Source: a virus. From it: DNA of 41,123 nt. The notes under the pieces are model-generated. The model worked only from the letters and a program-made list of their open reading frames with translations. It searched no databases and was not told the DNA's origin. The DNA is taken from the IMG/VR virus record IMGVR_UViG_3300048930_001422, positions 1-41,123 of that record. One strand, 5' to 3'. The position numbers were made by a program, and so were the translations under genes. Below are positions 1 to 41,123 of this stretch, piece by piece (position 1 is the stretch's first letter; every line of letters starts with the position of its first letter).

Positions 1-210
1 ATGGCCGCCACCACCACCGAACAAGCTGCTGCACGACTCGACCTCTCCGCTCGACAGGTCCGTCGCCTCATCCAGGAGGGGCAGCTCAAACCGCTGCGCC
101 GAGCCACCCCCGCGGACCGGAGACGCACCGGCTGCGCGCCGAATGCGTGGATGATCGACGGGGACTCGGTCCTCAAGCTCAAGCGCGCGCGCAAGGCGGC
201 GGGCCTGTGA
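1..210 (+). CDS. Small HTH DNA-binding protein, excisionase/MerR-like
   Basis: A 69-residue basic protein. Residues 7-35 read as a helix-turn-helix of the Fis/HTH_17 kind (EQAAARLDLSARQVRRLIQE), in which the second helix would contact DNA, followed by a short wing-like segment rich in Arg. Proteins of this size and form act as excisionases or small transcription regulators. It opens the window at an ATG, so its upstream region is not visible. If the molecule is circular, it directly follows the integrase stop codon and would be the last regulator of the int/xis operon. Its stop overlaps the GTG start of the next gene. The HTH assignment is a pattern judgement; the target and role are unknown. 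Confidence 0.6.
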   Translation: MAATTTEQAAARLDLSARQVRRLIQEGQLKPLRRATPADRRRTGCAPNAWMIDGDSVLKLKRARKAAGL

Positions 211-560
211 GGGCCGGTCGCACGGCCGCGGTGCTGGCGGCGATGGCCATGGCCGGCAGCCCGGCAGGAGCGTCGGGCTCTGCCGCACCGATCCCGGCTG
301 GCGGCTCCCCGCTCCCGCGGGCGTTCCGTCGCGGCCGACGGAAGCAGAAGCCGTGGCAGCGAGACTCCGATCATACCCCACGCAACGTGGGCTTCATCGC
401 GCACCTCAAGCACCCCGGCCAGACCACCGGGCCGGCCTGCGCCAAGTGCAAGATCGCCGTCAAGCGGGTCCGCCGGCGGATCGATGGCGAGGGACCGAAG
501 GTCAAGATCACCGAGTGCCCGCGCTGCAAGGCGTGGGGCCTGAGCGCGACGGTCAAATGA
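207..560 (+). CDS. Small zinc-ribbon protein of unknown function
   Basis: About 117 residues from a GTG start that overlaps the previous stop (GTGA). The N-terminal 45 residues are Ala/Gly/Pro-rich and could be a hydrophobic leader or simply disordered; a start at the ATG at 243 or 249 is also possible. The C-terminal half is basic and holds two CxxC pairs (CAKC and CPRC) about 30 residues apart, a typical four-cysteine zinc ribbon. Small zinc-ribbon proteins are common in phage early operons and usually bind nucleic acid or partner proteins. No specific family was recognised. It is coupled to the next gene by an ATGA overlap at 557-560. Confidence 0.55.
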   Translation: MRAGRTAAVLAAMAMAGSPAGASGSAAPIPAGGSPLPRAFRRGRRKQKPWQRDSDHTPRNVGFIAHLKHPGQTTGPACAKCKIAVKRVRRRIDGEGPKVKITECPRCKAWGLSATVK

Positions 561-961
561 GCGACTCAGCCGCGGCCGCGACCGATCTGCTCTCCGGCTT
601 CGACGACGAGGCGAGGCGATACCATGCGTTCGCGCGCATCGGTCGCGTCGTCTCGTCGATCGCCTCGCATCACGCTTTCGAGGTGGAGCTCCTGCCGGCG
701 CCTGTGGTCCACGCCAATGGGTCGATGACGCAGTACCCGCTCAGCCTCGAGGGCCTTGCTGACTTTCTCCGGCACCTCAACCAAGTGGCATTCATTGACG
801 GGTCAGCATCAGCGTCCTTCGCGAGTTGTCGCCAGGGGATCGCTGCAGAGTACGCCGCATTGATGGAAGCGCGGCTGCACGAGGCGACGCTGCGCAAGCA
901 GCAGGCCGAGCTCGACATCGCGGAGCTGCGGTTGACACTGATGAAAGGGCTGCCCGCATGA
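557..961 (+). CDS. Hypothetical protein
   Basis: A 134-residue protein starting at the ATG that overlaps the upstream stop. The sequence is mixed: an N-terminal alpha/beta-looking part to about residue 85, then a long amphipathic helix (residues 90-130, rich in Ala, Glu, Leu, Arg) that could form a coiled coil. No catalytic motif, membrane segment or cysteine cluster is visible, and I do not recognise the family. It lies in a tightly coupled run of small early genes and ends in another ATGA overlap, so it is very probably expressed. Function unknown. Confidence 0.5.
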   Translation: MSDSAAAATDLLSGFDDEARRYHAFARIGRVVSSIASHHAFEVELLPAPVVHANGSMTQYPLSLEGLADFLRHLNQVAFIDGSASASFASCRQGIAAEYAALMEARLHEATLRKQQAELDIAELRLTLMKGLPA

Positions 962-1371
962 GTTGGCCCTATATCGTCGGCGCCTTGGCCCTGCTGCTCG
1001 GGTTCGCCCTGCTCGATATCACGGTGCTCAAGCGCCATGGCAGCTACTCGCCGTCGTGGCGGGTGCCTCGGTACGTCGTCCTACCGAATCACTGGCTCCC
1101 GACCCTACTGGGGTCGGACGCCACGACGATCGGGAATCGCATCCTGCTGCGAAAGGGGGTGACCCCCTCCGCCTACCTGCTCGCCCATGAGTACGGGCAT
1201 GTCCTCCACACCAGCTGGACCCGGTACGTCTGGTCGCGGCTCACCGGCGGCGACTACCACGGCGCCGAAGAGGTGGCTGCCCATGCCTACGCGACGCTCT
1301 ATCAGGCCGATTTCTATCGCGACGCGACGGCGCTCGCCTACCACCTCCACCTGGGGAACGCGCCACGATGA
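958..1371 (+). CDS. Membrane-anchored HExxH metallopeptidase-like protein
   Basis: A 137-residue protein starting at an ATGA overlap. Residues 3-24 form one hydrophobic membrane segment (an uncleaved anchor or signal). Residues 77-81 are HEYGH, the HExxH zinc-binding and catalytic motif of metallopeptidases, and Glu104/Glu105 in HGAEEVAAH lie where a third, glutamate ligand sits in gluzincin-like proteins. The protein is much shorter than most peptidases, so it is either a minimal domain or a catalytically silent zinc protein. The position in an early gene run suggests an accessory role on the host membrane. The motif is seen directly; activity and substrate are not inferable. Confidence 0.55.
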   Translation: MSWPYIVGALALLLGFALLDITVLKRHGSYSPSWRVPRYVVLPNHWLPTLLGSDATTIGNRILLRKGVTPSAYLLAHEYGHVLHTSWTRYVWSRLTGGDYHGAEEVAAHAYATLYQADFYRDATALAYHLHLGNAPR

Positions 1372-1598
1372 CCCTCGCCCCGATCACGCTCCTCGAGGCG
1401 ACGAGCGCCGCGGAGCTCCATGAGCGCGATGAGCTCGTGCGCCGGTTCCGGAAGCTGCGCGCCGACGCCATCCAGGCCAGGCGGGACTATGAGCACTGGA
1501 ACCGGATCAATCCCGACCTGCGGCCGATCGACACAGCGTGGGAGGCGGAGGTGATCGCCTGGTGTGACCATGTGCTCGGCACCACGGAGGAGGGGTGA
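1368..1598 (+). CDS. Hypothetical protein
   Basis: A 76-residue, charged and mostly helical protein coupled to the upstream gene by an ATGA overlap. It contains an Arg/Glu-rich helix (residues 17-45) and a Trp-rich C-terminal part, with no cysteine pairs or membrane segment. The family is not recognised. Its stop overlaps the ATG of the next gene (TGATG), with a GGAGGAGGGG stretch at 1585-1594 serving as the next ribosome binding site. Confidence 0.45.
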   Translation: MTLAPITLLEATSAAELHERDELVRRFRKLRADAIQARRDYEHWNRINPDLRPIDTAWEAEVIAWCDHVLGTTEEG

Positions 1599-2308
1599 TG
1601 GGGGAGACGAAAGAGCGCCCGATCCTGTTCAGCTCCCCGATGGTGCGATCGATTCTCGAAGGGCGGAAGACGCAGACGCGCCGGGTGGTGAAGAACGTCC
1701 CCGACTGGATCGACCAGTTCGGCTACACATGCTTCACGCCCAAGGGCAGCATCAGCGGCCGCGGCTATTGGAAGGGAGTGCCAGGTGATGACGAAGGCCC
1801 CGCAGAGAAGTTCTTCCCGTGCCCCTACGGCGTCCCCGGCGACCGCCTCTGGGTGCGAGAGACGCACTTGCTCGACCCGCCGCAAGACGACACTTGGGAC
1901 TACACGAGCTACACAGACGGCGAGATCGAGAACGTTGCGAAGATTCCGGATCGATTCCGCAATCCGAGCCACGTGCTCTATTCGGCCGATCCGCGCTTTG
2001 ACGGCAGGCGGGGAGACTATCGCTGGCGGCCCTCGATCCACATGCCCCGCTGGGCCTCGCGCATCACGCTGGAGGTCACGGGCGTGCGTGTCGAGCGGTT
2101 GCAAGAGATCCGCGATGCGGACTGCGAGGCCGAGGGCGTGTTGCCCGCGTCCGAAGGGGACGCGGCAGACTGGCGCGTGAACGAATCCGGATGGCGTCGG
2201 ACTTATCGCCAGCTCTGGGACTCGATCCACGGGGCGGGTGCGTGGGACGCGAGCCCGTGGGTCTGGGTCATTGAGTTCGCGGCCCGCGCCGCTGGGGGTG
2301 AGGGGTGA
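1598..2308 (+). CDS. ASCH/PUA-like phage early protein
   Basis: A 236-residue protein that begins with the signature of a widespread phage family: RPILFSSPMVRSILEGRKTQTRR, seen here in residues 7-29, followed by CPYGVPGDRLWVRET and, later, MPRWASRITLEVTGVRVERL. These segments form an ASCH-type (PUA-fold) RNA- or nucleotide-binding barrel; database entries often carry the old label morphogenetic protein. The start is either the ATG at 1598 or the adjoining in-frame GTG at 1595; the strong GGAGGAGG just upstream serves both. The stop overlaps the next GTG. The family is recognised with good confidence; the biochemical role is unsettled, probably RNA binding or modified-base recognition. Confidence 0.75.
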   Translation: MGETKERPILFSSPMVRSILEGRKTQTRRVVKNVPDWIDQFGYTCFTPKGSISGRGYWKGVPGDDEGPAEKFFPCPYGVPGDRLWVRETHLLDPPQDDTWDYTSYTDGEIENVAKIPDRFRNPSHVLYSADPRFDGRRGDYRWRPSIHMPRWASRITLEVTGVRVERLQEIRDADCEAEGVLPASEGDAADWRVNESGWRRTYRQLWDSIHGAGAWDASPWVWVIEFAARAAGGEG

Positions 2309-2574
2309 GTCAGGTCGAAGGAGCGAATCACCCCTGCGCACGGCTCACGGTGGCTGCCGTGCTGCACCTGCGCCGCTTTCCCCCGGCCAACCTTTCTGCT
2401 TGGGCAAGGCGTCACGGCGTGCGTCTCAACACCGCCAGTCAGGCGCTGCATGGCACCACGTGGCGCTGCCTGAACCGGCAGGTGGCCCCGGTGCCCGTTG
2501 ATCGGTCGGAGGCGAACCGTCGTGGCGCGATCGCCATGCACGCCAAGCGCCGGAAGCTGGGGAAAGGATCATGA
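2305..2574 (+). CDS. Small HTH-like DNA-binding mini-protein A
   Basis: An 89-residue basic protein from a GTG start overlapping the previous stop. Its middle part has the layout W-x4-GV-x5-A-x3-HGTTWRCL, which matches the pattern in the next gene (W-x4-GV-x5-A-x3-NGRTWAHL). A short helix-turn-helix ending in G-x-TW resembles the DNA-binding repeat found next to HNH homing endonuclease domains. Here two such units occur as separate genes directly before an HNH-type gene. The protein likely binds DNA; a partner role for the HNH protein is inference. Confidence 0.5.
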   Translation: MSQVEGANHPCARLTVAAVLHLRRFPPANLSAWARRHGVRLNTASQALHGTTWRCLNRQVAPVPVDRSEANRRGAIAMHAKRRKLGKGS

Positions 2575-2798
2575 TCGACCACCCACGCCACAGCATCCGC
2601 CTGGACGACACGAGGGGAGAAGCGAGCCGCACCGCCAAGCTCACCAATGAGCTCGTGCTCGCGATGCGCCGTGAGCGGCCTCGGCAGCTGCGCGCCTGGT
2701 TGGCGGAGCGCGGCGTCGTGGTGGCACTGGAGACCGCGCGCAACGCCATGAATGGCCGCACCTGGGCACACCTCCCATTGTCAGGGGATGGCCGATGA
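2571..2798 (+). CDS. Small HTH-like DNA-binding mini-protein B
   Basis: A 75-residue protein starting at an ATGA overlap. Residues 35-66 contain RPRQLRAWLAERGVVVALE followed by the MNGRTWAHL block, parallel to the upstream gene, so the two are probably diverged duplicates or members of one family. The rest is charged and likely helical. It is translationally coupled to the HNH protein that follows (ATGA at 2795-2798). Putative DNA-binding, with no assigned target. Confidence 0.5.
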   Translation: MIDHPRHSIRLDDTRGEASRTAKLTNELVLAMRRERPRQLRAWLAERGVVVALETARNAMNGRTWAHLPLSGDGR

Positions 2799-3172
2799 TC
2801 CGCCGGCGCACCCCACTCCGCCGAGTCGAGATCAAGCGGAAGCAGAAGCCGACGCTGCGCGCGGCGCCGATCGCTCGACGGAAGCGCGTCCGCTCGAGCA
2901 ACGCGTACATGCACCCTGAGGTGCGAAAGCTCGTGCGCCGGATCCACAAACGATCGCGGGGCATCTGCGAGGCGCAGATCTGCTGCGGCGGCAATCCCGT
3001 CGATGGCGATCCACACCACCTCAGCTACGCGCCGTTCAAGGGATGGAAGCGGCTCATGGTCGCAGAGGATCAACTACTCGACTGCTGCCGCCCCTGTCAC
3101 CTCGAGTTCGAGCGAAGGAAGGGAGAACCAATGCAGCACGACGCTACCTCATTTCTGTGCGACGACGCGTAG
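2795..3172 (+). CDS. HNH-type endonuclease-like protein
   Basis: A 125-residue protein with a strongly basic N-terminus (residues 2-34) for DNA contact. Cysteines appear in GICEAQICCGG, then the DPHHLSYA segment holds the histidine pair of the beta-beta-alpha metal site, and LLDCCRPCHLEFE holds the second Cys pair plus the final His. This is the HNH layout. Compact HNH proteins near terminase genes often support cos cleavage in siphoviruses, and this one lies about 1.4 kb before the terminase small subunit. HNH identity is well supported; a packaging role rather than a homing or early nicking role is inferred from position. Confidence 0.75.
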   Translation: MIRRRTPLRRVEIKRKQKPTLRAAPIARRKRVRSSNAYMHPEVRKLVRRIHKRSRGICEAQICCGGNPVDGDPHHLSYAPFKGWKRLMVAEDQLLDCCRPCHLEFERRKGEPMQHDATSFLCDDA

Positions 3173-3200
3173 TTTACGACGGTCTCAACGGAGCGAGTGC

Positions 3201-4052
3201 ATGACGGCCCCCATCGTGAAGGTGAACGACTCAGAACTGCAGGTGACCCTCGGCAAACTGTCGAAGGTCTGGACGCAGGCGGCCTCTGTGGCATTGAACC
3301 GCACGCGCGACGACGCGATCGCTCCGCAGATCACCAAGATCCGCTCGGCGTTCACGATCCGCGCGGGCAAGGATCGCTTCCTGGTGCCACCGAAGAGCGC
3401 CCCTGCAGCCTTCAAGGCCACAGAGACGCGGCTGTTTGTGCCAATCTCACTGGCATTCGACGATGGAAAGAAGTCAGTCGGCTATCACGCCAAGCGCATC
3501 CTGGAGAAGCACGGTGCCACGCAGGACGTGCCCTCGAGCGATCCCTTCATCCCCTTCTTCCGGCCGACTGGTGCGCTGCGTCCTGTGAAGTCGGCATTGG
3601 TGCCCATGAACCTGTACCCCAAGAAGCTGCTCGGGCAGTTCAACTCGAAGGGTGAATTGACCGGGGTGGGACGGCGCGCGCGGGTGACCAAGCAGACCAG
3701 GCGTGTGATCCGCCGGCGTGGCCTTGCGGCGGTGGTGGAGGGGGCGGGCCTGCTCCCCAAGCAGTATCGCACGGGAACGAAGATTGTCGGTTCGTACTTC
3801 ATCCTTGGTCAGCCTGGCAGTGCCGAGCATGGGATCTACCAGCGCATCGGGGACGGCAAGGGGAAGAGCCGTGGCAGCGATGACATCGTGATGATCTGGG
3901 ACTTCATGCAGAGCCAGAAGGTGACCAAGCGCCTCAACTTCGAACCAGAAACGCGCGAGGTCATCGCAAGCCGGTGGGCCATCAACTTCGCGGGAGCATT
4001 CGATTTGGCGATGGCAGGCACGCTCAGCGTGACGCGCGGAAGCAAGCGGTGA
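3201..4052 (+). CDS. Putative structural protein, tail-completion (gpZ)-like
   Basis: A 283-residue basic protein. The ATG at 3201 is preceded by GGAG (3190-3193), which decides against the longer in-frame reading that begins inside the HNH gene. The N-terminus (VALNRTRDDAIAPQITKIRSAFTIRAGK) and the later GIYQR and C-terminal WAINFAGAFDLAMAG parts resemble minor tail or head-completion proteins of the lambda gpZ type, in which ALN-R and FT-R patterns recur. The location just before the terminase is unusual for such a gene. The match is weak and by layout only; a DNA-associated late protein is an alternative. Confidence 0.4.
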   Translation: MTAPIVKVNDSELQVTLGKLSKVWTQAASVALNRTRDDAIAPQITKIRSAFTIRAGKDRFLVPPKSAPAAFKATETRLFVPISLAFDDGKKSVGYHAKRILEKHGATQDVPSSDPFIPFFRPTGALRPVKSALVPMNLYPKKLLGQFNSKGELTGVGRRARVTKQTRRVIRRRGLAAVVEGAGLLPKQYRTGTKIVGSYFILGQPGSAEHGIYQRIGDGKGKSRGSDDIVMIWDFMQSQKVTKRLNFEPETREVIASRWAINFAGAFDLAMAGTLSVTRGSKR

Positions 4053-4228
4053 TTGAGAGGGAGGACGCGCCAAGGACCGTGCCACGATTCCGGTTATCCA
4101 CATTACAAACACCCCCGGATGTGGGTCCTTCCGACACGGTCACACGGGGGTGCGGCAGACCCCGACATGTGTCGATGTGTGACCGATTTTGAGGCATCCT
4201 TACCCTTACATGCAGCCCAGGTGATCGC
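4053..4228 (+). promoter_or_regulatory. Non-coding region before terminase: candidate cos/pac site
   Basis: These 176 bases contain no convincing gene and are clearly less GC-rich than their surroundings. They hold a perfect 9-bp inverted repeat, CGGTCACAC (4137-4145) and GTGTGACCG (4177-4185). Nested between the arms is a tight dyad, CGACA-TG-TGTCG (4163-4174). A second, interleaved inverted repeat is CACCCCC (4110-4116) with GGGGGTG (4146-4152). CTTAC occurs twice at 4199-4209. In lambda-like phages the cos site with its terminase-binding repeats lies just before the small terminase gene. A late promoter or operator is the alternative reading. Confidence 0.45.
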
Positions 4229-4732
4229 GTGGCCCCTCCAGACGACCAGATCTCGCAGGCGGAGTTGATCCGCCTGATGAAGTTCAGTCGCCAGACGGCG
4301 GCGGAATGGTCGCGGAGGCCGGGGTGCCCGAAGGTCGTGGTCGACGGGAAGACGCTCTATCGCTGGCCCGCCTTCGCGGAATGGTACTACACCGAGAAGG
4401 CCACAGCGCTGCTGCCAAAGCCCGACCCGATGGCGCTCGAGGAGGCCAAGAAGCGGAAGCTGGCAGCCGAAGCGGAGCTCGCCGAGCTCGAACTGGCGAA
4501 GGCAAAGGGATTGGTGGTTCCCGTCGAGGCCTTCCGGAGCGCGCTGCTCGGTGCGTTCGGTCGTGTGCGCGCCAAGGCCCGCGAGGCCCCGGGTCGCCTC
4601 ACTCCGCTCCTCATCGGCAAGGGCAAGGCTGCGCTCATCCGCGCGGTGCTCGAGCGCTTCTTCACGGAGCTGCTCGCCGAGCTGCGGCACGAGGACGTGC
4701 CCGACGACGAGCCTGGCGAGGCCGCCGCATGA
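4229..4732 (+). CDS. terS: Terminase small subunit, Nu1-like
   Basis: A 167-residue protein. The N-terminal winged-helix HTH (ISQAELIRLMKFSRQTAAEW, residues 8-27, then the wing CPKVVVDGKTLYRWPAFAEWY) is the lambda gpNu1 DNA-recognition fold that binds cos/pac DNA. A long Ala/Glu/Lys coiled coil (residues 68-94) suits oligomerisation, and the C-terminal helical part would contact the large subunit. The start is a GTG; the upstream ATG at 4210 is in another frame. The stop overlaps the large-subunit ATG (4729-4732), the usual coupling of the two terminase subunits. Confidence is high from both sequence and position. Confidence 0.88.
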   Translation: MAPPDDQISQAELIRLMKFSRQTAAEWSRRPGCPKVVVDGKTLYRWPAFAEWYYTEKATALLPKPDPMALEEAKKRKLAAEAELAELELAKAKGLVVPVEAFRSALLGAFGRVRAKAREAPGRLTPLLIGKGKAALIRAVLERFFTELLAELRHEDVPDDEPGEAAA

Positions 4733-6657
4733 CCTCCCTCGCCCAGATCGAGCGCGAGGTCCGCGCTATCGCCTTCCGTCCAATCCCCAAGCGCACGCTC
4801 TCGAAGTGGGCTGACGATGAGGTCACGCTCGCCCCGACCGAGGGCGGTGGCGCGGGCAAGTGGTACACCGAGCGGGCGGCCTACCTGCGTGAACCCATGG
4901 ACGCGATGTGCGATCAGGGCACCAGAGAGTTGGTCGTCAAGAAATCTGGCCAAGCCGGCGCGACGCTCGCCCTCTCGATTCTCCCCGTGCTCTACTGGAT
5001 GGTCGAGGACCCGACCACCGTAATGATCGTGCAGCCCTCGGAGTCACTGGCGGCCGCGTGGTCTGTCGCGCGATTCGAGCCGAACCGGCTCGAGACGCCA
5101 GCAACTCGCGACCTGATCCAGCAGCATGCCGCTGGTGGGGCACGGCACGCCGGCAACACGCAGCAGTTCAAGGCCTTCCCAGGCGGCTACGTCGTCGTGG
5201 CGTGGGCGAGCTCGGATATGCAGATGCGCTCGCGCCCGGCGCGCGTGATCATCCGCGACGAGCTCAATGCCTGGGAGCCGACGAAGGAGGGCGACTCCGC
5301 CAAGCGCGCTGAGCGGGCCGCGACGACCTATGAGGACTCCAAAAAGGTCCTGGACATCTCGACGCCGACAGTGAAGGGCGCCTCCCGAATTGACGACCGC
5401 TTCGACCTATCCGACCAGCGCTACTACCACGTGCCCTGCCCCGACTGTGGGCACCGCCAGCCGCTGGTGTGGGAGAACGTGCGCTACGACGGCAAGGACC
5501 CCGAGACGTCTCCCGAGACGGCGCGGTATGTCTGCCGGGATTGCGGCACGCTCTGGGATGAGGCCCAGAAGAACGAAGCGGTCCGCATTGCGGACCTGAA
5601 CCACGACGCCTGGGTGCCGACTTACCCGGGCCGGAAGATTGCCGGCTGGCACATCAATGCGATCATGTCGTCGTTCGTGAGCATGGCGGAGCTGGTGAAG
5701 GAGTGGCTTGAGGCGCAGGGCAATGATGCGTTGATGCAGGTCTTCTTCAACCTCAAGCTCGGCCTCGCATGGGAGCTGCGCACCGAAGGGCTGGGGAACG
5801 ACAACCTGCTGGCACGCCGGGAGATCTACGCCGCTCAGGTGCCCGCCGGTGTCGCGATCCTCACGGCCTCGATCGACGTGCAGGACGACCGCTTCGAGAT
5901 CCAGGTGGAGGGCTGGGGGGCGGGCGGGGAGAACTGGAAGATTCAGCACCATGTCATCCCCGGCGACGTCCTGGATGCCGGAACGCAGAGGCTGCTCGAC
6001 GACTTCCTGCGTGGTCGATGGAGGCACGAGAGCGGGACGGAGCTGCGCCTGCGCGCCGCCTGCATGGATGCGGGCGACGGGGACCATACCCAGATGGTCT
6101 ACGCCTTCACCAAGAAGCGCTGGCGCCGCCGCGTCTTCGCCGTGAAGGGTCTCTCGAAGGGTGATGGCAAGGGGTTGGTGCGGCCGCGCCCCTCGGTCGA
6201 CGACAAGAGTGGCGCGAAGTTCTTCCTCTTTGCCCCCAACACGGCGAAGGACATGGTGCTCAGCATGTTCCGGACGCAGGTGCCAGGGCCGCGCTACGTG
6301 CACCTTCCCGACTCCTTTACGGAGGACTGGGTCACCCAGGTGCTGGTGGAACGGAAGCATCCCAAGCGGATGCCCGATGGCTCCACGAAGTGGGTATACC
6401 GGAAGCCGGGGGGCGCGCGCAACGAGGCCCTCGACCTGTGCACGATGAATCTCGTCGCGCTGTCACTCTCCGGCATCCCGGTGGAGCGGTTGGCGCGGAT
6501 GGCCGCACGGCTGCAGGCGAAGATGGGACTGCCCGAGGAGCGAGCGGAGGAGACGGACGACGGCCCCTCGGGGGAGCCGGCGCCAGCCCCGACCAAGACC
6601 AAGAAGCCCGTCGTCCGGAAGGCTTCCGGATGGATGAATCGCTGGAGGTTCAAATGA
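4729..6657 (+). CDS. terL: Terminase large subunit, lambda GpA family
   Basis: 642 residues from the ATG that overlaps the small-subunit stop, a usual length for GpA. The N-terminal ATPase has a Walker-A-like VVKKSGQAGAT (residues 69-79) and a Walker B ARVIIRDE (171-178) with the catalytic Glu. A four-cysteine zinc ribbon (CPDCG and CRDCG, residues 237-273) is inserted, as in many GpA proteins. The nuclease part starts at TASIDVQDDRFEIQVEGWG (Asp383) and continues with CMDAGDGDH and the late NEALDLCTMN block, giving acidic residues for the metal site. It drives DNA packaging and cuts concatemers. The GpA type predicts cos-style packaging, although this is not proven here. Confidence 0.95.
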   Translation: MTSLAQIEREVRAIAFRPIPKRTLSKWADDEVTLAPTEGGGAGKWYTERAAYLREPMDAMCDQGTRELVVKKSGQAGATLALSILPVLYWMVEDPTTVMIVQPSESLAAAWSVARFEPNRLETPATRDLIQQHAAGGARHAGNTQQFKAFPGGYVVVAWASSDMQMRSRPARVIIRDELNAWEPTKEGDSAKRAERAATTYEDSKKVLDISTPTVKGASRIDDRFDLSDQRYYHVPCPDCGHRQPLVWENVRYDGKDPETSPETARYVCRDCGTLWDEAQKNEAVRIADLNHDAWVPTYPGRKIAGWHINAIMSSFVSMAELVKEWLEAQGNDALMQVFFNLKLGLAWELRTEGLGNDNLLARREIYAAQVPAGVAILTASIDVQDDRFEIQVEGWGAGGENWKIQHHVIPGDVLDAGTQRLLDDFLRGRWRHESGTELRLRAACMDAGDGDHTQMVYAFTKKRWRRRVFAVKGLSKGDGKGLVRPRPSVDDKSGAKFFLFAPNTAKDMVLSMFRTQVPGPRYVHLPDSFTEDWVTQVLVERKHPKRMPDGSTKWVYRKPGGARNEALDLCTMNLVALSLSGIPVERLARMAARLQAKMGLPEERAEETDDGPSGEPAPAPTKTKKPVVRKASGWMNRWRFK

Positions 6658-6941
6658 TCTCGGTCACCCTGACACGTGGCCTCGCGGACGCGCGCCTGAA
6701 GGTGAACCACCGGCTCGCCCTGGCGTGGCTGCACAGCGTCCTGTCGTGGTCGGATTACCGCGCCGTGAAGGTGATGAGTCTGCGGAACGGCATCCGCTGC
6801 AGTCGCTCGGATGCGTTCAAGGCGCTCGCGCTGCTCGAGCAACTCGGGTACCTCGAGGCGCATCCTGCACAGCGGAAACCAAAGCACTACCGGCTCGCCA
6901 ACCCGGCAAGTCTCCCCCAGGAAACATCTCAGGTCGCATAG
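6654..6941 (+). CDS. Small winged-helix-like protein between terminase and head genes
   Basis: A 95-residue protein starting at an ATGA overlap with the terminase stop. Residues 40-90 look like a winged helix: a helix (YRAVKVMSLRNGI), a recognition-like helix (CSRSDAFKALALLEQLGYL) and a wing (AQRKPKHYRLAN). This is the layout of MarR/PadR-type domains and may bind DNA. The last dozen codons lie within a 24-bp sequence that recurs perfectly at 21024-21047 in non-coding DNA, in a different reading context. Position suggests a late-operon regulator or packaging accessory; the function is not known. Confidence 0.5.
   Translation: MISVTLTRGLADARLKVNHRLALAWLHSVLSWSDYRAVKVMSLRNGIRCSRSDAFKALALLEQLGYLEAHPAQRKPKHYRLANPASLPQETSQVA
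6908..6931 (+). repeat. 24-bp perfect direct repeat, copy 1
   Basis: The sequence begins AAGTCTCCCCCAGGAAAC and is identical over 24 bases to 21024-21047, on the same strand. Here it overlaps the 3' end of the gene at 6654-6941. The second copy starts 7 bases after a stop codon and is translated in neither the same frame nor the same context. An exact 24-base match is not expected by chance in 41 kb, so it marks either a functional nucleic-acid site or a duplication/recombination footprint. Confidence 0.85.
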
Positions 6942-6980
6942 CGCTCCCCTTCGTCGTCGTGGTCTGCGATTGTGCGGACC

Positions 6981-7538
6981 ATGATGACGCTGCCGGATTC
7001 GCCTCCCACGCGCGCGCACGCTGGCGCGACATGGACCTGGACCTTTCAGCATCCCGCTGAACGGCCCGCGCCCACGTGGGCGGTGGCGTTCGCGATCGTC
7101 GGCAAGTCGCAGCTCGAGTGGAACCCCGCGTGGGTCACGGTGAGTGGGCAGATCTCGACCATCGCGATTCCCTACAACGCCACCGATGGGCTTGATGGTG
7201 GCACCTACGACGTCACCCAGATCGAGACGAGCAGCACCGAACGGGTCATGACCACGCTGGCCCCGATCGCTGTGCTCGCCAACCCGCTCAATGCCCAGCC
7301 TGGCAGCACTCGCGCGGCTCGGCTGGAGACCCTCATCGGCATCTGCGATGCGTTGCTCGAAGGACGCGCGACAGATGGCATGATGAGTTTCATGGTATTC
7401 GGCCGGCAGATGATGAGCTTCACGCTGGCGGAGATCCGCGGGCTTCGGAAGGGCTGGGTCGATGAGCTCCGTGCGGTCCGGCGGAAGCGAGGCGGCTTCG
7501 GTCGCGCAATTCACTACCGCTTCGGGCGGACCTCGTGA
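6981..7538 (+). CDS. Head-tail joining protein, gpW-like, with an N-terminal beta domain
   Basis: 185 residues from the ATG at 6981; an in-frame GTG at 6972 and an ATG at 6984 are alternatives, and no clear ribosome site distinguishes them. The C-terminal 75 residues (RLETLIGICDALLEG, then FGRQMMSFTLAEIRGLRKGW, then a basic tail) match the helix-hairpin-helix plan of lambda gpW, the 68-residue head-completion protein that sits between portal and tail. The N-terminal 105 residues are beta-rich (GATWTWTFQH, LEWNPAWVTV, STIAIPYNATDGLDGGTYDV) and have no gpW counterpart. Position between terminase and portal equals W in lambda. The fusion is unusual. The stop overlaps the portal GTG. Confidence 0.65.
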   Translation: MMTLPDSPPTRAHAGATWTWTFQHPAERPAPTWAVAFAIVGKSQLEWNPAWVTVSGQISTIAIPYNATDGLDGGTYDVTQIETSSTERVMTTLAPIAVLANPLNAQPGSTRAARLETLIGICDALLEGRATDGMMSFMVFGRQMMSFTLAEIRGLRKGWVDELRAVRRKRGGFGRAIHYRFGRTS

Positions 7539-9088
7539 TCACGCTCCAGCTCCCCAACCGCCGAGCCCCCCGCCCCACCCCGAAGCCGAAGCGCCGAAAG
7601 GCCAGTGCCGTCTACGCCGGCGCCGGGAACAACCGGTATACCAGCGACTGGATTTCGGTGTTGCTCTCGGCCGATCGGGAGACGCGCTCCTCCCTGCGCA
7701 CCCTGCGTGGCCGCTCACGCCAGTTCTCGCGCGACAACGCGCACGTCGCCGGGCTGATCCGCTCCTTCGCCGACAACATCATCGGGCCGGATGGTATCGG
7801 TGTCGCGCCGAAGATGCGCGGCCTCGATGGGCAGCTGCTCAAGCCGTTCAACGATGCCGCCTTCCTCGGGTTCCAACGTTGGGCGGAAGCGGACACCTGC
7901 AGTGCCGATGGCCAGAACTGCTGGTCCGAGTTCCAGCGGCTGGCCCTCTCGACCTGGTTCACCGACGGCGAGTGCTTCGTGCAGCGCCTGGCGGGCTTCG
8001 ACAACGACTGGGGCTACTCGCTCCGCATCATCGACGCGGACTTGCTCGACGAGTCCTACAACGTCGATGCCGCCCCGGGCCAGCGACAGATCACCCAGGG
8101 CATCGAGATCGACGCCTTCGGCCGCCCGGTGGTCTACTGGTTCTGGGATGGGCACCCGTCGGAAAAGATGGGACGCAAGCGCGTGCCGATCGCCGCCTCG
8201 GAGATCGTGCACCTCTTCGTGCAGCTGCGCGCCGGGCAGCGCCGTGGCGTGCCGATGCTCACGCCGGTCCTGATCGCCCTCAACCTCCTTGACGGCTACA
8301 CCGAAGCGGAGATCATGGCGGCGCGCCTCGCGGCCGCGCAGTCGGGCTATTTCCAGGTCACGGGCGAGAACATCGACAAGGCGGCCAGCGCCGACGGCGA
8401 AGACGACGAGGACGATCCGTCGCTGCCGATGGAGATCGAGGTCGAGGCCGGGGTGCACCGGAAGATCCCCGATGGATGGGAGTTCAAGCCGGTCTCGCCG
8501 GACCACCCGAACGGCAACTTCGTCGAGTTCCAGATGGCGATGCTCCGCATGGTCTCCTGCGGTGTCGGCGTCTCGGCGATCACGGCCTCCCATGACCTCT
8601 CGGACACCAGCTACAGCTCCGGCCGCATCGGCCTGCAGGCCGAGCGCGATGCCTTCAAGGCCGTGCAGAACTGGTTCGGTCGACGGCTCGTCACCCCGGT
8701 GTACCGCGACGTCCTGCGCTACGGCAGCTACGCGGGCCTCATCCGCCTCCCGACCCCTGAGCCGACGAAGTGGCAGGACGTCACGCTCGAGCCGCGCGGA
8801 TGGCCGTGGATTGATCCCAAGAACGACGCCGACACCACGAACAAGCGCCTCGCCGGCCTGATCACGTCGCCACAGCGAGTCTGCGCGGCCGAAGGCGTGG
8901 ACGTCGAGGATGTGCTCGATGATTGGGAGGAGTTCGGCAAGATGCTCGCCGCCCGTGGCCTCTCCGCCCCGAACTACGTCGGCGGGTCCCCGCCATCGCA
9001 TGAAGCGTCCGCGGAGCCGGCACCCGGGAGGCAGAAGTCCGCGGCGGCTCGGCTTGCCCTGCTCAACACTCAGGAGGCAACCGCATGA
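7535..9088 (+). CDS. Portal protein, lambda gpB family
   Basis: 517 residues from a GTG overlapping the upstream stop; length and order (terminase, W-like, portal, protease) match lambda B. Typical landmarks are SRQFSRDNAHVAGLIRSFAD (residues 61-80), the NIIGPDGIG segment, the DGECFVQRL strand, the long stem/crown helices around YTEAEIMAARLAAAQSGYF and the PTKWQDVTLEPRGWPWIDP block near residue 415. An acidic loop with a DGEDDEDD run follows the stem region. Twelve copies form the channel for DNA entry and exit and the seat for the head-tail joining proteins. The C-terminus is Ala/Pro-rich and likely flexible. Confidence 0.93.
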   Translation: MITLQLPNRRAPRPTPKPKRRKASAVYAGAGNNRYTSDWISVLLSADRETRSSLRTLRGRSRQFSRDNAHVAGLIRSFADNIIGPDGIGVAPKMRGLDGQLLKPFNDAAFLGFQRWAEADTCSADGQNCWSEFQRLALSTWFTDGECFVQRLAGFDNDWGYSLRIIDADLLDESYNVDAAPGQRQITQGIEIDAFGRPVVYWFWDGHPSEKMGRKRVPIAASEIVHLFVQLRAGQRRGVPMLTPVLIALNLLDGYTEAEIMAARLAAAQSGYFQVTGENIDKAASADGEDDEDDPSLPMEIEVEAGVHRKIPDGWEFKPVSPDHPNGNFVEFQMAMLRMVSCGVGVSAITASHDLSDTSYSSGRIGLQAERDAFKAVQNWFGRRLVTPVYRDVLRYGSYAGLIRLPTPEPTKWQDVTLEPRGWPWIDPKNDADTTNKRLAGLITSPQRVCAAEGVDVEDVLDDWEEFGKMLAARGLSAPNYVGGSPPSHEASAEPAPGRQKSAAARLALLNTQEATA

Positions 9089-11565
9089 AGAGCGGATCCC
9101 CGCACGTCATCCAGGCGGCCCTCGGTACGGTGTGGGCCCTGCAGCCGCAGCGGCTTGCCGCCGTGGCGCAGGTGCTCGCCCGCTGGGCCAGTGGTGAGAA
9201 GCTCTCGGCGACCGAGATCCAGGCGCGCATCGGCGATGGCAAGGGCGCGCCGCAGCAGGGCGCAGGTGTGGCCGTGCTCCCGCTCTACGGCATCATCGGC
9301 CACCGCATGAACCAGGTGCAGGACATCAGCGGGCCCGGCGGCACGTCGACCGAACAGTTCGGACAGTGGTTCGATGCCGCGCTGCACGACCCGGCGATCG
9401 GCGCCATCGTGCTCGACATCGATTCGCCTGGCGGATCCGTGTCGGGCGTGCCCGAGCTGGCGGCGAAGATCTTCGCCGCACGTGGGCAGAAGCCGATCAT
9501 CGCGATCGCGAACTCGCTTGCTGCCAGCGCGGCCTACTGGATCGGAACGGCCGCGGAAGAGTTCTGGTGCACCCCATCGGGCGACGTCGGCTCGATCGGC
9601 GTTTACACGATGCACCAGGACTTCTCCGCCTACTTCGCCGACGTGGGCATCACCAACACACTCGTCAGCGCCGGGAAGTTCAAGGTCGAAGGCAATCCGT
9701 ACGAGCCACTCGACGAGGAAGCGCGCGCCGCGTTGCAGGAGCGCATCGACGAGATCTACGCCGACTTCACCAAGGCCGTGGCACTGCATCGAGGTGTTAC
9801 GGCGGCCGATGTGCGCAACGGCTTTGGGGAAGGCCGGGTGGTGTCGGCGGTCCGCGCGAAACGTCTCGGCATGATCGACAAGGTCGGCACCCTCGACACC
9901 CTCCTGAGCAAGCTCAGCGCAGGCGGCTCGCGTAGCCGGCTCAAGGCCGCCGATCTCGCCCCGTCGCCGCAGCTCAGCGCCGGCGCCGAGCCCGGCGTGA
10001 TCGTCGAGCTCTCCGATCACCCCATGGTCCTCGGCTATGTCGAAGCGGCGATCGACGCCGACGAGGCAGCGATCGAGGCCGCCACCGCGGCGAGCGGCAT
10101 GCTCGACCCGGCGTATCTGGCAGCGAAGATCGCTGCCGCCCATCCATCGCAGGGCCGAGCGGGCGTGGCCGCCGGACCTGTCGTGTTTCCCATCCACGGG
10201 GCCGACGAGGCCAAGGAGTTCGCGATGTCCGACAAGGGCACGCCGGTCGCGGAAGCGGCTGCGCAGGCGGCACTCGCCGCCGCCGAGAAGGAGAATGAGC
10301 GCGTTGCCGCGCTGGGCGCGCTCGCCGCCGACGAGGGCGTGAGTGTCAGCGTCCTGAACGGCTGGGTCAGCAACAAGATGTCGGTAGAGCAGGCCATGAA
10401 GGGGCTCCTGGCGGACAAGAAGGCCGCCCGTGCCGGCGCACCGGTCATCCGGCACAACGTCGACCCGCTCGACGGCGGCGACAACGGCACCAAGGCGGGC
10501 CCGTTCCGCACGCTCGCCGACAACCTGCAGCACATCCGGTACGCTGGCGAGGGACATGTCACGCCGCAGCTCGCGAGCCTCATGACCATGCGGGCCGCCG
10601 TGACCGGCGCCTCTGCGACTGTGGGGGCCGACGGTGGCTTCCTGATCCAGCAGGATCACGCGATCGGGCTGCTCGAGTCCGCGTTCAAGGCCGGCGAGAT
10701 CCTCAGCCGGTGCGACACCACCGAGCTGACTGGCAATTCGGATGGGCTCGAGGTCGTGTACCTCGATGAAGTGTCGCGCGAGAACGGATCCCGCTGGGGC
10801 GGCGTGCAGGTCTTCCGCGTCGGCGAGGCCCCGGAGTCCGTCACCAGCGGCAAGGCGCAGTTGGGTCGATGGGAGCGCCGGGTGGAGGACATCGAGGGCG
10901 TTGCCTTCATGACCGAGCGCCTGCTGGCCGATGCACCGGCGATGGCCGACGTCTTCTCGAAGGGGTTCACGGAGGAATTCAAGTTCGTCGTGGAGAACGA
11001 ATGCTTCCGCGGGACCGGGGTCGGCCAGGGCTTGGGGATCTTCACGCTCGGCGATGGCGTGCCGACGGTCGCCGCCGCGAAGGCCAGCGGCCAGCCGGCC
11101 GACACCGTCGTCTACGAGAACATCCAGAAGATGTGGCAGTCGGTGCTGCCGAGCGCCCGCGCGCGTGGAGCGTGGTTCATCAACACCGAGGTCGAGGAGC
11201 AGCTCGACGGGATGATGATCGGTACCGGAACCTCCGGCCAGCTGGTCTACATGCCCCCGGGCGGCATCTCCGGCTCGCCGTACGGCTTCATCAAGGGGCG
11301 CCCGGTCATCGTCACCGAGTACTCGTCCGGCCTCGGCGATCTCGGCGACATCTGCTTCGCGGACTGGAGCGCCTACAAGCTCGTGACGAAGGGCGGCGTG
11401 GAGGCCGCAGACTCGATGCACGTCCGCTTCATCCAGCGCGAGCGGACGTTCCGCTGGACCACGCGCGTCAACGGCGCGCCGAAGGACAAGCAGGCGATCA
11501 AGCCGTTCAAGGCCACCAACGCGAGCCTCCGTCTCACGAACTTCGCGACCCTCGCGGCGCGCTGA
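9085..11565 (+). CDS. Prohead protease-scaffold-major capsid polyprotein
   Basis: A single 826-residue reading frame. Residues 60-290 are an S49/SppA-type protease: DIDSPGGSVSG (111-121), Ser148 in NSLAASAAYW as nucleophile and Lys198/Lys200 in SAGKFKVEGNPYEPL as general base. Residues 290-380 are a variable linker. From Met381, residues to about 485 are Ala/Glu-rich and scaffold-like (an HK97 delta-domain analogue), and the rest is an HK97-fold capsid protein (GGFLIQQD, YLDEVSRENGSRWGG, PYGFIKGRPVIVTEY, then the C-terminal P-loop). In lambda the protease (C), the scaffold (Nu3, an internal start) and the capsid (E) are encoded separately from one another or nested. Here capsid is fused in frame. 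A ribosome site before Met381 suggests that capsid is also made alone. Confidence 0.9.
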   Translation: MKSGSPHVIQAALGTVWALQPQRLAAVAQVLARWASGEKLSATEIQARIGDGKGAPQQGAGVAVLPLYGIIGHRMNQVQDISGPGGTSTEQFGQWFDAALHDPAIGAIVLDIDSPGGSVSGVPELAAKIFAARGQKPIIAIANSLAASAAYWIGTAAEEFWCTPSGDVGSIGVYTMHQDFSAYFADVGITNTLVSAGKFKVEGNPYEPLDEEARAALQERIDEIYADFTKAVALHRGVTAADVRNGFGEGRVVSAVRAKRLGMIDKVGTLDTLLSKLSAGGSRSRLKAADLAPSPQLSAGAEPGVIVELSDHPMVLGYVEAAIDADEAAIEAATAASGMLDPAYLAAKIAAAHPSQGRAGVAAGPVVFPIHGADEAKEFAMSDKGTPVAEAAAQAALAAAEKENERVAALGALAADEGVSVSVLNGWVSNKMSVEQAMKGLLADKKAARAGAPVIRHNVDPLDGGDNGTKAGPFRTLADNLQHIRYAGEGHVTPQLASLMTMRAAVTGASATVGADGGFLIQQDHAIGLLESAFKAGEILSRCDTTELTGNSDGLEVVYLDEVSRENGSRWGGVQVFRVGEAPESVTSGKAQLGRWERRVEDIEGVAFMTERLLADAPAMADVFSKGFTEEFKFVVENECFRGTGVGQGLGIFTLGDGVPTVAAAKASGQPADTVVYENIQKMWQSVLPSARARGAWFINTEVEEQLDGMMIGTGTSGQLVYMPPGGISGSPYGFIKGRPVIVTEYSSGLGDLGDICFADWSAYKLVTKGGVEAADSMHVRFIQRERTFRWTTRVNGAPKDKQAIKPFKATNASLRLTNFATLAAR
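10213..10227 (+). promoter_or_regulatory. Internal ribosome binding site and start codon in the capsid polyprotein
   Basis: AAGGAG occurs at 10213-10218, and an in-frame ATG follows at 10225-10227 after a 6-base spacer. Translation from here gives a 446-residue scaffold plus capsid protein (MSDKGTPVAEAA and onward) without the protease. Domain content changes exactly at this point, from a variable linker to a new Ala/Glu-rich domain. This is the same arrangement as the nested Nu3 start inside lambda C. Use of the site is inferred from spacing and domain boundary, not shown. Confidence 0.65.
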
Positions 11566-11578
11566 TCCTCACCCAGGG

Positions 11579-11602
11579 GGTGACGTCCATGGTGGCGTCA
11601 CC
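11579..11602 (+). other. Hairpin just after the capsid gene
   Basis: A 7-bp perfect stem, GGTGACG (11579-11585) with CGTCACC (11596-11602), closes a 10-base loop that could add a wobble and one more pair. It lies 13 bases after the capsid stop and ends 21 bases before the next ATG. No T-run follows, so it is not a classic intrinsic terminator. A partial attenuator or mRNA 3'-end stabiliser lowering or protecting expression around the capsid gene is possible. Confidence 0.4.
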
Positions 11603-11623
11603 TCCGCAGCTGGAGAACTGACC

Positions 11624-12121
11624 ATGCGCAGCAACTTCCTCGAGGGAGCGGACATCGTCTCGGCGTTCGTCCCCGTCGACATGCAGACGGCAGCCAACAA
11701 CGGAGACTGGGTCAACCTGTCCCGCTGGGGCCGCTGTGTGGCCGTCCTCTTCAAGGCGGCCGGTACCGCGGGCGATGACCCGGTCTTCACGCTGAAGCAG
11801 GCGACCAACGCCGCCGGCGACAACCCGAAGGACCTGAAGTTCACGACCATCTGGAAGAAGGTCGGCACGCAGACCGCGATCGATGCCTTCACCAAGACGG
11901 CGCAGACACTCGCCGCGACCCACACGGACCTCGTGTCCGCGGAGGCGCAGGGGATCTTCGCCGTCGAGATCCAGGCGGCCGATCTCGATTCCGCCGGTGG
12001 CTTCACCCACATGCAGCTCTCGGTCCCGGACGTGGGCGGCAATGCCCAGCTCGGCTGCGGCTTCTACATCATGCTCGATCCGCTCTACGGCGGCGTCTCG
12101 ACGCCATCGGCGATCGAGTAA
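11624..12121 (+). CDS. Capsid-proximal hypothetical protein, possible head accessory protein
   Basis: A 165-residue soluble protein without membrane segments or cysteine pairs, preceded by TGGAGAACTGACC as a ribosome site. Strands such as WVNLSRWGRCVAVLFKAAGTAG and GIFAVEIQAADLDSAGGFTHMQLSVPDV suggest a beta-rich fold. Genes of this size directly after the major capsid often encode decoration or head-stabilising proteins, which in lambda is gpD (placed before E). The family resembles unnamed phage proteins that follow capsid genes, but I cannot name it. A head accessory role is inference from position. Confidence 0.5.
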   Translation: MRSNFLEGADIVSAFVPVDMQTAANNGDWVNLSRWGRCVAVLFKAAGTAGDDPVFTLKQATNAAGDNPKDLKFTTIWKKVGTQTAIDAFTKTAQTLAATHTDLVSAEAQGIFAVEIQAADLDSAGGFTHMQLSVPDVGGNAQLGCGFYIMLDPLYGGVSTPSAIE

Positions 12122-12209
12122 TCCACTCGGCGGGGGCTCCGGCCCCTGCCCTACCGGGCGCCTCGTGCGACAGCGCGGCCTACGGGTCGGGGCGCCCAGG
12201 AGCTGAACG
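12122..12209 (+). other. Short intergenic region with two weak inverted repeats
   Basis: This 88-base gap holds a small hairpin (GGGGC-TCCG-GCCCC, 12133-12146) and a wider 7-bp inverted repeat, GGGCGCC (12156-12162) with GGCGCCC (12191-12197). The second arm directly precedes the AGGAG ribosome site of the next gene, so folding could hide that site. No T-run follows either structure. The repeats may be chance events in GC-rich DNA. Confidence 0.3.
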
Positions 12210-12932
12210 ATGGGACGGTTCAAGACGCGGACGGATGGCAACATCCTTTCCATCATCGACCTGGTCACCAACCAGTCCATGTACCCCTACGCGCCGGTGT
12301 TCGTGCGCGAGGACTTCCTCGGGCAGGCGCTCGACACGACCAACGGACCCTTCGCGTACCGCGACACCGGGGCCGCCACGGAAGCGATCGTCGCTGACGC
12401 GGCCAATGGCGTGCTGGCGCTGACCCTCACGTCGGCCAACGAAGCGCAGCTCGCCGGGATCGACCAGGCGGATCAGCTCACGTGGGTGCTCAACCAGAAC
12501 CTCGTGTTCGAGGCGCGGGTGCGGGCATCGGTGCTGCCCACCACCGGCACGGTGGTCTGCATCGGCCTGTGCGACAACCACAACGCAGCCGTCGACACGG
12601 TGGCGAAGTCGCTCTGGTTCCGTCTCGATGGCGCGACCGGCGGGTTGATCACGGTCGAGTCTGATGACGGGACCACCGAGACCACGAAGGTGAGCACCGG
12701 GGTCACGCTGACGACGGCGGACTGGGTCATCCTGCGGATCGATTGCAGCGACCCGACGTCGGTGAAGTTCTTCATCAACGGCGAGCAGGTGGCCGCGACG
12801 ACGACCTTCAACGCCAACGCGACGCCGACGGCCCCGCTCCAGATGGTGGCCCGGATCGGCAAGGAAGCGATCGGGACCAGTGTCGGCACCCTGCAGGTGG
12901 ACTACCTCCAGGCCTGGCAGAACCGGTCGTGA
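12210..12932 (+). CDS. Concanavalin/LamG-like jelly-roll protein, candidate head decoration
   Basis: 240 residues with the strand pattern of a laminin-G/concanavalin-like sandwich: FVREDFLGQALD, NGVLALTLTSANEAQLAG, LVFEARVRAS, KSLWFRLDG, DWVILRIDCSDPTSVKFFINGEQVAATTTF and a closing VDYLQAWQNR strand. The segment VKFFINGEQVAATT is a hallmark turn of such domains. These folds commonly bind glycans and occur as decoration proteins or on fibres. Placed between capsid and connector genes, a surface decoration able to attach to sugars or mucus is plausible but unproven. AGGAG at 12198-12202 supports the ATG start. Confidence 0.6.
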   Translation: MGRFKTRTDGNILSIIDLVTNQSMYPYAPVFVREDFLGQALDTTNGPFAYRDTGAATEAIVADAANGVLALTLTSANEAQLAGIDQADQLTWVLNQNLVFEARVRASVLPTTGTVVCIGLCDNHNAAVDTVAKSLWFRLDGATGGLITVESDDGTTETTKVSTGVTLTTADWVILRIDCSDPTSVKFFINGEQVAATTTFNANATPTAPLQMVARIGKEAIGTSVGTLQVDYLQAWQNRS

Positions 12933-13258
12933 CCCAGACGGCCACCTTGCGCGCGATGTGCCGTAGTCCCCTCGGAACCCAGTGCACGGGTCCTGAGGGG
13001 ATCCTCTGGGGCTTCTTCGATCGCGAGGACGCCGAGACCTCCGGTTTCACCGATCTCCCCCGCACCGTCTCCCGGCTCGATCGCATCACGGTGTTTCGGA
13101 TCCCGACGGCGGACCTGGGGGTGATCGCGCGCAATGCGCTCTTGGACTTTCCGGAGCAGCCCAACCACCCGCTGCCCACCACCTATCGCGTGCAGGAGCT
13201 GCGCGAGGATGAGGACGGCCTGGTCATGAAGCTCTACCTGGTGAAGGTGGTCACGTGA
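12929..13258 (+). CDS. Head-tail connector protein, gpFII-like
   Basis: A 109-residue protein from a GTG that overlaps the previous stop (GTGA). It is small, beta-rich and without membrane segments; ILWGFFDREDAETSGF, DRITVFRIPTADLGVIARNALL and the C-terminal GLVMKLYLVKVV strand recall small head-tail attachment proteins such as lambda FII, which fills this slot in gene order. The match is by size, fold impression and position. Its stop overlaps the next GTG, placing it firmly in the late operon. Confidence 0.5.
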   Translation: MTQTATLRAMCRSPLGTQCTGPEGILWGFFDREDAETSGFTDLPRTVSRLDRITVFRIPTADLGVIARNALLDFPEQPNHPLPTTYRVQELREDEDGLVMKLYLVKVVT

Positions 13259-13785
13259 TCGAGCCGGTGCGGATGCTCGCCGACGCCCTCGCGGACGCCG
13301 ATCACGGCGTTACCGCGCAGCTCGCGCTGTTGCATGACGGCGGCTACTTCGATGTGGGCGACGTGATACCCACGACGGTGGTGGTAGTGGACGAAACCCG
13401 GGATGCCGCGGCGGCGCTCGGGCGCGCCGGGGAGCGGAATGCCGAGTACATGGTGATGGTGATGCTCGTCGGCATCGACGTGGCGGACCCCAATGCCGCT
13501 GTCCAGCACCGGCAGTTCCTCGCCACGATGGGCGTTGCCGTCACAGCCACCAGTGATCAAGCGGCCGAACGGCTGCAGGACGTCGGGTACATCCTCCGCG
13601 CCGTCATGCGGTCGGTGCAGTGGTTTTTCCGTGATGCCGGTGAAGCCCACCGCGTCCGCAATGGTGTCCAGTTCATCGCCGCGACCTCTGCGTCGCTGGC
13701 GCATTTCCAACTGTCCTCGACCTCCGATCAGACCAGTGCCGGCTACAAGGTGCAGGCGGAGTTCGTCGACGCCCTTCCCGACTGA
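13255..13785 (+). CDS. Tail terminator / tail-completion protein candidate
   Basis: 176 residues from a GTG overlapping the upstream stop. The alpha/beta layout (helix to residue 15, then TAQLALL, IPTTVVVVDET, AEYMVMVMLVGIDV and a long helix) fits the compact fold shared by tail terminators of the lambda gpU type and by gpZ-like completion proteins. It lies two genes before the tail tube, where U-like proteins are expected. No catalytic motif is present. The assignment to terminator rather than another connector is inference from gene order. Confidence 0.5.
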   Translation: MIEPVRMLADALADADHGVTAQLALLHDGGYFDVGDVIPTTVVVVDETRDAAAALGRAGERNAEYMVMVMLVGIDVADPNAAVQHRQFLATMGVAVTATSDQAAERLQDVGYILRAVMRSVQWFFRDAGEAHRVRNGVQFIAATSASLAHFQLSSTSDQTSAGYKVQAEFVDALPD

Positions 13786-13797
13786 CGGAGGCACAAC

Positions 13798-14109
13798 ATG
13801 GCCGAAACGATCAACGGTGTTGAGGTGCCGCCCGAGGTGGAAGCGGCGGGCCGCGATGCCATTCATGCCTGGTGGACGGAGTACGACCAGACGTCCGCTG
13901 TGGCGGCCTTCAAGGCGAGCGGCCTGAAGGCGGACGAGATCACCCGCACTGGTGCCGGCGGCAAGATGCTGACCAGCGACGTGGAGCGGGCGCTGCATGC
14001 CAAGGCCCTCGCTGCGGCGGCGAAGGCGGCCGAAAGCGCACCCGCCGAGACGCCGGCGGTGCCGGCACCCAAGGCGGCGACGGCTGCCCCTGCCCCGACG
14101 GAGAGCTGA
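13798..14109 (+). CDS. Small protein with an E3-binding (PSBD)-like domain and Ala/Pro tail
   Basis: A 103-residue protein with a good GGAGG ribosome site at 13787-13791. Residues 34-69 read VAAFKASGLKADEITRTGAG, then GKMLTSDVERALHAK. This follows the peripheral subunit-binding domain of 2-oxo-acid dehydrogenase E2 proteins (small helix, Gly-Leu-x-Asp-hydrophobic-x-x-TG-x-GG-x-hydrophobic-x-x-DV). After it comes an Ala/Pro-rich tail (residues 70-103) like the swinging linkers of E2. In a tail-gene context the domain probably serves as a small protein-binding module next to the tail tube. The similarity is clear by eye; the partner is unknown. Confidence 0.55.
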   Translation: MAETINGVEVPPEVEAAGRDAIHAWWTEYDQTSAVAAFKASGLKADEITRTGAGGKMLTSDVERALHAKALAAAAKAAESAPAETPAVPAPKAATAAPAPTES

Positions 14110-14112
14110 GCC

Positions 14113-15129
14113 ATGGCCTACGCACAGAAGCGCCTGAACATCCTTTCCCTCCTGGTGAAGGAAGAGGCGGTGCCCGGCGTGGCGGAAACGCCCGCGGCTG
14201 GGACGGACGCGGTGATGATCGCGCTCCCAGGCGACACCCCGAACATGATGCCGGACGAATACGACTTCGACGGCAGCTACGGGGACAACCCGGCCGGGAT
14301 GTCGCCCCTGCCGCTGATCGTCCCGAACGGGCGCAGCGGCACGCTCGAGGTCCAGATGTACTGGCGCGGCTACGGCAGCGCGTACTCGGGGGTCAATGTC
14401 TCCCCGAATCGCTTCCATGCCTTGATGAAGGGGTGCGGCCATTCGGCGGCGGTGACGACCACCGGTGGCTCGGAGAAGATCGAGTACACGCTGCAGGGCG
14501 ACGACGTCGTGCCGACCCATCTCACGATGGAGGGCTGGGGGCGGCAGGTGCTGGGCGCCTCCAACCTGGTCAAGAGCACGCTGATCGGTGGGCTGGGCTC
14601 GCTGTCGATCGACGCGCCGGATCTCAAGCCGCCGCTCTTCAAGTTCTCCTACAAGGGGATCTTCCCGAGTGATCCGGCCGAGGCCGCGTTCACCCTGCCG
14701 ACCCTGACCCAGACGCCGGCGGTACCGGCGATGCCGATGACCTTCTCGATCGACGGCACGGCGCTCAAGACGCACGGCTGGTCGTACGAGCAGGGCCGGG
14801 ACCTCAGCTCGCCGCGAGTCGCCCAGACGGACGGGCACCTCGGCTTCATCGCCGGGGGCAATCGCCCCATGCTGAAGGTGACCATCGAGGACACGCTCTT
14901 CGCCACGTTCAAGGGGTACACGAAGCGCGGCTCGGCGGCGACGGCAGCGATCATCTGCGGCTGGAACCAGTCGGTGCAGTACAACCGGTTCAAGATCACC
15001 GCGCCCACCGCGCAGATCGCCAAGGTCACGCCGGCGGGCAAGGGCAAGCTGGGGCTCATGGACCTCGAGATCCTCTGTACGCCGTCCAGCGTGATCCTGA
15101 ACAACGGCATCACCTTCACCACCGATTGA
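14113..15129 (+). CDS. Major tail tube protein
   Basis: A 338-residue beta-rich protein placed directly before the G/GT chaperone pair and the tape measure, the standard position of the tube protein. Strands include the RSGTLEVQMYWRGYGSAYSG segment, HALMKGCGHS, SEKIEYTLQGD, PLFKFSYKGIF and FKITAPTAQIAKVTP. HALMKGCGH with a preceding basic SPNRF is a feature often seen in phage tube proteins around the hexamer interface. The C-terminal 130 residues look like a second beta domain that could be exposed on the tail surface. There is no membrane segment. Confidence rests on fold pattern and synteny. Confidence 0.75.
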   Translation: MAYAQKRLNILSLLVKEEAVPGVAETPAAGTDAVMIALPGDTPNMMPDEYDFDGSYGDNPAGMSPLPLIVPNGRSGTLEVQMYWRGYGSAYSGVNVSPNRFHALMKGCGHSAAVTTTGGSEKIEYTLQGDDVVPTHLTMEGWGRQVLGASNLVKSTLIGGLGSLSIDAPDLKPPLFKFSYKGIFPSDPAEAAFTLPTLTQTPAVPAMPMTFSIDGTALKTHGWSYEQGRDLSSPRVAQTDGHLGFIAGGNRPMLKVTIEDTLFATFKGYTKRGSAATAAIICGWNQSVQYNRFKITAPTAQIAKVTPAGKGKLGLMDLEILCTPSSVILNNGITFTTD

Positions 15130-15132
15130 TCG

Positions 15133-15495
15133 GTGGCCGATGCCCGCGCGTTCGCGGCCGCTCACGTCCCCTGGTCGTTTACGGACCTCCAGGGGCGTGA
15201 ACACACCCCCCGTCCACTCTCTGGAGAGGAGGCGCTCGAATGGCTCGAGCGCTTCCGATGGGCGGGGGCGGATCCTTGGCGTCAGGCGCGAGTCATCTCG
15301 CGTTTGCTGCGCCACCTCTTCCCATGGACGTGGCGGTATCTGGTGCCGCGCTGGCTTGGTGGGCAGCCCGATCCGGCGCACGTCTTCCGCCGGCTGACCG
15401 GGCCAGTCCAAGCGGAGCTCCTGCAGGATTTTTTCGTCCGCGCGGGGCTGATCCCGTCAGTCCCGCGGCCCCCGACGACGTCATCGCCCAGCTGA
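15133..15495 (+). CDS. Tail assembly chaperone, gpG-like
   Basis: 120 residues from a GTG, the non-shifted product of a G/GT pair. It is helical, with Trp-rich EWLERFRWAGADPWRQARVI and HLFPWTWRYLVPRW segments, and comes between tail tube and tape measure. In lambda, gpG and the frameshift product gpGT coat the tape measure and recruit tube subunits. A slippery heptamer at 15429-15435 lies 19 codons before the stop, so most ribosomes should end here and a minority continue in the -1 frame. The assignment is strong through position plus the frameshift signal. Confidence 0.78.
   Translation: MADARAFAAAHVPWSFTDLQGREHTPRPLSGEEALEWLERFRWAGADPWRQARVISRLLRHLFPWTWRYLVPRWLGGQPDPAHVFRRLTGPVQAELLQDFFVRAGLIPSVPRPPTTSSPS
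15429..15435 (+). promoter_or_regulatory. Programmed -1 ribosomal frameshift site (T TTT TTC)
   Basis: In the gpG frame the codons read GAT TTT TTC, giving the heptamer T TTT TTC that fits X XXY YYZ exactly. Slipping back one base places both tRNAs on TTT codons, so all anticodon contacts are kept. The -1 frame then stays open from 15435 to the stop at 15783-15785. The sequence and layout match the G/GT frameshift of lambda-type tails. GC-rich sequence downstream could form a stimulating structure, which I did not fold. Confidence 0.82.
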
Positions 15496-15785
15496 TCGCG
15501 ATGCAGACCGAGCCGCTCGCCGCCACGCCGGGACGACAGCTCACGCTCGCGTCGGCGCTCGCGCAGGTGCAGCACTTCTTCCCAGGCTCCTGGTATGCCC
15601 CGCAGCGGTGGCCCACCGCCGATGGCTGCATGCCCTACCAGCTCGTCTGGGCGTACGCGCGCATGGTCCCCTCGCTGCGCGCCATGCGGCGCCTCGATGG
15701 GGTGCAGGCCATCCTCGTCGGGCGTGGCGGGCCGGAAGCGGCGCGCATGGCGGAAGAGGATGAACTGGAGATCTATCCGCAATGA
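15435..15785 (+). CDS. Tail assembly chaperone, gpT extension made by -1 frameshift (gpGT)
   Basis: The -1 frame adds 116 residues to the first 101 residues of gpG, for a gpGT of about 217 residues. The added part begins RPRGADPVSPAAPDDVIAQL and includes Trp/Tyr-rich FFPGSWYAPQRWPT and an acidic C-terminus (EEDELEIYPQ). The first in-frame ATG in this frame is at 15501, so a free T protein of 94 residues is possible but has no obvious ribosome site. Its stop overlaps the tape-measure ATG (15782-15785). gpGT binds the tape measure during tail assembly and is absent from mature virions in lambda. Confidence 0.75.
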   Translation, partial: RPRGADPVSPAAPDDVIAQLIAMQTEPLAATPGRQLTLASALAQVQHFFPGSWYAPQRWPTADGCMPYQLVWAYARMVPSLRAMRRLDGVQAILVGRGGPEAARMAEEDELEIYPQ

Positions 15786-18391
15786 TTCGCCCAACCGTTG
15801 AAGTCCTGCTGTCCATGGTCGATCAGTTCTCGGCGCCATTCCGGGCGGCGTCCCAGAACATCCAGGATGGTAGCAGTAAGGCGGGCTCCTCACTCAGTGA
15901 GAAGCTCGGCTCGGCCATGCGGGGTGTCGGCGACTCTCTGAAGTCGCTGGGGCAGGATGCGGCGAATTTTCTGAGCAACAAGCTGGTGCAGGGTGTCGGA
16001 CTCGTCGGCTTGGTAACCGGGCTGAACAAGTCGTTCGAGGCCGCAGATCGATTTCGCGTTGCGGCGCAGAAGCTCGAAGGCACGGCCAAGATCACCGGGG
16101 TGTCGCTGGATTGGCTCCAGGGGATCGCCGGGGATGCGGCTGCCAAGTTCGGACTCTCAAAGGTGCAGGCCTCCGACTTTGCCGTGGAGATGGCCAAGCT
16201 TGCCACCAAGGCAGGCGACGTCGGCAAGGCTGGACCTGCACTCGAGGCATTCCTCGACATTGGCGCGGCGCGCGGCCTGACAGCGGCTGAGACCCTGAAG
16301 GCCGTGCAACAATCCATCCTTGGCATCGATGAGGGCACCGACAAACTCTTCAATGCCAATCCCAGCGTCCTCTACGCGATGTTCGCGGAGTCGATCGGGA
16401 CCACAGCTGCCAAGCTCACGGACCAGCAGAAGGCGCAAGCACTCTTGAGCGCGGCGATGGAGGACGGCAGCAAAGTCATGGGCCAGTACAGCGTCTGGCT
16501 CGAGACCGTGGCGGGCGAGTCCCAGATGGCCGCGAACCGGGCGGACGAAGCCAACGCCAAGCTCGGCAAATCCCTCGAGACACTCCGCATTGGGTTGGCC
16601 GATGCGAAGGTCTTCGGAGCGGACCTCCTCACCGGTGTCGTGCAAACGGTCCAGCTCGCCGGCGAATACATCGGCTACCTCTTCGCGCGCCTTCCCCTGG
16701 AGATCGAGCTGGCATGGAACGCCATGCTCGCTGGGGTGGGAGCCGGGGTACAGAAGCTGGGCAGCATCATTCCCTTTGTCGGCGACACAATCGAAGAGGC
16801 GGGGCGGGTCATGCTGGCGAAGCACCGGGAGACGGGTCAGGCGATCATGACCCAGCTCAGTCAGTATGAGCAGTTCCATGCCGAGAGTCAGGCCGAGATC
16901 CTTGGGATCGACATCACGGGCGCCCAGCGGCGATTTGCTGCCGCCACCGCCGGCGAGAAGAAGATCACCTCGGCCAAAGAGGAAGGCGGCAAGGACCAGG
17001 AGAAGGCGGCCAAGGAGTCGGGCAAGAAGCTCGAGGCCTTGGAGAAGCTGGCGCACAAGAGCTCCCTGGCGTTGCTCACCGTGCAGCAGCGCGAGTATCA
17101 GGAGCTTGTCGCCGACTTCCAAGAAAAGATGCAGGGGATGAACGCGGCGGATCGCGCCAAGGCAGAGGCCCTCCTGGAGAAGAGTCTCGGCAATCTCGTC
17201 GTGAAACACTACGACGCTGAGAAGAAGATCGTCCCGACCATGAAGCGCGTGCGGGAATCGATCGACGACATGGGCGGCGCCTGGGCGAAGATGCCGCCCA
17301 AGGTCGAGCCCGCTATCCAGACCATCTACCGGCTGCAGGGTGCGGCGGCCGAGATGGGGCCGGAGTTCTCGAAGGCGGCGCAGGACATCTTCCAGTTCGT
17401 CGACGCGCTCGGGATCGCTGACCCTCGTGTGGAATCGCTCGTTGGCGGGATTGGGACGATCGGTGACGCGCTCACGAAGCTTGGTACCGGCGACTTCTTC
17501 GGGGGCATCACGGCGGGCATCAGTGGTGTCACCTCGATCCTCGGCGGGATCTTCGGGGACTCACCGGCGGACAAGGAGCGAAAGGCCCTCCTCGCCAAGA
17601 ACAATCAGCGCCTGCTCGAGCTCAAGGATGAGATCGGCACCCTGCTCAACCTCAACACGACGGGCGCGAAGCTCGACGCCTTCAAGGGCGTGGACATCAT
17701 GCGGCTGGTCCAGTCCTCGATCGATACGCGGAGCGGCAACCTCGGGATCGGACAGGTCGGCCAGTTCCTCGCGAAGCAGGGGCTGGGGCTGAAGGACTTC
17801 CGCGACCTTGCCGACGAGCTGGGGATCGATCTCGGCGACGATGGCAAGAACTTCAATCGGGACGCCGTCATGGGCCTCCTCGATTTCGTGCAAAAGAACC
17901 GCTTCGTGGGGTTCGACCAGTCGGTGCAGGGGCAGGTCGATCGACTCGACTTCGAGGTGGGGACCACCGGAGGCGGGGACCAGGACACGCTGCAGGGGCT
18001 GGCGCGGATCCTGTCGCAGCCCGGCACCTCGCCGGCCTTCGGGCGGCTCTTCACCGGCATCAACACGTCCGACGGCATCGACGGGACGGAGATCGCGACG
18101 ATCCGGCAGCGCTCCATCACGCTCGGCTCGGACTTCGCCTCGGGCCGGCTCACGGAGCGCGACCTCGGCAGCATCAGCAACCGTGAATTCCAGCAGCTCT
18201 TCGAGCGCCTTCTCGGCGTCATGACGTCGGTCGCGGAGAATACGGAGACCACTGCCGCGGCCAGCGCCGTCACTGCCGCGGCGACGGCGGCGACCGCGGA
18301 CGCCGTCACCGGGAACCAGCTGCCCACGATCGTGGATACGGGCATTCAGGATCAGCTGGCGATCACCACGCGCAACGGTGGAGGGGCCTGA
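15782..18391 (+). CDS. Tape measure protein
   Basis: 869 residues, one of the two longest reading frames in the late operon, right after G/GT. The N-terminus (LLSMVDQFSAPFRAASQNIQ) is the usual tape-measure opening. Long Ala/Gln/Lys/Glu helical stretches cover residues 20-460, including a charged coiled coil at 395-425. A Gly/Ile-rich hydrophobic stretch at residues 560-600 (GGITAGISGVTSILGGIFG) may insert into the host membrane during DNA entry. The C-terminus is Ala/Thr-rich. Since tape length sets tail length, at about 0.15 nm per residue the tail would be near 130 nm, which is an inference. The end overlaps the next ATG by one base. Confidence 0.88.
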   Translation: MIRPTVEVLLSMVDQFSAPFRAASQNIQDGSSKAGSSLSEKLGSAMRGVGDSLKSLGQDAANFLSNKLVQGVGLVGLVTGLNKSFEAADRFRVAAQKLEGTAKITGVSLDWLQGIAGDAAAKFGLSKVQASDFAVEMAKLATKAGDVGKAGPALEAFLDIGAARGLTAAETLKAVQQSILGIDEGTDKLFNANPSVLYAMFAESIGTTAAKLTDQQKAQALLSAAMEDGSKVMGQYSVWLETVAGESQMAANRADEANAKLGKSLETLRIGLADAKVFGADLLTGVVQTVQLAGEYIGYLFARLPLEIELAWNAMLAGVGAGVQKLGSIIPFVGDTIEEAGRVMLAKHRETGQAIMTQLSQYEQFHAESQAEILGIDITGAQRRFAAATAGEKKITSAKEEGGKDQEKAAKESGKKLEALEKLAHKSSLALLTVQQREYQELVADFQEKMQGMNAADRAKAEALLEKSLGNLVVKHYDAEKKIVPTMKRVRESIDDMGGAWAKMPPKVEPAIQTIYRLQGAAAEMGPEFSKAAQDIFQFVDALGIADPRVESLVGGIGTIGDALTKLGTGDFFGGITAGISGVTSILGGIFGDSPADKERKALLAKNNQRLLELKDEIGTLLNLNTTGAKLDAFKGVDIMRLVQSSIDTRSGNLGIGQVGQFLAKQGLGLKDFRDLADELGIDLGDDGKNFNRDAVMGLLDFVQKNRFVGFDQSVQGQVDRLDFEVGTTGGGDQDTLQGLARILSQPGTSPAFGRLFTGINTSDGIDGTEIATIRQRSITLGSDFASGRLTERDLGSISNREFQQLFERLLGVMTSVAENTETTAAASAVTAAATAATADAVTGNQLPTIVDTGIQDQLAITTRNGGGA

Positions 18392-19167
18392 TGGCGCTGA
18401 CCCACTCCCTGAACGGGACCGACCTCGCGACCCACAAGATCTACGTCTCCGGCAACTCGGAGACGTGGCACTCGTCGCCCAAGTTCGCGCGCGCGGCCGC
18501 ATCGTCCCCGGGGCGCTTGCGGCGCTACTTCGCGGCGCTCGATGCCGCGAGCGCGCGGCCGTTCGTCTTCCCCTTCGGGATCAATGCGTTCAACGTGACC
18601 GATCGGCAAACGGAGGCCGATTGGATCAAGGGGTTCCTGCGGCAGTCGGTGACCTATCAGTACAGCGATGGCGTGACCACCCGCCAGCTGGTGGGGATCA
18701 TGACGGATGTCTCCCTCACGCCAGTCGGGGGGCAGGCCAATGCGACGGTGCTGCGTGGCACCTTCACGATCGATCCCGAGGAGCCGCTCTGGCGGGCGAC
18801 GAGTGACACGGTGCTTGGCCCCCTGGGCAACAGCGACACGCCCATCGTCCTCGGCAACGCGCCGTGCGAGGACTGGGTGCTGGCGATCACGGTGTCCGGC
18901 GGCAGCGATCCCCGCACCTTCACGATCACGATCAAGAACGGTGGCGGGACGACCCTCCATACCCTGACCTGGACGGGATCCCTGAGCTCGAACACGCTCA
19001 CGATCTCCGCCCTCGCGCAGTCGGTGAAGAACAACGTCACGGATGCGATCGCGACTTTCTCTGGAGGCTTCCCGGTCCTCGACCCCAAGGACAGCCCCAC
19101 CATCCGGGTTGTCGCCTCGAGCGGTACGGCCACGGGCTCCCTGACCCACCGCAAGCGGTACTACTGA
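18391..19167 (+). CDS. Distal tail protein (Dit-like)
   Basis: 258 residues directly after the tape measure. The N-terminal half has the Dit belt pattern (THKIYVSGNSETW, then PFVFPFGINAFNVTDRQTEADWIKGF, then VTYQYSDG and VLRGTFTIDPEEPLW). The C-terminal half is a beta sandwich with DWVLAITVSGGSDPRTFTITIKNGG and LHTLTWTGSLSSNTLTI, probably an Ig- or galectin-like insertion that may bind carbohydrate. Dit hexamers join the tail tube to the receptor-binding machinery. Position before the tail-tip protein supports the call. The start overlaps the tape-measure stop. Confidence 0.6.
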   Translation: MALTHSLNGTDLATHKIYVSGNSETWHSSPKFARAAASSPGRLRRYFAALDAASARPFVFPFGINAFNVTDRQTEADWIKGFLRQSVTYQYSDGVTTRQLVGIMTDVSLTPVGGQANATVLRGTFTIDPEEPLWRATSDTVLGPLGNSDTPIVLGNAPCEDWVLAITVSGGSDPRTFTITIKNGGGTTLHTLTWTGSLSSNTLTISALAQSVKNNVTDAIATFSGGFPVLDPKDSPTIRVVASSGTATGSLTHRKRYY

Positions 19168-21017
19168 TGCCGGCGCAGGTGGCTCGCCTCGAGCTCTGGT
19201 CCACCCTGCAGTCGATCAGCGGGGCGACCCTGCTGGCGCCGGACATCCCCTGGGACAGCTTGGTCGAGACGACCCGGGAAGAGGGCGACGACAGCCTGGT
19301 CTGCGAATTCCCGCTCACCCACCCGGCGGCCCTCCTCGCCGACGAGGACATGGTCCTCTGCGTGGTGGGCGGAGATGGCTCGATCGCGGAATATCGGATC
19401 GCGGTGGTGGAGTGGCGCGTGCACGACGGCATGATGGCGATCACCGCGGCCTCGGCGCGCACGATCCTGAGCGGCGCCAGTGTGACCACCACCCTGACCA
19501 TGTCGGGGGATTCGCCTTCGACGATGCTCACCATTATCCGGTCCGGATGTGCAGGCTGGCCCGCGTCGGTCACGGTCGGGACGGTCCAGCCGACGACACC
19601 GGTCGATCTTACCGTGCAGGCGGGGACCAATGGCCTCGCGGCCGTGCTGCAGCTCGTCGCCGCAATCGACGCCACGCTTTCCAGCGGGGCCCCGCCCTGC
19701 GTACTGCGGTTTCGCCGGGTCTCGTCGTCGTCCTGGGTGATGGACATCCTGACGACCGTGCCGGCGGGCACCGTGCACCTGCTCGAGGGCAAGAACCTCC
19801 CCACGCTCACCAAGCGGAAGGACAAGACCAGCGGCACCAGCGTGACGTCGTACCAATTCGAGGTCACGGACCTGTTCCGGACCAGGCCCGACGTCTTCAC
19901 GCGCGACAAGCTCACGGTCTATGAGACCGCGCGATTCGAGTCCCGCACGCTCGGCGTGGATACGACCGAGCGGATCTCGGAGCTGGTGACCGACTACACG
20001 CAGGCGAAGACCCGCGTGCAGCTGGGCGAGCCCCGGCAGCGGCTGTCGCGCCAGGTGGAAGACATCGCGCTCGCCGTCGTGCCGGTGCCCCCCAACCTGA
20101 CGATCGTGCCTGGCACCGTCACCACCACCACGCAGCCGTACACCGTCACCGCCACGGTCCCCAGCGGCACGGTGCGGATTCAGGTCACACCGCGCGGCAC
20201 CACCGCGACAGGCTCCAGCTACGGCCCGATCACCGACGGCTTTTCCATCACGGCCATCCAGGGAGAGGAGATCACCGTCGACCGTCCCCCCGTCGGGCAA
20301 CCCGCCGGCTCGCTCATCATCGAGGCGTTCGGGTCCAGTGGAGGGGCGCAAGCGCAGGTACTGACCATCGAGCCGCAGACCCAGCCCATCCTGCTGACGA
20401 TCACCGGCTCCGAGAGCGCTGCCGACGACGATGACGTCACCGTCGAGGTGGTAGGCGCGGATCCCACCGGGCTTGAAACGGTCACGGTGACGCATGATGG
20501 CGCGGGCGCGGTCACGGACCTCGGCAGCGATCACTATGAGATCGTGCGCCCGGATGAGGGGGACCCGCCATTGCTGGTGACCTTCACGGCGACGGCAGCG
20601 AATCGGGTGAGTCAGACATGGTCCATCACGGTCACGCCGAAGTCTGGTGGTGGAGGCGGGGGGACGATTCCACCCTCGATCGACTTCTTCCTGAGCACGG
20701 GCGCCAACGTTGGCACGAACGAGATCACCTTCGAGTGGGGCGCGAGCAACGAGCCGAGCGGGGTGAACTATGACTTGGAATACACGGCCCGCCTGACGGA
20801 CCCCAGCACCGGGCTCGTCACCGATGTCATCAGCGACGAGGTCACCAACATCACGACGCCCTACGATCTGACGCCGGGGTTCACGCTGATTGCGAAGTTC
20901 GGGACCGACTGGCAGTGGGTGTATCTCACGGCACGGCTGAAGATGCGCGACGGGGCGTCGCTGCTGAAGAAAACCGCCGAGACGTCCCTCGAAACCTACG
21001 GCGTGTACGTGCCCTGA
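19167..21017 (+). CDS. Tail tip protein (Tal/gpJ-like) with Ig-like C-terminal domains
   Basis: 616 residues from the ATG at 19167, which overlaps the Dit stop. The first 330 residues (VTTTREEGDDSLVCEFPLTHPA, EYRIAVVEWRVHDG, then VTSYQFEVTDLFRTRPDVFT and GEPRQRLSRQVEDIALA) look like the gp27/Tal hub found in siphovirus tail tips. Residues 345-520 form one or two Ig/FN3-like beta domains (PYTVTATVPSGTVRIQVTPRG and DVTVEVVGADPTGLETVTVTH). A Gly-rich hinge (SGGGGGGT) then leads to a last beta domain (residues 535-616). Ig-like additions in tail tips often aid weak glycan contact. There is no visible peptidoglycan hydrolase motif. Confidence 0.6.
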   Translation: MPAQVARLELWSTLQSISGATLLAPDIPWDSLVETTREEGDDSLVCEFPLTHPAALLADEDMVLCVVGGDGSIAEYRIAVVEWRVHDGMMAITAASARTILSGASVTTTLTMSGDSPSTMLTIIRSGCAGWPASVTVGTVQPTTPVDLTVQAGTNGLAAVLQLVAAIDATLSSGAPPCVLRFRRVSSSSWVMDILTTVPAGTVHLLEGKNLPTLTKRKDKTSGTSVTSYQFEVTDLFRTRPDVFTRDKLTVYETARFESRTLGVDTTERISELVTDYTQAKTRVQLGEPRQRLSRQVEDIALAVVPVPPNLTIVPGTVTTTTQPYTVTATVPSGTVRIQVTPRGTTATGSSYGPITDGFSITAIQGEEITVDRPPVGQPAGSLIIEAFGSSGGAQAQVLTIEPQTQPILLTITGSESAADDDDVTVEVVGADPTGLETVTVTHDGAGAVTDLGSDHYEIVRPDEGDPPLLVTFTATAANRVSQTWSITVTPKSGGGGGGTIPPSIDFFLSTGANVGTNEITFEWGASNEPSGVNYDLEYTARLTDPSTGLVTDVISDEVTNITTPYDLTPGFTLIAKFGTDWQWVYLTARLKMRDGASLLKKTAETSLETYGVYVP

Positions 21018-21023
21018 GCGATG

Positions 21024-21047
21024 AAGTCTCCCCCAGGAAACATCTCA
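21024..21047 (+). repeat. 24-bp perfect direct repeat, copy 2
   Basis: Identical to 6908-6931. It starts 7 bases after the tail-tip stop and directly precedes a 9-bp hairpin. No reading frame is shared with copy 1, which implies a DNA- or RNA-level role, or a copied segment. The two copies enclose about 14 kb holding the portal through tail-tip genes. Confidence 0.85.
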
Positions 21048-21048
21048 C

Positions 21049-21080
21049 CAGCCCACCCGCTCCCATGAGTCGGTGGGCTG
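21049..21080 (+). other. 9-bp perfect hairpin after the tail-tip gene
   Basis: CAGCCCACC (21049-21057) pairs with GGTGGGCTG (21072-21080) around a 14-base loop. It lacks a following T-run, so Rho-independent termination is not clearly supported. It may be a processing or attenuation signal between tail and lysis genes. Confidence 0.45.
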
Positions 21081-21089
21081 TGTGACGTT

Positions 21090-21105
21090 GCACTCGGTAG
21101 AGTGC
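21090..21105 (+). other. Small tight hairpin before the lysis cassette
   Basis: GCACTC and GAGTGC form a 6-bp stem closed by GGTA, 40 bases before the GTG of the first lysis gene. It stands in tandem with the 9-bp hairpin just upstream. No T-run follows. The function is unknown. Confidence 0.35.
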
Positions 21106-21145
21106 TCACTTCGCACGGGAGCAAGGGAATGCGGAAGGCCGCGGC

Positions 21146-21388
21146 GTGACGGAATCAGACTTCGAAGGCGGCTTGGCGAAGCGCGTGGTCGGATGGTTAC
21201 TGGCGGTGTTGTTGCCGCTCGTGTTCGCGGCCGGGCTTTGGGCGGCCGATGTGCGCTCGCGCATCGCCAACCTCGAGACCTCCCGCCTCACCCGCGAGGA
21301 AGCCGCCGCCCTCAGGCAGGATCTGCAGCTGCTCCGCCAGGAGATCGGATTCCTACGGGGCTCGTTGCGCGATGAGGTGCCGCGATGA
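21146..21388 (+). CDS. Small membrane protein with coiled coil, lysis-associated (holin or spanin-like)
   Basis: 80 residues from a GTG with GGAAGG upstream. A single membrane segment covers residues 13-33 (VVGWLLAVLLPLVFAAGLWAA), followed by a charged coiled coil (residues 36-75). This plan suits a holin accessory protein (XhlA-like) or a short inner-membrane spanin. It is coupled to the amidase by an overlap (21385-21388), so a role in endolysin release or timing is likely. One membrane segment cannot separate holin from antiholin or spanin. Confidence is good for a membrane lysis protein and low for the exact role. Confidence 0.55.
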   Translation: MTESDFEGGLAKRVVGWLLAVLLPLVFAAGLWAADVRSRIANLETSRLTREEAAALRQDLQLLRQEIGFLRGSLRDEVPR

Positions 21389-21933
21389 CGCTCCGCATCG
21401 AGATCGCGAAGCCCGTCGGCAAGGCATGGAATCGCCTTGGGACGAGAGCCGTCCGCCAGGGCATCCTCTTGCACTTCGACGCCAGCGCCTCGGACAAGGG
21501 CGCCGTCGCGTGGCTTGAAGACGACGCCCGGACCAAGGCGACCTACCACTACCTCGTGCTCGATGACGGTCGCGTGCTCCAGCTGGCACCGCCGGGCATG
21601 CGGGCCTACCACGCGGGAGCCTGCAAGCCGAGCGATGCACGGCTCCCCTACACCGACGGCAACACCGCCTTCTACGGGGTGGCGATCGCAGCGCGTGATG
21701 GCGAGCGCGCGACCGAGGCGCAGAAAGAGCAGGTCGCTCTCCTCTGCCGGTACCTGTTCTGGCTGGAGGGCTGGCCCGAGGAGGAGACCTGGCGGATCAC
21801 GGGGCACGATGCGGAGGCATGGCCACGGGGCCGCCGGTCCGATCCCACGGGCACCGACCCGAAGCACCCCGTGATGTCCGTCGAAGAAATCCGGACCCGC
21901 TTCGCCACGACCACGTGGCACGGGATCCCATAA
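21385..21933 (+). CDS. Endolysin: N-acetylmuramoyl-L-alanine amidase (Amidase_2)
   Basis: 182 residues from an ATG overlapping the upstream gene. It cuts the bond between muramic acid and the stem peptide of peptidoglycan. Landmarks of the Amidase_2/PGRP fold are QGILLHFDAS with zinc ligand His30, YHYLVLDDGRVLQLAP (54-69), AYHAG (75-79), YGVAIAARDG, and ITGHDAEAWPRGRRSDPTG with ligands His141 and Asp153. The usual catalytic Lys of the GRKxDPG motif is Arg151 here. There is no signal peptide and no separate cell-wall binding domain, so export needs a holin. Genes on both sides are membrane proteins, as in a normal lysis cassette. Confidence 0.88.
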   Translation: MTLRIEIAKPVGKAWNRLGTRAVRQGILLHFDASASDKGAVAWLEDDARTKATYHYLVLDDGRVLQLAPPGMRAYHAGACKPSDARLPYTDGNTAFYGVAIAARDGERATEAQKEQVALLCRYLFWLEGWPEEETWRITGHDAEAWPRGRRSDPTGTDPKHPVMSVEEIRTRFATTTWHGIP

Positions 21934-21965
21934 CCGCGGCTTCGGCCGCCTGACGAGGAGTAGAT

Positions 21966-22655
21966 ATGCAGCCCTTCAAGAAGGCCCTCTCCTGGCTCTC
22001 CGGCGCGGCAATGCTGGTGGGTGCCCTGATCGAGGTCCTGCAGCAGACCGGTATCGCGTTCGATCCCACCTCGCCTGTCGGCAAGATCATTCTCGCCGCC
22101 GGCGTGGCCGTCCTCTTCGTCCGAAATCTCACTGAGGACAAGGACGGCGACGGGGTACCGGATGTCTTCCAGCCGAAGCCGCGCCCCGGGACGGGAGCGA
22201 GTCGGACCACGCCGTCGATCGCCGTGCTGCTCGCGCTGATGAGTCTCGGCACCGTCGCGTGTCGCCCGGTCTACGCGGCGCCGCCGCGTGTCGACGTGCT
22301 CGCGCTTGGGGCGCCGACGCAGGTCGACACCACGCTGCATCGCGCGATCGAGTGCGGCTCGCCGGCATTCCGCGCGGCCAATCCCGATGTGCTCAGTTGC
22401 CGCTGGCAGATCACGAAGACGCAGAACGGCCTCACCGCCATCGTCACGGTGCCGAATAGCCTCACCGCCGCAATCGCCTTCACGGGCCAGCCTGCCGACT
22501 CGGCGCGGTACCAGGTCACGGCATGGACCGTGGCGCGCGGCCTCGAAGGGCCGCCCGTCAGTACCGATTTCTGGCTCGTGATTGCGAATCGCCCGCCGGC
22601 GGGCGCGGATACCCTGATCGTGCGCGTCTGTCCTCCGGTCGGCTGCGGGCCGTGA
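21966..22655 (+). CDS. Holin-like membrane protein joined to a lipoprotein-like domain
   Basis: 229 residues. Residues 7-28 and 38-53 are two hydrophobic segments of a small holin-like hairpin, followed by a Ca-binding-loop-like DKDGDGVPD (58-66) and a Pro-rich linker. A third hydrophobic segment then ends in a lipobox, ALMSLGTVAC (Cys at residue 99), followed by a soluble, Pro- and Ala-containing periplasmic-type domain with cysteines. A lipobox inside a chain is odd. Either an internal start makes a separate outer-membrane lipoprotein (an o-spanin analogue) or the segment is a plain membrane helix. GAGGAGTA (21954-21961) serves the ATG. It overlaps the next GTG. Confidence 0.5.
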   Translation: MQPFKKALSWLSGAAMLVGALIEVLQQTGIAFDPTSPVGKIILAAGVAVLFVRNLTEDKDGDGVPDVFQPKPRPGTGASRTTPSIAVLLALMSLGTVACRPVYAAPPRVDVLALGAPTQVDTTLHRAIECGSPAFRAANPDVLSCRWQITKTQNGLTAIVTVPNSLTAAIAFTGQPADSARYQVTAWTVARGLEGPPVSTDFWLVIANRPPAGADTLIVRVCPPVGCGP

Positions 22656-24076
22656 TCCGCCGAGTGCTCGCCGCGCTCACCGTGATGGCGTCGGGGTGCT
22701 TCGCCCCGGCGCCACTCGTCACGCAGGCCCCCAGCCGGTACGTGCTCTCGGTTCGCGACGACGTCGCGAGCTCGAGCGATTCGGCGATCGCGGCCGTCCA
22801 GCGGCTGGGTGGATCCGCGACGGTCAACACGCCGGCGACGGTGATCGCGATCGTGCGCGCCTCGGTGATTCGCGATTCACTCTGGGTCGCGAATGACACG
22901 GCGCGCGTGCTCGTCACCGGGCCGTGGCGACGTTGGCTCGCTGCGGCCGAGTACGACGGACTGATCCAGCTGCCGATAGACTCGACGGTCGACCTCGCGT
23001 CGACGCAGGAGCTTGGGGGGCTCCTCAGCGTCACGTGGGGTGTGGACGCCGTGGGCGCGCGCGCCGCCTGGGCCATGGGGGCGCGCGGCGACGGCGTGAC
23101 GGTCGCCTCGAATGACAGCGGGATGGATCCGCACCCCGGGTACATCCTCGCCGGCGGCTACAACGCGGTGACCCGCTCGGAGACGGGCTGGGGTGACACC
23201 ATGCCGGAGTGCCGCAGCCACGGCATGCACGTCGGCGGCACCATGAGCGATCGCACCGGGCGCGGCGTCGCGCCCGGCAGCACCGTGTTCGGCATCCAGG
23301 TGTTCGAGCTGATCGGTGGGCAGTGCCTCAGCTATGCGAGCAACCAGATCGCGGGCATCAACTGGGCAGTAAGCAAGGGTGCTGCCTGTGTGAACCAAAG
23401 CATTAGCGGGGGCCCCAGCTATTCGGTGACGCAGGCAGTGCTCGCGGCCAATGCGCGTGGCACCGTCGTGGTGCGCGCGAATGGGAACAGCGGGGCACCG
23501 CCTCCGCAGGGTACGCTCCCCGAGATCCAGACTGCGAGCGTTGGCGGCGGCCTCACCCGCTCGAACTTTTCGAACCCGGGCCCCACCACCGATCTCGCGG
23601 CACCTGGTGAAGGCGTCGAGAGCACGATGCCGGGCGGCTACGGGACGAAGAGCGGCACGAGCATGGCCGCCCCGCACGTGTGCGGGGTCGTGGCCCTCGT
23701 GAAGAGCATCGCGCCACAGCTCTCGGCCGACAGCATGCTCGCCCTGCTCCAGGCGACGGCGCTGCCCCTCGGATCCCCAACGCCGAACGACAACACGGGC
23801 TGGGGCCTTGTGCGCGCCGATCGCGCGATCGCGGGGCTCCTCGGCGGAGTCGGGATCGCGGCCCCGGCCACTGACACCGTCCTGAGCGCCGCACCGCTCC
23901 CAGCGCAGACCTGCAAGCCCGTCGTCGCGCTCGGCAGCTGGAGCGCCTCCGCCAACGTGCCGTGGATCCGCGTGACCACGACGCCGGACTCCCTCTGCTA
24001 CACCATCGACTCTGCGCTCGTGCCTGGCGGCATGTCGACCGTTACTGGCACCATCACCACCAGGAGCAATCCATGA
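22652..24076 (+). CDS. Subtilisin-family (S8) serine protease with lipoprotein signal
   Basis: 474 residues from a GTG overlapping the previous stop. Residues 1-16 are a lipobox signal (VLAALTVMASGC), predicting a lipid-anchored exported enzyme. Residues 28-90 look like an I9-type propeptide. The catalytic domain has Asp155 (VASNDSGMDPHPG), His190 (CRSHGMHVGGTMSD), Asn279 of the oxyanion hole (VRANGNSG) and Ser337 (SGTSMAAPHVCG), so the full triad is intact. The C-terminal 90 residues form a beta-type extension. Subtilases are rare in phage late operons. It may process surface proteins during adsorption or release, or act as a lysogenic-conversion protein. The class is certain; the role is not. 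Confidence 0.9.
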   Translation: MIRRVLAALTVMASGCFAPAPLVTQAPSRYVLSVRDDVASSSDSAIAAVQRLGGSATVNTPATVIAIVRASVIRDSLWVANDTARVLVTGPWRRWLAAAEYDGLIQLPIDSTVDLASTQELGGLLSVTWGVDAVGARAAWAMGARGDGVTVASNDSGMDPHPGYILAGGYNAVTRSETGWGDTMPECRSHGMHVGGTMSDRTGRGVAPGSTVFGIQVFELIGGQCLSYASNQIAGINWAVSKGAACVNQSISGGPSYSVTQAVLAANARGTVVVRANGNSGAPPPQGTLPEIQTASVGGGLTRSNFSNPGPTTDLAAPGEGVESTMPGGYGTKSGTSMAAPHVCGVVALVKSIAPQLSADSMLALLQATALPLGSPTPNDNTGWGLVRADRAIAGLLGGVGIAAPATDTVLSAAPLPAQTCKPVVALGSWSASANVPWIRVTTTPDSLCYTIDSALVPGGMSTVTGTITTRSNP

Positions 24077-24357
24077 CCCGAACTGCCACTGCGGAGACTG
24101 CTGCAGCCGCGTCGTCCTTGGCTGCCACGGCACCCACGCTCGAAGTGGGCGCCCCGTTCTTCCTCGATGGTCGGCGCTGTGCAGTCGTTGGCATGACGCC
24201 GACCCACACCAAGTTCGCCGGCGAGGGGTTCTCGGGCAGCTGCGCGACGGCCGAGATCGTCTTCGATCCGGATTTCGCGGTCTTCCATCTCCCTGGCCGC
24301 TTGCACCGTCCGGTGCGCACCGCGGGTCAGGGGACACTCGCGCCGGTGGAGGGCTGA
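24073..24357 (+). CDS. Hypothetical protein
   Basis: A 94-residue protein from the ATG at 24073, overlapping the subtilase stop. The N-terminal 20 residues are an Ala/Thr-rich low-complexity stretch. The rest (VGAPFFLDGRRCAVVGMTPTHTKFAGEGF, then TAEIVFDPDFAVFHLP) looks beta-rich, with two isolated cysteines. It begins the group of small structural genes before the fibre. No family recognised; a minor virion or assembly protein is possible. Confidence 0.45.
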   Translation: MTRTATAETAAAASSLAATAPTLEVGAPFFLDGRRCAVVGMTPTHTKFAGEGFSGSCATAEIVFDPDFAVFHLPGRLHRPVRTAGQGTLAPVEG

Positions 24358-24360
24358 TCC

Positions 24361-24804
24361 ATGGCCTCGATTGTCACAAACCGGGGCAAGCGATGCCTCG
24401 TCGACGGGACGGTGGATTGGGATACCACCGTCCTGAAGGGCATGCTGCTCGCGAGCAGCTACACCCCGGACCCAGACCATTCCACGGTCGACCAGATCAG
24501 CGCGAGCGAGATCTCTGTGTCGGGATACACCGGAGGCTTTGCCGGCGCAGGCCGCGCGACGCTGGCTTCGAAGACCGTGACGCAGGACAACGCCAACGAT
24601 CGGGTTGACCTGGATGCGGCGGACATCTCCCATGGCGCACTCGGCTCCGGAGCGACCATCGGCTTCCTCGCCGTCATCCGCGAGCAGACGAACGATGCCG
24701 GGAGCGACGTGATCGCGATCCTCGAGTACTCGTCGCCCACACCGACCAATGGTGGGGCGTTCACGACGCAGTTCGCAGCAGCCGGTGCGCTGCGGGCAGC
24801 CTGA
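24361..24804 (+). CDS. Phage structural protein of a conserved tail-region family
   Basis: 147 residues with a pattern repeatedly found in tail-fibre loci: IVTNRGKRCLVDGTVDWDT near the start, KGMLLASSYTPDPDHSTVDQI, SGYTGGFAGAGRATLASKTV, DNANDRVDLDAADISHGAL and an ending IGFLAVIREQTND. Proteins of this family are small beta-rich virion components that come just before or inside the fibre gene cluster, and their role is unknown. GTGGAGGG at 24346-24353 is the ribosome site. I recognise the layout with fair confidence but can give no accepted name. Confidence 0.6.
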   Translation: MASIVTNRGKRCLVDGTVDWDTTVLKGMLLASSYTPDPDHSTVDQISASEISVSGYTGGFAGAGRATLASKTVTQDNANDRVDLDAADISHGALGSGATIGFLAVIREQTNDAGSDVIAILEYSSPTPTNGGAFTTQFAAAGALRAA

Positions 24805-24807
24805 CCG

Positions 24808-25467
24808 ATGCCGACTCGGGAGGAGCTGGCAGCGCATCTGCAGAGCGATCCGGAGCGGCAGGGCTACGCCGACCTGATCGAGGCCGGCGCTGTCGAGGCG
24901 CTCTGGAAGCTCCTGCACGCCCCGGTGCCCGGAAAGAGCGTGCCGCCGGCCGCGCTCACCGCCGAGGAGCTCACGCCGGCGCTCGATCACGGTGAGCTCG
25001 TCGGTCTCACCGCGGAGCAGCTCCGGTGGCTCGACTTCATTCTCGCCCGCGGCTCGATTGCGGTGACGGCGAGTCTGCTCGTCCAGCTCGCGGAAATCGG
25101 TCCCACCACACGCGCTGCCGTGGAAGCCCTGCTCGAGCGTCCCGCCTCGCCACTCGACCTCGCGTTCGGTGCTGGCACCGCAGTGCCCGAGCTGCAGGTG
25201 GTGAAGGCGCTGCAGACGTTCGACACGACCCGCTATCCCGCCGAGCTGGCCCCTCCTGACGCGCATGGCCGTGAGCTCAAGGCCGAGGTCGATGGGACGT
25301 TGGTCCCGGCGACGACGGAGCATCTCGCCGACGAGCGCATCGCCTTGAAGGTCGTGGAGCCGGAACGGAAAGATGCCGAGGGCGCCGTCATCGAAGGGGC
25401 CAAGGTCATTCCGGTCAAACGCGTGAAGGGCCTCGACGATGGGGAGGTGATGCGTGGCAACCGGTGA
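24808..25467 (+). CDS. Hypothetical protein
   Basis: 219 residues. The first 130 are helical and acidic (repeated TAEELTPALDHGELVGLTAEQL-type helices with Leu/Glu/Ala). The last 80 are mixed, with a basic end. There is no membrane segment, signal or cysteine cluster. It overlaps the next gene by 14 bases. The context is the receptor-binding region, so a chaperone for fibre assembly or a minor tail protein is possible, but nothing in the sequence proves it. Confidence 0.45.
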   Translation: MPTREELAAHLQSDPERQGYADLIEAGAVEALWKLLHAPVPGKSVPPAALTAEELTPALDHGELVGLTAEQLRWLDFILARGSIAVTASLLVQLAEIGPTTRAAVEALLERPASPLDLAFGAGTAVPELQVVKALQTFDTTRYPAELAPPDAHGRELKAEVDGTLVPATTEHLADERIALKVVEPERKDAEGAVIEGAKVIPVKRVKGLDDGEVMRGNR

Positions 25468-25966
25468 TGTGCTCATCCAAGTTGGCTCGATCATCACGCT
25501 CGACCAGGCCGGGACCAGCTATACGATGTCGTTCGCGCCCTCGGGCACGGGCATCGCCTCGGGAGCTGGTCGCCTGTCGGCGCGCGTGGATCTCGGGGCG
25601 TTTCCTCGGGCGCCGCTGCTCGCGTGGCGTCTCACGGTCAAGCCCACCTCAACGCCGACCACTGGGCGTGTCGGGCGGCTCTGGATCTTCGCGGCCAAGA
25701 ACAGCACCGGTGCGGCCGGGACGGATGGGTACCACACCGAGTCGGACCAGGCGGTGAGCGATGAGGACCGGTTCCGAGGTGGGTCGGTTCTCCGCGGCCA
25801 GCCGGCGGACGAGGGAACGGTGTTCGTCAATTCCGGTGTGATCGCCATGCCGCTTGCGCGCTACGCGCAGTTCGGATTCTGGAACGACTTCGGCGTCGCG
25901 CTGAGTAGCACGTCGACCGACCACCTGCTGGAGCTCTGGCCAGCGTACGATCAGATCCAGAGTTAG
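25454..25966 (+). CDS. Beta-rich hypothetical tail-region protein
   Basis: 170 residues from a GTG lying inside the end of the previous gene, with GGGGAGGTGATGC as ribosome site. Strands such as VLIQVGSIITLDQAGTSYTM, LLAWRLTVKP, VGRLWIFAAKN and GVIAMPLARYAQFGFWND suggest a lectin-like beta sandwich. It lies directly before the repeat fibre gene. It could be a carbohydrate-binding cap or a baseplate component; this is a reading of strand pattern and order only. Confidence 0.45.
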   Translation: MATGDVLIQVGSIITLDQAGTSYTMSFAPSGTGIASGAGRLSARVDLGAFPRAPLLAWRLTVKPTSTPTTGRVGRLWIFAAKNSTGAAGTDGYHTESDQAVSDEDRFRGGSVLRGQPADEGTVFVNSGVIAMPLARYAQFGFWNDFGVALSSTSTDHLLELWPAYDQIQS

Positions 25967-25972
25967 CGCGGC

Positions 25973-27631
25973 GTGATCACACGCCCGCAACTCATCACCC
26001 TCGCGCGCCACCGGGACGATGCCGCTCCCGAGTGGCGCTGGGTGTGGGACCGGCTCATGATCGCCTGGGTGCCGGCGCTCGATCCGTGGATCGGCGTCGG
26101 GCCGCAGGGCACCGCACCGGTCACAACCACCACGAACAACGTGTCGGTGTACGCGGGCGTCGACGGCGAGGTCGAGCCCTGGCGTGCCGAGATCCGGGTC
26201 GACGTGCGCAACACGCCGTCGCTGATGAACGCGGGCCTCACGATCGCCGACTACTCGATGGCTCGGGAGCGCGGCAACCGCGCCCCGGGCTGGGTCGTTG
26301 GCGACGGGACCAACCGTGCCGGCACCTACATGGGGAGCGGATCGGGGCTGTGGGAACGGTTGCTCGAGCCGCCCGGCGCGTATGACAGCAACTCCCTCAC
26401 CTTCCCGCTGCGGCGCTACGTCCCAACAATCGCCACGATCGCGTCAGGCGATCAGCGCTACTACATGGACGGGACGGCGGGGACCAGTCGCACCACGACC
26501 TTCGCCCCCTCCTGGGGGCTGAGCACGAACCTCGCCGTCGGCTCGACGGACGGCGCGCTGGAATGGTACCACCGAGTCAAGTGCACGATCGTGCTCTTCG
26601 GTCCCACGCAGGCTCGCGAGGTCGAGCGCATCAATGAAATCGTCCGGACGCAGGGCCCATTCCGGTGGCGCCGGCGCCGCGCGTACTTCATGGCCTCGTC
26701 GGGACCCCAGACCGGCACGCTGTCACAGGCCATTCTGACGATCACGGCCCTGACGCCGAGCGCATCCGCGGGTGCCGTCTCCCCCGTTCCCGCACAAGCG
26801 GTGGTGACCCTGACGGGCCTGACCCCAGCTGGCGCGAGTCTCGCGACCGGCACCCCTGCGATCGCGGAGCTCGTCCTGTCCGCGCTTGCTCCGGCTGGTG
26901 TGCCCGCGCCCGTGACCGGCACGCCTGCGCAGGCCGTGCTCACGCTGCTGGGCCTTGATCCGACGGGGAGCGCTGGCGGGATCAGCGGCGCGCCGGGCAT
27001 CGCGAGCCTCCTGCTCTCGGCACTGGATCCGACCGCAAATCCCGGGGCGCTCATCGCGGTCCCCGGGCAGGCGGTGCTGACGCTGACCGCGCTCGCCCCC
27101 AGCAGCAATAGCGACACCCTGGGCGATCTCGCCCAAGCGACGTTCGCGCTGTCGGCGCTCACGCCCACCGGCTCGGCAGGGGCCATCACCGCATCCCCCG
27201 CGATCGCCACGCTCACGCTGTCGGCGCTCGATCCTACCCCCGGCATCGGAGCAGTGAACGCCACGCCTGGCATCGCCGAGCTCCTCCTGTCCGCGCTCAC
27301 GCCGTCGCTCTCGTCGGGCGTGTTCGCGGACGCCGGGCAGGCGGCGCTCACCTTCACCGCGCTCACCCCATCCGGCGCGTTGGGTGGCATAAGCGGTACC
27401 CCTGGGCTCGCCATCCTGACGTTCACAGCTGACGCGAGCACGGGCATTCCTGGTGCCGTGTCAGCGATTCCGGGCACCGCAACCGTCACGTTGCTGGGTC
27501 TCACCCCGACCGGGGTGGTCGGAGTGATCGCGACCCGGATCTACCGCGCCACGATTTACGGCGGCGCCGCACTCGGCGTCACGGTCCACGGCGGCCACGC
27601 CCTGCAGGCTACCATCGAGGGAGAAGACTGA
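25973..27631 (+). CDS. Tail fibre-like protein: lectin-like head plus about twelve 23-residue repeats
   Basis: 552 residues from a GTG. Residues 40-230 look like a concanavalin/LamG-type domain (TNNVSVYAGVDGEVEPWRAEI, YYMDGTAG, EWYHRVKCTIVLFG). From residue 252 to about 523 the chain is built of some twelve units averaging 23 residues with the plan A-x-hydrophobic-T-L-x-(A/G)-L-(T/D/A)-P-(T/S) followed by a Gly/Ala/Pro turn. Units often alternate between a Gln-Ala and an Ile-Ala opening. Each probably makes two short strands, as in a beta-solenoid or a stacked fibre shaft. The C-terminus has three 10-residue motifs (ATIYGGAALG, VTVHGGHALQ, ATIEG). The likely role is receptor binding or a fibre shaft. 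It overlaps the next ATG by one base. Confidence 0.6.
   Translation: MITRPQLITLARHRDDAAPEWRWVWDRLMIAWVPALDPWIGVGPQGTAPVTTTTNNVSVYAGVDGEVEPWRAEIRVDVRNTPSLMNAGLTIADYSMARERGNRAPGWVVGDGTNRAGTYMGSGSGLWERLLEPPGAYDSNSLTFPLRRYVPTIATIASGDQRYYMDGTAGTSRTTTFAPSWGLSTNLAVGSTDGALEWYHRVKCTIVLFGPTQAREVERINEIVRTQGPFRWRRRRAYFMASSGPQTGTLSQAILTITALTPSASAGAVSPVPAQAVVTLTGLTPAGASLATGTPAIAELVLSALAPAGVPAPVTGTPAQAVLTLLGLDPTGSAGGISGAPGIASLLLSALDPTANPGALIAVPGQAVLTLTALAPSSNSDTLGDLAQATFALSALTPTGSAGAITASPAIATLTLSALDPTPGIGAVNATPGIAELLLSALTPSLSSGVFADAGQAALTFTALTPSGALGGISGTPGLAILTFTADASTGIPGAVSAIPGTATVTLLGLTPTGVVGVIATRIYRATIYGGAALGVTVHGGHALQATIEGED
26725..27540 (+). repeat. Tandem coding repeats, about 68-69 bp period
   Basis: This stretch encodes residues 252-523 of the fibre protein as about twelve diverged units. 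Recurring words include ctgacgctg, ctgtcggcgctc and accgcgctc-type blocks at roughly 66-75 base spacing. Divergence at the DNA level is high while the amino-acid plan is kept, so the array is old and selected rather than a recent slippage product. Unit count may differ among relatives and could change fibre length. Confidence 0.6.
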
Positions 27632-27987
27632 TGCACACCACCCTGCACTCGCAGCCGGTCATCAGTCGCGACAATCGCTTCCCGTACCGGGTGCGGCTGG
27701 AGCGACCGAACGCCGACACCACGCTCCCCGAGCTCGCCACCGGTCGGACCGTCATCGCCTTCCTCGCACTCAGCGAGGGCGGCGACGCGATCGACAACAC
27801 GGAGGTGACGCTCTCCGAGATCCCAAGCAGTCGCCGGTGGAACTACGCCGGCGAGCTGGATGGCGAGGTCGTCAACACCGTGCTCGACGGGCTGCCGAGC
27901 GTCCTGTGGGTCTGCTACCGGATCGAGGACGAAGAGCTCGATGTCTGGGCGGTCGTCAAGATCGCGAAGCGCCGGCGGGCTGCATGA
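27631..27987 (+). CDS. Small beta-rich hypothetical protein after the fibre gene
   Basis: 118 residues, ATG overlapping the fibre stop base. It reads as a beta sandwich (FPYRVRLERPNAD, GRTVIAFLALSEG, NTEVTLSEIPSSRRWNYAGELDG, SVLWVCYRIEDEELDVWAVVKIAKRR) with the general look of the small domain seen at the N-terminus of the gpW-like gene (6981-7538). Such proteins often follow fibre genes in siphoviruses and may cap or chaperone the fibre. Function unknown. The stop overlaps the next ATG. Confidence 0.5.
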   Translation: MHTTLHSQPVISRDNRFPYRVRLERPNADTTLPELATGRTVIAFLALSEGGDAIDNTEVTLSEIPSSRRWNYAGELDGEVVNTVLDGLPSVLWVCYRIEDEELDVWAVVKIAKRRRAA

Positions 27988-28637
27988 CCTGGTGGAAGTG
28001 GCTCCTCATCGCGCTGGTGGTCGCGGCCCTGCTCGTCGGGGGCGGCTACCACGGGGGTGTGACAGCGGAACGCCAGCGCGGGGCGCAGCGCACGATCGCG
28101 CTCCTCGCCGCCCAGGGTGAGCTCGATCGCGCCTACGCCGACACCGTGGCGAAGCTCGAGGCGGGGATCGTTGCACGTGACACCTCGGTGGCGCGTGAGA
28201 AGGCCCGCGCGAACGCCGCCGAGGGAAAGGCCGGGGTGGCGGCTCGGGAGACTGCCACGATCCGGCAGGAGCTCGCCGTGGCGATGACGGCCGCCGACTC
28301 ACTGGCGGCCTATCCGCCACTAGTGGACGCCCTCACCCGCCAGGTGATCGCCCTCGACTCCTCCCGCGCGGGCTACCGGGATGCGCTCGCCGCGAGTCTC
28401 CAGGCATCGGGGCTGCTCCGCCAGCGCCTGGCCGTGGACTCGCTGGCCCTCCATGACGCACGCGCGGCGCTCGCGAAGGCGATCACGGTTCTGCCAGTCA
28501 CGCCGTCGCGCGGCGGCATCGGGCGAACTGCGGAGACGGCGGCGATCGCGGCGACCGCGGCAAAGGCGTGCAAGGAGGACCTGGTCTCGTTTGGGTGCGT
28601 GGCCGGGGTGGTGGTCGTTGGCCGTCGCCTCAGGTAA
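27984..28637 (+). CDS. Inner-membrane spanin-like (Rz-like) protein
   Basis: 217 residues from an ATGA overlap. Residues 4-22 form one N-terminal membrane anchor (WWKWLLIALVVAALLVGGG), followed by about 130 residues of periplasmic Ala/Arg/Glu/Leu helices (residues 28-165) and a hydrophobic stretch near residues 195-212 (AKACKEDLVSFGCVAGVVVVG). Single anchor plus long periplasmic coiled coil is the plan of Rz-type inner-membrane spanins, which pair with an outer-membrane lipoprotein to disrupt the outer membrane. A possible partner is the lipobox protein at 21966-22655. No nested Rz1-type frame was identified. The second hydrophobic part is atypical. Confidence 0.55.
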   Translation: MTWWKWLLIALVVAALLVGGGYHGGVTAERQRGAQRTIALLAAQGELDRAYADTVAKLEAGIVARDTSVAREKARANAAEGKAGVAARETATIRQELAVAMTAADSLAAYPPLVDALTRQVIALDSSRAGYRDALAASLQASGLLRQRLAVDSLALHDARAALAKAITVLPVTPSRGGIGRTAETAAIAATAAKACKEDLVSFGCVAGVVVVGRRLR

Positions 28638-28642
28638 GCTGG

Positions 28643-28677
28643 CGAACACACGCTCGCCACGGTTGTACATTTCATTC
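28643..28677 (+). promoter_or_regulatory. Candidate promoter for the accessory gene at 28678
   Basis: A -10-like TACATT occurs at 28666-28671, and a weak -35-like CGAACA at 28643-28648 has a 17-base spacer. Transcription would begin at or near 28678, the A of the ATG, and no purine-rich ribosome site precedes that ATG. This predicts a leaderless mRNA separately transcribed from the late operon. The -35 match is poor. Confidence 0.35.
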
Positions 28678-29607
28678 ATGACTTCCACCTTCACCGCAAT
28701 CTCCGCAGAGCCAGCGACCGGCCTTTCGGTGACATACGACGGCCCCGCGCTCGCGGCCGGCAGGATGGATGTGCGAGTCTTGGCGAGCGCAATGGCGTCG
28801 GTGGCGCAGCTCGTCGAAGACTCCGCCAGGCTGATCTATGGCAACGATGCCGACGTCCGCATCGAAGTCAGCGGCGACTTCCGGACAGGCTCCTTCACCT
28901 ACCAAAACCTCGCCACGGCGCTCAGTGGGCTCACCACGGAGCAACTCCGTGAACTGCTCACCTGGCTTGGCCTCATCGCGGCGCCGACCGGGCTCACGGT
29001 CATGGGAGTCCTTAAGTGGCTCGCTGGTAAGAAGCCATCAAGAGTCACCCGTGACGGCGACACCGCGATCATCGTCTCGGGCAATGACAACCGAGTCGTC
29101 AACCTGCATGTTGCCCAGTTGGTCCTGAATCACTCGGTGCGCACTGGCATCGAAGGCATGACGCAGCCGCTCGCGGAAGCCGGGATCGAGGTGATGAAGG
29201 TGGGAGAAACGGCCACGTCAACCGCCGTGGAGATCACCGCCGATGAGCGACCCGCCTTCCTCGCGCCGCCGCCCGCGGCTGAGACATTGCACGACGGGGA
29301 GGCGATCGCCGTACTGCAGATCGTCTCCCCCGTCTTCCGGCTCGGCAACAAGTGGCAGTTCAGTCACCCTGGCGAACCTTCGTTCTATGCGCCAATCTTG
29401 GACCGCGCCTTCCTCCAGCGATTCAAGAACCGCGAGATCGCGCTGCTGTTCGGGGATCTCGTGCGCGTCCGCATGCGGACGGCAGTGACGCGCACCGAGG
29501 CCGGCTCGCTCAGCACCACGCGGGAGATCCTTGAGGTCCTCGAGGTAATACCGCCACCCAAGCAGGTCGACATGTTCGAGCCGCCGGACGGTGCGCCGTC
29601 GTCGTAG
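28678..29607 (+). CDS. Accessory (moron-type) protein of unknown function
   Basis: 309 residues with its own promoter-like sequence upstream and a strong terminator downstream, which sets it apart from the late operon. The N-terminal plan (YDGPALAAGRMDVRVLASAM, then LIYGNDADVRIEVSGDFRTGSFTY) and a central hydrophobic helix pair (TWLGLIAAPTGLTVMGVLKWLAG, residues 97-119) recall a scattered bacterial family of unnamed proteins with a YDG-PAL/DV-R-LA opening. The C-terminal half is beta-rich (ETLHDGEAIAVLQIVSPVFRLGNKWQF). The central helices may be membrane-associated. It is not virion-like; superinfection exclusion or defence is a hypothesis from location only. Confidence 0.6.
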   Translation: MTSTFTAISAEPATGLSVTYDGPALAAGRMDVRVLASAMASVAQLVEDSARLIYGNDADVRIEVSGDFRTGSFTYQNLATALSGLTTEQLRELLTWLGLIAAPTGLTVMGVLKWLAGKKPSRVTRDGDTAIIVSGNDNRVVNLHVAQLVLNHSVRTGIEGMTQPLAEAGIEVMKVGETATSTAVEITADERPAFLAPPPAAETLHDGEAIAVLQIVSPVFRLGNKWQFSHPGEPSFYAPILDRAFLQRFKNREIALLFGDLVRVRMRTAVTRTEAGSLSTTREILEVLEVIPPPKQVDMFEPPDGAPSS

Positions 29608-29614
29608 CCAATGA

Positions 29615-29654
29615 CAAAGCGCCCCCAGGATGTTCCCCGGGGGCGCTTTGTTTA
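29615..29654 (+). terminator. Strong Rho-independent terminator
   Basis: A perfect 12-bp stem, CAAAGCGCCCCC (29615-29626) with GGGGGCGCTTTG (29639-29650), closes a 12-base loop and is followed by TTTAC. It starts 8 bases after the stop of the accessory gene. The stem also has an A-rich left edge, so it could work weakly for leftward transcripts from the gene at 29973-30200. Confidence 0.8.
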
Positions 29655-29770
29655 CAACCTGAAGAGTGCGACGAGAATCACGAGTGCCCAGAGGGCCCAG
29701 GCAACATCCACGTGCACGGTGGCCTTCAGCCGCTTCATTGGAAGAATCCCAAGTCAGGGCTCAGCCCGGG

Positions 29771-29790
29771 CCAAGCCGTTTCGGGCTTGG
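29771..29790 (+). other. Hairpin CCAAGCC-GTTTCG-GGCTTGG
   Basis: A 7-bp perfect stem with a 6-base loop. Its right arm overlaps the start of a second pairing, GGTTGGTG with CACCAACC at 29833-29840, so only one of the two can form at a time. No T-run follows. Confidence 0.45.
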
Positions 29791-29792
29791 TT

Positions 29793-29820
29793 GGTGTCGC
29801 GATCTGCAGATCGTGACACC
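29793..29820. promoter_or_regulatory. 28-bp near-perfect palindrome
   Basis: Outer arms GGTGTC and GACACC enclose the perfect 14-base palindrome CGATCTGCAGATCG, with one mismatched pair (G at 29799 with T at 29814) between them. Such a long dyad usually marks a dimer-binding site such as an operator or a ParB-type centromere. A ParB-like gene lies 5 kb away. Alternatively it forms a cruciform or stem in RNA. Confidence 0.5.
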
Positions 29821-29972
29821 GATTGGAGGGCTCACCAACCGACGGCCTAGCCACCAGTCTTCCGCCCCCCCACCACACTCAGCCAGTGCGGTGCCTCGGC
29901 CGCTGAAGCCGAAGTGCGCCCCCCAGAATTAGGGTGGCACTGCGCTGAAGATTAGCCGCCTCCGCCCCGAGG

Positions 29973-30200
29973 TCAACCGACCAGTCCCTGGTCGAATTCA
30001 ATCCCCGAGATCGGGCACCACTCTCCGCATTCCCTGCAAATCCGGACGGGCGGCACCTCCAGCTCCACCACCTGATGGCCATAGTGCCGGCACCAGATCC
30101 CGGGATCTGTCTTGCTGAGCTCGTCGATCCGCGCCTCTTCGGCCGCCGCGCGCTCGGCCCGCTTCCGGTGCTCCTCGAGTACCTCGTCCATCCAATCCAT
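29973..30200 (-). CDS. Small zinc-binding protein, leftward
   Basis: 75 residues on the minus strand, with GGGGGGTG just before the ATG as ribosome site. The N-terminal half is an acidic and Arg-rich helix (residues 5-30). The C-terminal half has CRHYGH and CRECGEWC, a His/Cys zinc finger (residues 37-62). Such small proteins are frequent in accessory parts of actino- and proteobacterial phages. Genes on both sides point away or are non-coding, so it is likely transcribed alone, its transcript running into the structured region at 29651-29972. Function unknown. Confidence 0.55.
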   Translation of the reverse strand: MDWMDEVLEEHRKRAERAAAEEARIDELSKTDPGIWCRHYGHQVVELEVPPVRICRECGEWCPISGIEFDQGLVG

Positions 30201-30333
30201 GACACCCCCCGGTCAGTGTGAGGGAGGGAGGCAGGATGAATCCGGACCATTCGGGCAACAATGATGCGGCTGCGCCGATGTCAATCCGGTCCGCCACCGC
30301 TTCCGGTGGGTGCCGTCCGTAGTATCCTTCGGA
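30201..30333. promoter_or_regulatory. Divergent promoter region
   Basis: 133 bases separate the leftward zinc protein from the rightward membrane protein. For the rightward gene a -10-like TAGTAT is seen at 30320-30325, which places transcription start within a few bases of the ATG at 30334 and again suggests a leaderless message. No clear -35 box was found for either direction. Confidence 0.35.
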
Positions 30334-31104
30334 ATGGGCTTCCGCCTCTCCCCCGAGCGTTTCACCCACCTTGCCGGAGTCTTTAGGACCGGCAGCGGAT
30401 CCGCAATCCGACTGCTCCTCTGGCTCTACGCGGTCGCAGGGGCCGTGGCGTTTGCCAGGGACGAGACTCCGGCTTCTTGGGGGTTCGGCCGCGTTCTGGC
30501 GGCCGTCCCCCTCGTCCCGGACTGGAGCCCTCGGCTGTGGGGAATGGCAGCGCTGGTGCTCCTCGCGCTCGTCCTCGCTGAGGGATCGTTCTTGCTGACA
30601 CGCGGACTACGGGACGAGCTCGATGCCTGCCGCCGCGAGCTCGCCGACATCGCGGAAGCGGCGCCCCGACTCGAGCTGGTCGAGCCGGAGAAGTGGAATC
30701 ACGACTTGCAGAAGGTGTGTCGCCTGCCGGTCAAGAACGTCGGTGGCGCGGCAACGTTTTGGGCACATCTCACCGTCGTCCAACCCCGATCGACTGAGCA
30801 ATGGACCGCCGAGTGGGGGCGTGGCAACAACTTGCTCGGTGAGGCGCGGGCGCACCTCGCGAAGGGGGAGACAAAACGCATTGCCCTCGCGCGCGTCGAG
30901 CCGATCGGCGTCCAAGGCACTCGCGTCGCCATATTAGCGATCGAAGCCGGGCGACGCCTTTACGCCTGGAGCGGGGACGACAGCGAAGGACCACTGCTGC
31001 AATGTGTCGTGGAGATCGAGATCTTCTCCGAGCCTGCGATGCTGAGCCCGTTCAAGGCCCGTTACATGATCGACCACTACAACTTCATGCGCGTCGACAT
31101 CTGA
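30334..31104 (+). CDS. Membrane protein with two helices and a soluble beta domain
   Basis: 256 residues from the ATG at 30334; an in-frame GTG at 30310 is possible. Hydrophobic segments at residues 25-42 (IRLLLWLYAVAGAVAFA) and 68-88 (LWGMAALVLLALVLAEGSFLL) form a hairpin, then a short coiled coil (92-112) leads to a beta-type domain (CRLPVKNVGGAATFWAHLTVVQP, TKRIALARVEPIGVQGTRVAILAIE, LLQCVVEIEIFSEPAM). That domain resembles Ig-like sensor modules with conserved N-G-G-A turns. It sits alone in the accessory island, convergent with the four-gene leftward operon. A membrane exclusion or sensing role is conceivable; the family is not recognised. Confidence 0.55.
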   Translation: MGFRLSPERFTHLAGVFRTGSGSAIRLLLWLYAVAGAVAFARDETPASWGFGRVLAAVPLVPDWSPRLWGMAALVLLALVLAEGSFLLTRGLRDELDACRRELADIAEAAPRLELVEPEKWNHDLQKVCRLPVKNVGGAATFWAHLTVVQPRSTEQWTAEWGRGNNLLGEARAHLAKGETKRIALARVEPIGVQGTRVAILAIEAGRRLYAWSGDDSEGPLLQCVVEIEIFSEPAMLSPFKARYMIDHYNFMRVDI

Positions 31105-31111
31105 ACGACCC

Positions 31112-31321
31112 CTACCCCGCCACCACCTCCACCCACGACCCGAGCACCTCGACCTCCTGCTCGCCACCTGGCTCGATCAGCACGACCAGCGACTCGAGCG
31201 GCCCATCGGCCTGCAGGTAACCGTCGTAGGTCCCGCCTGGCACGACCCAGCTCGGCCACCCGAGCCCGAGCGGAGGTGTCTTGCCCTCGAGAAGCCGATA
31301 CCGCGCACGCCGTTGCGGCAT
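31112..31321 (-). CDS. Hypothetical protein, paralogue B of a tandem pair
   Basis: 69 residues on the minus strand from the ATG at 31321; longer readings upstream are out-of-frame copies of the neighbouring gene. It contains ARYRLLEGK, then GWPSWVVPGGTYDGYLQADG and an acidic end with SWVEV. The same landmarks (YRLL, PSW, YDGY, W-V near the end) appear in the upstream neighbour, so they are tandem paralogues. It starts 4 bases after that neighbour's stop and closes a leftward four-gene operon. Function unknown. Confidence 0.5.
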   Translation of the reverse strand: MPQRRARYRLLEGKTPPLGLGWPSWVVPGGTYDGYLQADGPLESLVVLIEPGGEQEVEVLGSWVEVVAG

Positions 31322-31325
31322 GGCC

Positions 31326-31580
31326 TCACCCGATCTCCAGGCGCACCCACTCCGCCGGCACGGCGACCCATCCTGCCCCGCCCGACCGCAGCAGCATGAC
31401 CGTGCTCGGCGACGCCTCGGGCACATAGCCGTCGTAGAGCGATCCTTGGATCAGCCAGGACGGGAGGCCGATCGCCTCGGCGAGGAGACGGTACCCCGAC
31501 ACACGATCGACCCCCGGTACGATCCGCGGGATCCGCGCCGTGCTGGGCGGCAGGTCGTAGCCGAAGGGGTCGAAGGTCAT
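31326..31580 (-). CDS. Hypothetical protein, paralogue A of a tandem pair
   Basis: 84 residues on the minus strand. The C-terminal 57 residues (GYRLLAEAIGLPSWLIQGSL, then YDGYVPEASPSTVMLLRSGG and AEWVRLEIG) line up with the next gene. The N-terminal 27 residues with FDPFGYDLPP are unique. The ATG overlaps the stop of the 293-residue gene (ATGA), which indicates translational coupling. A small beta domain is likely. No known family; the duplication suggests a heteromeric pair or divergence after copying. Confidence 0.5.
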   Translation of the reverse strand: MTFDPFGYDLPPSTARIPRIVPGVDRVSGYRLLAEAIGLPSWLIQGSLYDGYVPEASPSTVMLLRSGGAGWVAVPAEWVRLEIG

Positions 31581-32458
31581 GAATCGCCGTCCCCGGCGTT
31601 TCCAGTGCCAGGGCCCGCTTGGGGAGGAAGCTGCTTGGGCGCCCTAGATGGCTTGCTCAGGAATCGCCGAGCCGCCCCCGCCACTACAGTCGCGGACACC
31701 GCTGCCACGAGAGCGACCGGGCTGTCTGCGAAGGCGAGCAGTTGCGCAGAGTTGGCCATCACCGTCGAAAGGTCAGCAGCTTCCCCGAGCAATTCCCGCC
31801 AGGCCGGTGAGGCCTGCTTGGACACAGGGACGTTTGGCGGGCGGATCTCGGCGACCGCTCGATTGATTGCCGCAGGGCCAGCGTATTGGACAGTATTCAG
31901 CTGCTCAATCGCCCGGCTAACCGCCGCACTCATCTGCACCCATCCCAGATCTCGCTTCCATTCTGGTACGCGTTGTAGCTCGGCTTCTGCCTTGAGCAAG
32001 GCCCGGCGGAGCCGACTCTGCCATTCTTCGACGGTCCGTGCGTCGGGCAGTCCATGCGGGTAGTGCGAGCGGAGCCACTGAGCACGTGCCGCAGCCTTTG
32101 GCCCAAGCTTCCCTCGGAAATCCTCCCACGGACGGTCCCAGCGGAGATTCACAAGCGCTGCGAATGTCTGCTCGAAGACTTCGACCGCGTCTTCAAGGAT
32201 TACGGGATCAGCCTCCTTCACAGCTCTGGCCTTGTCGCGGCACGCTTGCGCCAAGACGATCAAGTTGAGGTGTTGGCGGACAAGCCCCGCGTAGTCCTGA
32301 GCGCGGACGGTTGTGATGCGGCCAAAAATCTTGCGAGCGTCATGGCTCCCCTGCGCGACCTCGGAGGCGATGAGGAAGGCAACAAGCCGATCAACTGGAT
32401 TTCCCCCGCCTACGGATGCCCCGTAAGTCCTGCTTTCGGGCGCTTCGTTGTCGGTCAT
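31577..32458 (-). CDS. Helical hypothetical protein with C-terminal hydrophobic segment
   Basis: 293 residues from the ATG at 32456-32458, which overlaps the stop of the zinc-ribbon gene (ATGA); a longer in-frame reading starting at 32509 would run into that gene and is not preferred. Residues 30-200 are mostly helical and charged (RLVAFLIASEVAQGSHDARKIF, LEDAVEVFEQTFAALVNLRWDR). Residues 236-266 contain a possible membrane helix (SPVALVAAVSATVVAGAA). The C-terminus is Pro/Gly/Lys-rich. No enzymatic motif is visible. It is the largest member of the leftward operon; a membrane-linked accessory role is inferred only from that segment. Confidence 0.5.
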   Translation of the reverse strand: MTDNEAPESRTYGASVGGGNPVDRLVAFLIASEVAQGSHDARKIFGRITTVRAQDYAGLVRQHLNLIVLAQACRDKARAVKEADPVILEDAVEVFEQTFAALVNLRWDRPWEDFRGKLGPKAAARAQWLRSHYPHGLPDARTVEEWQSRLRRALLKAEAELQRVPEWKRDLGWVQMSAAVSRAIEQLNTVQYAGPAAINRAVAEIRPPNVPVSKQASPAWRELLGEAADLSTVMANSAQLLAFADSPVALVAAVSATVVAGAARRFLSKPSRAPKQLPPQAGPGTGNAGDGDS

Positions 32459-32991
32459 TTCGCCCCCGGCACCGTGACGATCGCCGTGCCCACGCAGCCC
32501 ATGTCCCACACGCCCTGCAGAACGCCGGCGCCGGTCGCTTCCTCGGAGAAGGTGCCGTCAGCCGTGCCACTCGAGACGAATCGTCTTGAGCCGGTGTAGC
32601 CACCCAGCGAATTCTTGGAGTTGTAGGTGCCGCACGCGAAGATCGCCGCCTTGCCGTTCTGGTCGACGCGGTAGGTCTTGATCTCTCCCCAGCGGACGCT
32701 TTCAGGATCCTTGAGCTGGGCCTTCATGTGGGTCTTCGCCTGGTCAATGACGTAGCGCGAGAAACCCTCGGGATCGCTCTCTGCCGTTCTCGCCTCAGTG
32801 ACCCCGCCGCCTGGCGGCGTACTCACGCGGTTCGCGCACCAACCCATGAAGATCAACATGCCGACAATGACGAGTGCCGCCGAGCCACAGCCCATGGGCT
32901 TCTTTGTCGGACTGGCAACGCCGCAATGCGGACAGGTCTTCGCGTCGGTCGACACTTCCTTCCCGCACTCGCGGCACGAAGCTAAGGCCAT
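32455..32991 (-). CDS. Zinc-ribbon membrane protein
   Basis: 178 residues, first gene of the leftward operon. Residues 6-23 hold a zinc ribbon (CRECG and CPHCG, DnaJ/DUF-type spacing), residues 34-52 a membrane helix (CGSAALVIVGMLIFMGWCANR), and the exported part (residues 60-178) includes KDPESVRWGEIKTYRVDQNG followed by CGTYNSKNSLGGYTGSRRFV, a layout common in small bacterial surface proteins with a disulfide-prone Cys pair. A cytosolic ribbon joined to an outside domain suggests signalling or membrane tethering. Not a standard phage structural gene; probably a lysogeny-expressed accessory protein. Confidence 0.6.
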   Translation of the reverse strand: MALASCRECGKEVSTDAKTCPHCGVASPTKKPMGCGSAALVIVGMLIFMGWCANRVSTPPGGGVTEARTAESDPEGFSRYVIDQAKTHMKAQLKDPESVRWGEIKTYRVDQNGKAAIFACGTYNSKNSLGGYTGSRRFVSSGTADGTFSEEATGAGVLQGVWDMGCVGTAIVTVPGAK

Positions 32992-33168
32992 GGCTCAGGC
33001 TCTCGGTGGTATGTGGGGTGGAGGGGATGACCCAGAAAGCTACGTCGAAGCAGTGAATCGCAACGGGGTGGCGAGTGTGCAGGTTGGAACGTTGTCAGGG
33101 GGTGGCGGGAGACTCGGATCGGCGGTACAATCTTCGGCCTATATTCGGTTTGCCTTCGCGAGAGCCCC
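32992..33168. promoter_or_regulatory. Divergent regulatory region
   Basis: 177 bases between the leftward zinc-ribbon operon and a rightward small gene. A good -10-like TACAAT is at 33126-33131 and another, TATATT, at 33140-33145, for rightward transcription; neither has a convincing -35 at 17 bases. The leftward operon must also start here, but no consensus box is obvious. No other genes are seen in the gap. Confidence 0.4.
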
Positions 33169-33483
33169 ATGGTCGAGCCCCACGTCCTCCAATCCCCCGG
33201 CGGTATCCCTGAGCTCGGCGTCCCGCCGGGCGCGTTCGTCCTGTGGTGGCCGACTCAGATGCGGTGGGTGCTGTATGAGCCGAAGTCCTATGACCACGGG
33301 GTGATCCTGAATCAGCTCATGCTCGACAACCTCGTCGAGGTGACGCCCGGCCCCGGCCTCGTGGAAGCGCTCAGGCTCGCCGCTGCCGCGGGCGGGTCCC
33401 CTTCCCCGTCTTCGCCTGGTGTGCCTGCACCAGCGGATCCACTTGGGCCGCGATCGCCTGTACCTCTGCGCCTGGAGAAGTAG
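33169..33483 (+). CDS. Hypothetical protein, convergent with the repressor gene
   Basis: 104 residues from an ATG with promoter-like boxes 25-45 bases upstream. The first 64 residues look real (ELGVPPGAFVLWWPTQMRWV, LYEPKSYDHGVILNQLMLDNLVEVTPGP), a small mixed domain. The last 40 are low-complexity Pro/Ser/Ala and overlap the 3' end of the repressor gene on the other strand by 113 bases, so this part may be constrained by the repressor rather than by its own function. It could also be a truncated moron. Family not recognised. Confidence 0.45.
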   Translation: MVEPHVLQSPGGIPELGVPPGAFVLWWPTQMRWVLYEPKSYDHGVILNQLMLDNLVEVTPGPGLVEALRLAAAAGGSPSPSSPGVPAPADPLGPRSPVPLRLEK

Positions 33484-33841
33484 CGCTCACAGCGGAGTGT
33501 TGTGGTGTCACAGCCGCGCCCTGACTGGCCTCAAGCGCCGCTTCCGCCGCTCGCAAGGCAACTAGCGCGGCTCGCACCAAAGCCAATGGATCCCGCGCTG
33601 TTTCCGGCGCCGCCGCACCTGGGTGCCGTTCACCACGGCCGGTCAGCAGCCACTCAATCCCGTATCCCCACCGCATCGCGACGGGCGCAAGCGTCCCGGC
33701 GGTCGGGATCGTCCCCGCTAGCCAGCGCGAAACGTTCGCCTCGCTGGTTTGACCCTCCCGCGCAGCGTCAGCCGAGGACCAGCCCTGTTCGGACAGGACC
33801 TCGCTCAGGCGATCAGAAAAACTGGGGGGCTTGACGGGCAC
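33371..33841 (-). CDS. HTH (Xre/Cro-CI type) repressor, leftward
   Basis: 156 residues from a GTG at 33839-33841, preceded by AAAGGG. Residues 5-65 are the helix-turn-helix domain (FSDRLSEVLSEQGWSSADAA, then EANVSRWLAGTIPTAGTLAP and RWGYGIEWLLTGRG), the form used by phage CI-like repressors, where the WLLTG end is typical. The C-terminal 90 residues are Ala-rich helices, with no S24 autocleavage peptidase domain, so induction is unlikely to be by RecA-driven self-cleavage. It is the only leftward gene next to the early operon and faces an operator array (33843-33892). The role as lysogeny repressor is well supported by position. Confidence 0.8.
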   Translation of the reverse strand: MPVKPPSFSDRLSEVLSEQGWSSADAAREGQTSEANVSRWLAGTIPTAGTLAPVAMRWGYGIEWLLTGRGERHPGAAAPETARDPLALVRAALVALRAAEAALEASQGAAVTPQHSAVSATSPGAEVQAIAAQVDPLVQAHQAKTGKGTRPRQRRA

Positions 33842-33842
33842 C

Positions 33843-33892
33843 CTTACCCTTTCGTAAGTTGTCTTACGCGAACGTAAGGCCGCGCACTTACA
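33843..33892. promoter_or_regulatory. Operator array of the lysogeny switch
   Basis: Half-sites alternate in direction at exact 10-base steps: CTTACC (33843), CGTAAG (33853), CTTACG (33863) and CGTAAG (33873), with a further CTTACA at 33887. Adjacent pairs make palindromes with 4-base spacers (CGTAAG-TTGT-CTTACG and CTTACG-CGAA-CGTAAG). An outer 7-bp inverted repeat (TACCCTT at 33845-33851 and AAGGGTA at 33894-33900) brackets the array. One helical turn between half-sites puts all of them on one face of the DNA, as expected for cooperative repressor dimers. The array lies between the divergent repressor and early operon. Confidence 0.7.
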
Positions 33893-33905
33893 CAAGGGTA
33901 ACAAC

Positions 33906-34097
33906 ATGACCGCTCCTGTAAATGAGACGCCGACCCCAGCCCCGCGAATTCCGAGAGCCATCCTCCTCCATCTCTCCGAGGACCAGGGCAAGGATCTGCT
34001 TGAGGAGGCGCTTGCTCTCACCGCCTCCGAAGGTCGCTCCGTCTCCCCGACGGAAGTGGTTCGGCGGCGCACGTTCAAGATTGGGCAGGCCGCATGA
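33906..34097 (+). CDS. Small ribbon-helix-helix-like protein, first early gene
   Basis: 63 residues, first gene of the rightward early operon, in the position of cro. Residues 15-58 show a strand (RAILLHLSEDQ), a helix (GKDLLEEALALTASEG) and a second helix (SPTEVVRRRTFKI), which fits the ribbon-helix-helix fold of Arc/CopG-type regulators. It probably binds the neighbouring operators or other early sites as an anti-repressor-like regulator. The fold is a pattern judgement on a short protein. Its stop overlaps the next ATG (34094-34097). Confidence 0.5.
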   Translation: MTAPVNETPTPAPRIPRAILLHLSEDQGKDLLEEALALTASEGRSVSPTEVVRRRTFKIGQAA

Positions 34098-34546
34098 CTC
34101 CCCAGACAATGATCTCCGCGCCGCATGCCGTCGAGGTGGCGATCGACGCGCGCCACCACGTGAGTGCCGCGGCAACGGCCCTGGCGAAGCGTGACGAGAC
34201 GCGCGGACGGAAGACGGCCGTGGCGTACCAGCGCCGCCTGGAGCGGGCGCACGACATCCTGGTCGAGCTGGGCCAAGTCGTCGAGGCGTCCCCAGAGCTC
34301 GGCCCGTGGCTGATGTTCTGGTTGGCCCCGGCCTCCCGCGTGGCGCGGGTGCGCGAAGTCGAGGGAGGCCTTCAGCAGGTGCTCGCGGCGAAGTGCACCG
34401 CCGATGCGGCCGAGAATCCCCTCCTCCTCGCCTGCTCGCAGGATCCGTCGCCCGAGAACCGGCGCCGGCTCGCCGCAGCGATGCGCCTGGAACGCGCGCG
34501 CACCGATGAAGCGCTCGCGCTCCTCGAGGTGCCGCATGCCCAATGA
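34094..34546 (+). CDS. Helical hypothetical early protein
   Basis: 150 residues from an ATGA overlap. The chain is almost wholly helical with many Ala, Arg and Glu residues (AATALAKRDETRGRKTAVAY, then RRLERAHDILVELGQVVEAS), without cysteine pairs, membrane segment or motif. It overlaps the next gene by 11 bases. Early position after the putative Cro analogue suggests a regulatory or host-takeover function, with no direct support. Family not recognised. Confidence 0.4.
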   Translation: MTPQTMISAPHAVEVAIDARHHVSAAATALAKRDETRGRKTAVAYQRRLERAHDILVELGQVVEASPELGPWLMFWLAPASRVARVREVEGGLQQVLAAKCTADAAENPLLLACSQDPSPENRRRLAAAMRLERARTDEALALLEVPHAQ

Positions 34547-34730
34547 TCTCGCGGCCGTGATCGGCCTCCTCGTCTGCGCCGCGTTCCTCGTGATCGCGGG
34601 TGCCGTCGTGGGCGGGATCATCGCCCAGCTGCTGTCCAACTTCCGCTGGTGGCTCACGCGTCGGGATGCCGATGCCGCCGCGGCCCGCCGTCGTCTCGCC
34701 CATCACCAGGAGCGTTCCCGTGGCGCGTAA
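34536..34730 (+). CDS. Small single-pass membrane protein
   Basis: 64 residues from an ATG inside the previous gene end. Residues 5-35 are strongly hydrophobic (AAVIGLLVCAAFLVIAGAVV, then GGIIAQLL), followed by a basic tail with many Arg residues, placing the C-terminus in the cytoplasm. The size and early position recall small membrane proteins involved in exclusion, but nothing is specific. It overlaps the next GTG by 11 bases. Confidence 0.45.
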   Translation: MPNDLAAVIGLLVCAAFLVIAGAVVGGIIAQLLSNFRWWLTRRDADAAAARRRLAHHQERSRGA

Positions 34731-35010
34731 GCTCATCCCGGCATTCCTGCTGTCCCCGTCGGCGCTGCGGAAGCGGCTGCGCGAAACCGAAGCGCAACTC
34801 GCGGCGGAGCGTGCCAACACGGCCGCGCTGCAGGAGCAGATCGGCGCCCTGAAGGTGACCGTCGGCCTGCAGTACCTCGATCTCGTCGGCGCCCGGGCCC
34901 GCCTCGCTTCGAAGGACGCATGGATCCGCCAGCTTGAGCGCAAGGTCGCGCGCCTGCAGGGTCGTTCTCTTCCCGCGCCGCGGCGCCGTGCCGTGCAGGT
35001 GGCGCAGTGA
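34720..35010 (+). CDS. Coiled-coil protein
   Basis: 96 residues from a GTG with AGGAG at 34708-34712. Residues 18-80 form one long heptad-like helix (ALRKRLRETEAQLAAERANT, then ARLASKDAWIRQLERKVARL) that should dimerise. The N-terminus (ARKLIPAFLL) is mildly hydrophobic. It stands directly before the ParB-like gene, and its stop overlaps the ParB start (35007-35010). An accessory or partner role to ParB is possible but unproven. Confidence 0.45.
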   Translation: MARKLIPAFLLSPSALRKRLRETEAQLAAERANTAALQEQIGALKVTVGLQYLDLVGARARLASKDAWIRQLERKVARLQGRSLPAPRRRAVQVAQ

Positions 35011-36629
35011 GCGGCGCGACGGTGGAACTGGTGGCGACATCGGCGATCGACGCGGCCGAAGTGCAATTCCTCGAAGTGCCGCTCAGCCTCTTGCGCGAGT
35101 CGCCCGACAACCCGCGCCGGCGCTTCGACCCCGACGCGCTCGCCAACCTCCAGGAGAGTCTCGCGCGGAGCGGGATGCTGACACCGATTCGCGTCCGCAC
35201 CATCCCCACCGAGAGCGTCTTCCACGGCGGCTACGTGATCGCGGCGGGCCACCGGCGGTATCGCGCCGCGAAGGCGCTCGGCTGGGAGAAGGTGCCGGTG
35301 CTCGCGAGCGAGATGACCGATGCGCAGTTCCTGGAAGTGATGACGGTGGACAACCTGCAGCGCGACGACCTACACCCGATGGACGAAGCCCGCGGCTTTG
35401 CGCTTCTGATCAAGGAGCTCGGCTACGACATCGCCCGGGTCGCGCATCGCGTCGGCAAGTCCGAGACCTACGTCTACGATCGCGTGCGGCTGCTCAAGCT
35501 CACGCCGCGTGCCCAGGAGATGTTTTCGGCGGATCGCTTCCCGCTGAGCCATGCCATCGTGCTGTCGCGCCTCGCGCCCGCCGGGCAGGAGCTCGTGATC
35601 GGGACGCTCAAGCGGAGCTTCAACGACGGCGGGCTCTTCCGGCCCGACGCGTTGCGCGAGCAGCAGGGCGACCTGATCAGCACGGGCACGATGGAGGAGG
35701 TGCTCGATCGCCTCACCCCGCGCAGCCTCCGCGAGCTGGAGACATGGATCGAAAAGCATGTGCGCTTCGACCGGGAGGCCAAGGATCTGCCCGAGCTGTT
35801 CCCCCAGACCGCCGAGCAGATCGCCGCGGCGCTGGCGGCGAAGGGGAAGGTGATTCCGGTCACGTTCGAGTTCACGATCCGCGACAGCGCCCTGGCGGAA
35901 GAGCGGACGCTCGGCCCGCGCGCGTTCCGGGAGGCGAGTGGCCGCGGCAAGGACACACCGACGTGCGAGTACTCGGTGCTCGGCGTCGTGGTCGTGGGGC
36001 ACCGCCGAGGCGAGTCATTCCCCATCTGCATCGCGAAGGAGAAGTGCACGGTCCACTACGCCCGCGAGATCCGCGAGAAGAGGAAGCGCGAGAAGGAACG
36101 TGCGGCGGCCGAGGCCACCGGCACCGTCGCGGCACACAAGGCGAAGGAAGCCGATCGCGACCACGCCGCCAAGGCAAAGCGCGAGGCTGAGGCAGCGTTC
36201 GATGCTCGATTGAGGAAGGCGACACCCGCACTCGAGGCCGCCGTGCGGAGCGCTGTGCCGAAGGCGCCTATGCGGGCGCTGGCCAGAATCGTCCTCACCA
36301 ACGTTCTCGGGCTCTACAACCCGAAGGTTGAGAAGCAATTCACCAAAGACCTCGCCGCTGGGAAATTCGATTCCGCGGAGGCCATTGTCCTGGAATGCGC
36401 CACGTCCGAATTGCTTCAGGACTTGGGCCCATGGGCTTGGAAGGAGTTCTCCGAGTCCATGCGGGCGATCGGCGTTGACGCCGTCGCCGTAGTCGATGCT
36501 GCGGCACCCCCACCGGCCCCGAAGCCCGCGCCCAAGGCCAAGGCAACGGCCGCGGCGAAGAAGGCCCCGGCCAAGCCGGTGAAGAAGCTCGCCGGTGATG
36601 TGCGTCGCGCGAAGAAGGCGGTGGCGTGA
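35007..36629 (+). CDS. ParB/Spo0J-like DNA-binding protein
   Basis: 540 residues from a GTG overlapping the previous stop. Residues 21-100 form the ParB N-terminal domain (FLEVPLSLLRESPDNPRRRF; AAGHRRYRAAKALGW carries the GxRRxxA CTP-binding-type motif at 81-87), then DNLQRDDLHPMDEARGF (115-131, box II) and an HTH region (DIARVAHRVGKSETYVYDRV, 141-160). The middle part has a Cys cluster (C at the CEYSV, CIAKEKC and H positions, residues 318-355) and coiled coils. The C-terminus is Lys/Ala/Pro-rich. No ParA is present in the window, so plasmid-type partition looks incomplete. A phage regulator or nuclease-like ParB is as likely. Confidence 0.8.
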   Translation: MSGATVELVATSAIDAAEVQFLEVPLSLLRESPDNPRRRFDPDALANLQESLARSGMLTPIRVRTIPTESVFHGGYVIAAGHRRYRAAKALGWEKVPVLASEMTDAQFLEVMTVDNLQRDDLHPMDEARGFALLIKELGYDIARVAHRVGKSETYVYDRVRLLKLTPRAQEMFSADRFPLSHAIVLSRLAPAGQELVIGTLKRSFNDGGLFRPDALREQQGDLISTGTMEEVLDRLTPRSLRELETWIEKHVRFDREAKDLPELFPQTAEQIAAALAAKGKVIPVTFEFTIRDSALAEERTLGPRAFREASGRGKDTPTCEYSVLGVVVVGHRRGESFPICIAKEKCTVHYAREIREKRKREKERAAAEATGTVAAHKAKEADRDHAAKAKREAEAAFDARLRKATPALEAAVRSAVPKAPMRALARIVLTNVLGLYNPKVEKQFTKDLAAGKFDSAEAIVLECATSELLQDLGPWAWKEFSESMRAIGVDAVAVVDAAAPPPAPKPAPKAKATAAAKKAPAKPVKKLAGDVRRAKKAVA

Positions 36630-37075
36630 TGCAAGTCACTGCACTCGATCTCGTCACACTCCCCGATGGCACCACCTGGCTGCGCCTCAAGGATCGCATG
36701 GTCCGGTGGACCACCGCGGCAGAGTACTTGGCGCAGCTCGGACTCACCCTCGCCGCGCCGGCCGCCAGCGGGGACCCGACGCTCGAGCTCGCCAACGCGC
36801 AGATGGACGCGCTGAATGCCGAGCTCGCGGTCGCATCGGCGAAGAACCGTGCCGTGCAGGCGAAGGCGAAGACCTCTGCCGCGCCCGCAGAAAAGCGTGG
36901 CGGGGGGCGTGCCACGGATCCGGCGATCGTCGCCGAAGCGAAACGCCTCTTCGAGACCACGAACGACAAGCTCACCGCGATCGCGGAGCAGGTCGGCATG
37001 AAGATGCCCACCCTCTATGCGATCGCGCAGCGCGAAGGCTGGAAGCGCCAAGCGCTGGTGAAGGGCGGCCGGTAA
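36629..37075 (+). CDS. Early protein with C-terminal HTH
   Basis: 148 residues (or 149 from the adjoining GTG at 36626). The N-terminal part (VTLPDGTTWLRLKDRMVRWT) looks like a small beta domain, the middle is an Ala-rich helix, and residues 100-146 form a helix-turn-helix (DPAIVAEAKRLFETTNDKLT, then AIAEQVGMKMPTLYAIAQREGW) of the kind that ends in a Trp-capped recognition helix. DNA binding is likely. It overlaps the stop region of ParB and shares its ATG/TAA overlap with the next gene, so it is fully part of the early operon. Confidence 0.5.
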   Translation: MQVTALDLVTLPDGTTWLRLKDRMVRWTTAAEYLAQLGLTLAAPAASGDPTLELANAQMDALNAELAVASAKNRAVQAKAKTSAAPAEKRGGGRATDPAIVAEAKRLFETTNDKLTAIAEQVGMKMPTLYAIAQREGWKRQALVKGGR

Positions 37076-37368
37076 TGGGACGCCCCGAGCTGCCCTCCAC
37101 GGAGGAAGTGATCGCGCTCTACAACGCCGGCATGAGCCTGCCCAAGATCGCGGAGCAATTGGGTCGGGGTGTCGGCGGCATCGAAGGCACCATCAAGCGG
37201 CTCCGTCGTGAGGGTCGCGTCGGCGTGCGGCAGCGGCGCGTGCGCAACACGCCCGGGAAGGCCGCCGCTCCCACGACCGTGCGCCGGCGGTGCCAGGACT
37301 GCTACGGGATGAGCGACGACACCACGGCGTGCCCGCACTGCGGCGCAGCGTTCCCGGAGCTCACGTGA
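37075..37368 (+). CDS. HTH plus zinc-ribbon early protein
   Basis: 97 residues; the ATG overlaps the previous TAA. Residues 8-46 contain a helix-turn-helix (STEEVIALYNAGMSLPKIAEQL, then GGIEGTIKRLRREGRV), similar to recombinase/Hin-like or response-regulator DNA-binding helices. After a basic linker come CQDC and CPHC (residues 73-91), a four-cysteine zinc ribbon. Together they suggest a small DNA-binding regulator. It is coupled to the Rad52-like gene by a GTGA overlap. Confidence 0.55.
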   Translation: MGRPELPSTEEVIALYNAGMSLPKIAEQLGRGVGGIEGTIKRLRREGRVGVRQRRVRNTPGKAAAPTTVRRRCQDCYGMSDDTTACPHCGAAFPELT

Positions 37369-37955
37369 ACTTCGCCCACGCCCCTGCCGCCCTCATTGCC
37401 CGAGCGCTCGCCGCCCCGCTGCACCCCGACGACATCCACTGGATGCTCATCGACACCGGGATCAGCGACAAGAAGCCCTGGGCGCGGGCGGTCTGCTACG
37501 CGAACGCCGACGCGCTCCGGAAGCGCCTGGACGCCGTGCTCGGCATCGATGGCTGGTCCAGCACGCTCGAGGTGGTGCACTCCGATCGCCGTGTGATCGG
37601 CATGAAGTGCCGGCTCGAGGCGCGCGTTGGCGGGGTGCTGGTGCACCGCGAGGACGTCGCGCCGCTCGTCGACGCCCAGGAGGAGCCGCTCAAGGCGTGC
37701 GCCACGAACGCCTTCAAGCGGGCGGCCCTGTCGCTCTGCTGCGCGGCGTACCTGCGGAGCCTCGATCCCGTCGCGGTGAAGGTGGAGAAGAAGGCCGCGT
37801 GGCGTGGTGAGCATCGCCAGGACGACGGGAGCATCGTGCACTTCCGCTGGGAGCTGCCCGACGATCACTGGCATCGCCTGCTCGATGCCTACCTGAAGGG
37901 GCAGGAGAAGCTGCAGGCCGAGCTCGACAAGCTGACCCCCACTGAGGCCTCATGA
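37365..37955 (+). CDS. Rad52-family single-strand annealing protein
   Basis: 196 residues from a GTG overlapping the previous stop. Residues 15-135 follow the Rad52/Rad22 annealing domain: PLHPDDIHWMLIDTG, then KPWARAVCYANADALRKRLD (the ALAYIDARxVMDRLD-type block), VLGIDGWSSTLEVV, GMKCRLEARVGG with LVHREDVA, and PLKACATNAFKRAALSLC ending in AYLRSLD. The conserved K-A-x-x-x-A-FKRAA block is intact. Such proteins form rings that anneal complementary single strands during phage recombination. No exonuclease partner is obvious beside it. The C-terminal 60 residues are charged and may recruit SSB or a nuclease. Confidence 0.85.
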   Translation: MNFAHAPAALIARALAAPLHPDDIHWMLIDTGISDKKPWARAVCYANADALRKRLDAVLGIDGWSSTLEVVHSDRRVIGMKCRLEARVGGVLVHREDVAPLVDAQEEPLKACATNAFKRAALSLCCAAYLRSLDPVAVKVEKKAAWRGEHRQDDGSIVHFRWELPDDHWHRLLDAYLKGQEKLQAELDKLTPTEAS

Positions 37956-38593
37956 ACTACACCACGCGTCCGATCTCGACGTGGCTCGGCACCCGCACGG
38001 GCCCGCGCACGCACGCCCGCTTCAAGGTCAGCTACGGCGTCAGCGAGGACCTGCTGCTCCGCGAGCTGCAGCATCTGCGCGCCAAGGACGTCGTGCTCGA
38101 GATTGATATCCAGGCGAGCGACCTGCGCCTGGACGGCACCCTGCGCGCGAATGCCAAGCCGCAGGGTCCCCGGGTCTGCCTGTATGCCAGCACGAAGCAC
38201 GGGCCGCTCATGATGCCGTGCGACACCTTCACGGACTGGCGCCACAACGTGCGGGCGATCGCGCTCTCGCTCGAGGCGCTTCGTCAGGTCGATCGCTATG
38301 GCTGTGCGGCCCGTGGGGAGCAGTACCGCGGGTGGACCGCGATCCCGGCGTCGACGAGCATGACGACCCGGGTAGAGGCCGCCTGGCAGCTGCTGTACGA
38401 CACCGTTGGCAGGGCGCGTGGTGGGCGACAGACGATTCAGGCCGAAGGGGACGATCGGGACCGCGCCGAGATGGAGTCGCTGTTCCGCGAGGCAGCCTTG
38501 TTCGTGCACCCTGATGCTGGCGGGAGCCACGACCTCATGTCGGCCGTGAATCGCGCGCGCGAAACCATCCTGCTGGACCTTGGGGAACGCTGA
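37952..38593 (+). CDS. Early protein with C-terminal J-domain-like motif
   Basis: 213 residues from an ATG overlapping the upstream stop. Residues 20-150 contain an unassigned alpha/beta domain (LEIDIQASDLRLDGTLRANA, CLYASTKHGPLMMPCDTF, ALEALRQVDRYG). The last 40 residues hold LFREAALFVHPDAGGSHDLM followed by SAVNRARETIL, the helix-HPD-helix hallmark of DnaJ domains. This class of phage protein is frequent near replication genes and may direct host DnaK to replication complexes, as lambda uses DnaJ/DnaK. The J motif is clear, although helix I is short. The first domain is not identified. Confidence 0.6.
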   Translation: MNYTTRPISTWLGTRTGPRTHARFKVSYGVSEDLLLRELQHLRAKDVVLEIDIQASDLRLDGTLRANAKPQGPRVCLYASTKHGPLMMPCDTFTDWRHNVRAIALSLEALRQVDRYGCAARGEQYRGWTAIPASTSMTTRVEAAWQLLYDTVGRARGGRQTIQAEGDDRDRAEMESLFREAALFVHPDAGGSHDLMSAVNRARETILLDLGER

Positions 38594-39381
38594 TGGCCCG
38601 CATTCGGACGATCAAGCCGGAATTCTGGCAAGACGAGAAGCTCGCGCCGCTCGATGCGGTGACGCGCCTCGTGTTCTTGGGGTTGATCGGCATGGCAGAC
38701 GATGCGGGTCGCGTGCTCGACAACGTGAAGATTATCGACGCTTTCATTTTCCCGGAGACCTCGGACTCTTGTCGCGAGGCGCTCGCGACGCTCTCGCGAA
38801 TGGGTCGCGTGCTTCGCGGAACGACCTCCAGCGGACAGCGGGTGATTCAGATCACGCACTGGGCGGACCACCAACGCGTGGATCGTCCGAACCTTCACGC
38901 GGCCCTCCCGGAAATCGTTGTGCCAGTTGAAGTTGACCACGCTCGCGAGGACGACGCGAATCAATCGCGAGAGAGTCGCGAGCGCCTCGCGCCCCGACCT
39001 ACGACCAACGACCTACGATCTCCGACCGACGAGCAGCGGACCGCGAGCGAGCACGACGCGACGGCAACGCGTGCGGAAGTTCGTGGGTGGACGCAACTCG
39101 AGGCCGACATCCCAGCCGACAATCGCCCCGACCTCGTCGTAGCGCTGCGTGAGGCTCGCGATCCGGATTCGCTGCGCCGCACCCTCGTTGCTGTCAGCGA
39201 AGGCATGACGACGGGCGTCCCATTCACCGCGGCCATCATCGGCCAAGCGCTCACCGAGCTGCGCTCCTCCGGGAGAGCAGTGACGGGTTTGTCGCTCCGG
39301 ACCTACTGCGGTCGCATCGCGAAGGAACGTGCCGCCCCGATCCCGAAGCGTTCACCCGAGGAGCTCTACGCCGATGCATGA
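38593..39381 (+). CDS. Phage replication initiation protein (lambda O-like)
   Basis: 262 residues. The N-terminus MARIRTIKPEFWQDEKLAPL, then RLVFLGLIGMADDAGRVLD is the recurrent start of phage replication initiators, with a winged-helix domain to residue 105 (PETSDSCREALATLSRMGRV, IQITHWADHQRVDRP). A charged linker with many Arg/Asp/Thr (residues 120-175) may carry the origin itself within the gene, as in lambda O. The C-terminal part (residues 180-262) would contact the helicase loader made by the next gene. The codon composition of the linker is less GC-biased than its surroundings. It overlaps the next gene by 8 bases. Confidence 0.75.
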   Translation: MARIRTIKPEFWQDEKLAPLDAVTRLVFLGLIGMADDAGRVLDNVKIIDAFIFPETSDSCREALATLSRMGRVLRGTTSSGQRVIQITHWADHQRVDRPNLHAALPEIVVPVEVDHAREDDANQSRESRERLAPRPTTNDLRSPTDEQRTASEHDATATRAEVRGWTQLEADIPADNRPDLVVALREARDPDSLRRTLVAVSEGMTTGVPFTAAIIGQALTELRSSGRAVTGLSLRTYCGRIAKERAAPIPKRSPEELYADA

Positions 39382-39844
39382 CCAGGACCAGATTCCGGTG
39401 ATCGAGATCCACCAGGCGTTCGATCGCCTCGCGGGGGTCTTCGGCGGGTCCGGGAAGGTCGAGCGTGCCGGGTGGACATGGGCCGTCCAGAACGGCACCA
39501 AGCGCTGGAGCTCGTTCGAGTTCCGGGTGGCGGTGAAGCATGCCGCCGCGCACTGCCGGTTCTTTCCGAAGCCGAAGGACATCGTCGACGCGCGGCCGTT
39601 CAAGGGTAGCGCCGCCGAGCCCGAGGCCGCGGCCGCCGGCGCCGATGTGTGCGCGAGCTGCAAGACGCACTTCCGCTACGCCGGGTTCCGTATGCCGAAC
39701 GGCCACGTGATGCCGCGGCTGCGGTGCGACTGCCGGCAAGCCGGGGTGGGATGGGACCACCCGGATGCCCTCGCCTGGAGCGAAACGAACGACGCACTGA
39801 TCTCCGCTGGCTACACGCACGACCTCCTGAGGACGCCCGCATGA
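39374..39844 (+). CDS. Helicase loader-like protein with zinc-binding C-terminus
   Basis: 156 residues from the ATG at 39374. The N-terminal 75 residues (IEIHQAFDRLAGVFGGSGKV, WAVQNGTKRWSSFEFRVAVK, AHCRFFPKPKDIVDARPF) follow the small helical fold seen in phage helicase loaders and inhibitors of the G39P type, where the FFPKP turn is frequent. After an Ala-rich linker come CASC and CDC, with a His between them (residues 93-119), a zinc site. Directly after the initiator gene, this matches the O-P style replication pair. Loader is the best guess; sequence support is moderate. Confidence 0.55.
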   Translation: MHDQDQIPVIEIHQAFDRLAGVFGGSGKVERAGWTWAVQNGTKRWSSFEFRVAVKHAAAHCRFFPKPKDIVDARPFKGSAAEPEAAAAGADVCASCKTHFRYAGFRMPNGHVMPRLRCDCRQAGVGWDHPDALAWSETNDALISAGYTHDLLRTPA

Positions 39845-40080
39845 CGAACCTTGCCCAGTACACCGACGAGACGGTGCTCAGCACCGACGAAGTGGCCACC
39901 TGGTTGCGGATCTCGCGGAAGACCGTGCTCCGCATGGGCATCCCGCTGGTGAACCTCCCCGGGCGCGGGCGGTTCTATCTCGCCGGCGAGGTGAAGCGCG
40001 TGCTCGGCGGACGGAAGCCGAGGGCGCAGCAGGGCACCCCGGTACGGTTGGTACGCATGCCATCGCGGGCGAGCTCGTGA
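39841..40080 (+). CDS. xis: Excisionase-like HTH protein
   Basis: 79 residues, start overlapping the previous stop (ATGA). Residues 12-45 are a MerR/HTH_17-type helix-turn-helix with wing (VLSTDEVATWLRISRKTVLR, then GRGRFYLAGEVKRVL). The C-terminus is basic. Directly before the integrase and overlapping it (GTGA), it most likely guides excision by bending DNA at the attachment site. Position plus fold support the call; a second HTH gene of similar kind at 1-210 is a rival candidate. Confidence 0.65.
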   Translation: MTNLAQYTDETVLSTDEVATWLRISRKTVLRMGIPLVNLPGRGRFYLAGEVKRVLGGRKPRAQQGTPVRLVRMPSRASS

Positions 40081-41123
40081 CCCCGCATCGCGCTTCCAAC
40101 GGCCGCGGCACCCTGCTGCTCGATCGGGTCTTTCCCGGCGTCGGGCGGATTCGTCGCGCCGCGGGCACGACGGATCGGCGCGTCTTCAACGCGATCAACC
40201 GCATGCTCGACGAGTGCTACGCAGCGGGTCTCGCCGGTCCACTCGAAGCGATCCGCGACGGCGTGCTGAAGCCGCTGATCGCGTATGGTGCCTGGAAGGC
40301 GAGCGGCGTGGCGGGGCTGCCCGATGCCTCGGCCCTGCGGCCGCTCAAGGAAGCGTGGCTCGACTGGGTGCGGAAGACGCCGAACGCCTCGACGAAGGCG
40401 CAGCGCCGCTACGTCTGGTCCCGCCTCGAGACGGTGGTGCCCGACGGCGCCACGCTCTTGGCGCTGCCGAATGCGATCCGGAGGCTGCGGGACGACCTCG
40501 CGGATCAGGCACCGTGGTTCAACCGCATTCAAGCCGCGACCCTCGCCTTCCTGCGCGATGAGCTCGGCAAGCGCCACGCGGCCTATCTCGGCGTGGCGGA
40601 TGTGCCTGGCCTCACCGAGGTGAAGGTGCGGCGCCCTGCCCCGACCCCGCTGCAGCTCATCGAGATTCGGGAGCAGCTGCCCGCAGCGGCCGCGGCGATC
40701 TGGTGGAGCATGGCGACGACGGGCATGGGCCCCGAAGAGCTCGACGGCGTCTGGATCGCCGATGGGCTCGGCGTCGAGATTCATGGCAAGAAGCGCTCGG
40801 CCCGGCACCGCGTGGTCCCGGATCTCGGCGGCACGATGCGACGCAACATGGGATGGACGCGGTGCCGTGCGGCGTTGAAGGGGCTCAAGCGCACACCCTA
40901 CGACGCGCGCCGCGGTTTCATCCACCTGATGGAGGAGGCGGGCATCACGCGCACGCGCCGGCGCATGTATGCGGGCCACGCCGCCGGGGATGTGACGGCA
41001 GGATATGAGACGGCCGATCTGCGGGAGTATCTCGTGGCGGATCGGGCGCGGCTGCTCGCCCGCCTCGCGACTGCCGAGGAGCTCTATCAGGCGAAGCGTC
41101 GGGAGGGTCTCAAGCGTGCGTAA
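40077..41123 (+). CDS. int: Tyrosine recombinase (integrase) with altered box I
   Basis: 348 residues from a GTG, ending at the last base of the window. Residues 86-175 are a SAM-like core-binding domain (LKEAWLDWVRKTPNASTKAQ). The catalytic domain has TTGMGPEELDG (214-224), where the usual box I Arg is Gly218, then the HGKKRSARHRVVPDL beta-hairpin lysine region (236-250), YDARRGFIHLMEEAG (275-289, box II with Tyr275 in place of His and Arg278 kept), AGH (His301) and the nucleophile Tyr310 in AGYETADL. Integrases with TGMGP-E occur in phages, so this may be a true subfamily rather than a dead enzyme. It would integrate at an attP probably near the window end. Confidence 0.82.
   Translation: MTPHRASNGRGTLLLDRVFPGVGRIRRAAGTTDRRVFNAINRMLDECYAAGLAGPLEAIRDGVLKPLIAYGAWKASGVAGLPDASALRPLKEAWLDWVRKTPNASTKAQRRYVWSRLETVVPDGATLLALPNAIRRLRDDLADQAPWFNRIQAATLAFLRDELGKRHAAYLGVADVPGLTEVKVRRPAPTPLQLIEIREQLPAAAAAIWWSMATTGMGPEELDGVWIADGLGVEIHGKKRSARHRVVPDLGGTMRRNMGWTRCRAALKGLKRTPYDARRGFIHLMEEAGITRTRRRMYAGHAAGDVTAGYETADLREYLVADRARLLARLATAEELYQAKRREGLKRA

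Follow-up and report, generated by a model that had tools for sequence, protein, structure and literature searches.

The C protein of phage lambda is an S49-type protease with a C-terminal scaffold part, Nu3, which the phage also produces as a separate protein by initiating at an internal start in the same frame. The protease of HK97 belongs to family S78. An HK97 prohead has 415 capsid subunits to about 60 copies of the protease, and a D3 prohead 540 to about 90; the first 102 or 113 residues of the capsid protein serve as the scaffold (PMC12749128). With the protease in such a minority, an equimolar fusion of the two proteins would be far off these proportions.

Fusions of these functions have been reported repeatedly. 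The Gifsy-2 gene is called tripartite in the title of Effantin et al. 2010, and the accessible text on MD8 treats its protease-scaffold-capsid gene as one product (PMC8508860). Available portions of other papers describe protease-scaffold-capsid fusions in actinophages (Microbacterium EE/EL, Arthrobacter AM/AU/AN, and Rhodococcus RRH1; PMC7302621, PMC5513430) and fused genes in Paracoccus prophages (PMC6536676) and thaumarchaeal proviruses (PMC6563490). How a phage with such a gene avoids making equal amounts of protease and shell protein is not accounted for in the accessible parts of these open papers. We found no report of an inner start in such fusions in the open literature, and the available text of the MD8, actinophage, Paracoccus, and thaumarchaeal papers makes no mention of one. 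A conserved inner start would explain how fused genes fix the amount of protease relative to shell protein. Fused protease-scaffold-capsid genes and the nesting seen in lambda are thus both already known, and the gene described here combines them with S49 and HK97 parts. New here are an S49-HK97 fusion whose inner start is conserved, and the finding that the device recurs across protease types.

Domain architecture of the fused gene

The window, by which we mean the whole stretch of DNA analysed, is the complete 41,123-base IMG/VR virus record IMGVR_UViG_3300048930_001422. Its features are listed in Table 1. Protease, scaffold, and capsid lie in one open frame, as in the tripartite genes of Gifsy-2 and MD8, except that the protease of those phages is ClpP-type and that of the window is S49. 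Pfam placed Peptidase_S49 at residues 134-278 (5.9e-34) and Phage_capsid PF05065 at residues 517-809 (1.4e-27). The NCBI models concurred, with major_cap_HK97 TIGR01554 (1e-33) above its cut-off and SppA_dom slightly below its own. The capsid part therefore has the HK97-type major capsid fold of PF05065, and the actinophage fusions join the same functions in one gene.

Table 1. Coordinates of the fused gene, its parts, its start signals, and its upstream neighbours in the window
Feature	Position	Strand	Details and basis
Terminase large subunit (phrog_15)	4306..6657	+	
Portal gene (phrog_21)	7535..9088	+	Directly upstream of the fusion
Shine-Dalgarno AGGAGG of first start	9072..9077	+	-10.3 kcal/mol
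Fused protease-linker-scaffold-capsid gene	9085..11565	+	826 aa, internal stop absent; open frame, Pfam and NCBI models
ATGA overlap, fusion start and portal stop	9085..9088	+	
S49 protease domain	9250..9924	+	Residues 56-280; Pfam, SppA alignment, model, Foldseek
Ser148 codon	9526..9528	+	SppA alignment
Lys200 codon	9682..9684	+	SppA alignment
Linker	9928..10245	+	Residues 282-387; mostly disordered (predicted), poorly conserved, large indels
Internal Shine-Dalgarno AAGGAG	10213..10218	+	-8.0 kcal/mol
Internal ATG start, codon 381, in frame	10225..10227	+	ATG or GTG across six fused genes
Predicted second product, scaffold and capsid	10225..11565	+	446 aa
Helical scaffold (delta-like) domain	10246..10437	+	Residues 388-451; AlphaFold model
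Mostly disordered stretch	10438..10512	+	Residues 452-476; model
HK97-type capsid domain PF05065	10633..11511	+	Residues 517-809; Pfam, NCBI model, structure model, Foldseek

An AlphaFold model of the fusion protein, built from 38 related rows, was confident for the protease (about residues 56-280), mostly below a pLDDT of 50 for the linker of roughly 105 residues at 282-387, and about 95 for the helical domain at 388-451. A second disordered stretch (452-469) was followed by the capsid domain from about residue 477. In Foldseek the protease matched SppA (4kwb, 3rst; rmsd about 2.2 Å across 220 residues), and the capsid part matched the capsids of GTA, T5, and DT57C. The agreement of Pfam and the model bears out the preliminary description, which had read the frame as an S49-type protease, a scaffold-like part, and an HK97-fold capsid. 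Its proposed catalytic residues, Ser148 and Lys198/200, stand for Ser148 and Lys200 and fall for Lys198. Ser148 aligns with the Ser of the AAS motif in B. subtilis SppA, Lys200 rather than Lys198 aligns with the catalytic-lysine position, and in an alignment of four fusions Lys200 was invariant and Lys198 variable. By alignment, then, the protein has a Peptidase S49 domain with a predicted Ser/Lys dyad.

Antisense to the fusion lies a 783-aa open frame (9070-11421, minus strand), for which GC-rich codon usage probably accounts. Elsewhere in the window, a second protease-like protein (phrog_3677) is encoded at 22523-24076, downstream of a Dit-like tail gene. A ParB-like protein is encoded at 35007-36629 and a member of a replication initiation protein family at 38593-39381, and the record is possibly a phage-plasmid.

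The inner start and its conservation in fused relatives

The AAGGAG and the in-frame ATG that would begin a 446-aa product were found where they had been described, with a spacing of 6 nt. In the AlphaFold model the inner start, residue 381, falls where the disordered linker ends, with the scaffold helices beginning 7 residues further on, and so does sit at a domain border; the length of stand-alone capsid genes agrees with this placement. The strength of the inner Shine-Dalgarno (SD) sequence is unexceptional in this GC-rich frame, where three other internal in-frame start codons have an equal or stronger match, and we dropped the SD strength of one sequence as a proof of the inner start. Local RNA folding around the site (-26.7 kcal/mol over 65 nt, GC-rich and fairly structured) was uninformative; 75% of the positions in the frame are no more structured than this one.

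Six S49-HK97 fusions were found, comprising the window and five relatives (L002, L006, L132, L302, and L310) that are 45-57% identical to it; scans of genome contigs found no fused relative. A DNA pattern, GAGGCCAAGGAG-N6-ATG, scanned in viral contigs was too unspecific, matching at least 119 stretches. Relatives with separate S49 and capsid genes, each with its own start and the capsid gene preceded by its own ribosome-binding site, include Bradyrhizobium phage ppBdUSDA122-1, the Paraburkholderia phymatum plasmid pBPHY01, the Tritonibacter plasmid p5, L003, and many metagenomic contigs. In the S49 tree, the fused rows form two well-supported trios (window/L002/L006 and L132/L302/L310), with which a single origin of all six is still compatible.

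All six fused genes keep AGGAG-N6-ATG/GTG, although the linker around it has diverged and carries large indels. The site reads AAGGAG-N6-ATG in the window, L002, and L006, AAGGAG-N6-GTG in L132 and L302, and CAGGAG-N6-GTG in L310, where Gln-Glu replaces Lys-Glu and AGGAG is retained. Relatives that keep the fusion and lose the ribosome-binding site had been named beforehand as evidence against the inner start, and none was seen among the six. Three alignment columns hold a start-type codon in every gene, and an SD match in all six accompanies the inner-start column only; the worst anti-SD match of the six is -7.4 kcal/mol there and -1.5 at the next column. When synonymous codons were shuffled with the proteins kept, 1 of 300 shuffles gave an equally good column. 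The exchange of ATG and GTG, together with the change of Lys to Gln under a retained AGGAG, fits a signal for translation better than a motif of the protein.

In 72 capsid genes without a fused detected protease, the best-scoring start lay a median of 132 codons before the capsid core, and most lay 110-146 before it. The inner starts of the fusions lie 116-136 codons before the core (124 in the window), a distance that is fixed by profile construction for the window, L002, and L006 and free of it for the others. The 446-aa product would thus have the N-terminal length of the capsid proteins of stand-alone relatives.

A probable pair of nested products and competing readings

From what the comparisons show, namely the domains, the site, and how well it is conserved, we put the probability at roughly 0.78 that one reading frame gives two nested products, with a protease-bearing minority co-assembling and removing the scaffold near residues 452-476. 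Ribosomes leaving the portal gene would start at the first ATG and make the 826-aa protease-scaffold-capsid chain, while others would start at the inner AAGGAG/ATG and make the 446-aa scaffold-capsid chain of about 47 kDa, an ordinary HK97-type capsid precursor. Because both chains carry scaffold and capsid parts, a minority of protease-bearing chains could enter the same procapsid as the shorter ones; the shared parts would bring the protease into the shell as the Nu3 part does for lambda C. The tethered protease would then remove the scaffold and free or destroy itself. We infer from HK97 and D3 that residues 452-476 are the likely region of removal. It is plausible that the protease:capsid ratio is low and that the chains co-assemble by way of the capsid domain.

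The likeness to lambda C/Nu3 is an in-frame internal ribosome-binding site and start from which, as predicted from sequence, a second protein with the same C-terminal part would be made, next to portal and terminase genes of the same broad families. The nested product of lambda, however, is scaffold only, with capsid E a separate gene, whereas that of the window is scaffold plus HK97-type capsid. HK97 gp4/gp5 and D3 have, as proposed for the window, a capsid precursor whose N-terminal scaffold is about 100 residues long and a maturation protease in the minority (PMC12749128), but their protease and capsid are separate genes.

The overlap of the fusion start with the portal stop, present also in L002 (GTGA) and L006 (ATGA), suggests that translation of the fusion is coupled to the portal gene, as the first start of the window probably is. 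This first start has a stronger SD than the inner one, so the ratio of the products cannot be read from the sequence. The first start of L002 is weak (GTG, -3.0 kcal/mol), and the assumed first start of L132 is without an SD; such weak first starts would favour capsid.

An alternative, which we consider unlikely, is that the 826-aa chain is the sole product, with a protease that cuts itself off the scaffold-capsid part before or during assembly and EAKExxM serving as a conserved cleavage or structural motif. The accessible description of MD8 as having one gene for all three functions (PMC8508860) and the naming of the Gifsy-2 gene as tripartite are in line with it. The linker is predicted to be disordered and therefore cleavable, and four of the fusions conserve Ala-Lys-Glu at the protein level, so part of the motif could be kept for the protein. 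A peptide motif, however, fits poorly with a codon that alternates between ATG and GTG and is of start type in all six genes, with AGGAG surviving the loss of Lys, with the codon shuffles, and with a start position that matches stand-alone capsid genes. On the geometry of HK97, 415 copies of the 40-kDa protease part would, by a rough estimate, fill most of a T=7 procapsid.

The inner signals could instead be a leftover of a separate capsid gene whose importance was lost after fusion. Split relatives are common and close, and the fused rows sit in two separate S49 subclades (one origin being possible), but retention of the site across 45-57% identity, in both subclades and in an otherwise eroded linker, makes a mere relic improbable. 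Accident is the least credible reading, and we give it hardly any weight. Lys-Glu codons in GC-rich DNA do resemble AAGGAG, with Met or Val there by chance, and given Lys-Glu, AAG-GAG in all four of the first sequences has a probability of 0.37; yet K-E-x-x followed by a start-type codon occurs once per frame, at the same column, and the column and codon-shuffle tests both disfavour it. The claim of two products is thus well supported by comparison, through the conservation of the site and the ATG/GTG exchange. Two nested products would mean that current annotation gives one product where two are likely. They would also suggest a route to fusion, in which the stop codon between two genes is lost and the fusion is tolerated because the capsid gene retains its own start.

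Inner starts in other fused capsid genes

Among Gifsy-2/MD8-type ClpP-capsid fusions from eight phages, one column has a start codon and an SD in all, corresponding to Gifsy-2 Met221, where the ClpP domain ends, so that the border start is conserved in this group also. The conserved SD and ATG (EFxxMP) lie directly after the protease domain at codon 221 of Gifsy-2 (L130, 22471-24561) and codon 220 of MD8 (L212). In the mEp213 gene the inner start is codon 211. Seven metagenomic ClpP- or S78-capsid fusions (L141, L147, L157, L225, L227, L229, and L231) have a very strong SD before the border Met, AAGGAGGTA and similar, at -11 to -12.6 kcal/mol. The scaffold part starts Cys-rich (e.g. MNCTIC, MDKCKICG) in most of these seven, the L225 frame being read from 3357. 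Four further genes (L313, L316, L317, and L322) fuse S49 to another capsid family, PF25209 Phage_capsid_4, and have an in-frame border ATG (M-D-K/S) with a weak to good SD. The border site is weak in RcKai and RcRhea, and weak or absent in ep3, phiHAP-1, L156, and RRH1, the one actinophage fusion tested, which differs from the window in lacking a strong one.

When sites of -7.5 kcal/mol or lower were counted as strong across 22 non-redundant fusions, their density per 1000 codons was 5.3 within the linker against 2.4 outside it (Fisher p = 0.006, approximate since the ORFs are partly related), and 17 of the 22 genes had a strong linker site. We see about even odds that S49, ClpP, and S78 fusions share a general device, a ribosome-binding site and start placed where protease meets scaffold and retained time and again, by which tripartite genes including those of Gifsy-2 and MD8 would yield two nested products at a set ratio. 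One further gene, L299 (3593-5449), joins an S49 protease to a 210-aa tail in a lambda C/Nu3-like arrangement, and the border between them carries a strong internal start (CAGGGAGGA, ATG 4868).
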